From: Planctomycetota bacterium
GTDB lineage: Bacteria > Planctomycetota > Brocadiia > JAADGH01
Assembly (NCBI GenBank): GCA_013152475.1
Contig: JAADGH010000081.1
Span: 62,001-126,000, forward strand
DNA: 64,000 nt
Reading direction: 5' to 3'
Notes under the pieces: generated by a model
The model's database searches: none
The model's input: only the letters and a program-made list of their open reading frames with translations
What the model was told of the DNA's origin: nothing
In this document: piece by piece, positions 1 through 64,000 of the stretch
Position numbering within the stretch: the stretch's first letter is position 1
How the letters are laid out: each line of letters begins with the position of its first letter
Position numbers and translations under genes: made by a program

Positions 1-119
1 TTCCACTTGCGTGCGGGTAGAGAGAGGATGGCGAAGTCGTGCCGGCTGTGCCGGGCAAGGCCGTCCAGGAACGCCTTGTGCGATCCGCCGTAGTAGGGCT
101 CTATGGCAACGATGTGCAT
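1..119 (-). CDS. Partial N-terminus of DUF3524 / tRNA-queuosine alpha-mannosyltransferase-like glycosyltransferase (truncated by window edge)
   Basis: Reverse complement of 119..1 reads MHIVAIEPYYGGSHKAFLDGLARHSRHDFAILSLPARKWK, a signature I recognise from the DUF3524 N-terminus. Not in the ORF track because it runs off the edge. Confidence 0.75.
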   Translation of the reverse strand, partial: MHIVAIEPYYGGSHKAFLDGLARHSRHDFAILSLPARKW

Positions 120-139
120 TGCGGACCACCGATGGCTCG

Positions 140-2806
140 TTATCTGTGCGCCGTCACGCGCACGAGGTTTCCGTTCTTGTAGACCGGCTGCACCTTGCCG
201 TTCACTACGAGAGTCTTTGTCTTCGGCGCGTCGATCCAGAGGGTTGACGGCGCCTCGCGTCGGGACTTCGCCGCGATGAGCAGGTCCGGGTGCTGCCGAA
301 CCAGGAGATAGGCCGGTCCCTCACTCGTGATGGCGCCGTCTTTGACAATATCGAAAAAGGCAGCGGCCGTCGTGCCGCTGGCTTGATCCACAAGGATGTG
401 AGCGGACTTGTCCAGGCGCGTCAGCGTGACCAGCCCCGCTTCCGCCGCGCGCGGCGTCTGTTCGAGATCGAGGTTCGGGAAGCACACTACGGCGAAGCGG
501 TCGTTCCGTTCGTGGTCGATCGAGATACGGCCGTAGCCGTTGCCGATGCCGGTGAGGATGAGGTCGGCCGGCTGCAGAAAGATGTAAGCGGTTTGCTTGA
601 TGTGGCACCAGGACACGTCTCGAAGCCTGCTTTTCTTTCCCAGGGCGGGAAAGGCCATCCACCGGACGCCGCGCGGGTTGCGATAGGTGAAACGGGCGGC
701 CCGTGTCCGGAGGATGGAAAGACACGTCTGCACCTGCGAGGGTTCGAGTGCAGGCGCCCAGTTGCCGTCGGTGATTCGCTCCGGCCCGAGGTCCTTCCCG
801 AATGTGCTACTGACGGACACGCGCGCCTCCAGGGCCAGGTTTTTCGCTCCCGGTGGTATCGGGTCGGTATCCTGCTTTGCGCCGGTCTTATAGAACTCCA
901 CTTCCGCGATTTGTGTGGTGAAGCCGTCGGCATCGGCCGGGAAGTAAAGGCGGTAGAAGGGGGCCTTGCTCGGCCGGAGATGGTACGTGAGTCCTCCGAG
1001 AGGTACGTCGCCGGACCGGGGAAGGTCCTCACGCTTCACCTCGCGCACCCGCGTCCATGCCGACCCGTCGCCGGACACCATGAAGTACATGGTACGGGGC
1101 ACGCAATACAATCGGCCGCGATAGACGCGGAAAAAAATGCGCGCGAAGTCGATCTGGACGCTTTTCTGGAAAGCGAACGTGATCGAGGCGCGATGGTCCG
1201 TTGGCTTTGCTGCCCACCCCAGGTTCCTGATGTCGTAGGACTTCGTTTCGATGCCGGACCCCGCGAAGACCATCTTGTCCTCGAAGAAGACCCAGGACTT
1301 GTTTGCCGTGAGAAAATTGTCCTTTCGCTTGATCCGGAGGCGTACGCCGGCAATGGCCGTCTGGTCGTCCAGAACGGCGGCGTCGGGGCATGTGGTTTCG
1401 GAACACTTTCTGGAATCGTATACTGCCTTTTTTTTCTCCGCAATGTATTGTGAGAACGTGCCTCCCGGCAGGAGCGGCTCGAACTCCGGCATGAGAAAGA
1501 GCAGGTTCGGGTCGTTTGGTGTGGACCGCACGTTCGTCGCCACGTCAAGCTGGGAATAGTCCAGGGCTGCCCGTGCGCGCGAGGGGAATCGAAGCGAGGC
1601 GAAAAACGAGGGCCGCTGGACGGCCAAGTATCGTTTCTCGGGGAAGTACTTCGTACGCGGCTCCACGGCGTACTCTGGGACACTTGCCACGCGACTTGTC
1701 AGCGGGCGAAGAGTAAGAAGATCACATAACCTTTCCCTGTGCCCAAAGGCGCATCGAATGACCGAATCATACGCAAAACGCCAGGTCTCCCGCGTATTCG
1801 GGCCGGCGGCGGTCAGATACGCCACGGTGCTTGCGATGTCGCGTTCCACCTGTCCCGACCATTGCCGCGGGTTCCGGTACGCGAGCAAGTCCGCGCGGCC
1901 GCGGTAGACCGTCCACAGAATGAAATCATGCAGAAGGTCCCCGGCGGCGCGGATGGATTTCGCCCTTGGTGCGAAGTCGGTGTCTCGGGTGAAGTAATGA
2001 TCACCGGATACGGCCGCACAATATGCTGCCGCAGCCTCAACGGCGATGTCACCATCCGGGGTCATAGCGTCGCCCCACTTGCCGAGCAGCTCTTTCATGT
2101 CTCGCCCCGCTGCGGACAGGAGCCGGTCGTCTTCGAGGCAGACGGCCCCAAGGAGCAGCTTCATGCCCCTTGTCGGATCGGTCATCTTCTGGCGTACGAG
2201 AAGATGGCGCAGCGTGTCCTTCATGTGCACGCGCACGTCCTTCGACAAGAACTCTCCGACTTGGGCCAGCCACCGGCAGAGGTTTGCCGTGCGGTAGCGA
2301 TAGGGTGGGGCGATGTCATAGATGGACTTCGACGCGTGTATCGACTGCCTTCGCGGCAAGGCGTTGTAGGCCATTTCGATGCAGCGCAGCACCCGCTTGC
2401 TTTGGTGGAACCGGCTGGGTTTGCACCAGAAGACCGAGCTCAGGGTGTGGATGGCCTTCTCTGCCTTTGCTCGGGCAGCCAAGAGCGACTGTCCGCCCAG
2501 GGGCTTGCCTTTGGACATGCCAAAAAAACCATGCCAGGGCGAGCCTGGATCGGTTACCTGCTCCTGAAGCAACCGACCCGTATCATACTCGATCCTCGCA
2601 ACAAGTTTGGCGACCTCGGGATCGTCCCATTGGACATTGCGGTACCGGACGAGATCGAAGTACCGCTGCTGGATCACGCGCAGCGCCTTGCTCGGTTTCG
2701 GCAGGGAGGCATCGCCGCCGAACACTACGCAGCCGAGCGCCGTGGTCAGCGCAAGAGCTGCGGCGGAGACAAGGCGTGGGTATTGTCCGTTGGGATTGGT
2801 CCTCAT
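140..2806 (-). CDS. Secreted polysaccharide lyase-like protein (PL8-like) with a discoidin-like segment
   Basis: Start taken at MRTNPNGQYPRLVSAAALALTTALGCVVFGG (signal peptide), which overlaps the upstream stop by ATGA. KSWVFFEDKMVFAGSGIETK and RPSFFASLRFPSRAR resemble PL8 core segments. The PSKAPFYRLYFPADADGFTTQIAEVEFY segment is F5/8C-like. Confidence 0.55.
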   Translation of the reverse strand: MRTNPNGQYPRLVSAAALALTTALGCVVFGGDASLPKPSKALRVIQQRYFDLVRYRNVQWDDPEVAKLVARIEYDTGRLLQEQVTDPGSPWHGFFGMSKGKPLGGQSLLAARAKAEKAIHTLSSVFWCKPSRFHQSKRVLRCIEMAYNALPRRQSIHASKSIYDIAPPYRYRTANLCRWLAQVGEFLSKDVRVHMKDTLRHLLVRQKMTDPTRGMKLLLGAVCLEDDRLLSAAGRDMKELLGKWGDAMTPDGDIAVEAAAAYCAAVSGDHYFTRDTDFAPRAKSIRAAGDLLHDFILWTVYRGRADLLAYRNPRQWSGQVERDIASTVAYLTAAGPNTRETWRFAYDSVIRCAFGHRERLCDLLTLRPLTSRVASVPEYAVEPRTKYFPEKRYLAVQRPSFFASLRFPSRARAALDYSQLDVATNVRSTPNDPNLLFLMPEFEPLLPGGTFSQYIAEKKKAVYDSRKCSETTCPDAAVLDDQTAIAGVRLRIKRKDNFLTANKSWVFFEDKMVFAGSGIETKSYDIRNLGWAAKPTDHRASITFAFQKSVQIDFARIFFRVYRGRLYCVPRTMYFMVSGDGSAWTRVREVKREDLPRSGDVPLGGLTYHLRPSKAPFYRLYFPADADGFTTQIAEVEFYKTGAKQDTDPIPPGAKNLALEARVSVSSTFGKDLGPERITDGNWAPALEPSQVQTCLSILRTRAARFTYRNPRGVRWMAFPALGKKSRLRDVSWCHIKQTAYIFLQPADLILTGIGNGYGRISIDHERNDRFAVVCFPNLDLEQTPRAAEAGLVTLTRLDKSAHILVDQASGTTAAAFFDIVKDGAITSEGPAYLLVRQHPDLLIAAKSRREAPSTLWIDAPKTKTLVVNGKVQPVYKNGNLVRVTAHR

Positions 2807-5070
2807 CGTTCTCGATAAACCCGAATCTCGTACAGGCGTGCCATTGGCGCGCCGTTGGTTTGGCGGATCTCGACGCGAAGTCTGGACGTTGAAACCGGAT
2901 TGAATCGGTGAACCCGCCGGCGATGATAATTGCCGGTCACCTCGCAGATCGGCGCCCAGTTTCCCTCGCTGAATCGGAGAATGGCGTAGTCCCGCACGCA
3001 TTCCCGCGCGGGGCCGTAAGGCACGAGCGTGTCCAGATTTGTGTCGAAGGTAAGGTAAACCGTGTCGATCGTTTTCTCTGCCTGGAAATCGAGCTCCACA
3101 TACTGCGGCCGGCCTTTCGCGGGGTCGGATATCCATATGTTTGGCATCATCTCCGGCCGGGCGATGCCGCTTACCACGTTCTCCGGTCCGTACGGCCGCA
3201 TGGGAGGAGTGGTGCGCATGCAATACACCTCCCTCATGTCCCGCCACGAGCGGGGGCGGTCCGGCGTCGGCCAGCCGTCCTTCTCGCGATAGGCCCTCTG
3301 CAAACCGATCTCGGGCGTTGACGAGTAGGCCCAGGAGATCCCCTCCGCGGCCGGCAGGCGGACCCAGTAGAGCTGGTCCGGGTTCACGGCCTGGTTCAGG
3401 GTGAATGAGACCCAGGAGCGCTTGCCCGCGGGGACGGTACCCGTGGCCGTTCCGAGGTCGTGCGTCTCGCTGAAGTCATACCGCGAGAACCCAGACCGGA
3501 TGCCCAGCTCAATCTCGACGTCCTGCTCACGCGATGACTCCAGCAGCAGATCGATCGACTCGATCAGGGATGTGGTGCACGGAAACATCATTCCTCGTTC
3601 GCAGGTGAGCGGGTGGACCCCGTCAGCCTTCGTCACCTGCAAGGGCATGTCGCTCGACGCCGAGACATACGCCGACCGGGCCAGGTCGTCCCGGTCCTGG
3701 TTTGCGAGCCCGATGATGTAGGCGTCGTCCTTGAGAAGTGTTTGCTGGAGCGCCCGGATATGGGTTTCGTAGGTTCCACGCGGTGTTGTGCCGTGCATCT
3801 TGCAGAGCGCAGCGGCGGTTCCCGCCGCTTGGCCCAGTACGGCGCATGTTCCCATGAGCCGTGTTGACCCCAAGGCCATCCGGCTGGCGCTGATATTTCG
3901 GCCGGCCATCATCAGGTTGTGAATGTTTCGCGAATAGAGGCACCGGAAGGGAATACTGTATGGCTCCGGCGCCGGGTAGAAATAGGCCCCAGGTTCCCTG
4001 GTGTTGGCAATTCCGCCTGGGCAGTGCAGGTCCATGGGCCACCCCCCGTAGGCGATGCGGTCGGCGAAAAGCTCGCAAGCCAGCACTTCATTTTCGGTCA
4101 GAACATGGTCCCCAATGAAGCGCCGCGACTCCCGCTTGCCGGGCACCGCGCCGATCCACGACAGGGCGTAGTTCTCCGCGCCGTGGTCTCCGTGGTTCTT
4201 GATATGGTCCCACACGCCGAAGAGATACTTCAGGAGGTCGTCGTGGATACGATCGTTGTCATCGATGGTGCTCAGGTTGGCGCCTCCGTATTCGATCCAC
4301 CAGTATCCGGCGTCAATGTTTTCGTGGTTGCGGGGCAGGGCGTCATCGTTGGGGAAGTCCATGGCCCAATCGGGCGGCTCGAACTTCACCGGCCGGCCGA
4401 CATCGGCGGCCTCGAACAGCAGAGAGCTGCCCATGGTTACGGAGTCCGCCTCGCCGGGCGCGTGTGGCTCGCCGTATTCGCTTCGAGCCTCGCGACCGAT
4501 TCGGAACTCGGCCCCCGCATCGGCGGCGATCATGCCGTCGCCGCTTGCATCGATGAAGAGGTCGGCTTCCAGGTGCAAAGACCGCTCCAGACTCGTTTGG
4601 ATGGCCTCGATTGCGGCGAGGGTCGATTCGTCCTTCATCACGGCCTTGCAAGCGCGGGCGTTCAGAAAAAGCGTGAGGTTCGGCTCGCGGACGACCCACT
4701 CGCGGAGGATGTTGTCCCAGATCGAATTGATCCGGCCGTTCTTGTGGGGGATGGGGTTTCGGAAACGATCCTCGATCCGCAGCTCCTCAAGAATTCCCGT
4801 CTCCCGCGCGTATCGGAAGGAAGCATCCGCGCCGCCCACTCCCACACGGATTTCGCTGCTGGAGTTTCCCCCGAGAACCGGACGGTCCTGTACGAGGGCC
4901 GTCTTGCACCCGTGCCGGGCCGCCGCGATCGCGGCGCACACCCCGGCCAGGCCGCCGCCGATAACGATCACGTCGAATTGCTCTTTGTGTTCCTTCGCCA
5001 CGGCCATGTGGAAATCCCGCAGGAATTGACGCAAGCGTCTCGCGCAATGAGAAGATGTTGACTTTATCAT
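2803..5070 (-). CDS. FAD-dependent oxidoreductase with C-terminal discoidin-like domain
   Basis: FDVIVIGGGLAGVCAAIAAARHGCKTALVQDRPVLGGNSSSEIRVG is a Rossmann FAD motif. C-terminus resembles a carbohydrate-binding F5/8C fold. True start may be the downstream MAVAKEHKEQ. Confidence 0.85.
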   Translation of the reverse strand: MIKSTSSHCARRLRQFLRDFHMAVAKEHKEQFDVIVIGGGLAGVCAAIAAARHGCKTALVQDRPVLGGNSSSEIRVGVGGADASFRYARETGILEELRIEDRFRNPIPHKNGRINSIWDNILREWVVREPNLTLFLNARACKAVMKDESTLAAIEAIQTSLERSLHLEADLFIDASGDGMIAADAGAEFRIGREARSEYGEPHAPGEADSVTMGSSLLFEAADVGRPVKFEPPDWAMDFPNDDALPRNHENIDAGYWWIEYGGANLSTIDDNDRIHDDLLKYLFGVWDHIKNHGDHGAENYALSWIGAVPGKRESRRFIGDHVLTENEVLACELFADRIAYGGWPMDLHCPGGIANTREPGAYFYPAPEPYSIPFRCLYSRNIHNLMMAGRNISASRMALGSTRLMGTCAVLGQAAGTAAALCKMHGTTPRGTYETHIRALQQTLLKDDAYIIGLANQDRDDLARSAYVSASSDMPLQVTKADGVHPLTCERGMMFPCTTSLIESIDLLLESSREQDVEIELGIRSGFSRYDFSETHDLGTATGTVPAGKRSWVSFTLNQAVNPDQLYWVRLPAAEGISWAYSSTPEIGLQRAYREKDGWPTPDRPRSWRDMREVYCMRTTPPMRPYGPENVVSGIARPEMMPNIWISDPAKGRPQYVELDFQAEKTIDTVYLTFDTNLDTLVPYGPARECVRDYAILRFSEGNWAPICEVTGNYHRRRVHRFNPVSTSRLRVEIRQTNGAPMARLYEIRVYRER

Positions 5071-5110
5071 ATTTCTTCTTCGTTTTCAAGTTGCGCTGTT
5101 CCGAAAGTGT

Positions 5111-5139
5111 TTGACTCGCAAGGGGGCGGGTGGTACGAT
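5111..5139 (+). promoter_or_regulatory. Candidate sigma70-type promoter TTGACT-N17-TACGAT
   Basis: -35 TTGACT 5111-5116, -10 TACGAT 5134-5139, 17 nt spacer, upstream of the CDS at 5187. Confidence 0.5.
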
Positions 5140-5186
5140 GGGGCGTGTCGTGGTCGGTTGCCGTATTCTTCAGAAGGTCGAAACCA

Positions 5187-8159
5187 ATGCGAAAAAGATC
5201 GCTCATCTGGGTTGCACTGGGCGTGGTTGTGACGTTCGCCGCCTGTCAGGCCCAACAGGAGATCGCGGTCGTCCGTGGCACATTTACGGAGGAGCGCGAC
5301 GCCGGTGGAGAAGGAAGGGGGATACAGAGATATCTCAACGCCGTGACCTCATGCCTCGATCAGATGGGCGTGCGGTATGATCTGCTGAGGGACGAGGACG
5401 TTGAGGCGGGCAAGCTTGCGGGCCGCAAGTTCGCCTTCTTCCCCTATAACCCCCAGCGGAGTGACAAGTGGGTGGAGGAGGTGCTCAAGTTCATCGGCGG
5501 GGGCGGCAAGGTCTTCATCTTCTACAGCGTGGACCCGAAGATTGCCGAGGCCCTCGGGTTCACCCCAAAGACACACGTGAAGCAGAAGGCCCCCGGCGAC
5601 TTCGCGTCGATCAAGTTTGTGCCGGGCGTCATCAAGGGCCTGCCGGAATCGGCCATTCAATCGAGCTGGAACGTACAGGTCGTCGAGCCGATGGATGGGG
5701 CGAAGGTCCTGGCCACCTGGCTTGACGCGAAGGGGACGGACACGGGCTATCCTGCCGTGGTGCTCTCGGACAAGGGCTATTACATGTCGCATGTCCTTCT
5801 GACGGATGACGTTACGAAAAAAGCCCAATTCCTGTTTGCCTGTGTCGCTCACTTCCTGCCACACCTCTGGGCCGAGGCGGCCCGGCAGCGTGTTGGCGCC
5901 ATCGGCCATGTCGCCGCCTTCGATTCCCTTGACGGCATGAAGGAGCGCCTGGAACAGGAAAAGACTCATCGGAAGGTGGCGGAAGAGTGCGAGAAGCTTC
6001 TGGCGCAAGCGGAGGCCAAGGCCAAGGAGGCCAATTCGCTGGCCGGGGAGAAAAAGTACGAGGAGGCCATCGCGGCCGCCGAGTCGGCGCATGAAGCTGC
6101 AGTGGCGGCCTACGCCTATCTTGTTCCTGCAAGGGAGGGGGAGTGCCGGGGCGTGTGGATCCCGTCGAAGATATGGACCACCTGGGACGAGGCGATGAAG
6201 ACCCTGAAGGAGAACGGGTTTAACGCCGCTTTCCCCCACATGTGCAGCGGCTACACGGCCAACTACCCGAGCGATATCCTCAATCCCTCGGACGTGTTGA
6301 AGGAATCGGGCGACCAACTTAAGGCATGTCTTGAAGCGGCGCGAAAGTACGGTATTCAGGTGCACGTTTGGCGCGTGAACTGGCGGGCATCCCGGGCGGG
6401 GGAGGAAGAACTTGCGAAGCTGGAACAGGAGGGCCGGCTGCAAGTGGGCGTGGATGGAGAGAAGACCGACGGCCACGGCGGTCGCTGGCTCTGTCCGTCG
6501 CACCCGTTGAACAAGAAGCACGAGATCGACGCGATGCTGGAGATCGTCCGCAAATACCACCCCGACGGGATCCACTTCGACTACATCCGCTACCCCAGTT
6601 CGAAATTCTGCTACTGTCCCGGCTGCCGGGAACGCTTCGAGAAGACCCTTGGCGAAAAGGTCGCCGACTGGCCGAAAGATGTGCGCAAGGGCGGGGTGCA
6701 TTTTGGGAAGTTCGACGACTGGCGCCGCGACCAGATCACCCAGGTGGTTGCGGCCGTTAGCGAGCAGGCCCGGAAACTTGATCCGAAGATCAAGATATCC
6801 GCGGCGGTCTTTCGCAACTGGAAGGTCCACCGCCAGAGCGTGGGCCAGGACTGGAAGCTCTGGTGCGAGAAGGGCTATCTCGACTTCGTCTGTCCGATGG
6901 ACTACACCGACAACCCGGAACGCTTCGGGAAGGAGGTCGCCGAGCAGGTGGATTGGGTCGCGGGCACAGTCCCGCTCTATCCCGGCATCGGAGCGTTCTC
7001 CTCGTCCTCCCGGTTCCCCGACGCGAGCTACCTCCTTCACCAGATCGAGATCGCGCGGGGCCTCGGCGCCGACGGGTTCCTGATTTTCCACTATAACGAA
7101 GATCTGGCAAAGCGCTTTCTTCCCGTTCTCCGTCTGAGCGCAACATCGAATGATACCTTTCCACCCGACGGTGCGTCGGACGTCCGGTTCGAGTTCCCGA
7201 AGCCGTTCATCCCCGATCACCCCCGAACCTTCCGACAGGGCGAGGCCATTAGCCTGAAGATGACCTTCTGCAAACACGTCATGGGGCGGGTCGAGGTGGA
7301 GGGGTGCGATGGCCGTGTCATCGCCTCCCTGGATGCCATCCTCGCCGAAGATAAACGGGAACGGACCGTCCGGGTGACGGTCCCGGAAGGGCGAAGCCGC
7401 ATCGCCGTCTATGGCCAGATCGTCCCGCCGGGGGGGAAGCCGTGCTCCTTCGTTAAACGCAGCGCGCCGCTTATCGGCCTGTCGCAAAAAGAAGTGGAGG
7501 ACTACCAACTGAGGACAGGTCCGGCGATCGTTCCCCCGGGCAACGGCATCCGCGTCGGGGTGGCCGTGGACAGCTACGGCGGCGGCGCCATTCTGGATGC
7601 GCTTCGCTCGCAGGAGAATATGTGTGCATTTCCGCTCTACAACTTCATTCCGGAGAGCCTTGCGGTCTGCGATGTGATCGTGATCCCACAGCTCAAGGAG
7701 GCAGCGAGAATCGACGGGAAACTGGTGGGGCGACTTCGCGATCTTGTTGAGAAACAAGGCAAGGGCCTCGTCGTCACGCACGACGCCATCGGCTACCGGG
7801 ATCACCCCGCGATTATTCCGGAGATCGCGGCGAAGGGGAGCGGTCACGTTAAGGACACGGAGTGGAAGGCAGCCGGCGAGCACCCTGTCACGAAGGGCCT
7901 TGCGCCGGGTCAGACCTTCAAGCATACGTATTATGATCATGTGCTCATCGAGCCGGGCGCGAAGGGGACCGTGGTGGTTATGGACCCTGCGGGCAAGGCC
8001 ATCGTGGTTGCCGGGGAGTTCGGCAGTGGCCGGTACGTGGCTGACGGCATGGCGACCGGCCTGGGAGCGGACAACAAGGACGTCCCTGTCGAAGGAGTGG
8101 AGATGCAACTGCTGCTAAACATGGTGCGATGGGCGGGAAAGGCTGAGAGACAAGAATGA
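5187..8159 (+). CDS. Secreted glycosyl hydrolase-like 10 (GHL10) family protein with ThuA-like C-terminal region
   Basis: Start at MRKRSLIWVALGVVVTFAACQAQQ (lipobox-like AAC). GVWIPSKIWTTWDEAMKTLKENGFNAAFPHM and DGIHFDYIRYPSSKFCYCPGC are GHL10-type motifs. Confidence 0.8.
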   Translation: MRKRSLIWVALGVVVTFAACQAQQEIAVVRGTFTEERDAGGEGRGIQRYLNAVTSCLDQMGVRYDLLRDEDVEAGKLAGRKFAFFPYNPQRSDKWVEEVLKFIGGGGKVFIFYSVDPKIAEALGFTPKTHVKQKAPGDFASIKFVPGVIKGLPESAIQSSWNVQVVEPMDGAKVLATWLDAKGTDTGYPAVVLSDKGYYMSHVLLTDDVTKKAQFLFACVAHFLPHLWAEAARQRVGAIGHVAAFDSLDGMKERLEQEKTHRKVAEECEKLLAQAEAKAKEANSLAGEKKYEEAIAAAESAHEAAVAAYAYLVPAREGECRGVWIPSKIWTTWDEAMKTLKENGFNAAFPHMCSGYTANYPSDILNPSDVLKESGDQLKACLEAARKYGIQVHVWRVNWRASRAGEEELAKLEQEGRLQVGVDGEKTDGHGGRWLCPSHPLNKKHEIDAMLEIVRKYHPDGIHFDYIRYPSSKFCYCPGCRERFEKTLGEKVADWPKDVRKGGVHFGKFDDWRRDQITQVVAAVSEQARKLDPKIKISAAVFRNWKVHRQSVGQDWKLWCEKGYLDFVCPMDYTDNPERFGKEVAEQVDWVAGTVPLYPGIGAFSSSSRFPDASYLLHQIEIARGLGADGFLIFHYNEDLAKRFLPVLRLSATSNDTFPPDGASDVRFEFPKPFIPDHPRTFRQGEAISLKMTFCKHVMGRVEVEGCDGRVIASLDAILAEDKRERTVRVTVPEGRSRIAVYGQIVPPGGKPCSFVKRSAPLIGLSQKEVEDYQLRTGPAIVPPGNGIRVGVAVDSYGGGAILDALRSQENMCAFPLYNFIPESLAVCDVIVIPQLKEAARIDGKLVGRLRDLVEKQGKGLVVTHDAIGYRDHPAIIPEIAAKGSGHVKDTEWKAAGEHPVTKGLAPGQTFKHTYYDHVLIEPGAKGTVVVMDPAGKAIVVAGEFGSGRYVADGMATGLGADNKDVPVEGVEMQLLLNMVRWAGKAERQE

Positions 8160-9619
8160 TGGGAAAGACAACCAAATCTGTTCTGTGGGCAATTGGGTTC
8201 ATGTCCGCGTGCGGCAGCGCGGCGGCGTTGGAGGACGGTCTGTGCGAGAAAGCCACCGAGGCGATGAAAAGGGCGACGACGTATTTCACCACAAGGGTCT
8301 CGACACGGGGCGGTTACTTGTGGGAATACTCTGAGGACTTGAAAACGCGCGCCGGCGAGAATAAGGCGAACGAGTGGCAGATCTGGGTGCAGCCTCCGGG
8401 CACGCCGTCGGTGGGCCTCGCCTACGTCAAGGCGTACGAGGCGACCGGCGACAAGCAATTCCTCGATGCGGCCGTTGCCGCCGCGAAGGCGCTGGCCTGG
8501 GGCCAGCTCGAATCGGGAGGATGGGCCTACAAGATCGACTTCAGCAAGAAGGGGAGTCGGAAATACTTCTATCGCCGCGACAAAGACAGCCAGGATCCCA
8601 ACGTTCGGAAACGCTATAACGTTACGACCTTCGACGACAACAATACGCAGGCAGCCCTGCGCCTGCTTATGGCGGTCGATCAGATTGTGAAGGATCCCGA
8701 AGTCCGGGAGGCGACCCAGTATGGCCTTGCCGGAATGCTCAAGGCGCAGGCGGAGAACGGCGGCTGGCCGCAGCGGTATCCCGTGAAGCCCCCGGAGAAG
8801 CCGCGCACGTTCGAGGTGAAGAAGATCTATCCCGATGGTCGCGAAGAGATTTTGCATCCCCCGAGGAAGTATGGCTACTACTATACGTTCAACGACAACG
8901 CCATGAACGATTGCATCGATGTGATGATGGAGGCCCACAAACGGTACGGCGAACAGAAGTACCTCGACAGCGCCAAACGCGGCGGCGACTTCATCATCGC
9001 CTCACAACTTGCGCCCCCGCAGGCCGGCTGGGCCCAGCAGTACGACCTGAACATGCAGCCGGAGTGGGCGCGGAAGTTCGAGCCGAAATCGGTGTGCCCC
9101 GCCGTTACGGCGCGGAACATCCGGACGCTCGTGAAGCTTTATATCGAGACGGGCGAGGAGAGGTATCTAAAGCCCATCCCCGCGGCGATGGCGTGGCTGG
9201 AGACGTGCATGGTCGGCAAGGATGTGTGGCCTCGGTTCGTCGAGCTTGGCACGAACAAGGCCCTCTACATGACGAAGGATACCTACCACCTGGTCTATAC
9301 CGATGACAACCTGCCGACGCACTACAGCTTCAAGAGCGGATACGGAGTCCGGTCGGCCGAGGCGTTCTACAAGAGAGTACTCGACGCCGGGCGGGACAAG
9401 TATATCGAGAAGAGGGACCGCCAGCCGACACTGGAGGAGATGAAGGCCCGCGCCGAACGCATGGAGGGCGGTGTGAAGAAAACGATCGGTAAGCTCGACG
9501 GCCAGGGCCGTTGGCTCGGCAAGGACCGGAATATCTACACGAACATCTTCATCCGGAACATGAACCAGCTCTCCACATATGTCAGGCTTGTTCGCGAGGG
9601 AGAGCGGGCGAACAAGTAA
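8156..9619 (+). CDS. Secreted pectate lyase, PL10-like
   Basis: GGWAYKIDFSKKG, YNVTTFDDNNTQAALRLLMAVD, ENGGWPQRYP and YYTFNDNAMNDCIDVMM are pectic acid lyase motifs. ATGA overlap with the upstream gene. Confidence 0.85.
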   Translation: MMGKTTKSVLWAIGFMSACGSAAALEDGLCEKATEAMKRATTYFTTRVSTRGGYLWEYSEDLKTRAGENKANEWQIWVQPPGTPSVGLAYVKAYEATGDKQFLDAAVAAAKALAWGQLESGGWAYKIDFSKKGSRKYFYRRDKDSQDPNVRKRYNVTTFDDNNTQAALRLLMAVDQIVKDPEVREATQYGLAGMLKAQAENGGWPQRYPVKPPEKPRTFEVKKIYPDGREEILHPPRKYGYYYTFNDNAMNDCIDVMMEAHKRYGEQKYLDSAKRGGDFIIASQLAPPQAGWAQQYDLNMQPEWARKFEPKSVCPAVTARNIRTLVKLYIETGEERYLKPIPAAMAWLETCMVGKDVWPRFVELGTNKALYMTKDTYHLVYTDDNLPTHYSFKSGYGVRSAEAFYKRVLDAGRDKYIEKRDRQPTLEEMKARAERMEGGVKKTIGKLDGQGRWLGKDRNIYTNIFIRNMNQLSTYVRLVREGERANK

Positions 9620-10306
9620 TCAGTGCCCGGACATATGGAGGAGGCCGCACTCGACCAAGGCCCGGAGCCAGTTGTCGGCCATGCCGTGGTATCCCTCCTG
9701 CGTCGGATGAACGCCTGGCAGCCATTGGGGGTGGCGCCTGAACAGCAAGTAGTTGTCGACCAGAGCCAAGTCATATTCTGCGGCGAGTGAATGGATGGCG
9801 GGGTTGATCTCGACGGCGGCGCGCCAGACGGAGCGCCGCGAAAACCCGATGATGCTCCGGCACACAGGAGGAATCGTGGCGACCAGGACCGTCGCGCCGG
9901 CGTCGCGGGCGAGGTGGATGATGCGCCGCATGTTCCGCCTGAACGCGGCGGCGGGCGTATGGCGGAAGTCGCAGCGCACGTCGTTGGTGCCGAGTTGGAG
10001 GAGCACGATGTCCGGTTTCGTTCTCCGGAAGAGGCTCGTCGATCTCGCATACCACAGATACTCACCCGATGTGAATCCATCCACGCCGTAGTTCAAGACA
10101 CGGGCCTTGACCGCGGCGGCTGCGAGCCGCTTCTGGAGTCTCTTCGGGTACGTGTTCGCCGTCAGGCTGTCGCCGGTGCAGAGGACGATGAGTTCGCCGG
10201 GTTGTTTCGCAATGGCGACAGGCGGTTTGAGGCGATTGACAAGCAAGCGGCGGGGGATGAACGTGGCCGCGTCGAAAAGCAGCAGCAACTTGCGCAGGGT
10301 CTTCAT
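9620..10306 (-). CDS. SGNH/GDSL-type hydrolase
   Basis: VLCTGDSLTA, LQLGTNDVR and GVHPTQEGYHGMA correspond to SGNH blocks I, III and V. Confidence 0.85.
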   Translation of the reverse strand: MKTLRKLLLLFDAATFIPRRLLVNRLKPPVAIAKQPGELIVLCTGDSLTANTYPKRLQKRLAAAAVKARVLNYGVDGFTSGEYLWYARSTSLFRRTKPDIVLLQLGTNDVRCDFRHTPAAAFRRNMRRIIHLARDAGATVLVATIPPVCRSIIGFSRRSVWRAAVEINPAIHSLAAEYDLALVDNYLLFRRHPQWLPGVHPTQEGYHGMADNWLRALVECGLLHMSGH

Positions 10307-11061
10307 TTCTCGGGGCTGGGTGGCGGCGATGAAGTCGATTTCTTTTCCCTCACGCGAAGCAGCAGAGAGCCTGCCTTTCCCTTGCGATAGACGGCGTCAA
10401 TGCTTGCCGCCAGGGAGGCAACGTGTTCCGACGGGGCGACGGCGACAGCAGAAATGCCGGATGCGGATTGCGGCGGCACGCCGGGATGATAGCGCAGCGG
10501 AATGGGGACGATGCCCAGATTGCTCAGCTCGTATGGCTCGAGTTTGATCTTCTGGCCGGGAAGACCGACGAATTCCGTCGTTCGCGTGCCGATCCAAAGC
10601 CGCTCGTAGGGGTGTTTGTCAAGAACAGTATCAAGGCCCTGGAGGAGCTTGGAGAGGGCCGTCTGACTATCCGCTGCCAGCACAAGGTCCTGGTGGATTG
10701 TCGTTTCGCTTTGGATAAGGGCCGATGCTCCGGAGGCTTCGACGACGAGGAAATCCATCGCGCCCATGACGGGAAAGGGAGGCGCTGGCACATTGCCCAG
10801 GCCCCATTGCTCCTGGAGCAGCGGCGCGCCGTCGAGGGGATAGGTGAAGGGACTCGCCGGCAGATCGATCCGTCGGGCTGTGATTTCCACCAGCGCCTCG
10901 CCAGCCGGGCCGGCGTTGCCCCGCCAGACGATGAACCAGATTGCCAGCATAACAATCACGGCGATTCCCACGGGAAAGCCGAAGCGGATGGCCGCCTGCT
11001 CGCGCTCGAGGTGCCGCTTCAGGATTTCGTCGATCTCTTCTTTGGATTGCTGATCTGGCAT
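10303..11061 (-). CDS. Membrane-anchored hypothetical protein (single N-terminal TM)
   Basis: Start MPDQQSKEEIDEILKRHLEREQ, TM AVIVMLAIWFIVW. Start chosen downstream of the TTGACA-N16-TATAAT promoter. Confidence 0.65.
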   Translation of the reverse strand: MPDQQSKEEIDEILKRHLEREQAAIRFGFPVGIAVIVMLAIWFIVWRGNAGPAGEALVEITARRIDLPASPFTYPLDGAPLLQEQWGLGNVPAPPFPVMGAMDFLVVEASGASALIQSETTIHQDLVLAADSQTALSKLLQGLDTVLDKHPYERLWIGTRTTEFVGLPGQKIKLEPYELSNLGIVPIPLRYHPGVPPQSASGISAVAVAPSEHVASLAASIDAVYRKGKAGSLLLRVREKKSTSSPPPSPEK

Positions 11062-11085
11062 ACGGTATCTCCCGGTGTGACGCAT

Positions 11086-11113
11086 ATTATACGAAACTTC
11101 TTGGTCATGTCAA
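11086..11113 (-). promoter_or_regulatory. Consensus sigma70 promoter TTGACA-N16-TATAAT (minus strand)
   Basis: Minus strand reads TTGACA tgaccaagaagtttcg TATAAT, perfect hexamers upstream of the 11061 start. Confidence 0.7.
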
Positions 11114-11217
11114 AGAGGCATTGCCGGAGCTGCGAGTTTTCACTTGCCCAAAGAGGGGATTCTGATAGACTCTCACGAAAGATCCATCAGGATAACCACT
11201 TTTCGGAGGAAGAGGAA

Positions 11218-12330
11218 ATGGCAACGCTTTTCGGCGCGAAAATAAACAAGGCAACACTGTTACAGCACGTGGGTCAGATGGAGCAGATCGCGGGGGCCAA
11301 GGTGTGCGAGTTGAAGAACGGGCCGGAGAAGGGCGTCTCGGCGATCAGGGTCAAAACCGGGAGCGGCTTCCACTTCACAGTGCTCCCCGACCGCGGCCTG
11401 GACATCTCTGCCGCCGATTTTTGCGGCAAGTCGCTCTGCTGGCGATCTGCAACAGGCGATGTAGCGCCCCAGTTCTTCGACGAGCGCGGCCTCAAGTGGC
11501 TCTATGGATTTTTCGGCGGGCTTCTCACCACCTGCGGCCTGAGCTACTGCGGCGCCCCGGGCGAGGACCAGGGCGAGGAACTCGGCCTGCACGGGCGCGT
11601 GAACAACACCCCCGCCAAGAATGTCTCCGTGTCGTGCGACTGGAAGGGCGACGACTACGTCATGACGATCACCGGCCAGGTGCTGGAGACGTTCGTTTTC
11701 GGCCCGTGTTTGCGGATGAACCGGACGATCACTGCGACGATGGGGGAGTCCCGCCTGTTCGTGCATGACACAATCGAGAACATCGGCTACGCGCCGTCGC
11801 CGCTGCAGTATCTCCAACACATCAACCTGGGCTATCCGGCGGTGGCCGATGGGGCGGAGTTGCTGATCCCGAGTGTGACTGTCATCCCGCGCGACGCCGC
11901 GGCGGAGAACGGAAAGGAAAGATACAATTCCTTCGAGGCCCCGACGAAGGACTATGCCGAGAAGTGCTACTACCACAAGCTCGCCGGAGATCGGCGGGGC
12001 TATTCGTGCGCGGCGGTCGTGAACCGCAAGTGCGACGGCGGTTTCGGGGCCTACATCAAGTTTGCGCTCAAAGAGTTTCCCTGGTTCAATGAATGGAAGC
12101 AAATGGGGCAGGGGGTCTATACCGTCGGACTCGAGCCGGCCAATTGCGGCGTCGAGGGCCGGGCCAAGGACCGGGCGCGGGGCTGCCTGGACGTCCTCAA
12201 ACCGGGGCAGAAGCGGCAGTTCCACATCGAGATCGGCGCGCTGGTCGGCAAGAAGGAAATCGACGCATTCGCGAAATCTGTCAAGTCCATGACCGGCGGG
12301 AAGAAACCGACCTTTGCCAAGAACGACTGA
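11218..12330 (+). CDS. DUF4432 family aldose-epimerase-like protein
   Basis: Start MATLFGAKINKATLLQHVGQMEQIAG after AGGAAGAGGAA; LPDRGLDISAADFCGKSLCWRSATGDVAPQFFDERGLKWLYGFFGGLLTTCGL is characteristic of DUF4432. Confidence 0.85.
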   Translation: MATLFGAKINKATLLQHVGQMEQIAGAKVCELKNGPEKGVSAIRVKTGSGFHFTVLPDRGLDISAADFCGKSLCWRSATGDVAPQFFDERGLKWLYGFFGGLLTTCGLSYCGAPGEDQGEELGLHGRVNNTPAKNVSVSCDWKGDDYVMTITGQVLETFVFGPCLRMNRTITATMGESRLFVHDTIENIGYAPSPLQYLQHINLGYPAVADGAELLIPSVTVIPRDAAAENGKERYNSFEAPTKDYAEKCYYHKLAGDRRGYSCAAVVNRKCDGGFGAYIKFALKEFPWFNEWKQMGQGVYTVGLEPANCGVEGRAKDRARGCLDVLKPGQKRQFHIEIGALVGKKEIDAFAKSVKSMTGGKKPTFAKND

Positions 12331-12338
12331 GCGAATGC

Positions 12339-13388
12339 ATGTCCGACGAAGGTGGAACGGACAACGAACGAGGGGACCCGTTTGAGGCGTGGCTGCTGCC
12401 CGATGATCTGTCGGAGATGGACGAAATTCCGGCAGGGGAGTCACGCAGGGACTGGACGAGGTTCTGGCGCGCCATTACGCTGGTTCTCGCGTGCGCGGCA
12501 GTCCTTTTTTTTGTGCTCGGCAAGCTGACCCGTTCATGGTACTCACGGGGCGGCGTGGCGTTGGTCATCGTGGACGACTTTTCCGGGAAGAAGAGCCACG
12601 GGTCGGACGTGGAGCGTGCGGCGCAAGCGGCGTTGTTCGCGGAGTGCGGGATCCGGCGCGTCCAGTTTCGGGGCGAGCAGGTTGGCTCCCTGCAGAAGGC
12701 GTTGAAGGAAGTCTTGGCCTTCCGCCAAGCCCACCAGGATGAGCACATCGTTCTCAACTTCAGCTTCGGCAGCTATTCGCGCAGAACCGTGGAAATGCAT
12801 GCGCTCCGGGCGCTGGCAGGCAGTCGCACGCTGATGGTCGGCGCGGCAGGCAACGACGATACGATGCGCCCGATGTTCCCCGCGGCATATGATTCGGTGC
12901 TTGCGGTTGCTGCGGTAACGCTGGCGGGCGCCAAGACGTCCTACTCGAATTACGGCGACCACATTGACCTGTCGGCTGTGCCGGAGCAGTTCGTCGAAGA
13001 GCACTATGAGGGGATCGAGTTCTATGCCGGCCGGGGATTTGCGCGCTACACCTATCTGATTCGAGGCGGGACATCCCTCTCGGCGCCCCGCGTGGCGGCC
13101 GTCGCCGCGTCCATATGGTCCATCCGCCCGGACCTGACAGCGGACGAGGTGAAGAAGGTCATCCTCAAGACATGCGATCCGGTTGCCGGGAGCAGTCTGG
13201 GACACGGGATTCTGAACGTGCGAAGGGCGCGGGCCGAGGTGCTTCCTTCGTCGGTGTTGTATGAAAGCGGCGCGCGGGTCTTGTTCGTTGCCACCCTTGC
13301 GGCCCTGTTTATCTGGGGGCTGGTATACGGCCTCAGCCGCCCACGTGGAGGGGCTGAATCGGAAGAAGACGAAGCCGACGAAGAGTAA
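12339..13388 (+). CDS. Two-TM membrane-anchored subtilisin-like (S8) peptidase
   Basis: Asp/His region VIVDDFSGKKSHGSDVE, oxyanion Asn GAAGNDD, Ser GTSLSAPRVAAVAA. TM segments TLVLACAAVLFFVLGKL and VLFVATLAALFIWGLVYGL. Confidence 0.75.
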   Translation: MSDEGGTDNERGDPFEAWLLPDDLSEMDEIPAGESRRDWTRFWRAITLVLACAAVLFFVLGKLTRSWYSRGGVALVIVDDFSGKKSHGSDVERAAQAALFAECGIRRVQFRGEQVGSLQKALKEVLAFRQAHQDEHIVLNFSFGSYSRRTVEMHALRALAGSRTLMVGAAGNDDTMRPMFPAAYDSVLAVAAVTLAGAKTSYSNYGDHIDLSAVPEQFVEEHYEGIEFYAGRGFARYTYLIRGGTSLSAPRVAAVAASIWSIRPDLTADEVKKVILKTCDPVAGSSLGHGILNVRRARAEVLPSSVLYESGARVLFVATLAALFIWGLVYGLSRPRGGAESEEDEADEE

Positions 13389-13418
13389 CGCCGTGGCGGT
13401 TTTCCGTCGGCAAAGCGC

Positions 13419-14726
13419 TTAGTATTTTGTGATCGCCGGGGGGGGAAAGCGGTAGGTGATGTCCTGCTCCAGCAGGGGGTCTTCGCCGGCCTTCATGAGC
13501 GGGGCGATGTAGTCGGTGAGGAGGGAGTCCATCTCTGCGGCCTGGTCGCGCAGGTCGTCGACGAGGTTGATCATCTCGTTCGGATCGGTGTCCAGGTTGT
13601 AGAGGCAGCGCGGCGGCATGGCGTCGTAGTGCTCCTCCATTCGCATGTACTTCCACGGCCACCGCATCGCGGCCCGCTGTTTCTGGTAGGTATTCTCGCT
13701 GACGAAGATGGCATCGCGCCCGGCAAGCGTTTCTCCCTTCAGCGCCGGGACCAGGCTGGTCCCATCAAGGTCTTTCTCCTCTGAAAGATCGAACATTTCG
13801 ATCAACGTCGGCACGATGTCTACGAGCTGGAAGCGTTCCTTGACCCGGATGCGCGCCTTCGCCGGACCGCCGGTGATGATGAGCGGCACGTGCAGGTTGT
13901 CCTCGTGCAGGCCGATATGGCTGAAGCACCAGGGCCTGCCCAGGGCCAGGCGGGGTCGCGCCATGATCTCTCCGTGGTCGGATGTGATAAGGACGACGGT
14001 GTCATGCGCGCGTTCGAGGTCATCGAGTTTTTCGAGAAGCATCCCGATGGCATGATCGGTGTATGCGATCTCCGCATCGTAGGCTGCGACGACATAGTTG
14101 GGGTCGGTGATCGGCATGTCGAAGATGTTCCGCTGGGGGGCGCGGACGTTCGGCGGCATGAAGTCCAGGCGCGGGTCGCATGGATCGTCGCCGTCGTAGA
14201 AGCGATAGAACTCCTTCGGCGCCTTGTTGTACGGCGCGTGAGGGTTCCAGATATGGACGAAGAGTAGAAAGGGGGGCTTTGCTTCCTTCTCCATCCATGC
14301 GCCTGCCATCTCGGCGACCTGGGCAGCCGGCTGGTAGAACCCCTCGTTCCGGGGGTAGTCGTAGTATTCGTAGCCTCGCCGGAACCAGGGATAGTGGGGA
14401 TGGCCTTTCGGCGTCCAGCCGTCGTAGAGATTGTCGATGGCCGCAGTCTGGTATCCTGCACGAGCGAAGTACTCCGCCATAGTGGGAGTGTCTTTGGAGA
14501 GCTCCATCCGAGTCCAGTGACTCACGATCTGACTGGATTCGGGGAACAGTCCGGTGAGCATGGCGGTGAACCCGGGGTGGGTGCAGTTGCCGACGGAATG
14601 GAACTGCTCGAACAAGACCCCGCTTTCGGCCATGGCGTTGATGCACGGGGATGTCGGCCGCGGGTACCCGTAACAGGCCAAGTGGTCCGACCGCAGCGTG
14701 TCGATGGCGATGAAGAGAAGGTTCAT
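13419..14726 (-). CDS. Sulfatase-fold (alkaline phosphatase superfamily) hydrolase with non-canonical nucleophile motif
   Basis: MNLLFIAIDTLRSDHLACYGYPRPTSPCINAMAESGVLFEQFHSVGNCTHPGFTAMLTG; YDAEIAYTDHAIGMLLEKL and VVLITSDHGE are sulfatase-fold motifs. Confidence 0.85.
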   Translation of the reverse strand: MNLLFIAIDTLRSDHLACYGYPRPTSPCINAMAESGVLFEQFHSVGNCTHPGFTAMLTGLFPESSQIVSHWTRMELSKDTPTMAEYFARAGYQTAAIDNLYDGWTPKGHPHYPWFRRGYEYYDYPRNEGFYQPAAQVAEMAGAWMEKEAKPPFLLFVHIWNPHAPYNKAPKEFYRFYDGDDPCDPRLDFMPPNVRAPQRNIFDMPITDPNYVVAAYDAEIAYTDHAIGMLLEKLDDLERAHDTVVLITSDHGEIMARPRLALGRPWCFSHIGLHEDNLHVPLIITGGPAKARIRVKERFQLVDIVPTLIEMFDLSEEKDLDGTSLVPALKGETLAGRDAIFVSENTYQKQRAAMRWPWKYMRMEEHYDAMPPRCLYNLDTDPNEMINLVDDLRDQAAEMDSLLTDYIAPLMKAGEDPLLEQDITYRFPPPAITKY

Positions 14727-15619
14727 ATCTTGATCGGAACGCTTTTTCCGTTGCTCTTGGCTGAGGTCATTGCCGCATCGATAAAGGCCATGATCTCGAG
14801 GGTCTCCTGGATGTCCACGGGGGCCTCGCCGGTGGTAAACATGGAAACGATCTGCTTGCAGAGTTCTCGATAGATCAGGCCGGGGTTGATGGGCGATTGT
14901 TTCACGCCCTTGTCGCCCCAAACGGTGAACCCATAGGCATGTGCGCCGGCGCGGGTGCCGCGGATGGTTCCGAGGCGACCGTCCTGCCACAGGCCCACGA
15001 CGACCTCTGCGCCCTCCTGTTTCACGCACCAGACGACCTGCAGGCCCGGACCCATGAGCGCGAAGAGCGGCTCGACGGCGTGAATGCCGTAGTGATACAG
15101 GCCCGGATTCCGCACGTGGAGCGGAGCGGGGCTGTAGCAGTTTGCGCCGACTACATTGCCGATTCCGGGGTCGTTCTTGGCTTCGACCAACTCGACCGCA
15201 AACCGCAAGGACGAGGAGGACATGATGGGCACATTGGCTTTTCGGGCCATGGCGACCATTTTTTTCGCATCCTTCAGAGACGTGGCAAAGGGCTTGTCGA
15301 CATAAATCGGGAGCTTCGCCTTGAGAAACGGCATGGCCCGTTCCAGATGCACACTGCCGTCCACCGATTCGATGAGGACGCCGTCCACCTTGCCGATGAT
15401 GTCCTCGGGCTTCTCAACGATCTCGACGCCCATCTCCCTCATCTCTTTCTCATACTGGTCGATGCGCTCCGGGTCGCAGATTTGGGACGTGCCCTTGAAC
15501 CCGCAGACGATCTGCGCGCCATCGACCCACTGGTCCTCTTCGATGTTGATGTGGTTCATACGCTTCGTGAACTGGACGACGTGCGACGTGTCAAAGTCCA
15601 CAATACCCAGCTTGACCAT
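14723..15619 (-). CDS. Gfo/Idh/MocA family oxidoreductase
   Basis: Start MVKLGIVDFDTSHVVQFTKRM. Conserved YVDKPFATSLKDAKKMVAMA (EKP-like) and downstream fold. Confidence 0.8.
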   Translation of the reverse strand: MVKLGIVDFDTSHVVQFTKRMNHINIEEDQWVDGAQIVCGFKGTSQICDPERIDQYEKEMREMGVEIVEKPEDIIGKVDGVLIESVDGSVHLERAMPFLKAKLPIYVDKPFATSLKDAKKMVAMARKANVPIMSSSSLRFAVELVEAKNDPGIGNVVGANCYSPAPLHVRNPGLYHYGIHAVEPLFALMGPGLQVVWCVKQEGAEVVVGLWQDGRLGTIRGTRAGAHAYGFTVWGDKGVKQSPINPGLIYRELCKQIVSMFTTGEAPVDIQETLEIMAFIDAAMTSAKSNGKSVPIKI

Positions 15620-15672
15620 TTTTTTTCTCCTCGTAACGGGGTAATCGAACAGAGGGCCGTGCTTTGATGGCG

Positions 15673-16443
15673 TCACCTGACAATGCCGCGGAGATATGCG
15701 GCGAAACGGGGGATGGTGATGACCGGGTCCTCCGGGTCTTCGTATTCGATGGACAGGTAGCCGTTGTAGCCCGCGCGGTCGAGGATCTCGGCCACGCGGT
15801 AGTAGTCCACCGGCTCGCGCTCGTCGCCGCGGCGAATGCTCACCTTGGCATGGGTGGCGACGGCGTAGGGGGCCGTCATCTCGATTTCGTTGTAGGGATC
15901 CTCGGATTTGTAGTTGCCGCAGTCGAGGTTCACGCCGAACCAGGGATGGTTGACGTCTCGCACCAGGTCCAGGACCATCCCGGCCGTGGCGGTGATGCCG
16001 CCATGGTTTTCCATGGCGATGAGTACGCCCCTCGACTGCCCATACGCCGCGCAGTCGCGCATGGCCTGGACGGCGCGAGCGCGGACCGCCTCCTCGTCGG
16101 CGTCCTTGTCGATGCCCCCGGCGAAGACGCGCATTACAGGGGCGCCGAGTTTCTGGGAGATGTCGATCCATTCCTTGACCATGGCAACGTGTTGGTCCAG
16201 TTTTTTCTGGTCCGTTTCCGTGAAGCGACCGCCCACGGCGGTACCGGAGATGTCGAGGCCATTCTGAAAGACCAGCCGCTTGAGACGATATACGTAATCG
16301 TCCGATGTCCTGGGGAAATAATAGGATGTTAGTTCGACGGCATCGACGCGGATCTCGCGCGCCGTATGGATAAAGTCATCAAGGGACATTTTGTTTTGTG
16401 TGAGCAGGTCCCGATAGGAATATGCGCAGCAACTGACCTTCAT
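15673..16443 (-). CDS. Sugar phosphate isomerase/epimerase (AP endonuclease 2-like TIM barrel)
   Basis: MKVSCCAYSYRDLLTQNKMSLDDFIHTAREI; ALIAMENHGG-type motif (VLIAMENHGGITATAGM) and GYLSIEYEDPEDP. Confidence 0.8.
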   Translation of the reverse strand: MKVSCCAYSYRDLLTQNKMSLDDFIHTAREIRVDAVELTSYYFPRTSDDYVYRLKRLVFQNGLDISGTAVGGRFTETDQKKLDQHVAMVKEWIDISQKLGAPVMRVFAGGIDKDADEEAVRARAVQAMRDCAAYGQSRGVLIAMENHGGITATAGMVLDLVRDVNHPWFGVNLDCGNYKSEDPYNEIEMTAPYAVATHAKVSIRRGDEREPVDYYRVAEILDRAGYNGYLSIEYEDPEDPVITIPRFAAYLRGIVR

Positions 16444-16483
16444 GGTCTTTCTCCGTATAGGCCACATGAACAACGCACCTGCA

Positions 16484-16512
16484 AGCGTAGCGACAGGGCG
16501 ATGGAAAGTCAA
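16484..16512 (-). promoter_or_regulatory. Candidate promoter TTGACT-N17-TACGCT (minus strand)
   Basis: Minus strand TTGACT ttccatcgccctgtcgc TACGCT upstream of the start at 16443. Confidence 0.4.
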
Positions 16513-16541
16513 GCAGCAAGATTGCCAGAGAGATTTTTGGC

Positions 16542-16570
16542 TTGAATGGAAGGGCGCGCGATATTATCAT
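16542..16570 (+). promoter_or_regulatory. Candidate promoter TTGAAT-N17-TATCAT
   Basis: TTGAAT 16542-16547, TATCAT 16565-16570, upstream of the ABC ATPase gene at 16648. Confidence 0.45.
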
Positions 16571-16647
16571 AGTAAGTTCAATAAATAGGCCGACGCGGTG
16601 CTTATGACCCTCATGGGATTTCCCGGAGCGGGTTTACAAGGTGGAAT

Positions 16648-17511
16648 ATGTCCGAAAAACTCGTCGTCAAAACGGAAAAACTGACCAAGGTTTTCGAGGT
16701 CGGATTGCTCAGGCGCCATCGCGTGCGGGCGCTTGACAAACTGGATATCGAGATTCACCAGGGGGAGGTGTTCGGGCTCTTGGGTCCGAACGGATCGGGC
16801 AAATCGACCACGATGAAACTCCTTCTCGGCCTCTTGTTTCCCACATCGGGGAAGATCGAGGTCCTGGGCGCGCCGCCGGATGATGTATCGGCCAAGATGC
16901 AGATCGGCTTCCTTCCCGAGGAATCGTACTTCTACAAGTTTCTCAACGCCGAAGAGACGCTTCGGTTCTACGGGAAGCTTTTCGAGATACCTGCCGACAC
17001 GCTCGAAAAGCGGGCGGGTGAGCTGATCAAGATGGTGGGCCTGCACGAGGCCCGGAAGCGCCCCCTGCGGGGGTACTCAAAAGGCATGTCCCGGCGCATC
17101 GGCCTGGCGCAGGCGCTCATCAACGATCCCAAGCTGATTTTTCTTGACGAACCGACCAGCGGGCTCGATCCCATCGGCAATCGCGAGATGAAGGACTTGG
17201 TCCTCAGACTCAAGGACGAGGGGAAAACGGTCGTGCTTTGCTCGCACCTTCTGGCCGATGTGCAGGACGTGTGCGACCGCATTGCGATCCTCGACAGGGG
17301 GGTCCTGCAGGTGGTCGGACCGATGAAGGACTTGCTTACGCAGCAAGATACCGTCCAAATCCTGGCCAGGAAGCTGCCGGAGGGTTCCTGGGGGCAGGTC
17401 AAAGAGGCGATCCAGCAGGGCGATGCGGAAGTCGTCTCCATGGGGCATCCCACCGCCAGCCTTGAAGACCTCTTCCTAAAAACGGTGGGCAGGAAAGAGA
17501 AAGATGCCTGA
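16648..17511 (+). CDS. ABC transporter ATP-binding protein
   Basis: Walker A GPNGSGKSTT, degenerate signature YSKGMSRRIGLAQAL, Walker B LIFLDEPTSGLDP. Confidence 0.95.
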   Translation: MSEKLVVKTEKLTKVFEVGLLRRHRVRALDKLDIEIHQGEVFGLLGPNGSGKSTTMKLLLGLLFPTSGKIEVLGAPPDDVSAKMQIGFLPEESYFYKFLNAEETLRFYGKLFEIPADTLEKRAGELIKMVGLHEARKRPLRGYSKGMSRRIGLAQALINDPKLIFLDEPTSGLDPIGNREMKDLVLRLKDEGKTVVLCSHLLADVQDVCDRIAILDRGVLQVVGPMKDLLTQQDTVQILARKLPEGSWGQVKEAIQQGDAEVVSMGHPTASLEDLFLKTVGRKEKDA

Positions 17512-19627
17512 CGTCTCTCTGGTGAAATACATCCTCTGGACGTTTGTTGCGGCCTTCTATGTCTGGTTTCTTATTGCCATGTTCCGCGACCGCAGGCGGG
17601 TGGCCACCCTGGCCAGACATACCTTCGTCGAGTCCCTCCGTCAGCGCATTCTGCTTGTGCCGCTTCTGTTTATGGTGGTTCTGATCTGTACGTCGTTGTT
17701 CTCGGCCGTGTTTCGTGAAGTTGGCCGTGTCCGGATCGTTACTCAGTCCTGCCTTTGGTCGCTGACCGTGTTCGGAATGGTGGTGGCCATCTTGCTCGGC
17801 ACTCGGGGCATCCCGGAGGATGTTGGCGAAAAGACGATCTACTCGGTCATGACAAAGCCGGTCCGTCGCTCGTCCTATCTTGCCGGGAAGATATTCGGGT
17901 TTTCCTTTGTGTGTCTGCTGGTCCTCCTGATCATGGGGACGTTCAGCCTGGTCCTGATCCGATGGGTCGGGCGGAATACCGCCCTGGAAGCGCGCAGGAG
18001 CATCCCCAACGGCACGCTTTCCGTCTACGGCGCCGGCGTGGAAAAACGCGACGGTGCGACCTGGATTGTTCACGAGCCGGGAAGTACGGCGAAATGGGTG
18101 TTTGCCGGCCTGCCCGAACTCGCGCGCGAGGAGAGGGCCGTCATCAGGATGAAGTTCAAGTGCAAGCCCGCGGATGCCTCCAAGCCGATGGCGGTTGCCG
18201 TCGAGCTGCGGAATGCCGACGGGCGCTCCATATATTACGACATAGCTGACGCGCGCAATGAGAAGGAGGCCGTCACGGATGTGCCGGGCCGGTTCATGGT
18301 CAAGGGGCAGTTGGAAGTGATTGTCGCACCGTTGGATGGCCGCGATTATATCGAGGAAGACCCGGGAGCGATCGTCGTGACGGCCGCGAAGAAGGAGTAT
18401 CACGCGGAGAGTACGGAACGCAGGACGAACAGTTGGGCGACGTGGCGATTCACGAATATTCCCCTTGTCGACTCGAAGGAAAAGATCGCCGTTCGTGTTC
18501 GTCTTCACGTCAAGCCCGGGGCCGGCAGAAAAGCGATTGCCGGGTGCGTACGTGTCTGCGGCCGGGATGGGGTGGGGCCGCGTCACGATGTGTCCATCGA
18601 GGATGGCAAACCGCTGGATATCCCCATCGAGGATCCCTTTGCCAGCGCCCGCGCAAAGCAGGACATCAGCGGTGTGCTGGATGTGTCTGTGCTACCGGAG
18701 GAGATCGGGGACGCCTACGAGATGTCGAAGGACGCGGTCAGGCTTGTTATCCGGGGCGAGGAAGTGAAGGCGGAGCGGGTGCTGCCCGAGGGGTACGGCC
18801 TCAGGGCCACCGGGGAGATGTACTGGATCTCCCGCGCGCTCCAGCGAACGGCGGTATGGCAATTCGACGACCTCCCGCTCAGGTCCCTGCCGGAGCACCA
18901 GGTGGTTGCGGAGGGTCATTTCAAGATCGGCCGGGCCCGTGAGATCGACCTGCACGTGCGAATGGAAAACCCATCGGCGCCGGAAGTAAGCGTCGAAGAG
19001 GAGATACACGCCGTTCGGGCGAACCGCTACCTGGTCCCGGCGGATCCGGTGGAAGTGACATTCGACCGAAAGATGATCGACTCGCGCGGCCGGGTTGACA
19101 TTCAGATCCGGCGTAAGCAGTCCCATTCCATGGTCGGGCTCCCATTCCGCGACTGTTTCTCGCTGTATGAAAAGCCGGGCAGCTACGACGCGAACTTCTT
19201 CACGGCGGTGACCGTCATCTTCTGCCAACTGGTTCTGATTGTCGCGATCTCAGTGGCGTGTTCCACCACCCTGTCGTGGCCCGTGAGCGCCCTATTTTCG
19301 TTTTTTGTGTTGTTCTGTGGCTACATCATCGACATCATGCGCAACGCGGCGCGTATCATGGGTCCGTCGCTTGGGCACCACGGGCATGGCTCCGTTGAGG
19401 CGGTCCCGTGGGTCGAAAGGGCCTTCAACACGATGATTCAGGTCGTGCTCGGATTCTTGAGTTACGTCCTGCCGGATTTCAGGAAGTTCGAGGTCTCGCA
19501 GGATGTCATCGACAACCGGGCGATCAGCGGGATCTCGATTGTCGGAGCGATCGGATATTCAGCAACCTACGCGGCGATTGCCTTCGTCATCGGATATATC
19601 CTTTTCCGTCGGAGGGAAATCGAGTAG
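17504..19627 (+). CDS. ABC-2-like transporter permease with large extracytoplasmic insert
   Basis: 8 bp overlap with the ATPase gene. N-terminal TM cluster, roughly 400-residue soluble insert, C-terminal TM cluster. Confidence 0.8.
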   Translation: MPDVSLVKYILWTFVAAFYVWFLIAMFRDRRRVATLARHTFVESLRQRILLVPLLFMVVLICTSLFSAVFREVGRVRIVTQSCLWSLTVFGMVVAILLGTRGIPEDVGEKTIYSVMTKPVRRSSYLAGKIFGFSFVCLLVLLIMGTFSLVLIRWVGRNTALEARRSIPNGTLSVYGAGVEKRDGATWIVHEPGSTAKWVFAGLPELAREERAVIRMKFKCKPADASKPMAVAVELRNADGRSIYYDIADARNEKEAVTDVPGRFMVKGQLEVIVAPLDGRDYIEEDPGAIVVTAAKKEYHAESTERRTNSWATWRFTNIPLVDSKEKIAVRVRLHVKPGAGRKAIAGCVRVCGRDGVGPRHDVSIEDGKPLDIPIEDPFASARAKQDISGVLDVSVLPEEIGDAYEMSKDAVRLVIRGEEVKAERVLPEGYGLRATGEMYWISRALQRTAVWQFDDLPLRSLPEHQVVAEGHFKIGRAREIDLHVRMENPSAPEVSVEEEIHAVRANRYLVPADPVEVTFDRKMIDSRGRVDIQIRRKQSHSMVGLPFRDCFSLYEKPGSYDANFFTAVTVIFCQLVLIVAISVACSTTLSWPVSALFSFFVLFCGYIIDIMRNAARIMGPSLGHHGHGSVEAVPWVERAFNTMIQVVLGFLSYVLPDFRKFEVSQDVIDNRAISGISIVGAIGYSATYAAIAFVIGYILFRRREIE

Positions 19628-19628
19628 A

Positions 19629-20645
19629 ATGTCCGGCGCGAGAAGACGAGGAGCGTTGCTTGCCGGGGCGGTGATTCTGCTTGCCGCCCTGTATCTGGTC
19701 CAGGGCCTTATCACGGCCCTTCAGGAAAAGAGCCCGACCGGGAGGCCGCCACTTCCGACAGTAGAGAGCGCCGCCCAGCTCGTACTCGTGGGCTTTCGTG
19801 CGGTTGTTGTGGATGTATTCTGGATGCAGGCCAGCGATCTGCAGGAGGAAGGACAGATCGACGAGGCCGTAGCGAAGTACGACAAGATCACGAAATTGCA
19901 GCCGGACCTTGCGGACGTGTGGCATTATCTGAGTTGGAACAGCATGTACAATCTGCCGTACGAGCTCGAAGCCGTCGAAGACAAATGGAACGTGATCAAA
20001 CTCGGTGTGGAATACACCGATATGGCCGCCCAGCGCGTGCCGGACAACGGGTTCTTCGACAAAGACATCGGGTTCATGCTCTGGCACCGGTTCGACGACA
20101 GAACGTTCCCGCAGGCGGCGTACCTGCGGAGGAAGTTCCGCGAGTGGAAAGGCAAGACGAATTTCGAGGTGGCCATCGAATGGATGGAGAAGGCCGTCAA
20201 GAGCGAAGAGTTCAAGACACTCGGCGAAGGATCGAAAGATATCTGGCGGCGGCAGATTGGGTATACGCTCGACCGCTGGACCATTCAAGCCTTCGTTGAC
20301 GGCGAATTGGACACGGCGTTGCGCGTCGCCAAACTTGCCGTAGAGAAGTGGGAATGGATATCCCGGTTCAACAAAGGCGACGACCCGGGGATCAACATCA
20401 ACTTCGATCGCCTGGCCGATGCGAAGAAACGTCTCGCTGCGATCAAGTCCTTCATCGCCTCCAAGGAGGCGGCCAAGCAGAAAACGCTTGACAAGGCGAG
20501 CCGTCTTGCGGCAAAAAGTGTGGATATCTGGCAGTCCGTGGTCGATGTGTGGCCGAGCGGACCGGACCTGCCGGCGCTGCAAACAGCGACCGCATGGTTA
20601 GAAAGACTGAACGCCGACAAGAAGGCAGAGAAGAGCGAACCCTAA
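19629..20645 (+). CDS. Membrane-anchored TPR-like hypothetical protein
   Basis: MSGARRRGALLAGAVILLAALYLVQG TM segment, then SDLQEEGQIDEAVAKYDKITKLQPDLADVWHYLSW (TPR-like). Follows the permease immediately. Confidence 0.6.
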   Translation: MSGARRRGALLAGAVILLAALYLVQGLITALQEKSPTGRPPLPTVESAAQLVLVGFRAVVVDVFWMQASDLQEEGQIDEAVAKYDKITKLQPDLADVWHYLSWNSMYNLPYELEAVEDKWNVIKLGVEYTDMAAQRVPDNGFFDKDIGFMLWHRFDDRTFPQAAYLRRKFREWKGKTNFEVAIEWMEKAVKSEEFKTLGEGSKDIWRRQIGYTLDRWTIQAFVDGELDTALRVAKLAVEKWEWISRFNKGDDPGININFDRLADAKKRLAAIKSFIASKEAAKQKTLDKASRLAAKSVDIWQSVVDVWPSGPDLPALQTATAWLERLNADKKAEKSEP

Positions 20646-20674
20646 CAGGAGAAAGTGTGTTGTTGGAGGAAACG

Positions 20675-23161
<2,487 letters not shown>

Positions 23162-23209
23162 AGGACGACTTCGTTTGTGATATCCACTGAGAAGAGGAGG
23201 TGAGGAGCG

Positions 23210-23533
23210 ATGATGGCAGAAGAAAACAACTCACCCATTGGGGAACGAAAGATTTGTCCAAACCCGGACTGCCAGTTCGACAAGAGCACGCCTCGGGCGA
23301 ATTTCTGTATTCTCTGCGGCACGCTGTTGTACGCGCGTTGTGACGATTGCCTGGCGGAGAACCCGATGTATGCGAGTTTCTGTCATTTCTGTGGGGCCAA
23401 TTTGGAGGAGCTGCGTGAGGAGCAGAGTCACGCCCCTGCGCCGCCCCCCCGTCCGGAGGAGGCGGATGACCAGACCGACGCCTCCCCAGAGGAGGAAAAC
23501 AAAGATAAAGGAAACATCTTCGATATCAGCTAA
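23210..23533 (+). CDS. Small double zinc-ribbon protein
   Basis: ICPNPDCQF...CILCGTLLYARCDDCLAENPMYASFCHFCGANL contains paired CxxC motifs. Confidence 0.7.
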   Translation: MMAEENNSPIGERKICPNPDCQFDKSTPRANFCILCGTLLYARCDDCLAENPMYASFCHFCGANLEELREEQSHAPAPPPRPEEADDQTDASPEEENKDKGNIFDIS

Positions 23534-23918
23534 GGAGACCGCACTCCGCTGCGCAGCCATTGCGGATGACAAGAAGGCCGAGGACATCCTGGTGCTTGAC
23601 ATCAGGAAGGTAACGTTCCTCGCTGATTACTTCGTGATCTGCACAGGGTTTAACACCCGGCAGTTGCAGACCATCGCAGACGAAATCTCAAAAACCATGA
23701 AGGCCCTCGGCGCAAATCGCCTGGGCGCCGCCGGCTATAACGAAGCCATGTGGGTCCTCCTCGACTATGGTGACGTGGTCGTTCATCTGTTTGACACGGA
23801 GGCCCGCGAATTGTACAAACTTGAGGACCTGTGGGGTGATGCAACCCGGGTGCGGTGGCGCGCCGCGCTGGAGAAGCTTGGGCCGGCATCCGCGTGTCGG
23901 ACCAAGGCCAGTTCATGA
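23466..23918 (+). CDS. rsfS: Ribosome silencing factor RsfS (start uncertain)
   Basis: KETALRCAAIADDKKAEDILVLDIRKVTFLADYFVICTGFNTRQLQTIADEI and GYNEAMWVLLDYGDVVVHLF. The only ATG close upstream in frame is 23466, inside the zinc-ribbon ORF. Confidence 0.85.
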   Translation: MTRPTPPQRRKTKIKETSSISAKETALRCAAIADDKKAEDILVLDIRKVTFLADYFVICTGFNTRQLQTIADEISKTMKALGANRLGAAGYNEAMWVLLDYGDVVVHLFDTEARELYKLEDLWGDATRVRWRAALEKLGPASACRTKASS

Positions 23919-24871
23919 GAGCGTTACTCTACAAGGACGCGAAGCTGACGTTTCTGGCGGACCACCCCATACCCGCCCGCAAATCGGGCGAGGCGCTCGT
24001 TCGCGTCACGCTGGCGGGCATATGCAACACCGATATCGAGATTGCCAAGGGATACATGGAATTCGAAGGGGTCCTCGGCCACGAATTCGTGGGGGTGGTG
24101 GAGGAAGCGGACACGGCCGAACTGATCGGAAAGCGTGTCGTCGGGGAAATCAACTGTGCGTGCGGCGCGTGCGAGACCTGTGCGAATGGCCTGAGCCGTC
24201 ATTGCCCCCATCGGACGGTCCTCGGCATTCATGGACGCGACGGGGCCTTTGCGGACTATCTGGCCCTCCCGCAGGCGAACCTTCACGCGGTACCCGACGA
24301 TCTGGCGGATGAGGAGGCGGTATTCGTCGAACCGTTGGCCGCCGCCTTCGAAATCCTGGAGCAGGTGTCCGTCTCCAGCAGCGACCGCGTTGCGGTTCTT
24401 GGCGACGGCAAGCTGGGCCTGCTTGCCGCCCAGGTCGTGGCAGGCGCCGGATGCGATCCCTTGCTCCTGGGCAAGCATGTGTCGAAACTGAGGATCGTTT
24501 ACGAGCGCGGCGGGCGAACGGCTTTTCTCAAATGCAATACCAAACAGGACCTGGACATCGTGGTGGATTGCACCGGAGCGGCTGCGGGGTTCAACCTGGC
24601 GTGTGACCTCGCACGCCCGCGCGGCACGGTCGTGTTGAAAAGCACGGTGGCCGGGGACGCGCAGCTCAACCTGGCCCAGGTTGTCATTGACGAGCTGACA
24701 ATCGTTGGCTCCCGGTGCGGGCCGTTCCGCCCGGCGCTGGAGGCCCTGCGCAAGAAAGAAGTGGCGGTGAAGCCGTTGATCACCGCCCAATATCCCTTTG
24801 CGGAGGCGTTGGAGGCGTTCGAGAGGGCCGCTGTGCCAGGTACGCTCAAGATTCTTCTGGACATGACCTAA
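23915..24871 (+). CDS. Zinc-type alcohol dehydrogenase-like protein (MDR family)
   Basis: MRALLYKDAKLTFLADHPIP; GVLGHEFVGVVEEA; CACGACETCANGLSRHCPHRTVLG structural zinc motif. Confidence 0.9.
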   Translation: MRALLYKDAKLTFLADHPIPARKSGEALVRVTLAGICNTDIEIAKGYMEFEGVLGHEFVGVVEEADTAELIGKRVVGEINCACGACETCANGLSRHCPHRTVLGIHGRDGAFADYLALPQANLHAVPDDLADEEAVFVEPLAAAFEILEQVSVSSSDRVAVLGDGKLGLLAAQVVAGAGCDPLLLGKHVSKLRIVYERGGRTAFLKCNTKQDLDIVVDCTGAAAGFNLACDLARPRGTVVLKSTVAGDAQLNLAQVVIDELTIVGSRCGPFRPALEALRKKEVAVKPLITAQYPFAEALEAFERAAVPGTLKILLDMT

Positions 24872-24899
24872 GTTATAGTTGATTTGGAGAGGATCGATT

Positions 24900-25898
24900 A
24901 TGGCCGGAAAGTTACGCGTTGGGATAATCGGGTGTGGAGGAAATGCTCGAGGTCACGGCAATCGCCTGTCGAAGATACCGGATGCGCAGATCGTCGCCAT
25001 CACCGACGTGAGCAATGACGCCCTCGATGCCTTTCGGAAAACGGTGGCCGGTGCGGATAACCTGCCCGCATACAAAGACTACGCGAAGATGCTCAAGGAG
25101 ATCGACCTGGATGCCGTGGAGATCAGCACCCCCCATACGCTTCACTTCGAGCAAATCATGGCCTGCCTGGAGAACGGTCTGCACGTCCTGTGCGAGAAGC
25201 CGATGGTCTGCACCGTGGACCATGCGAAAAAGGTCTGCAAAAAGGCCAAGGCATCCAAGAAGCACCTGATGATTTCCTACCAGCGCCACTTGATGGGCCC
25301 GTACGTGTATGCGCAGAATGCCATTGCGAACGGCCAACTCGGCCCGCCCACCTTCCTGACCGCCTGGCAGAGCCAGAACTGGATGGAGGCCACGAAGCGG
25401 TGGCGCGGTGATCCGAAGCTCAGCGGCGGCGGCCAGCTCAATGACAGCGGCTCGCACATGATCGATGTCCTGCTCTGGATCACCGGCCTCCAGCCGAAGG
25501 AGGTCTTCGCCTTCGTGGACAAGCGGGGCGCGAAGGTGGATGCCGTGAGCGCGATCTCTGTCGAGTTCACCAACGGCGCCTCAGGCAACATCTCGATCAT
25601 CGGCGACTGCGTCGGGCCGCGCTTCAAGGTCTACGAGGAAATCCTCCTCTGGTGCAAAGGCGGCCAGTTGGTGATCCGGGACAATCAGCTCTTCCGCCGC
25701 GATGGCGATGCGGAGCCCTTCCAGGTCCCTCCCGAGGGCCTGCCGAAGGACAACAACCCGGACCAGGCCTTCGTCGATCTCATCTGCGGCCGCGCCCCGA
25801 ATGTCGTTCCGCCCGAGTGCGGTCTGCGGGTCATTCAGTTGACCGAAGGCGCGTGGAAGTCCGCCGAGACGGGCAAGCCGGTGAAAGTCAAGACGTAA
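24900..25898 (+). CDS. Gfo/Idh/MocA family oxidoreductase
   Basis: MAGKLRVGIIGCGGNARGHGNRLSKIPDAQIVAITD; GLHVLCEKPMVCTVDHAKK. Confidence 0.95.
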   Translation: MAGKLRVGIIGCGGNARGHGNRLSKIPDAQIVAITDVSNDALDAFRKTVAGADNLPAYKDYAKMLKEIDLDAVEISTPHTLHFEQIMACLENGLHVLCEKPMVCTVDHAKKVCKKAKASKKHLMISYQRHLMGPYVYAQNAIANGQLGPPTFLTAWQSQNWMEATKRWRGDPKLSGGGQLNDSGSHMIDVLLWITGLQPKEVFAFVDKRGAKVDAVSAISVEFTNGASGNISIIGDCVGPRFKVYEEILLWCKGGQLVIRDNQLFRRDGDAEPFQVPPEGLPKDNNPDQAFVDLICGRAPNVVPPECGLRVIQLTEGAWKSAETGKPVKVKT

Positions 25899-25907
25899 GG
25901 TGTTCAA

Positions 25908-25949
25908 CAGCGTGCGGGGCTATGGGTTCAAAGCCGGCTCCGCACGCTG
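25908..25949 (+). terminator. Strong intergenic hairpin (terminator or attenuator candidate)
   Basis: CAGCGTGCGG (25908-25917) pairs perfectly with CCGCACGCTG (25940-25949) and extends through GU/GC pairs. No U-tract follows. Confidence 0.45.
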
Positions 25950-25996
25950 CATCATGTACAGCGCCGAGTGCTGGTGCAGCGCAATGAGGTGACCCC

Positions 25997-27784
25997 ATGG
26001 CGACGTCTGTCGTCGCGTTCAACTACGACCCCGATCTGCGCGATGCGGCAAACCGGGCCGGGCACAACTACTGGCATGAGTATGTTAAGGAGATTTGCGA
26101 CCACCTCGGCCTTACGGCCGAGGCCGTTCCGCGCACTGCTCTGGCGGACGGGAACCTATCCGACCGGCGGGTTATCCTTCTTGGCTCACTGAGCGGTGAG
26201 AATCTGCCCGCGGCGCTGCCTTTCGCCCTTTGCGACTGGGTGCAGGCGGGCGGAGTTCTCATCAGCTTTGCCACCGAAGGCCTTGATGATCTGTTCGGGA
26301 ACACCTGCGCCTCTTGCACGCCGCAGCCTTCCGACGATTTCACGCTCGCCGCACGGTTCTCGTTGGCGACCCACCCGCTGACCGAAGGCATCCACTCCGA
26401 TCTGCACCCGGATCAAAAGCTCCTCATCTATTCGCATGTGCGAATTATGATTCCTCGCGACTCGGACGAGCTTGCCCGGCTCTTCGATCGGGAGGACAAC
26501 GATACCGGCTTTGCCGCCATTACCCATCGGGAGCTCGGAAAGGGCCATGCCTTCTACTTTGCCTTTGATGTTCCGAAGACCCTCTGGGCGATCCAGCAGG
26601 GGCGGCCGGTGGATCGAGACTACGACGGCGATGGCTATCACCGCTTGAGCGATGCTATGGTCACCCGAGGCAGCAACATCGAGGTGATGTATGCCGACGA
26701 GATCATTTTTCTCCTGCAGAACATGATCGGTGTGGCGGGTATTCCGTTGATTCATCAACTGCCCCCGAAGGATGTAGAGGTAGCGGACGCTCTCCTGTAC
26801 TGGGGCGGCGATGACGAGGGCGTCGCTGGCGCGCAGGTCGAGTCGTCACGGTTTATGAAGGAGCTGGGCCTGCCGTACCACCTCAACATCATGCCCCGAA
26901 ACGGAGAGTTTGCCCTGACGGATGGGGAGGCGAAGGAGATCGAGGGGAACGGTCACGAGCTGGCACTGCATGTCAACTTCATCGACGGGTATACGCATCC
27001 CCTTCACTTCACGCGCGATGACATCGGGGAGCAGATGAAGCTGTTCATGCAGCGCTTCGGCCGACCGTCGGTGTGCTCCGTGTTTCACTGGTGTCTCTGG
27101 ACGGGATGGGCGGAGCCGGCCATCTGGCTGTCGGAGTTCGGCGGCAGGGCGGACAACTCGCGCATCCATGCGCCGTCACCGCCGCTCAATCCCGTGAACA
27201 TGCTTGGCTTTTCCTTCGGCACGGCCTTTCCGTTTTACATCTACACCGACCATACCCGCGGCAACAAGCGCCTCGATTTCCTGGTCGAGCCGATCACCGC
27301 ATACGAGGTCGGCTATTCCTACACCGATCCGGAGGCGACCGACTTCGACCTGATCCACAAGTGCCTGGATTTGGCGTGTGCGTACCATCTCACGCTGAAT
27401 ATGTTCTATCACCCCCCGAACGTGGCAAAGCGCGAGAACTGCCGCCGGGCAATCCGCGAGGTTCTGCGCCGTATCGACGAGAAGGAGGTGACAGTCGTTC
27501 ACATGGGCAACGACGAGCTGTGCGGCTGGTGGAACGCTCGAACTGTGTCCAGCATCGAAGACATCGAGATCGTGGATGGCGCGGTCCGCGGCGTCGCGAA
27601 CGCGGCGCATCCCCGTGGCATGGTGATCAAGATCTTATTGGGGAAACGTTCGGTGGCCGATGCAACCTGCGATGGGGCGAGCGCACCGGTGAAATCAGAG
27701 CGCAAGTTTGGTCAAAACTGGGCATACATGGTCGTGCCGCAGGGGCGACACGAGCTTGAGGTTACCTTTTCAAGGGAGTCGTAG
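25997..27784 (+). CDS. Hypothetical protein: ThuA/amidotransferase-like N-terminus plus polysaccharide deacetylase-like C-terminus
   Basis: DALLYWGGDDEGV and GHELALHVNFIDGYTHPLHFTRDDIGEQ suggest a NodB-like metal site. N-terminal VVAFNYDPDLRDAANRAGHNYWHEY and VILLGSLSGENLP. Confidence 0.5.
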   Translation: MATSVVAFNYDPDLRDAANRAGHNYWHEYVKEICDHLGLTAEAVPRTALADGNLSDRRVILLGSLSGENLPAALPFALCDWVQAGGVLISFATEGLDDLFGNTCASCTPQPSDDFTLAARFSLATHPLTEGIHSDLHPDQKLLIYSHVRIMIPRDSDELARLFDREDNDTGFAAITHRELGKGHAFYFAFDVPKTLWAIQQGRPVDRDYDGDGYHRLSDAMVTRGSNIEVMYADEIIFLLQNMIGVAGIPLIHQLPPKDVEVADALLYWGGDDEGVAGAQVESSRFMKELGLPYHLNIMPRNGEFALTDGEAKEIEGNGHELALHVNFIDGYTHPLHFTRDDIGEQMKLFMQRFGRPSVCSVFHWCLWTGWAEPAIWLSEFGGRADNSRIHAPSPPLNPVNMLGFSFGTAFPFYIYTDHTRGNKRLDFLVEPITAYEVGYSYTDPEATDFDLIHKCLDLACAYHLTLNMFYHPPNVAKRENCRRAIREVLRRIDEKEVTVVHMGNDELCGWWNARTVSSIEDIEIVDGAVRGVANAAHPRGMVIKILLGKRSVADATCDGASAPVKSERKFGQNWAYMVVPQGRHELEVTFSRES

Positions 27785-27824
27785 GGTGGATACGTGGAAG
27801 GAAACGACGAAGCAGGAGTGCAAC

Positions 27825-28820
27825 ATGAAGATCTTTCGGGAGGAAATTGACGACTTCCTTCCTCAGAAGATTCTCGACTTCCACGTCCACGTCTTTCCGG
27901 AGGAAATCATGCCGCCGGACCACGAGGGATGGTCGGCCGGGGGCCACCGCATCCGCAGCTATACGCTGGACGAGCTTCGACAGGACCTTGCCGATCTGTA
28001 TCCCGGCCGGGAGTGCCGGGCGGTGTGTTTCGGAACGCCGCACGAGGAGCTGGACTCTATTGCGAACAATGAATACGTGGCCGAGAAGTGCGACCACAAA
28101 CGCTTTTTTCCGTTGAGGCTCATTCGGCCCGAGGACGACCCCGATGCCGTAAGAAAGGACGTCCTCGGGAAAAAGTTCCTCGGCTTCAAGCCATACCGCA
28201 ATTATGTCAGAAAGGCTGATCCTGAGGAAGTCGAAGTATTCGATATGCTTCCGGATGAGTTGATGGCCATAGCCGACGAGCTCGGCCTGATTGTCATGCT
28301 GCACATCCCCCGGAAGCAGCGTCTTGCCGATCCGAAGAACCAGGGGCAAGTTGTCGCCCTGGCCGAGCGTTTCCCCCACGCGACGATTGTCCTCGCCCAT
28401 ATCGGCAGGGCCTATTACCTGAAAAATATCGTTGGGCATCTCGGCGACCTCGCTCCCTTGCCCAACGTCTATTTCGACATCGCCATGCTGAACCACTGGG
28501 AAGTCCTGGAGTATCTTTTCGCAAATGTGGAATCACACAAAATCCTCTACGGCACCGATCTGCCCATCGGCATCGCCCCCGGCAAGTCCGTTGAGATCAA
28601 CAACCAGTACACCTACGTCACGCCCGCGCCGTGGGAGCTTTCCATCAGCGACGATCACGACAAGCTCGTCTTCACGGCGTTCACCTATGAAGAGCTCCGC
28701 GCGATTCGTAAGGCCGTCGAGCGTCTTGGCCTGTCGAAACAATTTGTGGAGGACGTGTTTTTCCATAACGGCATGAGGTTGATTGAGCAAGTGGATGCGC
28801 GGATCGGAGGTGGGGACTGA
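27825..28820 (+). CDS. Amidohydrolase (amidohydrolase_2-like)
   Basis: ILDFHVHVFPEEIMPPDHEG (HxH), FPHATIVLAHIGRAYY, HKILYGTDLPIG. Confidence 0.85.
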   Translation: MKIFREEIDDFLPQKILDFHVHVFPEEIMPPDHEGWSAGGHRIRSYTLDELRQDLADLYPGRECRAVCFGTPHEELDSIANNEYVAEKCDHKRFFPLRLIRPEDDPDAVRKDVLGKKFLGFKPYRNYVRKADPEEVEVFDMLPDELMAIADELGLIVMLHIPRKQRLADPKNQGQVVALAERFPHATIVLAHIGRAYYLKNIVGHLGDLAPLPNVYFDIAMLNHWEVLEYLFANVESHKILYGTDLPIGIAPGKSVEINNQYTYVTPAPWELSISDDHDKLVFTAFTYEELRAIRKAVERLGLSKQFVEDVFFHNGMRLIEQVDARIGGGD

Positions 28821-29363
28821 ATGCCTGAGCAAACGAAACGCCCTCAACTGCTGATGTGCCGCCCGAATCTGAACGATCTGCCATCGATCCAAGTGCCGGA
28901 GGGGTATGAGGTTAGAACATATCAACCGGGTGACGAGGCGGTGTGGGCGGACGTGGTGAATCGCTCCTTCGGCGGCAAGGAACGAACCGCCGAGAACGCG
29001 CGAGAGGTGATCATGAACCGGCCGCAGTTTGAACCCGACCGCCTCTTTTTTGTTACGAAGGACGGTGAGGCCGTGGGCACGGCTTGCGCGTGGGAGCGGG
29101 GGGGACATCCCGAAGGGACGGGCTATCTCCACATGGTGGGCGTCGTGCCCGGCCACCAGGGGCACGGCCTCGGCAAGCTGTTAGTGAGTCTTGTTTTGGA
29201 TTGCTTTCGCAGGAAGGGCTATCGCCAGGTCATGCTCCACACCGACGATTTCCGCCTGCCCGCCATCAAGTCATACCTGCGCGCGGGGTTCGATCCGGTG
29301 ATTCGGGACGACGAGGAGCGGCTGCGCTGGGACGCGATACGGAACCAGATTGCAGACACATAG
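28821..29363 (+). CDS. GNAT family N-acetyltransferase
   Basis: GYLHMVGVVPGHQGHGLGKLLVSLVLDCFRRKGYRQVMLHTDDFRLPAIKSYLRAGF. Confidence 0.9.
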   Translation: MPEQTKRPQLLMCRPNLNDLPSIQVPEGYEVRTYQPGDEAVWADVVNRSFGGKERTAENAREVIMNRPQFEPDRLFFVTKDGEAVGTACAWERGGHPEGTGYLHMVGVVPGHQGHGLGKLLVSLVLDCFRRKGYRQVMLHTDDFRLPAIKSYLRAGFDPVIRDDEERLRWDAIRNQIADT

Positions 29364-29373
29364 GAGAACGACA

Positions 29374-32300
29374 ATGGGTACTCGTTTTCAAATTTCCCTG
29401 TCTTTGGTTGTGCTTGGCATGGCCATCGTCTCGTTCGGTGACGAGCGGAAGGAATCGCCCCCGCGAATCGAGAAACTCAAACCGCTCTACCCACGGACCG
29501 AGATCGTTGTCGATGGCCAGTCCCGCGCAATCATCGTCGTCCCGGATGCCGCGGCGTTCAGAAAACCTGCTGAGACTCTGCGCGACGCGATAAGGCAGGA
29601 GACAGGCGCATCGCTCGCTATCAAACCGGCGAGCAGCTTCATCACCGAAGATTGGTCAATTGACGACAAGGTCATTACCGGGCGCAACCTGGTGGCCCTC
29701 GGCAATGTAAACAACAATCGTCTGCTCTCTGTGCTCTACGGCCAGAAATATGTGGTTGCCGATTCGATCTACCCGGGGCAGGGGGGCTACGTGGTTCGCA
29801 CGGTTCACGATCCGTTTGCCAAGGGGATCAACGTCCTGGTTCTCGCGGGGTCGGATGTGGAAGGCGTCGAAAAGGCCATTTCCGTTTTTTTGGATAAGTT
29901 CGTCCGAGGCGCAGGCAGGGCGGTTGTGCTGAACGAGCCGGTGATCGACGTCGCCTTCGAGCGGAAAGCCTACCCGTTCTTCCCCGACGCAACCGATTCA
30001 CTCTCGTCGAAACGCCAGCCTCAATACACAGGCATGGATTGGTTTGAGCGGGCTCTCAAGGAGCGCGGTTTCATGGATGAGAAGGGCGCCATCGTCGCAA
30101 ATCAGGACAAACATGCGACACGGGTGGACCTTACAGGCGTGATTGCCCGGATCGGCCAGACCTACTTCCGCACCGGCGACAGGCGGCTTCCGCCCCTCAT
30201 GAAGGACCTTCTCGACAAGAACCGTTCGCTCCTGCAACGGCCGGCGAAGCGGCATGGCATGGGCGGACGCTCAGCCAGGCACGTGAAAGAATGGGACCTG
30301 CTCGAGGAGCTACCCATATGGACGGACCGGGACCGTTTGGACATCTCCAACGCCCTCCTGATGGATGCCTCCCTCGGCCACGAGCCGCGCGCCTTCCATG
30401 AGCAAGTCAAAGAGGGCTGCGTTCAGACCATGGACGAAAACCACGGGACATGCTCTGCCCTGCGGTCCTTTGAGGCATGGCGCTACTTCCACAAATACTA
30501 CAAAATCCCCCAAAGCGAATATTGGATGAAATGCGCCGATGCGGTCTTCTCGGCACAGGCGAGCACCTTCCAGATCCTTGAGGACGCATGCGGTTACCTG
30601 TGCTACTGCCCCATCCATACGATGTGCTATGCCATCGCCCGGCCGAACCTGACCTACTTCAAACGGGGCATCGCCCGCCACCATGCGTGGTACGTCGCCG
30701 TGGCGTGTATGAATAACCTGGGTCTGCCGACAGGCTTTGGAGACGCATCGGGCATCATCTACCCCGGCTTTTTCCAGCTCATGGCTCGGGCGGCGTGGTT
30801 CTATCGCGACCCACATCTCTACTGGCTCGTCCGGAACAAGCTGCCCCCCAACTGCGGTCTGCGCATCTTCGAGAACTGCATCGCGATGGATTTGACCGTG
30901 ACGCCGAAAGAACCGACGGAGTGGACGGGGCTGATTCGCGTGCCGCTCTACGAGGCCCCGCTGGTCAAGGGGCAGGGCGTGAAAAAACCGGTCTTCGCGC
31001 CCAAGAAAGACATTGACCCGAAGCTCTTCAACAAGATCGTGTTCAAGGAAAACTGGGACGAGAACGGGCAGTACCTTCTCCTCGACGGCGCCGGCGCATG
31101 GGGCGGTCCACCGGGACCACACGGGCACAAACATGACGACATCAATACCATCATCAACTTCACCGACGAGAGCCGGATGTGGCTCGTTGACCATACCTAC
31201 CAGATGCGTTCGCTTCAAGACCACAGCGGCGTGTACTTCACGTGCGAGGGCGCGGGCGGATACAAGAAGCGAACGCTGGCGCGGCTCGACAATTTTGCGG
31301 AAAATGAAAGATATGGTTTGACCCGAAGCACATTTGTCAACTGGGAGCGATCCATCTTCTGGAAGAAGGGCGACTATTTTCTGGTGATTGACCGCGCCAT
31401 TGCCGATAAGGACGGCGAGTTCTTCGCGCGCTGCACGTTTAAGGCGCTTGGTGAGGCCGAGTTGCGCGGCAAGGATCTCTACCTCTCGCAGAAGGGGCGC
31501 TTCTGCAAGATCGTCTCGGACGGGCAGGCGAATGTGGACGTCGAGCGGTCCCCCTTCGCCGATGAGAATGGATGGAACACCTTCTATGGCTATGCCGAAC
31601 CGGTCGCGAAGCTCTTCCAACAGGACAAGAAGGCCACGCTCAAGAAAGGCGAAAGTATCACATTTGTGAATCTGCTCTACGCCTATTCTTCGAAGGAGAA
31701 GGGGGGTCATGTAAAGATGACGCCGGTGTCGGACAAGTGCGCGCTGATCGTCCAAGGTGACACTTCGACACTTATGGGAATTGGTGATATGCCGGGCGGC
31801 CTCGGCAAGGCCGATATGTTTGTCATATCGGATGACTCGATATTCACGGTCGGCTGCGAAGCGCCGCCCGATTCAGCACTCGCCTCCAGGGCGCTGGCCG
31901 CCGCCCGTGCGCAGGTCGAGAAACGAAAACGTGAGATAGCTGGCACCGCATCGAGAGAGGAGAAAGGCGAGAGACTGAGCGTCAAGACCGTGAAGCTCGA
32001 CATGCCCATCAGCACGATACGCGTCGCCGATGTGGACGCCGACGGCGGCGATGAATGGATCGTCGGGGGCCGTTCCGGAGTGGGCCTCTATGAATCAACC
32101 GGCAAGAAGGTGTGGGCTTTTGCAACGGAAGGCGATGTCCGCGCCATAGATGTCGCTGATCTTGACGGAGATGGAAAGCCCGAAATCGTCTTCGGCTGTG
32201 ACGACGAAAAAGTCCGTGCACTCGACTATCAAGGCAAGGAACTTTGGTCGTTTGTTTGCAAAGAGTCATATCAGGGCACATCATCAAGACCCGCCGTGGA

Positions 32301-33138
32301 CTATGTGAAAATTTCCGATCTCGACGGCGACGGCGAGAAGGAGATCGTGGCTGGGGCCAACTGGGTTCATGTGCTGTCGGGCGATGGCAAGCTGAAGTGG
32401 GAAAAGTACATGGACTTCCGCCGCGGGCGGATATGCGGCGATTTCATCTGCGGGGACGTGGCCGACATCAACGGCGACGGCAAACAGGAGATCATCGCGC
32501 TTTTCCTGACCTCGTATCCTCTGATGCAAGTGTTGAATCCCGACGGCAAGATGATCGTGCCGGCGGACTACAAGGAGGATGGGCACAAGGGAATCAACGT
32601 GGGTGTGCCGGTTGGCGTGAAGGCGCTCGATCTCTTCGGCGGCGGCAAGACCAAGGAGATTATCGTATGCGCCACGAAGCGCGGCCTTCGTTTTTTCTGG
32701 CACGACCAGAAGCGCAAAGAGCAGGGTGGAGGCAGGGTCTCAGGCTCGTTTGTAAAGATGTGTCATTTTCGGCCTGCCCCAAACGACTCAGCGAACATCA
32801 TTGCCGCGAATACGATCTGTGGCGTGGTGGGTATCAAGCCTTTGCCGAAAGGAAAGGATCGTTGGATTAAGACCGAGAAAATATGGTATACGACTTTGGA
32901 TGAGAAGATCACCTCTCTCACTGCGGCGGATCTCGATTCGAATGGCAGGGGGGAGGTCTATGTTGGAACGAAGGCCGGGAACATCTATGTCTTGGATGTT
33001 GTGAGCGGAGTTCAGAAAGGCCTTGCGCGTATCGGGGGCAGCCCCGTCGTCGCATTTGCTGAATTGCGAAACAGCAGTTTCCTTGTTGCTGCCAAGAGCG
33101 ACGGAACGGTTGTCTTGATAAAGAAGGACGAAAGGTAA
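29374..33138 (+). CDS. Secreted heparinase II/III-like protein with C-terminal FG-GAP/VCBS repeats
   Basis: HGHKHDDINTIINFTDESRMWLVDHTYQ resembles the heparinase II/III core. C-terminal DVDADGGDEW, DLDGDGKPEIV, DLDGDGEKEIV, DINGDGKQEII repeats. Confidence 0.7.
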   Translation: MGTRFQISLSLVVLGMAIVSFGDERKESPPRIEKLKPLYPRTEIVVDGQSRAIIVVPDAAAFRKPAETLRDAIRQETGASLAIKPASSFITEDWSIDDKVITGRNLVALGNVNNNRLLSVLYGQKYVVADSIYPGQGGYVVRTVHDPFAKGINVLVLAGSDVEGVEKAISVFLDKFVRGAGRAVVLNEPVIDVAFERKAYPFFPDATDSLSSKRQPQYTGMDWFERALKERGFMDEKGAIVANQDKHATRVDLTGVIARIGQTYFRTGDRRLPPLMKDLLDKNRSLLQRPAKRHGMGGRSARHVKEWDLLEELPIWTDRDRLDISNALLMDASLGHEPRAFHEQVKEGCVQTMDENHGTCSALRSFEAWRYFHKYYKIPQSEYWMKCADAVFSAQASTFQILEDACGYLCYCPIHTMCYAIARPNLTYFKRGIARHHAWYVAVACMNNLGLPTGFGDASGIIYPGFFQLMARAAWFYRDPHLYWLVRNKLPPNCGLRIFENCIAMDLTVTPKEPTEWTGLIRVPLYEAPLVKGQGVKKPVFAPKKDIDPKLFNKIVFKENWDENGQYLLLDGAGAWGGPPGPHGHKHDDINTIINFTDESRMWLVDHTYQMRSLQDHSGVYFTCEGAGGYKKRTLARLDNFAENERYGLTRSTFVNWERSIFWKKGDYFLVIDRAIADKDGEFFARCTFKALGEAELRGKDLYLSQKGRFCKIVSDGQANVDVERSPFADENGWNTFYGYAEPVAKLFQQDKKATLKKGESITFVNLLYAYSSKEKGGHVKMTPVSDKCALIVQGDTSTLMGIGDMPGGLGKADMFVISDDSIFTVGCEAPPDSALASRALAAARAQVEKRKREIAGTASREEKGERLSVKTVKLDMPISTIRVADVDADGGDEWIVGGRSGVGLYESTGKKVWAFATEGDVRAIDVADLDGDGKPEIVFGCDDEKVRALDYQGKELWSFVCKESYQGTSSRPAVDYVKISDLDGDGEKEIVAGANWVHVLSGDGKLKWEKYMDFRRGRICGDFICGDVADINGDGKQEIIALFLTSYPLMQVLNPDGKMIVPADYKEDGHKGINVGVPVGVKALDLFGGGKTKEIIVCATKRGLRFFWHDQKRKEQGGGRVSGSFVKMCHFRPAPNDSANIIAANTICGVVGIKPLPKGKDRWIKTEKIWYTTLDEKITSLTAADLDSNGRGEVYVGTKAGNIYVLDVVSGVQKGLARIGGSPVVAFAELRNSSFLVAAKSDGTVVLIKKDER

Positions 33139-34176
33139 ATGGCTGAAATGACGAGTCGAGAGAGAATGCGGGCCGCGATTGAGTTCAAGGGGCCGGATCG
33201 TGTGCCAAAGGATCATTACATCTTCCCCGGGGCCTTTTGGCGGCATGGACAGAAGTTGATTGATCTTGTCGGCGAGCACTGCGACGACACGGGCAATGTC
33301 AACGTGAAATCGAACATGGCCAAAGAGCCGAGCGACCCGGACGAGGTGGTCGAGTGGCGCGATGCCTGGGGAACGCTGTGGTATCGCCTCGGAGGCTATA
33401 CCTCCGGCGAGGTGAAGGAGCCGGCATTGCCGACATGGGACAACTGGGGGGATTACGAGTTCCCGCCGCCCATGAGCGATGAAGGCGCCGCGAGGACCCG
33501 TGCTGACATCGAATCACGCCGTCCCGAGTTCTTTGTCAAAGCCGGGGGCGGCTCGATCTTCCAACTGGCCCAGCACATGCGCGGCCCGGCGAATCTCCTC
33601 ATGGATCTTGCCGAGGACCGGCCGGAAGTGCATGAATTGGTGGATCGTCTTGTTGATCATCACATCGAGAACATCAAGAAGATCTTACCCGCGAAACCGG
33701 ATTGCATTGCATTCGGCGATGACTTGGGCGCGCAGACTGCCCTATTGATGAGTCCCGACATGTGGCGGCGATTCTACAAGCCTCGATACAAGAAAATGTT
33801 CGATGTGGTCCGCGACAGCGGCGCTTACGTGTGGTTCCACAGCGACGGTTGGATCTTCGAGATCATGGAAGACCTGATCGAGATCGGCGTGCAGATCCTC
33901 AATCCCCAGCACACGATCATGGGCAACAAACGAGTGGCCGACCTCATCGGGGGCAAGGTTTGCATCCGCACCGACATCGACCGGCAATATATCATCCCGC
34001 GCGGCACGAAGGAGGAAATCACGGAGGCCGTGAAGGAGGTCATCGCCCTGTTCGGTAACTTCAACGGCGGCATCATCCTCCATGGAGAAGTGGGACCGGA
34101 TGTCCCCTTCGAAAATATCCAGGCCCTGTACGAGGCGTTTCGTGATTGGGGAAAGTATCCTTTGGATTGGGCATGA
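33139..34176 (+). CDS. Uroporphyrinogen decarboxylase (URO-D) family protein
   Basis: MTSRERMRAAIEFKGPDRVPKDHYIFPG; DLGAQTALLMSPDMWRRFYKPRYKKMFDVVRDSGAYVWFHSDGWIFEIMEDLIEIGVQILNPQH. Confidence 0.9.
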   Translation: MAEMTSRERMRAAIEFKGPDRVPKDHYIFPGAFWRHGQKLIDLVGEHCDDTGNVNVKSNMAKEPSDPDEVVEWRDAWGTLWYRLGGYTSGEVKEPALPTWDNWGDYEFPPPMSDEGAARTRADIESRRPEFFVKAGGGSIFQLAQHMRGPANLLMDLAEDRPEVHELVDRLVDHHIENIKKILPAKPDCIAFGDDLGAQTALLMSPDMWRRFYKPRYKKMFDVVRDSGAYVWFHSDGWIFEIMEDLIEIGVQILNPQHTIMGNKRVADLIGGKVCIRTDIDRQYIIPRGTKEEITEAVKEVIALFGNFNGGIILHGEVGPDVPFENIQALYEAFRDWGKYPLDWA

Positions 34177-34302
34177 TTTAGTGGCGTTCAGATGCGGATG
34201 AAAAAAGACTTGTTTCGCCGGATGCCCTTCCCTATCATAATGTGCCGCAGGTTCTGAAGGGAACGAACTGACATGATTCGATGAAAGGATAGGAGGGCTG
34301 TC

Positions 34303-35142
34303 GTGGAAAAATGGCCACTTGGGATATTCACGTCGGTTGGCGCCGGACTTGGAGCGGGAATTGGCGCGGTCAAGGAGCTTGGGGTGCCGACGGTTCAACT
34401 CCATGCCCCGCCGAGAGATATGGCCACTCCGGAAAAGGCGGCCGAGTTCAAAAAGCAGTTCGACGATGCAGGGATCAAGGTCACTGTGGTCTTCAGCGGC
34501 TTCGAGGGCGAGAGCTATGCGGACATCCCCACCGTGAAAAAGACCGTCGGCCTTGTCCCCGCCGAGACGCGGGCAACCCGGCTTGAGATCGCCAAACGGA
34601 ACTCGGATTTTGCCAGGGGCCTCGGCTGCGATGCCCTTGGAATGCACGTAGGATTTATTCCAGAGGGTAAATCCGATCCCGAGCGCGCGGGCGTAATCGA
34701 GGTGGCATGCGAGCTTTGCGATCATTGCGCGCAGAACGGACAGCATCTCCATTTGGAGACGGGACAGGAAACAGCCGAGGGACTCCTTGAGTTCATCGCC
34801 GACGTCGGCAAAGACAACCTCGCCGTCAACTTTGATCCGGCGAACATGATTCTCTACGGATCCGGCGAACCGATTGAGGCCCTCCGAAAAGTCGGCAAAC
34901 ATGTTCGAAGCGTTCACTGCAAAGACGCTGCCGGTTCCGACAAGCCTGGCGAAACCTGGGGCGAGGAGAAGCCGCTTGGCCAGGGCGAGGTGGGTATGGA
35001 GAACTTCCTGAGCGTGCTCAAAGAGATCGGCTACGACGGGGCCTTGACGATTGAGCGCGAAATCTCCGGCCCGGAGCAAAAAAAAGACATCGCCGACGCG
35101 ATCAAGCTCCTGACGGACCTGCGCGCCAAGATACTGGGGTAG
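34303..35142 (+). CDS. Sugar phosphate isomerase/epimerase (GTG start)
   Basis: AGGAGG upstream of GTG 34303. LHLETGQETAEGLLEFIADVGKDNLAVNFDPANMILYG and VRSVHCKDA are TIM-barrel motifs. Confidence 0.85.
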   Translation: MEKWPLGIFTSVGAGLGAGIGAVKELGVPTVQLHAPPRDMATPEKAAEFKKQFDDAGIKVTVVFSGFEGESYADIPTVKKTVGLVPAETRATRLEIAKRNSDFARGLGCDALGMHVGFIPEGKSDPERAGVIEVACELCDHCAQNGQHLHLETGQETAEGLLEFIADVGKDNLAVNFDPANMILYGSGEPIEALRKVGKHVRSVHCKDAAGSDKPGETWGEEKPLGQGEVGMENFLSVLKEIGYDGALTIEREISGPEQKKDIADAIKLLTDLRAKILG

Positions 35143-35158
35143 TGATTCGGGTAGTGAG

Positions 35159-35190
35159 CAGCGGTCGCCGTGGAAATCAGGCGGCCGCTG
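35159..35190 (+). terminator. Candidate Rho-independent terminator
   Basis: CAGCGGTCGCC (35159-35169) pairs with GGCGGCCGCTG (35180-35190), one GU pair, followed by TTTCCATATT. Confidence 0.6.
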
Positions 35191-35218
35191 TTTCCATATT
35201 CAGAAAGGGGGGTTCCCC

Positions 35219-36034
35219 ATGTTCGAGCCGATACTCGGCGTCTCTCTGCACAATATCGTAACCGAGATTACGAAGGACGGACTGACTGCCATCGCGGCGT
35301 CGCGGATTCGGACCTTGGAGGTTCCGCCGCGTCTCTTTGAAGGGGAGGACTACCGGCAGAGCGTGGACTGGGTCAGGGGCATGTGTACAGAGGCAGGAAT
35401 ACGAGTAGCCACGGTGCATGTGCCGTTCGGTGGGGCCTGTGACATTTCGGTCCTTGATGAAACGGCTCGCGAAGGCGCTGTGGATACACTGGACAGCTCG
35501 ACCAACCTGGCGATTGATCTCGACGCGGCGATGCTGATCGTCCATGCGAGCGCGGAACCGATTGCGAGTGAGGAGCGCTCACGGCGACTGGAGCAGGCGC
35601 GGAAGTCGCTTTCGGAAATTACGTCCCGCTGTGCAAGGCTCGGCAAGCGCGTTGCCGTCGAGCTGCTGCCGCGCACGTGCCTGGGGAACTCGGTGGAAGA
35701 GCTTCTGGCGTTGGTGGATGGGCTGGATCCCGAGCAGTGCGGTGTATGCCTGGACACGAACCACCTCATGGACCGCTATGAAACCTTGCCGCAGGGGGTG
35801 CGAACGCTCGGCAAGCGCCTGTTTGCGCTCCACCTCTCAGATTACGATGGCGTGGACGAGAAGCACCAGCTTCCGGGCCGAGGGGTGATCGATTGGCGAG
35901 CATTTGTGGGAGCACTCCGGGACATCGACTACCAGGGCCCTTTCAACTATGAGTGCAAGCTGGATGGCGAGACGGTCGAGGAACGAATTCGCAGTCTCGA
36001 GGCAAACGTTAACTGGCTGTGCGGCCTGTTATGA
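35219..36034 (+). CDS. Sugar phosphate isomerase/epimerase family protein
   Basis: GKRVAVELLPRTCLGNSVEELLALVDGLDPEQCGVCLDTNHLMDRY; RLFALHLSDYDGVDEKHQLPGRGVIDWRAFVGALRDIDYQGPFNYEC. Confidence 0.85.
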   Translation: MFEPILGVSLHNIVTEITKDGLTAIAASRIRTLEVPPRLFEGEDYRQSVDWVRGMCTEAGIRVATVHVPFGGACDISVLDETAREGAVDTLDSSTNLAIDLDAAMLIVHASAEPIASEERSRRLEQARKSLSEITSRCARLGKRVAVELLPRTCLGNSVEELLALVDGLDPEQCGVCLDTNHLMDRYETLPQGVRTLGKRLFALHLSDYDGVDEKHQLPGRGVIDWRAFVGALRDIDYQGPFNYECKLDGETVEERIRSLEANVNWLCGLL

Positions 36035-36056
36035 CGAGGGACGATGGGGGTTTTGC

Positions 36057-36085
36057 TTGCATCGGGGCAGGGCGAATGGTAATAT
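36057..36085 (+). promoter_or_regulatory. Candidate promoter TTGCAT-N17-TAATAT
   Basis: Hexamers at 36057-36062 and 36080-36085, upstream of the DUF3604 gene at 36137. Confidence 0.4.
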
Positions 36086-36136
36086 GATGCGTTGTCGGCA
36101 TCGAAGTGGAAGTGTCAGAATAGGAAACGAGAGAGA

Positions 36137-38221
36137 ATGACCACAGAACAGAAGATTCCTGAGTTTGGAAGCGTAACCATAAAACCCACGCGCTCCTTGG
36201 ATGCCGGGAGCCGCGTGACGCTCACATTGACGTATACTGTTGGCGCCAAAGGAATTGCTGATGGCGGGGGCATTGCTGTCGGTTTTCCGGAGACGTGGGA
36301 ATCACCGGTGGCGCCTCAGCTCTACAACGTGCCCTGGCAGCCGAGGATAGACGATGTGCCTGCGGATATGGTGCGGACATACTCCCCCAGGAACCTTGCG
36401 GTGGAGTTCGAGACCGACGGTCTTGCTACGCCCCGCCTCCTCGCCGCCCAACACTGGGCGCGCGTCATCGCGGCGCATGGCGGGCTTGCACAAGGGGACA
36501 AAATCACTCTGGTATACGGCGACACGACATGGGGCAGCGATGGCGCATTTGTGGGCAATACGCCCCGCGATGATCAGACGATTCGCTTCTTTGTGGATGT
36601 CAGTGGAAGCGGAGAATACAGCGAGGTCGCCAACTCCCCCGTGAAGATCAATGTGATTTCCGGCGCTCCGACGCGGATTCACGTCGTTGCACCTTCTCTT
36701 GTCCGGATGGATGAGGAATTTGCTCTGCGGGTGGCGATTACTGACGCGCAGCACAACCGCCCGCGGTCGGTCATGCGAGGGCATTTGAAGGGCAAACCCG
36801 TAATCGTGGTGAAGAAAGGCCGGCGCGGCAAGTCGCGAACATTGTTCCGGCAGGAAATGAAGGAAACGGAGAATAACTTCAAAGTCTTTCGCACCACCCG
36901 ATTTTCGGGCGAGGGCGTAATGAAAGTAGCGGTGAGTGACGAGAGCGGCGATCTGTTTGGCTTGAGCAACCCCGTTTTTGTGGCAGCCCCCCCGGAGGAG
37001 CCGAAGGTGGAGGGCGCGGAGACGGAAGAAGCGCAGGCTGAAACGAAAGATGCCGGCCCGGCCGTTGAGGCGGTGGATGGAGACCAACCGGACGCCGGAG
37101 ATGTCCCCGAGCAGGAAAAGCCTTGGCAGATCTACTGGGGCGACATCCATGGAAAGACCGAATACACGCCGGGGGCTCGAAGAACCACGGTCGATCAGTA
37201 TTATGTCTATGGCAAGGAGGTGGCCCTGCTGGACTTCTGCGCCATCACCGATGAAGGCGCCGGCTTCAAAGAGGAGGCGTGGGCTGCGGCCCAGGATGCC
37301 GCGCGCAAGCACCATGTCCCCGGGGAATTTATCACGCTCAAGGCCTTCGAGTGGGCGTCCAGCCTGTATGGTCACCGGTCGGTGTACTTCACGGGCGACC
37401 GGACGGAGCCGAAGCTGGACGACAAGGGGAACCTCGACTGGCTCGACATCCGCGATTTCTATGCCTTGTTCAAGGACCGTGACGTTCTGATCGTCCCCCA
37501 AAACACGTTCGTGTGGACCAATTGGGATTTTCATGACCCGGTCCATGAGTGTCTGGTGGAGGTCTACTCGTCCTGGGGGGCGTGCGAGAAGCATGGCAAC
37601 CCACTCTGGACCCACAGCGAGATTCCGGGCGGGGGGGTGCAGGCGGCTCTGGCCCGAGGATACCGGATGGGGATCATTGCATCAAGCGACACCCAATTCG
37701 GTATGCCGGGAAAGAGCTATCCGGAGCATTGGGATGTCAAGCCTTTCAAAGGCGGCCTGGCCGCGGTGTATGCCAAGGAACTCACCCGAGAGGCCATATT
37801 CGACGCCTTCAAACGCCGGCAGTGCTATGGCACGACGGGGGCCCGAATCATCGTGGAGTTCTTCGTGAACGACCAGCCTATGGGCAGTGAGGTCGAGGTC
37901 CCATTCCAGGACAACGAGACCCCCCGCGTTCTTAAGGTGAAAGTCATTGGGAGTGAAGACATCGCGGAGGTTGTCATCGTTCGGAACAACACCGACATCT
38001 ACCGCGCAACGGACTGCGGCCAGTGGGTCGAGTTCGACTACGAGGACGACGAGCCGATGCGGGAGGCCTTGGCCGAGGCGGAGGGCGATGATGTCGGCGC
38101 CGGCAGCATCTATTACTACCTGCGTGTTCTGCAGAAGGACGGGGAGATGGCTTGGTGCAGCCCTGTGTGGACGACGCTCGGGGGCCCGCCGGAGCCCGGC
38201 AAGATCCAGAAGCAGGAGTGA
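36137..38221 (+). CDS. DUF3604 family protein with partly degenerate metal-site motifs
   Basis: IYWGDIHGKTEYTPG, LLDFCAITDEG, DFHDPVHECLVEVYSSWG, GIIASSDTQFGMPG and AIFDAFKRRQCYGTTGARI match DUF3604 architecture. Confidence 0.85.
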   Translation: MTTEQKIPEFGSVTIKPTRSLDAGSRVTLTLTYTVGAKGIADGGGIAVGFPETWESPVAPQLYNVPWQPRIDDVPADMVRTYSPRNLAVEFETDGLATPRLLAAQHWARVIAAHGGLAQGDKITLVYGDTTWGSDGAFVGNTPRDDQTIRFFVDVSGSGEYSEVANSPVKINVISGAPTRIHVVAPSLVRMDEEFALRVAITDAQHNRPRSVMRGHLKGKPVIVVKKGRRGKSRTLFRQEMKETENNFKVFRTTRFSGEGVMKVAVSDESGDLFGLSNPVFVAAPPEEPKVEGAETEEAQAETKDAGPAVEAVDGDQPDAGDVPEQEKPWQIYWGDIHGKTEYTPGARRTTVDQYYVYGKEVALLDFCAITDEGAGFKEEAWAAAQDAARKHHVPGEFITLKAFEWASSLYGHRSVYFTGDRTEPKLDDKGNLDWLDIRDFYALFKDRDVLIVPQNTFVWTNWDFHDPVHECLVEVYSSWGACEKHGNPLWTHSEIPGGGVQAALARGYRMGIIASSDTQFGMPGKSYPEHWDVKPFKGGLAAVYAKELTREAIFDAFKRRQCYGTTGARIIVEFFVNDQPMGSEVEVPFQDNETPRVLKVKVIGSEDIAEVVIVRNNTDIYRATDCGQWVEFDYEDDEPMREALAEAEGDDVGAGSIYYYLRVLQKDGEMAWCSPVWTTLGGPPEPGKIQKQE

Positions 38222-38226
38222 CGCGG

Positions 38227-39003
38227 CTACGCGCTCTCCGCTTGCGGCCGCTGAAGCCATAGGCCGTGCATGACGAAAAGAAACTGCAGCAGGAACGCGA
38301 GTCCCATCAGGCCGCCGCTGAGCATCAGGGCGTAAGCGAAGAGATAGGAAACGTACGCCGTTAGCCACCAGGAGCCGATGTCGAGCGCTACGGCGATGAG
38401 CGGCAGCAGGACGAGCACCGCCTTCAGACCCGAGCGGGTCCGGCAGAAAAGCACGGCGATGCCGGTCAACGCGAAGATCATGACGTTGCTCAACAAATGG
38501 ATGTGCGTCAAATGGACCAGGCGCGTGGCTGAGATGGCCCCCGACCGGCTGAAGACCGGCGCGACGAGATCGTGCTTCACCGTGCGATCGACCCAGAAGG
38601 GAGTTGAACTGGCCACGGCGTCCGGGTCGTGGCAGTTCACGCAGTTGTTTTCGATCATCTCCACAACCGGGGCGAAGTCCTCCTCACTCGCGCTGCACCC
38701 CTCCTTCGTCCACTTGATCAGGTAGTCGACTTGCTCCTTGTACATGGGCTTTTGGAACTCTTTGTGGTCGGCGCTGGGGGCAAGACGGAGCTTCACCTCG
38801 ACCAGCGGCGCGCCGGGATGGCCGTGGAAGGAGAGGATCAGGTCCTGCACGCTGAACCCCGGCTTGCCGTCGACCATCCGGTATTTGAGCACCACCTTCG
38901 CCTCGGAGACCAGGATGCCGACGCCGATGAGAATGAAAACCGCCGTGCAGAGGAGCTTTGCCGGCAGCGGGAAGTCGGGGAGATGAATGCCTTGTCTGTC
39001 CAT
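38227..39003 (-). CDS. Multi-TM membrane protein with a single periplasmic CxxCH heme-binding motif
   Basis: One N-terminal TM, loop with MIENNCVNCHDPDA (CxxCH), then about four or five hydrophobic segments with LVHLTHIHLLSNVM. Confidence 0.7.
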   Translation of the reverse strand: MDRQGIHLPDFPLPAKLLCTAVFILIGVGILVSEAKVVLKYRMVDGKPGFSVQDLILSFHGHPGAPLVEVKLRLAPSADHKEFQKPMYKEQVDYLIKWTKEGCSASEEDFAPVVEMIENNCVNCHDPDAVASSTPFWVDRTVKHDLVAPVFSRSGAISATRLVHLTHIHLLSNVMIFALTGIAVLFCRTRSGLKAVLVLLPLIAVALDIGSWWLTAYVSYLFAYALMLSGGLMGLAFLLQFLFVMHGLWLQRPQAESA

Positions 39004-39113
39004 CTTCGTCTGCTTAAGTCACGATTCTGCCCGAGGGTAACAACCGTGCGACTTTAACAGATCGGTGCATCCGTGTCAACTACGTTCCGCCGAACAGACT
39101 GCGGGCAAAGTCC

Positions 39114-39141
39114 TTGACAAAAACGACCTTGAGATGATAAT
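39114..39141 (+). promoter_or_regulatory. Candidate promoter TTGACA-N16-GATAAT
   Basis: TTGACA 39114-39119 and GATAAT 39136-39141, upstream of 39178. Confidence 0.5.
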
Positions 39142-39177
39142 AGGAGTCCAGGTTGAACGGCTAACCAAACCGAGGCA

Positions 39178-39720
39178 ATGGAACGAAGTTTCTTCAGCAC
39201 AATCATCGGGGTGTTCTGGCCGCCGTATGCGCCGGTCATAACGGATGACGAGTTGTACAGCGGCAGCACATGGTGGGGCGCCACTTGCGTGCTGAATGTG
39301 ATCCCCATTGCGGCCGTCCTGCATCACGCCGTCATTTATTACCAGCGATGTATGCTGCAGCCCTTCTCATACGGATACGAGGTGAACTGGGGGGTGGTGT
39401 ACCGGTGGGCGACGCACGATGCCGCGCTGCCGTGGGCGATCCTCCTCGCAATCGGTGTGTTCCGGCTGGGGCTTCGCATATCGCATATCAAGCTGGCGGT
39501 CGCGCCCGTGTTCATCTCATTCCTGCCGATCAGTTTGTGGGTGTGGGACATCTTTTTCCTCAACCGGCCGATCTGCCGATACCTGCACGATGGCAAGTTC
39601 GTTCTGTGGCAGGGCTGCCCCCTGCGCGGCCGGCACCTCTATGTATTCGGGGCGTGCATCTATGTTGCGTTCTTGATCTATCTTATTCAGCAACGGGCAA
39701 AGCAGCGGAGCTTGGAATAG
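39178..39720 (+). CDS. Multi-TM hypothetical protein
   Basis: MERSFFSTIIGVFWPPYAPVITDDELYSG with several hydrophobic segments; no family recognised. Confidence 0.6.
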   Translation: MERSFFSTIIGVFWPPYAPVITDDELYSGSTWWGATCVLNVIPIAAVLHHAVIYYQRCMLQPFSYGYEVNWGVVYRWATHDAALPWAILLAIGVFRLGLRISHIKLAVAPVFISFLPISLWVWDIFFLNRPICRYLHDGKFVLWQGCPLRGRHLYVFGACIYVAFLIYLIQQRAKQRSLE

Positions 39721-39811
39721 GCCGTGCAACATAGTGTTGATTTCCCCGGCGCGGGGCGTATACAATAGACGACGCAGTGGCATGGGCACGGGTTCAACGA
39801 GGAGGTGCGAT

Positions 39812-40216
39812 ATGAAATGTCCGAAATGCAGCGATGGCGAGCTCCGGGAGATGGAACTTCCGGAAAACGTGACCATCGACATGTGTCCCAAGTGCAAGGG
39901 CATCTGGTACGATAGGGGGGAAGTGGGGTTTCAGCAGGAGCTCGAACGGGACATTCCCGAGCTGGAAACGGTTGAGAAGACCAAGCGGCCGACCGGCAAT
40001 GACTGTCCAAGGTGTGCGGACGGGACGAAGCTCGAAGAGATGCGCTACGCGGTGGAATCGGATCTGATGATCGATCGCTGCCCCAAGTGCGAGGGCATCT
40101 TTCTCGACAAGGGCGAGCTGAGCAAGCTGGAGAGCATAGCCGCGAAGATCGACAGCTTCAGCGCGCGCCTGGCCCGGGCCGTCAAGGACATTGATGCGCG
40201 GGGTTACTTCAAGTAG
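39812..40216 (+). CDS. zf-TFIIB-type double zinc-finger protein
   Basis: MKCPKCSDGELREMELPENVTIDMCPKCKGIWYDRGEV and CPRCADGTKLEE...IDRCPKCEGIFLDKGELSKLE. Confidence 0.85.
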   Translation: MKCPKCSDGELREMELPENVTIDMCPKCKGIWYDRGEVGFQQELERDIPELETVEKTKRPTGNDCPRCADGTKLEEMRYAVESDLMIDRCPKCEGIFLDKGELSKLESIAAKIDSFSARLARAVKDIDARGYFK

Positions 40217-40230
40217 GGCCAAAGCAAAGA

Positions 40231-40269
40231 GCGGATTGCGGAAGGGCTCTTCACCACTCCGCAATCCGC
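40231..40269. terminator. Bidirectional terminator-like hairpin between convergent genes
   Basis: Perfect 12 bp inverted repeat GCGGATTGCGGA (40231-40242) / TCCGCAATCCGC (40258-40269) with a 15 nt loop, between the zf-TFIIB gene (+) and acsE (-). Confidence 0.65.
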
Positions 40270-40290
40270 ATTCCGAATTTCACACTCGCC

Positions 40291-41118
40291 TTACATCCGC
40301 CCCGCTTTCAGGAACGAATCGGTGTAGATCTGCTTGTTCAGGACCATCTCCGCCGTGATGATGGCATCCACCATCGCATCATCATTCGCGTCGAGAATAG
40401 CGGCATCCAGGCCCGCCGCAATGGCCATGACGACGAAAGTGCGGTTGATGAGCTCCCGTATCTCCTTCTCTTTCGCCATTTGTGAAAGATTGCTGAGCCC
40501 AACGATGAAGTGCAGTCCCGAGTCTGGCCCGCCGACAAATTCCAGTATCTGCTTGATGGACTCGAGAACGTAGCGCGGCTGCTCCTGCCCGTACTTCGCG
40601 GGGAGAACCACCGGGTCGATGAAGACCTTCGAGAGGTCGAGGCCGCCGCCCATGGCCTTCTCGATGATCTGCCCCCCGATGCCGACGCGCGCTTCGATGC
40701 TTGTCGCCGGGCCGCTCGCGTCCATTGTGAGGGCCACAATCGATCCGTTGTGCTCGACCGCGAGCTTGACAAACGTCTCGATCTCGCTGTCCACCCCGCC
40801 GCGCGCGGAGTTTAGGAGGATCGGCCGCCCATCCACTACGCTCAGGGCCGCCTCAAGGATCGGCGCCTTCTGCGTGTCGATCGCAATCGGCGTGTCGATG
40901 CAGTTCTGCACCGTTTGAATCAGCCACTTCATGGCGTCTGCGGGGTCTTCGGCCGCCGTTCCGACGTTGATGTCGAGATACTTGGCGCCGGCCTGTGTCT
41001 GCTTCTTGGCCAACTCCTCGATAACGGACGGGTCCTTCTCCTTGATCGCCTTCTTCACGTTTTTGAACATACCGTTGATTCGCTCACCAACGATGATGAA
41101 GTCCATGGTGTTCGTCAT
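40291..41118 (-). CDS. acsE: Methyltetrahydrofolate:corrinoid/iron-sulfur protein methyltransferase
   Basis: MDFIIVGERINGMFKNVKKAIKEKDPSVIEELAKKQTQAGAKYLDINVGTAAEDPADAMKWLIQTVQ is pterin-binding methyltransferase-like; syntenic with acsD and acsC. Confidence 0.93.
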   Translation of the reverse strand: MTNTMDFIIVGERINGMFKNVKKAIKEKDPSVIEELAKKQTQAGAKYLDINVGTAAEDPADAMKWLIQTVQNCIDTPIAIDTQKAPILEAALSVVDGRPILLNSARGGVDSEIETFVKLAVEHNGSIVALTMDASGPATSIEARVGIGGQIIEKAMGGGLDLSKVFIDPVVLPAKYGQEQPRYVLESIKQILEFVGGPDSGLHFIVGLSNLSQMAKEKEIRELINRTFVVMAIAAGLDAAILDANDDAMVDAIITAEMVLNKQIYTDSFLKAGRM

Positions 41119-41155
41119 CCTCCCTTCGGAAATAGACAGCCGTTGAATTCAGCGT

Positions 41156-42118
41156 TCAGGCGTAAAGCTTTTCGAGCACCTTCTTCACCTCCGCCACCGC
41201 CTTCGGGTGTCTCATGCGGAGGATATCGCAGCCGGACTGCACGAGAGCCGTGGCCGTGGTCGCCTCCCACATGACGCCGCGCTCGGCCTGGGGGCCCCAT
41301 TCGGGCGCTTCTTCATCGGACGACTTGGCCTCTTTCGCGCGCCACGACTCGTATCCGATGTCGCAGATCACGGGCATCGACATCATCTTGTCGCCCTGAA
41401 GCGCGGCCAGCATCTCGCGCTCCTGGATCGAGTAGGCATACTCCAGACCATATCCCAGCGCGCCGGTTGTCTGGAACATGACGATTCGGTCCAGCGGAAA
41501 CTCCATGTCGGACAAAAGGATATTCACCTGCTTTCCGATGTTGATATCCAGCGGCGCAAGGCCGATGATGTTGTGTCCGTCGGCCAGGCAAACCGCTGTC
41601 AGGACCTTGTAGTTCTGTTCCTTGGCGCAGCCCAGTAGGGCCCGCTCGCCCTTCAGGGCCTGGCTGACCTTCGGCATAACGGCATTGTCCTTCTCTTCGT
41701 CGTCGCTGCCCCAGACGATGAGAGGGACTCCAACCGCCTCCTTGACGGCGGTCACGACCGCCACCGCGTCGTCAGGGCTCTTGTCGCCTTTGTCGCGGTG
41801 GATGCCGTCGAGCTTCACGCAGATGAGATCCGCACCGCATTCCTCGACCGCCTTTTTCGCCCAGGCCGCGGGGTCGTTCACGACATCGCCCCATGCCTCC
41901 TTCATTGGGGCAGGACAATCATCGGGCACGACATCGAGCACGTCAATCGCAATGGCGATCTTGTTGCCCATGTCGCCCTCGAAATCCATGAAGGGCACGC
42001 ACGAACGCCCGCCAACCGTCACCGTGTTGGCGCGTGTCCCGCCCTCTTCCTTGGTCGCGCCGATGGTCACGGTGCTTACCTTGCCGGACCACTTTTCTGC
42101 CACATCTGGCAAGTCCAT
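41156..42118 (-). CDS. acsD: CODH/ACS corrinoid iron-sulfur protein small (delta) subunit
   Basis: KIAIAIDVLDVVPDDCPAPMKEAWGDVVNDPAAWAKKAVEECGADLICVKLDGIHRDKGDKSPDDAV, ALGYGLEYAYSIQEREMLAALQGDKMMSMPVICDIGYESWRAKE. Confidence 0.95.
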   Translation of the reverse strand: MDLPDVAEKWSGKVSTVTIGATKEEGGTRANTVTVGGRSCVPFMDFEGDMGNKIAIAIDVLDVVPDDCPAPMKEAWGDVVNDPAAWAKKAVEECGADLICVKLDGIHRDKGDKSPDDAVAVVTAVKEAVGVPLIVWGSDDEEKDNAVMPKVSQALKGERALLGCAKEQNYKVLTAVCLADGHNIIGLAPLDINIGKQVNILLSDMEFPLDRIVMFQTTGALGYGLEYAYSIQEREMLAALQGDKMMSMPVICDIGYESWRAKEAKSSDEEAPEWGPQAERGVMWEATTATALVQSGCDILRMRHPKAVAEVKKVLEKLYA

Positions 42119-42165
42119 AAGCCGTCTCCTCCTTTATTGTAGAACGAGGTTACATTGGACATCAA

Positions 42166-42933
42166 TCACACAACCGCAGCGATGGTCTCCTGAATCACGC
42201 TCCAGATCGTGCGATAGGTTGAATTGCTCTCGGGCAGCTCAAAGACGGACGTTCCGCCCGCCATCATGTCGCAAACCCACTTATCATACGGTATTTCGGC
42301 CGTTACCTCAAGGGGCAATTCGGACATCTTTTCTCTCACGCGATCCGTTACTCCCGACGGAAGCACGCGTGTCAGGATGAACATCCTCCGGCGCACGATG
42401 ATGGGCAGATCGTCGGCCATCTCCAGGATCCGCTTTGCGGCCTCCACCGCCGGGAGGGTCGGCTCGGCAACGACCATCAGGACATCCACATCATTCGTCG
42501 TGCGCCGCGAGAGGTGCTCCATGCCGGCTTCGTTGTCGATCACCACGAACCGATAGTCGGCGGCCGTTTTGTCCAGGAACCCCCTCAGCAAATGGTTCAC
42601 ATAGCAATAGCACTTTGGCCCCTCCGGTCGTCCCATCGTGATGAGATCGAACTTCGGCGTCTCAAGGACCGACTGTTGGATACGGTACTCCAACTCGCGG
42701 TCCTTCGACATCCCCGGCGACAGGCTCGCGGCGATTTTCGTTGCGCTCTCCCGGATGTCGGCGATGGTCTGCTCCGGCTCCACGCCGAGCAAGTAGCCCA
42801 GATTGCTGTTCGGGTCGGCGTCCACGGCCAGGACACCACCCCCGATCTGCTCGGCCAGGTACCGGACGGCAAACGCCGAAAATGTTGTCTTCCCTGTGCC
42901 GCCCTTTCCGGACAGGGCGATTGTAAACGCCAT
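42166..42933 (-). CDS. CooC/AcsF-type nickel-insertion accessory ATPase
   Basis: MAFTIALSGKGGTGKTTFSAFAVRYLAEQIGGG (deviant Walker A), CYCYVNHLLRGFL (CxC), VVIDNEAGMEHLSRRTT. Confidence 0.88.
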   Translation of the reverse strand: MAFTIALSGKGGTGKTTFSAFAVRYLAEQIGGGVLAVDADPNSNLGYLLGVEPEQTIADIRESATKIAASLSPGMSKDRELEYRIQQSVLETPKFDLITMGRPEGPKCYCYVNHLLRGFLDKTAADYRFVVIDNEAGMEHLSRRTTNDVDVLMVVAEPTLPAVEAAKRILEMADDLPIIVRRRMFILTRVLPSGVTDRVREKMSELPLEVTAEIPYDKWVCDMMAGGTSVFELPESNSTYRTIWSVIQETIAAVV

Positions 42934-42961
42934 GACGTTACACCTCTGCGGATGGCCCACA

Positions 42962-44977
42962 CTACGGCTGGCCGGGCTGCTCCGCCGGTTTCTTTTCCTC
43001 CTGCGGCCGCGGGGCCGGGGGAGGTGTCAGCACCTTGAAGCTGTTGAGAATGCTCGCGAACCCTGCCGCGCTTGCTTCATACCTCTGCACCGGCGCGACG
43101 CACATAATCACATACGTCCGCACCGGCGTCGGGAACACAACCTGCCGGGCCTTGACCGCCCGTCCATTCTTGGTGCCCGTAAACAAGAGCTCGTAGGCCT
43201 GGATGTTGTTAAACTGTTTGCGTCCCGCTCGGATCTTCTTGAACTGCTGAAACTGCATCCCGTACATCCCCTCCAGCATGGGCATCCACATCTCCACCGG
43301 CTCCATGCCGAAGGGGAAGCTGACGACGGTCACGATGGCCGAGCCCCCTTTGCCGGTGATGGCCACCGAAAGCATCGGGACGGGCAGGTCTGTGGCGAAG
43401 GCCCAGCCGGGTGGGTGCGAGATCTTAAAGCCCTGTCCCCGGTCGATGAATTGTCGGCCGACAATCCGGCCCTTTGATTTTTGCGAGCCGGCAAGCTGTT
43501 CGGTCATCGTTTTCAGCTGTTTGGCATCCATGCCCATCTGGCGGGCCACGTCGTCATAGGCCTTGTCAACGGCCTCCTTGTCGACCTTCAGGCGGGCCTG
43601 TTCCTGCTTGGGAGGTGCGGCGGGGGGGGGCTGGGCTATGGGGGCTGCGGCCTTGACGCGTCCCTTCTTGAAGGGCCTGGGCGAGCGTTCGGCGCGCCAG
43701 GCGGCCTGGCGAAGGAGGTGCGCCTTGCCCGGGGGAAATCCATCGAGGACGAGAACATCGCGCCCCTTGCGCTCAATCATGACGTAGCCCTGTGTCGGTG
43801 TGCGCCAAACCCACTGATTCGACACGTCCGACTCGATCAGTGAGGCCTTGGGATATTTTTTGATGAGGATTGCCCGGTACACATCGAAAAACTCACCCGC
43901 GTCTTTCGGCGTGTCCCAGGTCGAGAGCCAGGCGACGAATACCTGTCCCGTATCCGGCCGCTCGTAGGCGACATACTGGTCGCCGTCCCAGCCAGAGGAG
44001 ACGAGGCCGGACACGGCAGCAAGATCAAAGGTCTCGCAGAGGACCTGGACGTTGAGCTCGCCCAGGACGTTTGCGATGACGTACTTCCAGTCCGGTCCGA
44101 GGATAGGCGCCAGGTCCGGCAGCCGGAGGAACACCGGGTCGTCCCGGTTTGTGGTGTATTTCTCCGGATGGAGGATCTGCTCGCTGGAAAGGGGAGGGGA
44201 CTTGAACGCCTCGTTCACCTTCTCCTCGCCTCCCAGCCGTTTTAGATGGTTGATGAAGGCAAGTCCGTTGCTGTAGGGGAAGATGAGGTTGCGCTGCAGG
44301 TAGAGAGGGGCCTTCTTGAAGGATTCCGTTTCCCGCGCCGCGACGTCGCCGAGCTTCGCGAGCTCGGCCACATCCTTGGCGTTCTTGAGCATGACCTCCT
44401 GGACATAACGATACATCACCTCGGTCGCGTCGCCCTCGATGACGGCCAGGGAGGCGATGGCAAGGTCATCGTTCACCTTGTCGTCGATGGGTAGTCCACC
44501 GAGGTCGAAATACTGATCCTGCAGGCTATGCGTCATTTCGTGGGACAGGGCCACGCTTTGGAAGGCGCGGGCCACGTCCCGCATCAGGAAGAGTTCTTTG
44601 CGCTTGTGATCGTAGAAGCCGCCGATGTTGGCCGTGAGAAAATCAACAAGGGTCTCCTCGAGTTGGGTGTCTTTCGCCAGAAGGCCGAAGTGGATCAGCG
44701 CCTTTTGGAAGGCCACCAGTCGTTCCGGTGGCATGTCTTCGCGCATCTGGTCGACGACGAACTCCCGAAGCGCCTTGCGGCTCTTGATCCCCTTTTCCAC
44801 GGGGTGTTTGAATTTCAGACCGCGCAGACGTTCCACCTCGTGGGTCATCCGCTCGGTCAGTTGCTTGAGCTCCGCGTCGGTGAATGGTTTGTCCGGCGCA
44901 GGTTTTTCTTGAGCGAGGCCCGGCAGCCCGATGGCAAGCAGGACCACAAAAACCCATCGAGTCATGCGGCGGTTCAT
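42962..44977 (-). CDS. Secreted HExxH metallopeptidase-like protein within the acs operon
   Basis: Signal peptide MNRRMTRWVFVVLLAIGLPGLAQ; SVALSHEMTHSLQDQYFDLGG (HExxH) and ASLAVIEGDATEVMYRY (possible third ligand). ATGA overlap with upstream acsV. Confidence 0.65.
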   Translation of the reverse strand: MNRRMTRWVFVVLLAIGLPGLAQEKPAPDKPFTDAELKQLTERMTHEVERLRGLKFKHPVEKGIKSRKALREFVVDQMREDMPPERLVAFQKALIHFGLLAKDTQLEETLVDFLTANIGGFYDHKRKELFLMRDVARAFQSVALSHEMTHSLQDQYFDLGGLPIDDKVNDDLAIASLAVIEGDATEVMYRYVQEVMLKNAKDVAELAKLGDVAARETESFKKAPLYLQRNLIFPYSNGLAFINHLKRLGGEEKVNEAFKSPPLSSEQILHPEKYTTNRDDPVFLRLPDLAPILGPDWKYVIANVLGELNVQVLCETFDLAAVSGLVSSGWDGDQYVAYERPDTGQVFVAWLSTWDTPKDAGEFFDVYRAILIKKYPKASLIESDVSNQWVWRTPTQGYVMIERKGRDVLVLDGFPPGKAHLLRQAAWRAERSPRPFKKGRVKAAAPIAQPPPAAPPKQEQARLKVDKEAVDKAYDDVARQMGMDAKQLKTMTEQLAGSQKSKGRIVGRQFIDRGQGFKISHPPGWAFATDLPVPMLSVAITGKGGSAIVTVVSFPFGMEPVEMWMPMLEGMYGMQFQQFKKIRAGRKQFNNIQAYELLFTGTKNGRAVKARQVVFPTPVRTYVIMCVAPVQRYEASAAGFASILNSFKVLTPPPAPRPQEEKKPAEQPGQP

Positions 44978-46923
44978 GGCCGTCCTCCTTGCGCGCAGAC
45001 CAGCAGGTCCCGCTCGACCGAGGGGAACTGTTCGATCTTGGTGTGAGGGAGGAACGAGGCGGATACGAATTCCTCCATGAACCGGTTGTTGCCCATGAGG
45101 TCCAGATAGGTCATCTGGCGGGCGATCTTCTCAATCGTGTCAAACGCCTCATTCGACAGCAGGGCCATCTTCGCGCCGCTTGCCGCTGTGTTGCCCACAA
45201 AGCGGATGTGATCCGTGGGGATGTCGGGCAACATGCCGATCCGGATCGCATTGCGAACGTTGAGGTAGTTTCCAAACCCACCGGCAAGGTAGACCCGGTT
45301 GATTTGGTCCACGTTCATGCTGATGGATTCAAGCTGCACGGAAAGCGCCGCATACACCGCGGCCTTCGACCGGATGAGATGTTCGATGTCGGACTGCGTA
45401 ATGACGATGTCCGAATCGGTCCCGCTTTCGTCCTTGGGGACGATGACATACTCATAGACGTCGTCGCGCTCCCGGATGCGCTTGCTGCCGGAGGAAAGGG
45501 AGATGGTGCCAGAGCGGTCGATGACCCCGGCGCAAAGCATCTCCGCGATGCAGTCCAGCAGGCCCGACCCGCACAGACCCTTCGGCTTGCGATGGCCGAT
45601 GGTCTGGTACTCCACCTTGTCGCCGGGAAGGATTCGAATGGTTTCGATGGCGCCGGCGGCGGCCCTCATGCCGTGGGTCACCCCTTGCCCCTCAAAGGCC
45701 GGACCGGCCGAGGCGGAACAGCAGATCATCCAGTCCTTGTTGCCGAGAACGACCTCGCCGTTGGTGCCGATGTCGATGAAGAGGCATATCTCCTCGGCCT
45801 GGTCGAGGCGGATGGCGGCGGCGCCGGCGGTGATGTCGCTGCCGATGTATGCGGCGACGCTCGGCAGGCAATAGAGCAGCCCGCGATGGTTGATCCGGAT
45901 GCCGACTTCGGCCGCGCGGATCGGCGGCACGAAGTTTGCCGTAGGAACATAAGGCTCGCTTCGGATGCGGGTCGAATCCAGCCCGAGGAGGAAGTGGATC
46001 ATCGCGGTATTGCCCGCGCAGACTACGGCCGTGATGTCGCCGATCCGGGTCTTCTTTTCCTCCACAAAGGCCTGGATCAGATCATTGATGTCGCCCACGA
46101 TGCTCCGCTGCATCTCGTCGAAGGCATCGTGGTTGGTCGCATAGATGATCCGCTTGATGTAGTCCTCGCCATACTGCATCTGCGAGTTGTACTTGGCATG
46201 GGAGTCGATGGTCTGCGACGTCTCAAGGTCCACCAGGTAGGTCACCACTGTCGTCGTGCCGATATCGACGGCAATGCCGAAATTGCGCTGGCTTGTATCC
46301 CCCGGCTCGATCTGCACCACCTCCGCGATGTTGCGCCGCCGCGCGATGGTGGCCGTTACGTTCCAGTCGCTCTCGCGCAGGATCGTCGGCGCGCTGCGAA
46401 GGATCTGATAGCCGGTCTGCATCTCGATGTTGCCCTCAATGCGCCGGATGGCGTCGTAGAGGCGCTCGTGGTCGGCGGTTGGGTCTTGCATGGTCGGCGG
46501 TGTGAGCTCGAGGTGCAGTTTTTTGATGAGCGGATTGTGCCGGAAGGCAAAATCTTCGCCGGTAACCGAGACGAGCGCTCCAAAACGCTCCCCGTCCTCG
46601 TCAAGCAGGATCTTTCCGCCCTCCAGACGGCTCTCCTCGGGGACGAGGACCTCAAGGTCGCTCTCGATTCGGGCGAGACACGCCAGAGCAACGTTCTGCT
46701 GGATCTCCTCGCGGGTGAGGAGCGTGGTGGGCTCGGAGGAGATGTCGCCTTTTTGGACGATGACCTTGCACTTGCCGCAGATGCCGTCTCCGCCGCAAAT
46801 ACTGTTGATATAGACCTTTGCCTTCTGTGCGGCGGCCAGGATCGTCTCCCCCCTGGGCACTTCCACCTGCACATCATCGGGCAGAAAACATACTTTGCAC
46901 GGTGCGCCGACGGACTCGGTCAT
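44974..46923 (-). CDS. acsV: Reductive activator of corrinoid protein (RACE, AcsV-like; 2Fe-2S plus ASKHA/DUF4445)
   Basis: YINSICGGDGICGKCKVIVQKGD [2Fe-2S] motif; IAVDIGTTTVVTYLVDLET, FIDIGTNGEVVLGNKDWMICCSASAGPAFEGQGVTHGMRAAAGAIE. Confidence 0.93.
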   Translation of the reverse strand: MTESVGAPCKVCFLPDDVQVEVPRGETILAAAQKAKVYINSICGGDGICGKCKVIVQKGDISSEPTTLLTREEIQQNVALACLARIESDLEVLVPEESRLEGGKILLDEDGERFGALVSVTGEDFAFRHNPLIKKLHLELTPPTMQDPTADHERLYDAIRRIEGNIEMQTGYQILRSAPTILRESDWNVTATIARRRNIAEVVQIEPGDTSQRNFGIAVDIGTTTVVTYLVDLETSQTIDSHAKYNSQMQYGEDYIKRIIYATNHDAFDEMQRSIVGDINDLIQAFVEEKKTRIGDITAVVCAGNTAMIHFLLGLDSTRIRSEPYVPTANFVPPIRAAEVGIRINHRGLLYCLPSVAAYIGSDITAGAAAIRLDQAEEICLFIDIGTNGEVVLGNKDWMICCSASAGPAFEGQGVTHGMRAAAGAIETIRILPGDKVEYQTIGHRKPKGLCGSGLLDCIAEMLCAGVIDRSGTISLSSGSKRIRERDDVYEYVIVPKDESGTDSDIVITQSDIEHLIRSKAAVYAALSVQLESISMNVDQINRVYLAGGFGNYLNVRNAIRIGMLPDIPTDHIRFVGNTAASGAKMALLSNEAFDTIEKIARQMTYLDLMGNNRFMEEFVSASFLPHTKIEQFPSVERDLLVCAQGGRP

Positions 46924-46964
46924 CTCTTGTCAGAAAATGAGGCCGCAATCATTCGCTAATGGTC

Positions 46965-48296
46965 TTACGTCCAAATCTGTTTCAGATACGTCGGAATCAC
47001 AGCGGATTCCTTGGGGCCGACCAGGATCTCCCACCCCGTTTCCTCCTCCAGCTTGCCGGACATGACGGCAACATGGCCTGGGATGATGAGCTTCCGGTGC
47101 TTGACCACCTCTTCGAGCTTGACGTTTTGCATGGCCTTGTGCACGACCTTCTCATTCAGTTTGTCCCCGGAGTAGGCCGTCAGCACGGATGTGCCTTCGG
47201 TATCGACGGCAAGGATATAGGTCGGCACCCGGCTGGCCTCCACGTCGCTCTCCACACTGAAGTACGTCAGTGAGAAGTTGGTTGTAAACATCACTGGCGA
47301 GTTTTCGTTCACATCGCCCACGGCGTACAGCTTGCATTCCACCTGGATCGGTTTCTGCGGGTCTGTGTAGATATTCATCCGCGCGGTGAGGATGGGAATG
47401 ATCTGGTACGGCTCGGTCACATCGACCACCACGATGCCCGAATATTTGAGCACGAATGTAGCCGCCTCCAATACCTGTTGGAATGGGTCCGGGTCTTGAA
47501 CGAAGGTGACCGGCGGGTGTCCGAGGGCGCGGAAGGTCTTCTTCAGGGCGGCCCGGCGCGTCTTGGTCAGGCTTTGAAGCGCGGTCTTGAGGTCGGCGCT
47601 GAGGTCGATCACGATGTTCTCGACGCCAGCGGCTTTCACCTTCTCCGCCAGCTCCGCGATTTCTTCGAGGGATCCGGCCTTGACGGCCAGGGGGCACTTC
47701 GCGTCCTTCGCCACCTTCGCCATGTCGTCGACATTACCGGCCGTGGCGACATGAAGCAGGGGGCGCTGCGCGCCGACCTCCGCAACGGCGGCCTTCATGG
47801 CGGCTGCGTTCTCGCTGGAGAGAAGCAGAAGCAGGCCCGTCTCGCCGGCGGCCTTGGCGGCCTTGGCAAAGGCATCGGCCTTGCCGCTCTTGTTCATCAC
47901 GGCAATCATATCCACGGCGATATCGGTTCCGACGCGGGTAAACTTTAGGTTCTTGATCGTGTCGATGCGTTCCTTCAGGGCCCCCTCATCGAGGTCGTCC
48001 GAGAGGGTAACGGCCACGCCGCACGGATGATGGAACTTCTCGTCGTGTCGGAAGAGCTGGGTCTCCTGGCCGATGCTGAGTTTCTTCTCGTCCGCGCCGA
48101 TATCCACCAGACGGATCGGCGGGGCGGCGGCGCCGGCGAGTTTCTCCTTGGCCTCCTCCGTGATGTCCGGGCACTTATCGAGCTCGATCTTTTTTTGCGC
48201 CAGCATCATGGCGAAGGCAAGACAGGTCGGTTGTCCGCACTTCTTGCAGTTCGTCTTCGGCAATAACTTGAATATGTCCAGCCCAGTCAGTCCCAT
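46965..48296 (-). CDS. acsC: CODH/ACS corrinoid iron-sulfur protein large (gamma) subunit
   Basis: MGLTGLDIFKLLPKTNCKKCGQPTCLAFAMMLAQKKIELDKCPDITEEA [4Fe-4S] domain; C-terminal VAVMSGKLEEETGWEILVGPKESAVIPTYLKQIW. Confidence 0.96.
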   Translation of the reverse strand: MGLTGLDIFKLLPKTNCKKCGQPTCLAFAMMLAQKKIELDKCPDITEEAKEKLAGAAAPPIRLVDIGADEKKLSIGQETQLFRHDEKFHHPCGVAVTLSDDLDEGALKERIDTIKNLKFTRVGTDIAVDMIAVMNKSGKADAFAKAAKAAGETGLLLLLSSENAAAMKAAVAEVGAQRPLLHVATAGNVDDMAKVAKDAKCPLAVKAGSLEEIAELAEKVKAAGVENIVIDLSADLKTALQSLTKTRRAALKKTFRALGHPPVTFVQDPDPFQQVLEAATFVLKYSGIVVVDVTEPYQIIPILTARMNIYTDPQKPIQVECKLYAVGDVNENSPVMFTTNFSLTYFSVESDVEASRVPTYILAVDTEGTSVLTAYSGDKLNEKVVHKAMQNVKLEEVVKHRKLIIPGHVAVMSGKLEEETGWEILVGPKESAVIPTYLKQIWT

Positions 48297-48332
48297 CGAA
48301 TTACCTCCTTGCCACAGAGAGCGGTTGTATTG

Positions 48333-48929
48333 TCAAATCTGGTCGGCGCCCTTGATTACCTTGTTGATCAGTCCGTACTTCAGTGCTTCTTCTGCGGACA
48401 TCCAGTAGTTGCGGCGCGTGTCGGCCTCCACCTTTTCCAGCTTCTGCCCGGTTTCATCGGCGATGAGCTTGTTAATCTTGGTGCGGAACTTCAGTATCTC
48501 CGACGCCTCGATCTCGATATCCGCCGCCGCGCCGCGGACGGACGTGGAAGGCTGGTGGATCAGCAGCCTGGCATTGGGCAGGGCATAGCGCTGGCCCCGG
48601 GTCCCCGCGAGGAGCACAATCACCGCCGCGCTGGCTGTCAGGCCGGCGCAGATCGTTTGAACCGGCGGCTTGATGAAGTTGATTATGTCGTAGATGGCGA
48701 AACCGGCGTCGGCGTCGCCGCCGGGCGAGTTGATGATGATCCGGATCTTTTCGCCTGGATCATCCGCCTCCAAAAGCAGAAGTTGTGTGATCACCTTCCG
48801 GGAGAGATCCTTATCGAACTCGTCGGCGAGGACGATCGTCCGCGTCTTCAACATGCGAAGCAGGACGCCCTCGTCGCTGTCCTTCTTCGCGTCCTCCTCG
48901 TTTTTCTTGGCTAATCGTTTGAAATCCAT
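48333..48929 (-). CDS. ClpP-like serine protease paralog with Asn in the catalytic Asp position
   Basis: IRIIINSPGGDADAGFAIYDIINFIKPPVQTICAGLTASAAVIVLLAGTRGQRYALPNARLLIHQPS; triad third residue region ADTRRNYWMSAEEALKYGLINKVI. Confidence 0.92.
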   Translation of the reverse strand: MDFKRLAKKNEEDAKKDSDEGVLLRMLKTRTIVLADEFDKDLSRKVITQLLLLEADDPGEKIRIIINSPGGDADAGFAIYDIINFIKPPVQTICAGLTASAAVIVLLAGTRGQRYALPNARLLIHQPSTSVRGAAADIEIEASEILKFRTKINKLIADETGQKLEKVEADTRRNYWMSAEEALKYGLINKVIKGADQI

Positions 48930-48947
48930 CTCCCTTTCATTGGCTCC

Positions 48948-51128
48948 TCAGAACATCGGATCCATACCCAGCGCCGGGTGGTTCACCTTGGCGCAGAACT
49001 CGGCGATCTCTTCCTCCGTGCTGCCGATGGTCTCATCGGCGATCTTGTTGTAGAAGTCCTCCAGCCCCAGTTCCTCGGCGCGCGCCTCGATCATGTCTTT
49101 CAGCTCTTCCTTCAGGCGCTTCGGCATCCAACAGATGCGCGCCATGCCCCCATCGGCCGAGATAAACTTCTTGCTGCCGATGTACTGCTTGCTGTGGCCG
49201 ATAAACCCCGGGGTCTGCAGGCCGCCGCCGACGGTCCCGGCCAGGGTCGAGAACTTCATACCGCAGGGGGTCATGTCCGGATGATCGCGGTCCACCGTCA
49301 TAATCCCGTTTGCAGCGGCAAGCATTATTGAAATACACTCGAAGCATCCGCAGGAGGTCATCGGGTCGATCATCATGCTGTAGGCGCTGAAGCCCTCCAG
49401 CGTGCCATGCGAGTTCGCCTTGACAAAGTCGTTGATCTTCTCCCACTGGCCAAGCTTCGGGTCGAGTACACGGCCCTTTTCGAGGGGTTGATTTGGGCCG
49501 GTGGGCGTGATTTCGTAGGCCGCCCGGCCGTCAAGCCAATTATATGCTCCGCAAAGCCCGGGACGCTCCGGGGTGATGACACAGACGTGATTCGGGGCGA
49601 AGGACTGGCACAGTGTGCACGAATAAAAGAGCTCAACGGACTCATCGGTCATGCCCGCCAGGCGCGCGTCACGTTCGTGGAAGATCGTTCTGGCCTCCTC
49701 GCGCAGCCTCAGGACATCCTCTTCATTGGTATAAACCTTGACCTGTACCTTGTCAAAGATGGCGCCGTATTCATCATGGAGTTTGGCGTGAAGGATTACG
49801 CCGAGATGACGAAACGTAAGACCCGCCGCCTTGCCATCCTTGCTGATTCGCACCCACGTGATGTCGCGCTGGCCCATATGAAAAATGCCCTGGGCCTCGT
49901 TCAGGAACCGGTGGACCTGCCGTTCCAGAATGGGCTCGAAGTCCGTCTGCATCTTGCGCCCCGCGACCTCCACGATGATTCCGAGAGGGAGCCGGTCGCC
50001 TTCGTTGATGTCGGTGATCTCCGGGCCGATCACCTCCACGTTCCCGTCCTGGATCTCATGGGTGGATTTCGTGGTGACGAACTCAAAGGCCGGCGTCTTC
50101 GTGCCGCCCATTTCTGTAAACATGTCATCCTTGCGGATGCGTTCGCCCTCGAAGGCGGGGCCGAAGGGAACGGGCACGTCCACCTCGGAAATCTTGATCT
50201 TCAGGCCGCGGACCTCGATGGCCTTTTCGACCATGTCTTCGGTGGGGATGTTCGACACCACATGCTCGTAGGTGCAGACGCCCGTGGGCAGGATCTCGGG
50301 AATGTCGGTGTTGGCAACCGTGGGAAAGCCGTAGTTGATCGCCCCGGCCGCGTTCGCATATTTTTCATCATCCACTTCCCCGAGTGCGAGGACAAATGCA
50401 AAGATACGGAGCTTATTGTAGCGCAGGTTTCTCGCAAAGTCCCCCGGCTGCACGCCGCCGAAGGACAGGGCCGCCCGGGTGGCAAACCCGGCCGCGTAGA
50501 TTGTGGCCTCGATGCTCTTGCCAAAGGGGACCAAACGCGTCTCCCAGCCCATCTGGACGCCTTCTTCGGCCAACTGTTCGGACATAGATTTGCCGTTCGT
50601 GTCGGCAGACATGAAGACGTAGAGGCTCTTCTGCTGCAGTTCTCTCGCCAGGCTGACGGCGAGCTCATTCGTCTCGCAGGCCCCGACGCAAGCGGCGAAG
50701 CCGGGGGCCGTGCCGTCCACGAACTCGATGCCGCGTTCGCGCAAAATGACGTCGTCGGCGGCGCCGAGCCAGATGCCATCCACCGGGTTCGGCCCGACAA
50801 CGTACTTGCACCCTTCGATAATTTCTTCGGCCCAGAGCGTCGCCATGCCGGCATCCAGCGCATGGCCCAGATAGGGGACCCACGTTTTGTCCGCGGGGAC
50901 GGGGGGCAGAAGGCCCCGCGCCCGTTCGAGGATCGGCTTCATTTGGCCGAGTGTCTCGACGCCCTCGCCCGTCATGCCATAGATAACAGGGAGATAGTAG
51001 CCGGTGTTCGGGAACTCGACCTTGCAGTCTTCTCCCTTGGCCTCGATGGCCTCTGCAAGTTTTTGCTCGGCGCGCTCGACAATCTTATGCGCCCCGCGAA
51101 TTGCTGCTGAACAGATGATCTTCGACAT
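48948..51128 (-). CDS. acsB: Acetyl-CoA synthase (CODH/ACS beta subunit)
   Basis: A-cluster motifs ELFYSCTLCQSFAPNHVCVITPERPGLCGAYNWLDGRAAYEI and MTSCGCFECISIML. Confidence 0.98.
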   Translation of the reverse strand: MSKIICSAAIRGAHKIVERAEQKLAEAIEAKGEDCKVEFPNTGYYLPVIYGMTGEGVETLGQMKPILERARGLLPPVPADKTWVPYLGHALDAGMATLWAEEIIEGCKYVVGPNPVDGIWLGAADDVILRERGIEFVDGTAPGFAACVGACETNELAVSLARELQQKSLYVFMSADTNGKSMSEQLAEEGVQMGWETRLVPFGKSIEATIYAAGFATRAALSFGGVQPGDFARNLRYNKLRIFAFVLALGEVDDEKYANAAGAINYGFPTVANTDIPEILPTGVCTYEHVVSNIPTEDMVEKAIEVRGLKIKISEVDVPVPFGPAFEGERIRKDDMFTEMGGTKTPAFEFVTTKSTHEIQDGNVEVIGPEITDINEGDRLPLGIIVEVAGRKMQTDFEPILERQVHRFLNEAQGIFHMGQRDITWVRISKDGKAAGLTFRHLGVILHAKLHDEYGAIFDKVQVKVYTNEEDVLRLREEARTIFHERDARLAGMTDESVELFYSCTLCQSFAPNHVCVITPERPGLCGAYNWLDGRAAYEITPTGPNQPLEKGRVLDPKLGQWEKINDFVKANSHGTLEGFSAYSMMIDPMTSCGCFECISIMLAAANGIMTVDRDHPDMTPCGMKFSTLAGTVGGGLQTPGFIGHSKQYIGSKKFISADGGMARICWMPKRLKEELKDMIEARAEELGLEDFYNKIADETIGSTEEEIAEFCAKVNHPALGMDPMF

Positions 51129-51183
51129 CCACCTACCTCCGAATTACTGAATCGGTCGTATCAGACAATTCCCCCCGCAACTT

Positions 51184-51957
51184 TTATAGTTCCACGAATT
51201 CCCCGAGCCTCGTTCGAATCGCCTTGACTTCCTCTACGACCCGCTCGTCGCTCTCATACGAGGGCTCCCCGGCAAGGTCCGCGCGGATCAGCTTCTCGCT
51301 GTAGGACATCGTCCCCAGGAGGGGGACCTCCTTCAGTTCCCCCCGCATGAAGTCGATGTGCGCCTGCTCCTTTACCTTGTTCCCCACGGCGCACACGCGC
51401 TGGATGCCCAGATCGGCGCCGAGCGACTTGACCTCGTGCGCCGTCCGCACACTCCGCCGGCCCGGCTCGACGACGACGATAAGCGCATCCACCGCCTGCA
51501 CCGTCGCCCGGCCGAGGTGTTCGATGCCCGCCTCCATGTCCACGATGGCATCCTCGTCGCGATGGAGGATAAGATGGGTCAGCAGCGCCTTCAGGAACAC
51601 ATTCTCGGGACAGGCACAACCGCCCCCCCCCCTGTACACACCTCCAAGCACCATGAGCCTGACGCCGGCATGTTCGACCGAGAACTTCTCGGGGAGGTCT
51701 GAAACGCTCGGGTTCATCTTGAAGAACTTGCCGTAGCCTTCCGGATCGGCCCCGGTCCGTTCAGCGATCAAGTCCCTCATCTGCCCGATGGGCGTCAGGT
51801 TCGCATCGGCGGGAGCACCTATTGCAGAGGCCAGGTTGGCGTCCGGGTCCGCATCGATCGCAATCGGTTTTCTGCCCTCTTGGGCGAAGATGCGGGCTAA
51901 GATCGCAACAAACGTTGTTTTCCCGACACCCCCCTTACCTGAAACGGCAATTTTCAT
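51184..51957 (-). CDS. acsF: ACS nickel-insertion accessory ATPase (AcsF/CooC)
   Basis: MKIAVSGKGGVGKTTFVAILARIFAQEGRKPIAIDADPDANLASAIG, GGGGCACPENVFLKALL (CxC), AIVDMEAGIEHLGRATV. Confidence 0.93.
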   Translation of the reverse strand: MKIAVSGKGGVGKTTFVAILARIFAQEGRKPIAIDADPDANLASAIGAPADANLTPIGQMRDLIAERTGADPEGYGKFFKMNPSVSDLPEKFSVEHAGVRLMVLGGVYRGGGGCACPENVFLKALLTHLILHRDEDAIVDMEAGIEHLGRATVQAVDALIVVVEPGRRSVRTAHEVKSLGADLGIQRVCAVGNKVKEQAHIDFMRGELKEVPLLGTMSYSEKLIRADLAGEPSYESDERVVEEVKAIRTRLGEFVEL

Positions 51958-51999
51958 CGCGACTGCGCGCTCTTTCGGGCCATGCTTCCCATCCCCTGT

Positions 52000-52029
52000 A
52001 CCCTAACACAACCCGGATTTGACTGTCAA
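52000..52029 (-). promoter_or_regulatory. Candidate acs operon promoter TTGACA-N18-TAGGGT (or N17-TTAGGG)
   Basis: Minus strand TTGACAgtcaaatccgggttgtgtTAGGGT just upstream of acsF. Confidence 0.45.
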
Positions 52030-52114
52030 CAGAAATTGGCCTCAGTACCGCAACAAATTTCACAATGTTCGCACGCGATGCACCGGTTGAAGGCGCGTCC
52101 AAACCCGCCGATTT

Positions 52115-52957
52115 CTATTTTCGCGCCACGAAGATCGCCGCGATGAGTTTCCTTTCCTGATACAGCTTGAGCCGCTTTGCGTGGCCCCGGGTCTCGCAGA
52201 AGTCCATATCGTAGCGTGTTGGCGCTTCGGTATCCACCTTCTCGATCGTCAGGCCCGCCTTTTCCAGGAGAAAACGATACTCATCAAGAAGCGAACGCCG
52301 CTGGAGTTCCGGCGCGTTGCGGGTGTCCTCTTCGCTCAGCGCCTCGGTGCGCATGCCCTGCTGGCACACGAACACGCCGTTCTTCTTGAGCACCCGGACA
52401 CACTCCGCCAGGAGACGCTCCTCATTGAATGGGGTGATGGGCGCGCACTGCCGCCACACCACGTCGAAGGCCTCATCGCCGAAGGGCATCTTGAACGCGT
52501 TGCCGAGCATGAACGTCGCGTGATTATCCAGCCGGCGCGCCTTCGTGCGCTTTACCGACTCGAACACGCGGAGAAAGTCCGCATCCAGGCCGGTTACGCT
52601 GCATCCGTAGACCTCGGCAAGCTGACGGGCCGAGCCACCGAGCGCGCTGCCTACATCGAGGACGGACGTCTCTGCCGATATGCCCGCCAGCTCCGCAAGG
52701 AGGCGGGTGGCGCGGCTGCCGCCGGCGTGCCAGCCCAACTCCGTGTCGGACCGGCAGTCGTCCTCCGTATACCCGGCCAGCGCCATGTCCTCCTGTGGGT
52801 GATGGGCCTGAACGGTGCGCATCTCCGCCAGAATCTCCTCCTGCGTGATGACCCCCTTCTTGGCGAGGAGGCGGACCAGGGCGATGTCAAACACGGAGCC
52901 ACCCAGGATGGCCGACCGTATCCAGTCTTCATGTCCAGAGTCAGATGTCTTTGCCAT
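52115..52957 (-). CDS. SAM-dependent methyltransferase
   Basis: SVLDVGSALGGSARQLAEVYGCSVTGLDAD and FDVVWRQCAPITPFNEERLLAECVRVLKKNGVFVCQQ. Start MAKTSDSG chosen downstream of the promoter at 53005-53033. Confidence 0.85.
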   Translation of the reverse strand: MAKTSDSGHEDWIRSAILGGSVFDIALVRLLAKKGVITQEEILAEMRTVQAHHPQEDMALAGYTEDDCRSDTELGWHAGGSRATRLLAELAGISAETSVLDVGSALGGSARQLAEVYGCSVTGLDADFLRVFESVKRTKARRLDNHATFMLGNAFKMPFGDEAFDVVWRQCAPITPFNEERLLAECVRVLKKNGVFVCQQGMRTEALSEEDTRNAPELQRRSLLDEYRFLLEKAGLTIEKVDTEAPTRYDMDFCETRGHAKRLKLYQERKLIAAIFVARK

Positions 52958-53004
52958 GTGGCCCTCCGTTTTGTTGCAGATGGTGTACTGACGAGCGAAG
53001 CAGA

Positions 53005-53033
53005 ATTCTACAGACAAGCCGCATGTGAATCAA
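53005..53033 (-). promoter_or_regulatory. Candidate promoter TTGATT-N17-TAGAAT (minus strand)
   Basis: Minus strand TTGATT cacatgcggcttgtctg TAGAAT. Confidence 0.45.
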
Positions 53034-53079
53034 GCGAATATTCCACAGGGCATTGCGTCCCATGCGTTGCGCTTTTGCC

Positions 53080-53108
53080 TTGCAACAGCCGCCGGCATCT
53101 GCTACAGT
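53080..53108 (+). promoter_or_regulatory. Candidate promoter TTGCAA-N17-TACAGT
   Basis: TTGCAA 53080-53085, TACAGT 53103-53108, upstream of the secreted propeller protein. Confidence 0.4.
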
Positions 53109-53154
53109 CACCGATGACGTTCACTTGCACCACGCGCTCTGAGTCACAACGTCC

Positions 53155-55962
53155 TTGCGGACGAAGAGGGAAGCAACCTTGAGCAAAATGCGGGCCAAAA
53201 GACTCCATGTCGTTCTTCGAGCCGCACTGTTCCTCTGGCCGGCGGCGTTCTTGCAGGCGAAGGAAAAGAAGGAAAAGCCGCCCGAACCCTACGCCATCCG
53301 AGTGACCGTGTCCGACAACCGAGCAGGACGATGGGGCATTTCGCTCAAGCCCACCGACTGCGAGGTGACCGGCATGCGGGGCTGGCGGTTCAACCGGTCC
53401 GACTCGGTGGCCCCGGAGAAGCTCCGGGCCAAATTCAGAACGCGCACCCGGAAGTTGACGGGAGCCGAGCGAAAAGACGACAGGATCCCCAAGCTCGAAG
53501 CGATGGGGCTGGATGTCTTCATTCTGGGTCGCCCCGACCATATCCTCGAGGTCAAGGCGTCAAAGATCAGCGTTACCTTTGAGCTGCGAGAGCTTCTGTT
53601 CGGGGCGCCAATCGAACACGACAGCGGAAAGGTGAGAGTCCGACGCATTCCCAATCCGATCGACCTGACACCGGAGAAGCGCGAATACGACTACGTGTCC
53701 GTGGCCGTGGACGCGAAACGCCAGGCATGGGCATCTTGGATCGAATATACGGACAAGGGCCAGCGACTCTGGCTCGGCAGGATTACATCGAACGGCATCG
53801 GCGATGTGTACGATGTAACCGGTAGGGCGGGGCGATACTTCTCCCCGATCACGGCCGTGGACGAGGGGGGGCGCATCTGGGTCATCTTTGGCATGGAGGA
53901 GAAGGGGAACATCGACCTCTACGCGAGGAACCTGAATGCCTTCAAATGGATGAGGATCGACCGCGTGACGAATGACCCGGCGCCGGACATCAACCCCAGC
54001 ATATTTCGCGATGCCAAGGGCAAGATCTGGCTGGTCTGGCAGTCGGCCCGCAATGGGAACTATGACATCTTTATGAAGCACGTCCACGACGCGACGTGGT
54101 CGAAGGAATACCGGGTGACAAACACCCCGGAGAACGAATGGTCTCCGGCAATCTGTGCAAATAAGGACGGCGTGGCCTTTGTCGCCTATGATGTCTATCG
54201 GGGCAGCGACTACGACATTGCCATGCGGAAGTTTGTCAACGAAAAGTTCGCGGACGCCGGTCCAATTGCCCAGACTCCGATGAATGAAACCCATGCGTCG
54301 ATGGTCATGGACGCGAAGGACCGGATGTGGGTCGCATGGGAGGAGGGCCCGGGCAACTGGGGCGTGGCGTATCCCCACGGCAACGGTGTTCCCCTGCACA
54401 TGCCCAGGACGATCAAGTATAAGGTGATCGACGCGGGCGAGGAGAAGAAAGCGGGCGATCTCACCGCAAACTTTCCCTATGACCTGCAAGGCCGCAACGA
54501 AGCCCCCCGGCTTGCCGTGGACGCAAAGGATCGGATATGGATGGCCTTCCGGCATCTCTCGGGCGGACTGACCTCGCGCAGGACCGAGGCCGAGAGCCTC
54601 GTACCGCTGTGGGAAAGCTACGTTACCTACTGTGGGGACAAGGGCTGGACCGAGCCGCTGCCCCTGTCCCAAAGCGAGGGGCGACGGAACCAACTTCCTT
54701 CGATCTCAGCGGACAAGCATGGCAGCGTCTGGGCCGCATGGGCCGGCGATGGCAGACCGTGCTGGGAAAAGGACGTGCGTCCCGTCCGCTGCACGATCCA
54801 TGCGGCATCGTTGGAGGCGGCCAAGGGCGCGGCCGAGCCTGCGCCCGAATCGTGCGAGAGCGAAACTCTGGCACAAAAGGCGGAACGAAGGCGCCCCACG
54901 CATTACGGCACCGTCATCGCGAAGAAGGAATACCGCCTTCTATTCGGCGACCTGAACCGGCCGACCGAAATATCCATTGAGGCCGAGGCGGGGTGGGGGA
55001 CGTACGACGACTCGTTCCGCTATGCCTGGGACGCGGGTGGGCTGGACTTTGCTGGCGTGGCCGAGAACTTCGCCGGCGGCAAGCGTCTGTCGCCCTGGCG
55101 CCGAGCGCAGGATGCCGCGCGGGTGTATTCCAGCCCGAAGCGTTTCATCACGGTCTTGGCGAATTGGCGCGAGGGCCCCTTCCCGGTGGGCAGTCGATTG
55201 GCGATTGCCGAATCGCCGAGCGCATCGCCCATCGGCATCTTCTACTCGGACCCGCGCGCAAAGAAGGTCGATGAGAACGACGCGAAGAAGCTCTGGGAGG
55301 CCATCCAGAAGGAGAACAAAGTTCGCCGCCTGAGTATCCCCATCACGCCGGCCAGCAAGCTCGGCACGGATTGGAGCTCCGGCGCGTCCCCTGTCGAACC
55401 GGTGGTCGAGATCCTCAGCGGGGCGCACTGGTCCTACGAGCAGGAGGGCGCGCCCCTCGCGGCGAAGCCAGGGGCGGAGACCGTGCACGAAGGGTTCGAG
55501 GCCGCGGGCTTTGTCGACAAGGCCCTGGCCAAGGGCATCAAACTCGGCTTCGTCGCGGGGTCGGGGCCGTGCTCGACGAACTGCGCCTTTACGGGGGTCT
55601 ATGTCGAGGAGGTGACGCCGAAGGGCCTGTTCGATGCCTTGGTTGCGCGACGTTGCTACGCCGCTACGGATAAGATCATCCTTGATTACCGGGTGGAAAA
55701 CCACTTCATGGGCGAGGAATGCGCGATCTCCGGCAAACCGGAGTTCTACATCCGCATCATCGGCACGGGCGAAATCAAGGAACTGTCCGTCATCAAAAAC
55801 GGCAAACCGATCCACACGACGGATCCCGATGGCGTGGACATTGCCTACTCGTTCACCGACGAAAAGGCCGAGGCCGGCAAAGAAGCGTGCTACTACATTC
55901 GCGTGATTCAGGACAATGGCAAGATGGCGTGGGGCAGCCCCATGTGGATTACCGCCAAGTAG
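53155..55962 (+). CDS. Secreted beta-propeller-like protein with C-terminal degenerate DUF3604-like domain
   Basis: Repeats GRIWVIFGMEEKGNIDLYARN, GKIWLVWQSARNGNYDIFMK, DRMWVAWEEGPGNWG, DRIWMAFRHLSG, GSVWAAWAGDG. C-terminus LLFGDLNRPTEIS...GLFDALVARRCYAATDKIILDYRVENHFMG...YYIRVIQDNGKMAWGSPMW parallels the 36137-38221 protein. Start may be the downstream MRAKRLHVV. Confidence 0.65.
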   Translation: MRTKREATLSKMRAKRLHVVLRAALFLWPAAFLQAKEKKEKPPEPYAIRVTVSDNRAGRWGISLKPTDCEVTGMRGWRFNRSDSVAPEKLRAKFRTRTRKLTGAERKDDRIPKLEAMGLDVFILGRPDHILEVKASKISVTFELRELLFGAPIEHDSGKVRVRRIPNPIDLTPEKREYDYVSVAVDAKRQAWASWIEYTDKGQRLWLGRITSNGIGDVYDVTGRAGRYFSPITAVDEGGRIWVIFGMEEKGNIDLYARNLNAFKWMRIDRVTNDPAPDINPSIFRDAKGKIWLVWQSARNGNYDIFMKHVHDATWSKEYRVTNTPENEWSPAICANKDGVAFVAYDVYRGSDYDIAMRKFVNEKFADAGPIAQTPMNETHASMVMDAKDRMWVAWEEGPGNWGVAYPHGNGVPLHMPRTIKYKVIDAGEEKKAGDLTANFPYDLQGRNEAPRLAVDAKDRIWMAFRHLSGGLTSRRTEAESLVPLWESYVTYCGDKGWTEPLPLSQSEGRRNQLPSISADKHGSVWAAWAGDGRPCWEKDVRPVRCTIHAASLEAAKGAAEPAPESCESETLAQKAERRRPTHYGTVIAKKEYRLLFGDLNRPTEISIEAEAGWGTYDDSFRYAWDAGGLDFAGVAENFAGGKRLSPWRRAQDAARVYSSPKRFITVLANWREGPFPVGSRLAIAESPSASPIGIFYSDPRAKKVDENDAKKLWEAIQKENKVRRLSIPITPASKLGTDWSSGASPVEPVVEILSGAHWSYEQEGAPLAAKPGAETVHEGFEAAGFVDKALAKGIKLGFVAGSGPCSTNCAFTGVYVEEVTPKGLFDALVARRCYAATDKIILDYRVENHFMGEECAISGKPEFYIRIIGTGEIKELSVIKNGKPIHTTDPDGVDIAYSFTDEKAEAGKEACYYIRVIQDNGKMAWGSPMWITAK

Positions 55963-55990
55963 TTCCCCCCGCCGTATGCCCGCGGTGCGG

Positions 55991-56308
55991 CTACGCCTTT
56001 GCCTCCTGTGCCTGCTTTCGATGAATGAACATGAGGTTGCGGACGTAAATGAAGGAATTGAAAAGATACGCAAGGATGAATACGGGGTCGTGCTTTTTGG
56101 CCGCGTAGACGAGGAGAATAAGACTTCCGATGATGCTGAGGTACCAGAATCCCACAGGAATAATGCTTTCCTTCCGCCGTTCCGAAACGATCCACTGGTA
56201 AACGAAGCGGCACGTAAACACCGCCTGGCCGACAAGCCCCACGATCGCCCATGCCGTACACTGGGCCCATATCTGATCAACATGTTGACAGATAAACTGA
56301 TACATCAC
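55991..56308 (-). CDS. Lipid A biosynthesis N-terminal domain (LAB_N) protein
   Basis: AIVGLVGQAVFTCRFVYQWIVSERRKESIIPVGFWYLSIIGSLILLVYAAKKHDPVFILAYLFNSFIYVRNLM. Confidence 0.9.
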   Translation of the reverse strand: MMYQFICQHVDQIWAQCTAWAIVGLVGQAVFTCRFVYQWIVSERRKESIIPVGFWYLSIIGSLILLVYAAKKHDPVFILAYLFNSFIYVRNLMFIHRKQAQEAKA

Positions 56309-57036
56309 TTTTCCTCACTTTCGATCTCATAGCGCAGGTACCGCCGCTGCATCCATCGCACGGCAAGGCAGTCGCGGAAGGAAACAAAGACGCGGTTCAG
56401 CGTCGTGTATTTTGACGTCCCATGCCTGCGGGGAAAGTGCTGCACGTCGACTTCCTTTATCCGAAACCCATTCAGCCGCGCAAGCGTCGGGAAAAAGCGG
56501 TGCATGCCCTCAAACAGCTTGAATCGTTTGACACATTCCTTGGGGAAGACCTTCAGCGAACATCCTGTGTCCTGGATGCTTTCGTGGGTCAGTTTGTTGC
56601 GCACCCAATTGGCGATCCTGGACGAAGCCCGTTTCACGAAGGAGTCCTCCCGCTTCGCCCGGCGCCCGCAGACGACCAGGTCCGGCTCATACAGCTCCAG
56701 CAGCTTTCCGATATCGCGCGGGTCATACTGCAGGTCCGCGTCCAGTGTGACGACAATGTCGCCCACGGCGGCGCGCAGGCCGGCGTCGAATGCTGCCGTC
56801 TGGCCACAGTTCGTCTTGAACTTCACAAGGTGCAGGAAGTCGCTCTCCTTCTTCAGGTCCCTCATCACCTCGTAGCTGTTGTCCGTGCTCCCGTCATCGA
56901 CCAGGACCAGCTCGAAACTCCGGCCGATCTCGGTCAGCGCGTCCTTCAGTTGCTTGACGAGGATGGGGATGTTCTCTTCCTCATTGTAAACGGGAACCAC
57001 CACGGAGACTTCCCTCTTCGCAGTATTTTCGCTCAT
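56305..57036 (-). CDS. Glycosyltransferase family 2 (dolichol-P-mannose synthase/ArnC-like)
   Basis: VSVVVPVYNEEENIPILVKQLKDAL, LVLVDDGSTDNSYEVMRDL, GDIVVTLDADLQYDPRDIGKLLELY; ATGA overlap with LAB_N gene. Confidence 0.93.
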   Translation of the reverse strand: MSENTAKREVSVVVPVYNEEENIPILVKQLKDALTEIGRSFELVLVDDGSTDNSYEVMRDLKKESDFLHLVKFKTNCGQTAAFDAGLRAAVGDIVVTLDADLQYDPRDIGKLLELYEPDLVVCGRRAKREDSFVKRASSRIANWVRNKLTHESIQDTGCSLKVFPKECVKRFKLFEGMHRFFPTLARLNGFRIKEVDVQHFPRRHGTSKYTTLNRVFVSFRDCLAVRWMQRRYLRYEIESEEK

Positions 57037-57079
57037 TGGAATTCGACCTCATTTGACCGCAAGATCAGGAAAGAACGCA

Positions 57080-57108
57080 ATTGTACGATATACGAAGGCG
57101 TTTCGCAA
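57080..57108 (-). promoter_or_regulatory. Candidate promoter TTGCGA-N17-TACAAT (minus strand)
   Basis: Minus strand TTGCGA aacgccttcgtatatcg TACAAT upstream of the GT2 gene at 57036. Confidence 0.45.
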
Positions 57109-57125
57109 TGACTTAGTAGGGGGGC

Positions 57126-58427
57126 TCAAACGACGAAGCGGCCGGGATTCAGGATATCGTTCGGGTCGAACGCCGCGCGCAGGCCGTGCATGATCGGCTC
57201 GGCGGAACCGGCACGCCCCCAGACGTCCGCCTGCTCCTTCACGTCACGGGGGGCGTATTCCACCACCAGATGCCCGCCCGCATCCTCCGCCCACCTTCGC
57301 AGCCGGGAGATCGCCTTGTCCGGGCGCTTGGCGTCGGGAGGGAAAAGGGCGTAAACGATCCCACTGCCCGCGTGGCACACCGTCGCGGCCGAGAAGTCAC
57401 TTGCCGCCGAAACGATCTGCGGGACCGATGCGATGGGGACCGCGATTTTGCATCGTGTGCGGCCGGTCCCGTCGGCGAGTATCACCCCAAGTCCCGTCCA
57501 GAAGCTGTCGGCCGCGTCGGGCGGTAATTTTGCTGAGTTGGACGGGTTCTTTTTGGACACCTCTCGAACCTGACGCTCCACGGGGTCCTGGAACCCCTCG
57601 AAGAGCAGGACCACGCCATACGCGCCGCCGGCGTCCACACCGCACCCGGGCGGGAGCATGGCCGCAGCGGAAGGATCGATGAGCTCGATGGCCGAGGGCA
57701 GCAGATGGGAGGCAAGCAATTGCGCCACGGCTTCAGCGGCGGCGTCCAAGGACGCGAAAGAGAGCCCCACCGTTTGCGCAGTAGTCGGAAGAGGGACCAG
57801 GCGAAACGTGGCCTCCACGATGACGGCGAGCGTGCCAAGGGAGCCGATGAACAACTTGCACATGTCATAGCCCGCCACATTCTTGACCGACTTGCCACCG
57901 TACTTCAGCAGCTTGCCGTCTGGGGTTACGACCTTGAGTCCGAGTACGAAGTCGCGGGCGGATCCATACCCGAAGCGGCGCGGGCCGCTTGCGTTCGCGG
58001 CGAGCACCCCGCCCACGGTTGCCGCTTCCGCGGTGGGTGGATCCAACGGGAGCAATTGCCGCTGTTGCGAAAGACAGGTCTGCAACTCGCGCAGCGTCAC
58101 GCCGGCCTGCGCGGTGACGGTCAGGTTCTCGGCGTCGTGTTCCGAGATGTGGTCGAGCCCGTTCAGCGACAGGCATATGAACTCTTGCGTCTGGGGGATA
58201 GGGCGGCCGAGGCTGATCTTCGTCCCGCCGCCTCGCGGCGCGATGGGAATTTGCTGCTCGTTGGCCCATGAGAGAATCGCCGAAACCTCCGCCTCCGATT
58301 GGGGGTGGAGGATCAGGGCAGGGGGGACCCCGTCCACGGAATGTGCGTCCAGCTCCTTCGTATCTGAGGTGAAGGTGATGCCCGCGCATTTCGCTTGATA
58401 CGATTCGACTAAGCTGTCACTCTCCAT
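57126..58427 (-). CDS. FAD-binding oxidase, GlcE-like
   Basis: Start MESDSLVESYQAKCAGITFTSD; IPIAPRGGGTKISLGRPI, LPLDPPTAEAATVGGVLAANASGPRRFGYGSARDFVLGLKVVTPDGKLLKYGGKSVKNVAGYDMCKL. Confidence 0.85.
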   Translation of the reverse strand: MESDSLVESYQAKCAGITFTSDTKELDAHSVDGVPPALILHPQSEAEVSAILSWANEQQIPIAPRGGGTKISLGRPIPQTQEFICLSLNGLDHISEHDAENLTVTAQAGVTLRELQTCLSQQRQLLPLDPPTAEAATVGGVLAANASGPRRFGYGSARDFVLGLKVVTPDGKLLKYGGKSVKNVAGYDMCKLFIGSLGTLAVIVEATFRLVPLPTTAQTVGLSFASLDAAAEAVAQLLASHLLPSAIELIDPSAAAMLPPGCGVDAGGAYGVVLLFEGFQDPVERQVREVSKKNPSNSAKLPPDAADSFWTGLGVILADGTGRTRCKIAVPIASVPQIVSAASDFSAATVCHAGSGIVYALFPPDAKRPDKAISRLRRWAEDAGGHLVVEYAPRDVKEQADVWGRAGSAEPIMHGLRAAFDPNDILNPGRFVV

Positions 58428-59814
58428 GTGCGCTTGCCTCTTCCGTGGGGAATATCTTTTCGGCGTTGCACAGGCCGGCGGGGTCGAATACATCCTTGAC
58501 CCGCCGCATCGCGTCAAGGTCGGATTTTGTGAAGACAAACGGCATGGCGTTCTGCTTCTCGATGCCAATGCCGTGCTCGCCGCTCAACGTCCCGCCGGCG
58601 TCGGCGCAGGCCTGCAGGATCTCGAATCCAGCGATTCGCGTGGCCTTCTTTGCGCCGTCGTCGCGCTCGTCATAAAGCAAACAGGGGTGCAGATTTCCAT
58701 CACCTGCGTGAAGGCAGTTGGCCACCTTCAGGCCATGCCGTTTCGCAATCTCGACAACCTTCGCCAGCACCTCGGGCAGCTTCGTTCGCGGGACCGTGCC
58801 GTCAAGGGTCAGGAAGTTCGGCGCCATACGCGCCAGCGACCCGAATGCCCCTCGGCGTCCCGCCCAGAGGTGCTCCCGTTCCTCGTCCGACTTGGCCACG
58901 CGCACCTCGCGGACGTTGTGCTCCTTGCACAGATCCGTCACATGTCCCGCCAGCCGATCCAAGCCGTCGCGGATCCCATCCAGCTCGATGAGCAACACGG
59001 CCTCGGCATCCAAGGGGTAGCCGCACTTCAGCGATTCCTCGATGGCGTGGATGAATGCCTTGTCCAAGAGCTCCAGCGTGGCCGGGAGAATGCCCGCAGC
59101 AATAATGGCCGAGACGCTGTCCGCGGCATCCTGCAGCGAATTGAAGATGGCCAGCATGGTCTTGATCGCCTCGGGCTGTCGGATCAGCCGGACCGTGATC
59201 TTCGTGACGATGCCGAACGTGCCTTCCGAACCCACAATCAACCCGGTCAGATCATACCCCGGTGTGTCGAGCGCCTTGCCTCCCACCTCGATCACCTGCC
59301 CATTCGGCAGCACGACCTCCAGGCCGAGGACATGGTTGGTGGTCACACCGTACTTCAGGCAGTGCGGCCCGCCGGAGTTCTCGCCGATATTGCCCCCCAG
59401 GGTGCTGACCTTCTGGCTGGCGGGATCCGGGGCGTAGAGATAGCCGTCCTTGGCCACCGTGTTGACCAGATGGAGATTCACGAGCCCCGGCTCCACGACG
59501 GCCCGCATGTTGGGGTAGTCGATTTCGAGGATGCGATTCATGCGCGACATCTCGATGATCACCGCATCCTTGCACACGGTCCCGCCGCTGAGATTTGTCC
59601 CCGCGCCGCGCGCGACGAAGGGGATCTGCTGCTTGTGGAGGAGCTTCACGACATCGGAAACCTGTCGAGTTGATGTGGGGAAGCAGACCAGCCTGGGATA
59701 GGCCATATCCACGCCGGCGTCATACTCGTAGACCTGCAAGTCGACGTCGCGGTCGAGGACGTTTTCTCTGCCGACGACCCGTCTCAGACGGTCGGCCAGG
59801 TGATCTGTGTCCAT
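58417..59814 (-). CDS. FAD-linked oxidase, GlcD-like
   Basis: IPFVARGAGTNLSGGTVCKDAVIIEMSRMNRILEIDYPNMRAVVEPGLVNLHL, APDPASQKVSTLGGNIGENSGGPHCLKYGVTTNHVLGLEVVLPNG, HAGDGNLHP, SGEHGIGIEK. Confidence 0.93.
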   Translation of the reverse strand: MDTDHLADRLRRVVGRENVLDRDVDLQVYEYDAGVDMAYPRLVCFPTSTRQVSDVVKLLHKQQIPFVARGAGTNLSGGTVCKDAVIIEMSRMNRILEIDYPNMRAVVEPGLVNLHLVNTVAKDGYLYAPDPASQKVSTLGGNIGENSGGPHCLKYGVTTNHVLGLEVVLPNGQVIEVGGKALDTPGYDLTGLIVGSEGTFGIVTKITVRLIRQPEAIKTMLAIFNSLQDAADSVSAIIAAGILPATLELLDKAFIHAIEESLKCGYPLDAEAVLLIELDGIRDGLDRLAGHVTDLCKEHNVREVRVAKSDEEREHLWAGRRGAFGSLARMAPNFLTLDGTVPRTKLPEVLAKVVEIAKRHGLKVANCLHAGDGNLHPCLLYDERDDGAKKATRIAGFEILQACADAGGTLSGEHGIGIEKQNAMPFVFTKSDLDAMRRVKDVFDPAGLCNAEKIFPTEEASAHGE

Positions 59815-59866
59815 TGCATTGTGCCTTGTATCCTGAGATACGCGCCCCCGGAAATATTCAAAATCC

Positions 59867-59897
59867 TAATCCTAATTTTTTGTGTAGGTTAGGATTA
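59867..59897 (-). terminator. Weak hairpin candidate between the UroD-family gene and glcD-like gene
   Basis: Inverted repeat TAATCCTAA (59867-59875) / TTAGGATTA (59889-59897), 13 nt loop; minus-strand continuation is GGATTTTGAATATTT. Confidence 0.35.
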
Positions 59898-59920
59898 CGG
59901 CCAGGGGCAAGTGAAGTCCA

Positions 59921-60973
59921 TTACACCGAAATCGGATACGCGCCGAACTCGAACGTCGCGTCGATCATCGCCTTGAAATTCTGGATGGGCACGTAGTTCG
60001 TCACCGTGTTGCTCGACCCGACCATGTATCCACCCCCCGGCCCACAGTCGTGGATGCGCTGCCGCACTTCATCGCGCACCTCCTCAGGCGTGCCGCGCGT
60101 GAGTGTGTACCCGAGGTCGAGGTTTCCGATCAGGCAGACACGGTCCCCGATCTTTCGTTTGAGTTCGGCAATGTTCATCGCCTTCGGCTCGATGGGCTGA
60201 AGGCCGTTGATGCCGATGTCGATGAGATCGTCCATGACTTGGGCCAGGTCCCCGTCGGAATGGAAAAGGAGGGGAAGGTTCTTCTCGTCACAGACCTGCT
60301 TCATCTTTCGCATCCATGGAAATACGTGTTCGCGAAGCAGCTTCGGCGACACCATCAGCCCTTCCGTGTAGGCGATGTCATCCGTGTACCACATGGCCCC
60401 GACGTTTTCAATGTCCGCCGCCGCGCGAAAGATGTCCAGGTGGAGCCGGCCCAGGCGGTCGAACATCCGCGCCACCAACTCCGGGTTCTCGACCAGGGCC
60501 ATGGAAAAGGTCTCGAATCCCATGAGCATCCAAATGGACTCGAAGATCCCCGTACAGCCGGTGATGACCTTCATCCCATCCCACAGATTCCGGCTCACCT
60601 CCTCCACGTTTGAGAAATCCACCGACTCCACCGTCGGCCAGTCGAAGCGCTCGAACTCCTCATCGTTCGTGATGACGCCGGCGTGCTCCGGCGCCCACCT
60701 CCGAGTTTCTTCCTCCTTATAGACATTGTAGTCACCCGCCTTTGCCTTGGCCGCGGCGTATTGGAAGTCGTACCTTCCCCGGAGCCGCACGTAATCGTAT
60801 CCTGCCGTTGCCCAGAACTCGACATCCTCGGCGGCCGTCCGAACCGGTTTGCCCATGAAGGCGTCTTTGACCATCTGATCGATCTTCAGCTCGCACAAGG
60901 GGACACGATCCGGCTCTTGACAATCAAGGGCCGCGCGCACGCGCTCGAAATCAGGTTCAGGCTTGCGGCTCAT
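59921..60973 (-). CDS. Uroporphyrinogen decarboxylase (URO-D) family protein
   Basis: Start MSRKPEPDFERVRAALDCQEPDRVPLCELKID; MWYTDDIAYTEGLMVSPKLLREHVFPWMRKMKQVCDEKNLPLLFHSDGDLAQVMDDLIDIGINGLQPIEPKAMN. Confidence 0.92.
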   Translation of the reverse strand: MSRKPEPDFERVRAALDCQEPDRVPLCELKIDQMVKDAFMGKPVRTAAEDVEFWATAGYDYVRLRGRYDFQYAAAKAKAGDYNVYKEEETRRWAPEHAGVITNDEEFERFDWPTVESVDFSNVEEVSRNLWDGMKVITGCTGIFESIWMLMGFETFSMALVENPELVARMFDRLGRLHLDIFRAAADIENVGAMWYTDDIAYTEGLMVSPKLLREHVFPWMRKMKQVCDEKNLPLLFHSDGDLAQVMDDLIDIGINGLQPIEPKAMNIAELKRKIGDRVCLIGNLDLGYTLTRGTPEEVRDEVRQRIHDCGPGGGYMVGSSNTVTNYVPIQNFKAMIDATFEFGAYPISV

Positions 60974-61911
60974 GACTGAAATTTCCCTCGTTTCTTGAGG
61001 AAGGGGCGTACTTCGGAGAGGGTGGGAATGCCGGCGCGGCCGCCGAGTTTCCGCGTCTTCAGCGCCGAGACGGCAGAGGCGAACTCGGCCGTGCGCCTCA
61101 GGTCCCATCCCTGAACAATGCCATAGACATAGGCCCCGTGGAAGACATCGCCGCACCCGGTGGTGTCCACCACGTTATCCATCGTGAAGGCCGGCAGTTC
61201 GAAGGAGCCGTCTTTCGAGAGGGTGTAGGACCCCTGATCGCCGCGCGTCACGACGACTACCTTCTCCTCCGACAGCTTGCTCTGCTCCTCGAAAATAAGC
61301 CGCGCCCCCTGGATCGGATCGTCGGTCTTGGTGTAGTAGCGGGCAAAGCCTTCGGAGGCGATGATGTAGTCGCAGTTGTCGAGTATCCTGCCGGGGTCGT
61401 CGCCGTGATACTCCGCATCGATGGCAACGGGCATCCCCGCTTCCTTTGCGATCTCCGCCGCTCGGGCCGCGCCGGGCTCCAACGGATCGATCAGAAGCAC
61501 CTTCCCTCTGAGGATGGTCTCGGGGCGGATGTGTTTCGCTTCCACCGGCGGAATGTCCTGGGTGGGAATAAGGATCGTCCGCGATCCTGTTTCTTTGTCC
61601 ACGAAGACGAACGCGACGCGCGCCGACGTTCCCTTGACCAGCTCGATCTCACTCGTGTCCACACCCTCGCGGTCGAAGTCTTCGACCACGAACCTGCCGA
61701 ACTCATCATTCCCCACACGGCCCACGTAGCATGGTCTGGCCCCCAGACGCGCCACGGCTACCAGCGCCGTCGCCACCATGCCGCCTCCCTGCTTCGTGAA
61801 CTCCTCCATCCATAGCTTCTCATCCATCTTCGGGAAGCGCGGGAGGATGCCGAGGTAATCCACGGCGCAGCAGCCGACGCCGACGACATCAAACTTCTTT
61901 TCCGAGGTCAT
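60970..61911 (-). CDS. PfkB family carbohydrate kinase
   Basis: FTKQGGGMVATALVAVARLGARPCYVGRVGNDEFGRFVVEDF and DTTGCGDVFHGAYVYGIVQGWDL. Confidence 0.93.
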   Translation of the reverse strand: MTSEKKFDVVGVGCCAVDYLGILPRFPKMDEKLWMEEFTKQGGGMVATALVAVARLGARPCYVGRVGNDEFGRFVVEDFDREGVDTSEIELVKGTSARVAFVFVDKETGSRTILIPTQDIPPVEAKHIRPETILRGKVLLIDPLEPGAARAAEIAKEAGMPVAIDAEYHGDDPGRILDNCDYIIASEGFARYYTKTDDPIQGARLIFEEQSKLSEEKVVVVTRGDQGSYTLSKDGSFELPAFTMDNVVDTTGCGDVFHGAYVYGIVQGWDLRRTAEFASAVSALKTRKLGGRAGIPTLSEVRPFLKKRGKFQS

Positions 61912-61930
61912 AAGCGCTTCTGCGTGTGAG

Positions 61931-62602
61931 CTATTTTCCCTTCTTGGACCGCGATTTCTTCTGGGGCACTTTCTTCCAGTCGGCCAGGAACTTCTCCAGG
62001 CCGATGTCGGTGAGCGGATGCTTGAAGAGCTGCTCCATGACCTCGAAGTTCATCGTCGTAACATCCGCGCCGATCAGCGCGGCCTCGAGGACGTGCATGG
62101 GATGGCGCACGGCGGCGACAATGATCTCGCAGTCGTATCCGTAGTTGTCGTAGATCTGCCGCGTCTGCTGGATGAGCTCCATGCCTTCATGCCCGACCGC
62201 ATCGAGACGGCCGACAAATGGGCTGGAGTACGTCGCGCCGACCTTCGCCACCAGGAACGCCTGCATGGCCGAGAAGATCAGCGTGGCATTTGTCTTGATG
62301 CCCTCCGCCGAGAGGACCTTGATCGCCTTCACGCCTTCGGGGATCGTCGGTATCTTGATGACGATGTTGTCGTGCAGCTTCGCCAGATCGCGGGCTTCCT
62401 TCAGCATCCCGGCGCAATTTGTGCTGACCACCTCCGCGCTGATCGGGCCATCCACGATGGAGCAGATCTCCTCGATGAGATCCTTGAAATCCCTGCCTTC
62501 CTTGCTCACGTGTGTGGGGTTTGTCGTAACGCCATCGATAATCCCCCAGCTATTCGCCTCCTTGATTTGGTCGATATTTGCCGTGTCGAGAAAAAACTTC
62601 AT
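61931..62602 (-). CDS. Transaldolase / fructose-6-phosphate aldolase-like (TalC type)
   Basis: [92 protein letters not shown]. Confidence 0.95.
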
Positions 62603-62621
62603 GTCATGCTCCTTTCGAGAA

Positions 62622-63794
62622 CTATCCCGTTGCCAGCGCCGCGGCCACGCCGGCGCCGCTGGCCACTCTGCATTTCTGTGCCTTGAGCTGCTTCTCCAGC
62701 GCTCCCAGGCAAAGGACGACATTGTTCAACGTGCTGCTGTGTCCCATCAGGCCGATGCGCCACAGCTTCCCCTTGAATTTTCCCAGACCGCCGCCGATCT
62801 CGATGTTGTGATCCTTCAGCAGGGCCTTGCGCACCGGGACATCCTCAACGCCCTCCGGAATCTCCACGGTGTTCAGCATCGGCAGGCGATGGCCCTCCTG
62901 CGCGAAGAGCTTCAGCCCCATAGCCTCCAGGCCGGCGACCAGCGCCCTGTGGTTTCGCATGTGCCGCGCGAAGCGTGCTTTCAACCCTTCTTCATGAATG
63001 ACACACAGGGCCTCGCGAAGCGCGTAGATCATGCTGATGGGGGCCGTGTGGTGATAGAATCGCTCCTGACCCCAGTAGCGCTCCACCATGGACATGTCCA
63101 GGTACCAGCTCTGCACCTTCCTCTTCCGCTTCCGCACGAGCTTCATTGCCTTTTCGCTGAACGTGACAGGCGCGAGCCCCGGCGGGCAGCTCAGGCACTT
63201 CTGCGTGCCGCTGTAGCAGGCGTCCACCTTCCACTTGTCGATGTCGACGGGCATACCCCCCAGGGACGTCACCGTGTCCACGAGCAGGAGCGCACCCTTG
63301 CTGTGCGCGATCTTGCTGATCTCCTCGATGGGCGTCGCGGCTCCGGTGGACGTCTCGGCATGGACCAGGGCAACCACCTTCGTTTTCCCACGGGCGAGGG
63401 CCTTCTTGATCTGGTCCGGCTCGATGATTTTGCCCCATTCCGACTCGACGCGCACGACCTTTGCCCCGCACCGTGCCGCCACGTCCGTCATGCGCTCGCC
63501 GAAGACGCCGTTGATGCCGATGACCACGCGGTCGCCCGGTTCGATGAGATTCACGAAACACGTTTCCATGCCCGCGCTGCCGGTGCCGGAGACGGCAATG
63601 GTGAACTCGTTCTTCGTCCGGAAGAGGCCGCGCAGCATGGACCGCGTCTCGTCCATGATCTGGAGGAAGTCGGGGTCCAGGTGGCCGATGAGTGGAGTAG
63701 ACATCGCGCGCAGCACGCGGGGGTGGCAGTTGCTCGGCCCCGGTCCCATGAGGATTCGTTGGGATGGGTTCAGCCGGCCAACCAGTTTCGCCAT
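62622..63794 (-). CDS. Class V aminotransferase (alanine/serine-glyoxylate aminotransferase-like)
   Basis: [92 protein letters not shown]. Confidence 0.92.
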
Positions 63795-63886
63795 ATCACG
63801 TTCCTTTCCTCAGGTTCTCATGGTAAGTCGGCAGTATATGAGGGTGGGCAGGGAGTGTCAAGCCATTTCTCTCGCGGCGCAGGGTC

Positions 63887-63915
63887 TTGAAAATGGGACG
63901 GAAGTGACGTATCAT
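63887..63915 (+). promoter_or_regulatory. Candidate promoter TTGAAA-N17-TATCAT
   Basis: TTGAAA 63887-63892, TATCAT 63910-63915, upstream of the edge-truncated CDS. Confidence 0.5.
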
Positions 63916-63966
63916 ATCTCCATAAGTTCGTAATTCCCCTCGGCCTCTCGAAAGGAAGTGACGTCC

Positions 63967-64000
63967 ATGAGTGAATTGCCTGACACAGAATATGCCATCC
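63967..64000 (+). CDS. Partial CDS start (truncated by window edge)
   Basis: AAAGGAAGTGACGTCC ATG AGT GAA TTG CCT GAC; only MSELPDTEYAI visible. Confidence 0.5.
   Translation, partial: MSELPDTEYAI

Follow-up and report, generated by a model that had tools for sequence, protein, structure and literature searches.

Introduction

The carbon monoxide dehydrogenase/acetyl-CoA synthase complex (CODH/ACS) is counted among the most oxygen-sensitive and possibly oldest of the carbon-fixing enzymes, and to our knowledge how cells protect it and turn it over is largely unknown. A gene for a ClpP-type peptidase situated between acsB and acsC in a planctomycete of the class Brocadiia raises the question of whether a protease core of general use serves this pathway in particular. 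The gene lies in a 64,000-nucleotide stretch of contig JAADGH010000081.1, called the window below. A reading made from the sequence only had described it as a ClpP paralogue with a Ser-His-Asn triad and suggested a quality-control or partner role for the oxygen-sensitive ACS and corrinoid iron-sulfur (CFeSP) proteins. The clpP-acs association is found here to be real and conserved, it is apparently undescribed so far, and it points to a putative, undescribed protease that would care for the oxygen-sensitive Wood-Ljungdahl pathway.

The acs Gene Block and Its ClpP

The genes of the block are arranged in the order cooC-acsB-clpP-acsC-acsV-(Hvo_1808-like gene)-cooC-acsD-acsE, with clpP on the same strand as its neighbours, 18 bp past acsB and 36 bp ahead of acsC:

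51184..51957, minus strand: CooC/AcsF-type ATPase (nickel insertion, by homology), first gene of the block (PF01656)
48948..51128, minus strand: acsB, acetyl-CoA synthase (CODH/ACS alpha/beta-type), directly upstream of clpP (NF040764; PF19436/PF03598/PF18537)
48333..48929, minus strand: clpP paralogue of 198 amino acids with Ser100-His125-Asn174; ATG start (48929), GGGAG ribosome-binding site, 198 codons
48408..48410, minus strand: AAC codon of Asn174, aligned to E. coli Asp171
46965..48296, minus strand: acsC, corrinoid iron-sulfur protein large (gamma) subunit, directly downstream of clpP (NF003195; PF03599/PF04060)
44974..46923, minus strand: acsV, corrinoid activation/regeneration protein (RACo; PF14574, PF17651; best NCBIfam model NF040756, below its cut-off)
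42962..44977, minus strand: Hvo_1808-like/putative metallopeptidase-like protein between acsV and cooC (weak DUF6782 match)
42166..42960, minus strand: CooC/MinD-type ATPase, second copy (PF01656)
41156..42118, minus strand: acsD, corrinoid iron-sulfur protein small (delta) subunit (NF003376)
40291..41118, minus strand: acsE-like methyltetrahydrofolate:CFeSP methyltransferase (PF00809; NF005719, below its cut-off)

The Hvo_1808-like gene is also present in three relatives (L114, L115, L116). acsA is absent from the block and does not adjoin acsB; two CODH/prismane-family genes are located outside it, on contigs C74 and C168 of the window genome (G000), while most relatives have a gap of about 2.1 kb beside acsB, of a size fitting acsA and holding a 650-residue open reading frame. 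The acs operon encodes no AAA+ unfoldase of a kind that binds ClpP.

The placement of a ClpP paralogue between acsB and acsC is confirmed by the Pfam CLP_protease match (PF00574, residues 22-193, E=6.1e-68), which assigns the product to the ClpP peptidase family, together with the models that identify its neighbours. Alignment to E. coli ClpP (S97/H122/D171) gives the triad as S100/H125/N174, and both the Asn and its AAC codon are as first read. The protein passes the NCBIfam subfamily model NF009205 (244.3 bits, cut-off 228) and scores well below the cut-off of the housekeeping equivalog TIGR00493 (202.3 bits, cut-off 308.6); it also lacks the other marks of a housekeeping ClpP, namely linkage to tig or clpX, the N-terminal axial motif and a Ser-His-Asp triad. 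An AlphaFold model of the monomer, built from 72 sequences (pLDDT 91.5) and used in place of an earlier weak model from 15 sequences (pLDDT 68), has the ClpP fold at full length, with TM scores of 0.85-0.91 against solved ClpPs in Foldseek and the Thermus enzyme as best PDB match. The hydrophobic positions of the docking pocket are mostly still hydrophobic. Where canonical ClpPs carry the axial-hairpin motif, there is a charged N-terminal arm (approximately residues 1-28), modelled at lower confidence as a helix.

Housekeeping ClpP and Unfoldases of the Same Genome

A second, canonical clpP, whose existence the sequence-only reading had left to be checked, was found on another contig. The window genome (6.5 Mb, 250 contigs) encodes one other true ClpP, on contig C183 between tig (trigger factor) and clpX and with a Ser-His-Asp triad; a third weak clpP match is an SppA-like peptidase, as judged from its sequence. 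The genome also encodes ClpX and a candidate ClpC-like ATPase with an LGF loop, and ClpX scores above cut-off in 55 of 58 genomes of the class. The tig-clpP-clpX order is intact in the window genome and in genomes of families f2 and f5 (L001, L189, L225, L226), and sampled f4, f6, f7 and f8 genomes (L215-L224, L227, L228) have the housekeeping tig-clpP pair with clpX elsewhere. At one of the intact loci (L225, genome G012) Tyr replaces the triad Asp of the housekeeping ClpP (S-H-Y), and this genome carries an Asn-type orphan ClpP besides. As a separate observation, several contigs of the window genome give 11 matches to the HZS_alpha domain (PF18582), mostly in large proteins, which are domain matches only.

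Recurrence and Limits of the acs Linkage

Fifty-eight genomes of the class were searched for the acs-type ClpP and for AcsB. An acsB at least 66% identical to that of the window is present in 42 of them, and in 41 of these 42 an orthologous clpP adjoins it on the same contig; in the remaining genome (G004) acsB and clpP lie on either side of a contig break, with acsC still following clpP. The 42 linked genomes span six family codes (f1, f4, f6, f7, f8 and f9) and include, by record name, several Candidatus Scalindua and one Candidatus Brocadiaceae bacterium. Both the acsB-clpP and the clpP-acsC adjacency are kept in all 29 loci analysed, whereas acsC-acsV, acsV-cooC and cooC-acsD are each interrupted in one to three loci. 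Spacing around clpP is tight in f1, f6, f8, f9 and most f7 loci; most f4 loci are looser, with gaps of about 50-850 bp flanking the gene on each side. The gene is under strong purifying selection (dN/dS 0.04-0.26 in six close pairs), and as 41 further genomes of the class share the arrangement (one of them with the contig break), chance does not explain it. Passive regional synteny is likewise ruled out, because genes past the acs block are almost never common to different families.

The linkage has clear limits. No clpP separates acsB from the acsC behind it in other planctomycete classes (acsB up to 71% identical) or in f3, a family of the window's own class with an acsB about 50% identical, which rules out a universal feature of the Wood-Ljungdahl pathway. 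Conservation of the linkage, which had been named as a check, holds for the 42 class genomes with this type of acsB and fails as a general rule for Wood-Ljungdahl organisms; among the planctomycetes searched, the linkage is limited to one clade of one class. At locus L164 an unrelated nucleotidyltransferase gene lies between acsB and acsC. Three genomes (G042, G048, G050) have neither acsB nor an acs-type clpP, and a fourth (G057) has a 41-residue acsB fragment and no acs-type clpP, a joint absence that may reflect missing contigs. L187 (G030) and L188 (G055) each hold an additional acsB that stands alone, accompanied by neither clpP nor acsC; the acsB copies of G030 encode identical proteins. 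The outcome named beforehand as speaking against a special role, a sole housekeeping clpP with no recurrent acs linkage, does not apply, since the genome has its housekeeping clpP elsewhere and the linkage to acs recurs and is conserved.

The orthologue also exists without its acs neighbours. In most f3 genomes it lies outside the acs operon, in G001, G002 and G012 it is present where acsB is absent, and in several f3 and f5 genomes (L149, L151, L153 and L185) it follows a SurA/PPIC-type PPIase, an arrangement reminiscent of tig-clpP. It follows that the protein predates its acs linkage and can function without acs. These settings bear on an explanation in which the product is a second ClpP for stress and turnover throughout the cell, to which the strong, growth-linked acs promoter merely offered a convenient home. 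Its standalone homologues across Planctomycetota, the general protein-folding context behind the SurA-like PPIase, the single origin of the linkage and the lack of a degron difference between AcsB/AcsC of linked and unlinked operons all speak in its favour. Against it stands the position within the acs block, which is kept in all 42 genomes and six families (one with the contig break) while the outside flanks reshuffle, and on balance a general-purpose ClpP appears doubtful.

Origin of the acs-Linked ClpP

Phylogeny, which had also been called for, places the acs-linked ClpP in an orphan lineage. The acs-linked proteins form one clade (99/62; 98% of bootstrap trees) beside the non-acs orthologues of the class, and the lineage holding both is split from canonical ClpPs at 100/100; Listeria ClpP1 was outside the tree set. 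Within the orphan lineage, standalone ClpPs of other Planctomycetota have Asp at the third triad position and those of the window's class have Asn, so that, most simply, the orphan paralogue would first have exchanged Asp for Asn and then entered the acs operon a single time. Since acs operons of other planctomycete classes and of family f3 lack clpP and the orthologue occurs in other settings, a pre-existing orphan ClpP was probably recruited once and retained. An origin of the linkage in a single event also means that inheritance of the cluster accounts for part of its persistence.

Catalytic Triad and Ring-Ring Sensor

Asn occupies the triad Asp position in all 34 acs-linked sequences examined, as in Listeria ClpP1, and Ser, His and Asn are invariant throughout the group; the loss of Ser and/or His that marks ClpR-type inactive subunits is not seen. 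In Listeria, ClpP1 is an Asn-type subunit that needs ClpP2, its triad aligning only with that partner (PMC9765437), and the Asn had been read here as a sign of the same dependence. This is not supported, because Ser-His-Asn also occurs in ClpPs that are housekeeping by position, at tig-clpP-clpX loci of Bacillota and Zixibacteria; it is found as well at clpP-clpX loci of Balneolales and of a Prevotella-labelled genome (all these loci: L013, L014, L016, L018, L019, L021, L023, L024, L030, L037). Asn as proof of partner dependence is hence ruled out, and Ser-His-Asn triads occur in a wider range of ClpPs than the few cases described so far, tig-clpP-clpX loci included.

A change at position 170 may be more telling than the Asn. 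In canonical ClpPs, Asp/Glu170 pairs with Arg171 across the rings as an Asp/Arg sensor (PMC6110781, PMC9823225). The canonical copies of the class keep Asp at this position, while each of the 27 acs-linked proteins included in the tree has Lys or Arg there, which, set against the canonical pairing, suggests altered ring stacking or activation. The Lys or Arg at position 170, the triad Asn, the charged arm in place of the axial hairpin and the Listeria precedent would together suit a regulatory ring, a poor peptidase by itself that forms mixed tetradecamers with the housekeeping ClpP and shifts gate, activity or unfoldase choice when acs is expressed. Such a role is nevertheless unlikely, given the Ser-His-Asn triads of tig-clpP-clpX ClpPs in other phyla, the full conservation of Ser and His, unlike in ClpR-type dead subunits, and the result from Pseudomonas plecoglossicida ClpP1 that its low activity was not due mainly to the third triad residue (PMC12900304).

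A Protease Dedicated to ACS and CFeSP?

The best explanation, which we hold tentatively and with a little less than even confidence, is that an orphan ClpP was recruited once into the acs operon and, being catalytically competent, is dedicated to the turnover of ACS and CFeSP with ClpX or ClpC. We infer this from position, conservation and precedent. After its recruitment between acsB and acsC the paralogue would have been kept as a member of the cluster, with its output matched to that of acetyl-CoA synthase and the corrinoid protein. Its product would most likely form catalytically competent rings, homomeric or stacked with a ring of the housekeeping ClpP, would rely on ClpX or ClpC of the cell as its AAA+ unfoldase, and would remove damaged or mis-metallated copies of the oxygen-sensitive Ni-Fe-S and Fe-S proteins, ACS and the corrinoid protein. 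A narrower version, in which anammox-type planctomycetes use a co-expressed, pathway-dedicated Asn-type ClpP with rewired sensor and gate for the selective removal of ACS/CFeSP damaged by oxygen or metal, is possible, with the balance leaning towards doubt.

Dedicated turnover is favoured by the near-complete adjacency of clpP to acsB and its unbroken position in the analysed loci amid reshuffled flanks, by the single clade that the acs-linked proteins form within the orphan lineage, by the invariant triad, the low dN/dS and the full-length fold, by ClpX throughout most of the class and the genome's own ClpC-like candidate, by the joint absence of clpP and acsB (or all but a fragment of it) in four genomes, and by the mitochondrial precedent discussed below. 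Counted against it are the acs operons without a linked clpP in other classes and f3, the orthologues outside acs, the lack of an unfoldase in the operon, the single origin of the linkage and the AcsB/AcsC tails, since sequence comparison of linked and unlinked operons revealed no degron-like or distinctive C-terminal tail on either protein. The termini bear equally on a further proposal, that the protease trims or unfolds AcsB, AcsC or AcsD during nickel or cobamide loading without destroying them. The location of clpP among the maturation genes cooC and acsV would fit such a role, and NiFe hydrogenase maturation uses dedicated endopeptidases; however, ClpP is a processive chambered protease and AcsB/AcsC termini are similar in length and sequence type with or without a linked clpP, which leaves maturation highly improbable.

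The sequence-only reading knew of no described ClpP-acs system, and the open-access full-text literature, to which the search was confined, yielded no published link of this kind and no dedicated CODH/ACS protease; two papers that looked promising for such a link (PMC6925170, PMC5113046) merely mention clp genes. With its fixed place in the acs operon throughout a planctomycete clade, this ClpP is a concrete candidate for the care of CODH/ACS, and if dedicated turnover is correct, a general ATP-dependent protease core would be genetically tied to one metabolic pathway.

Comparison with Known ClpP Systems

The acs-operon ClpP shares with the housekeeping ClpPs of E. coli and Thermus thermophilus (6hwm) the fold, Ser and His, the handle helix and most hydrophobic pocket positions, and differs from them by Asn for Asp, the missing axial-hairpin motif, the low TIGR00493 score, its distance from tig and clpX and its separate branch. 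With Listeria monocytogenes ClpP1 (Asn172, in ClpP1P2) it has in common the Asn and a second ClpP in the genome, but the genomic setting is another one and Asn alone cannot indicate partner dependence. Orphan ClpPs of Alphaproteobacteria and Verrucomicrobia (Inquilinus, Skermanella and others) are alike in belonging to the same deep orphan lineage, with Asn and no canonical axial motif, whereas they keep the acidic ring-ring sensor (TDRN or TERN) and are not in acs operons. The nearest relatives outside the class are the standalone Planctomycetota ClpP2 proteins (46-56% identical), which likewise show no tig or clpX linkage at the loci examined, and which differ in having Ser-His-Asp and diverse neighbourhoods. 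In function, a possible analogue is mitochondrial CLPP, which, according to work cited in PMC8790184, replaces the oxidatively damaged N-module of complex I and so turns over an oxidation-prone Fe-S module; it is, however, a housekeeping ClpP whose gene does not lie among those of its substrate, unlike the ClpP encoded between acsB and acsC.
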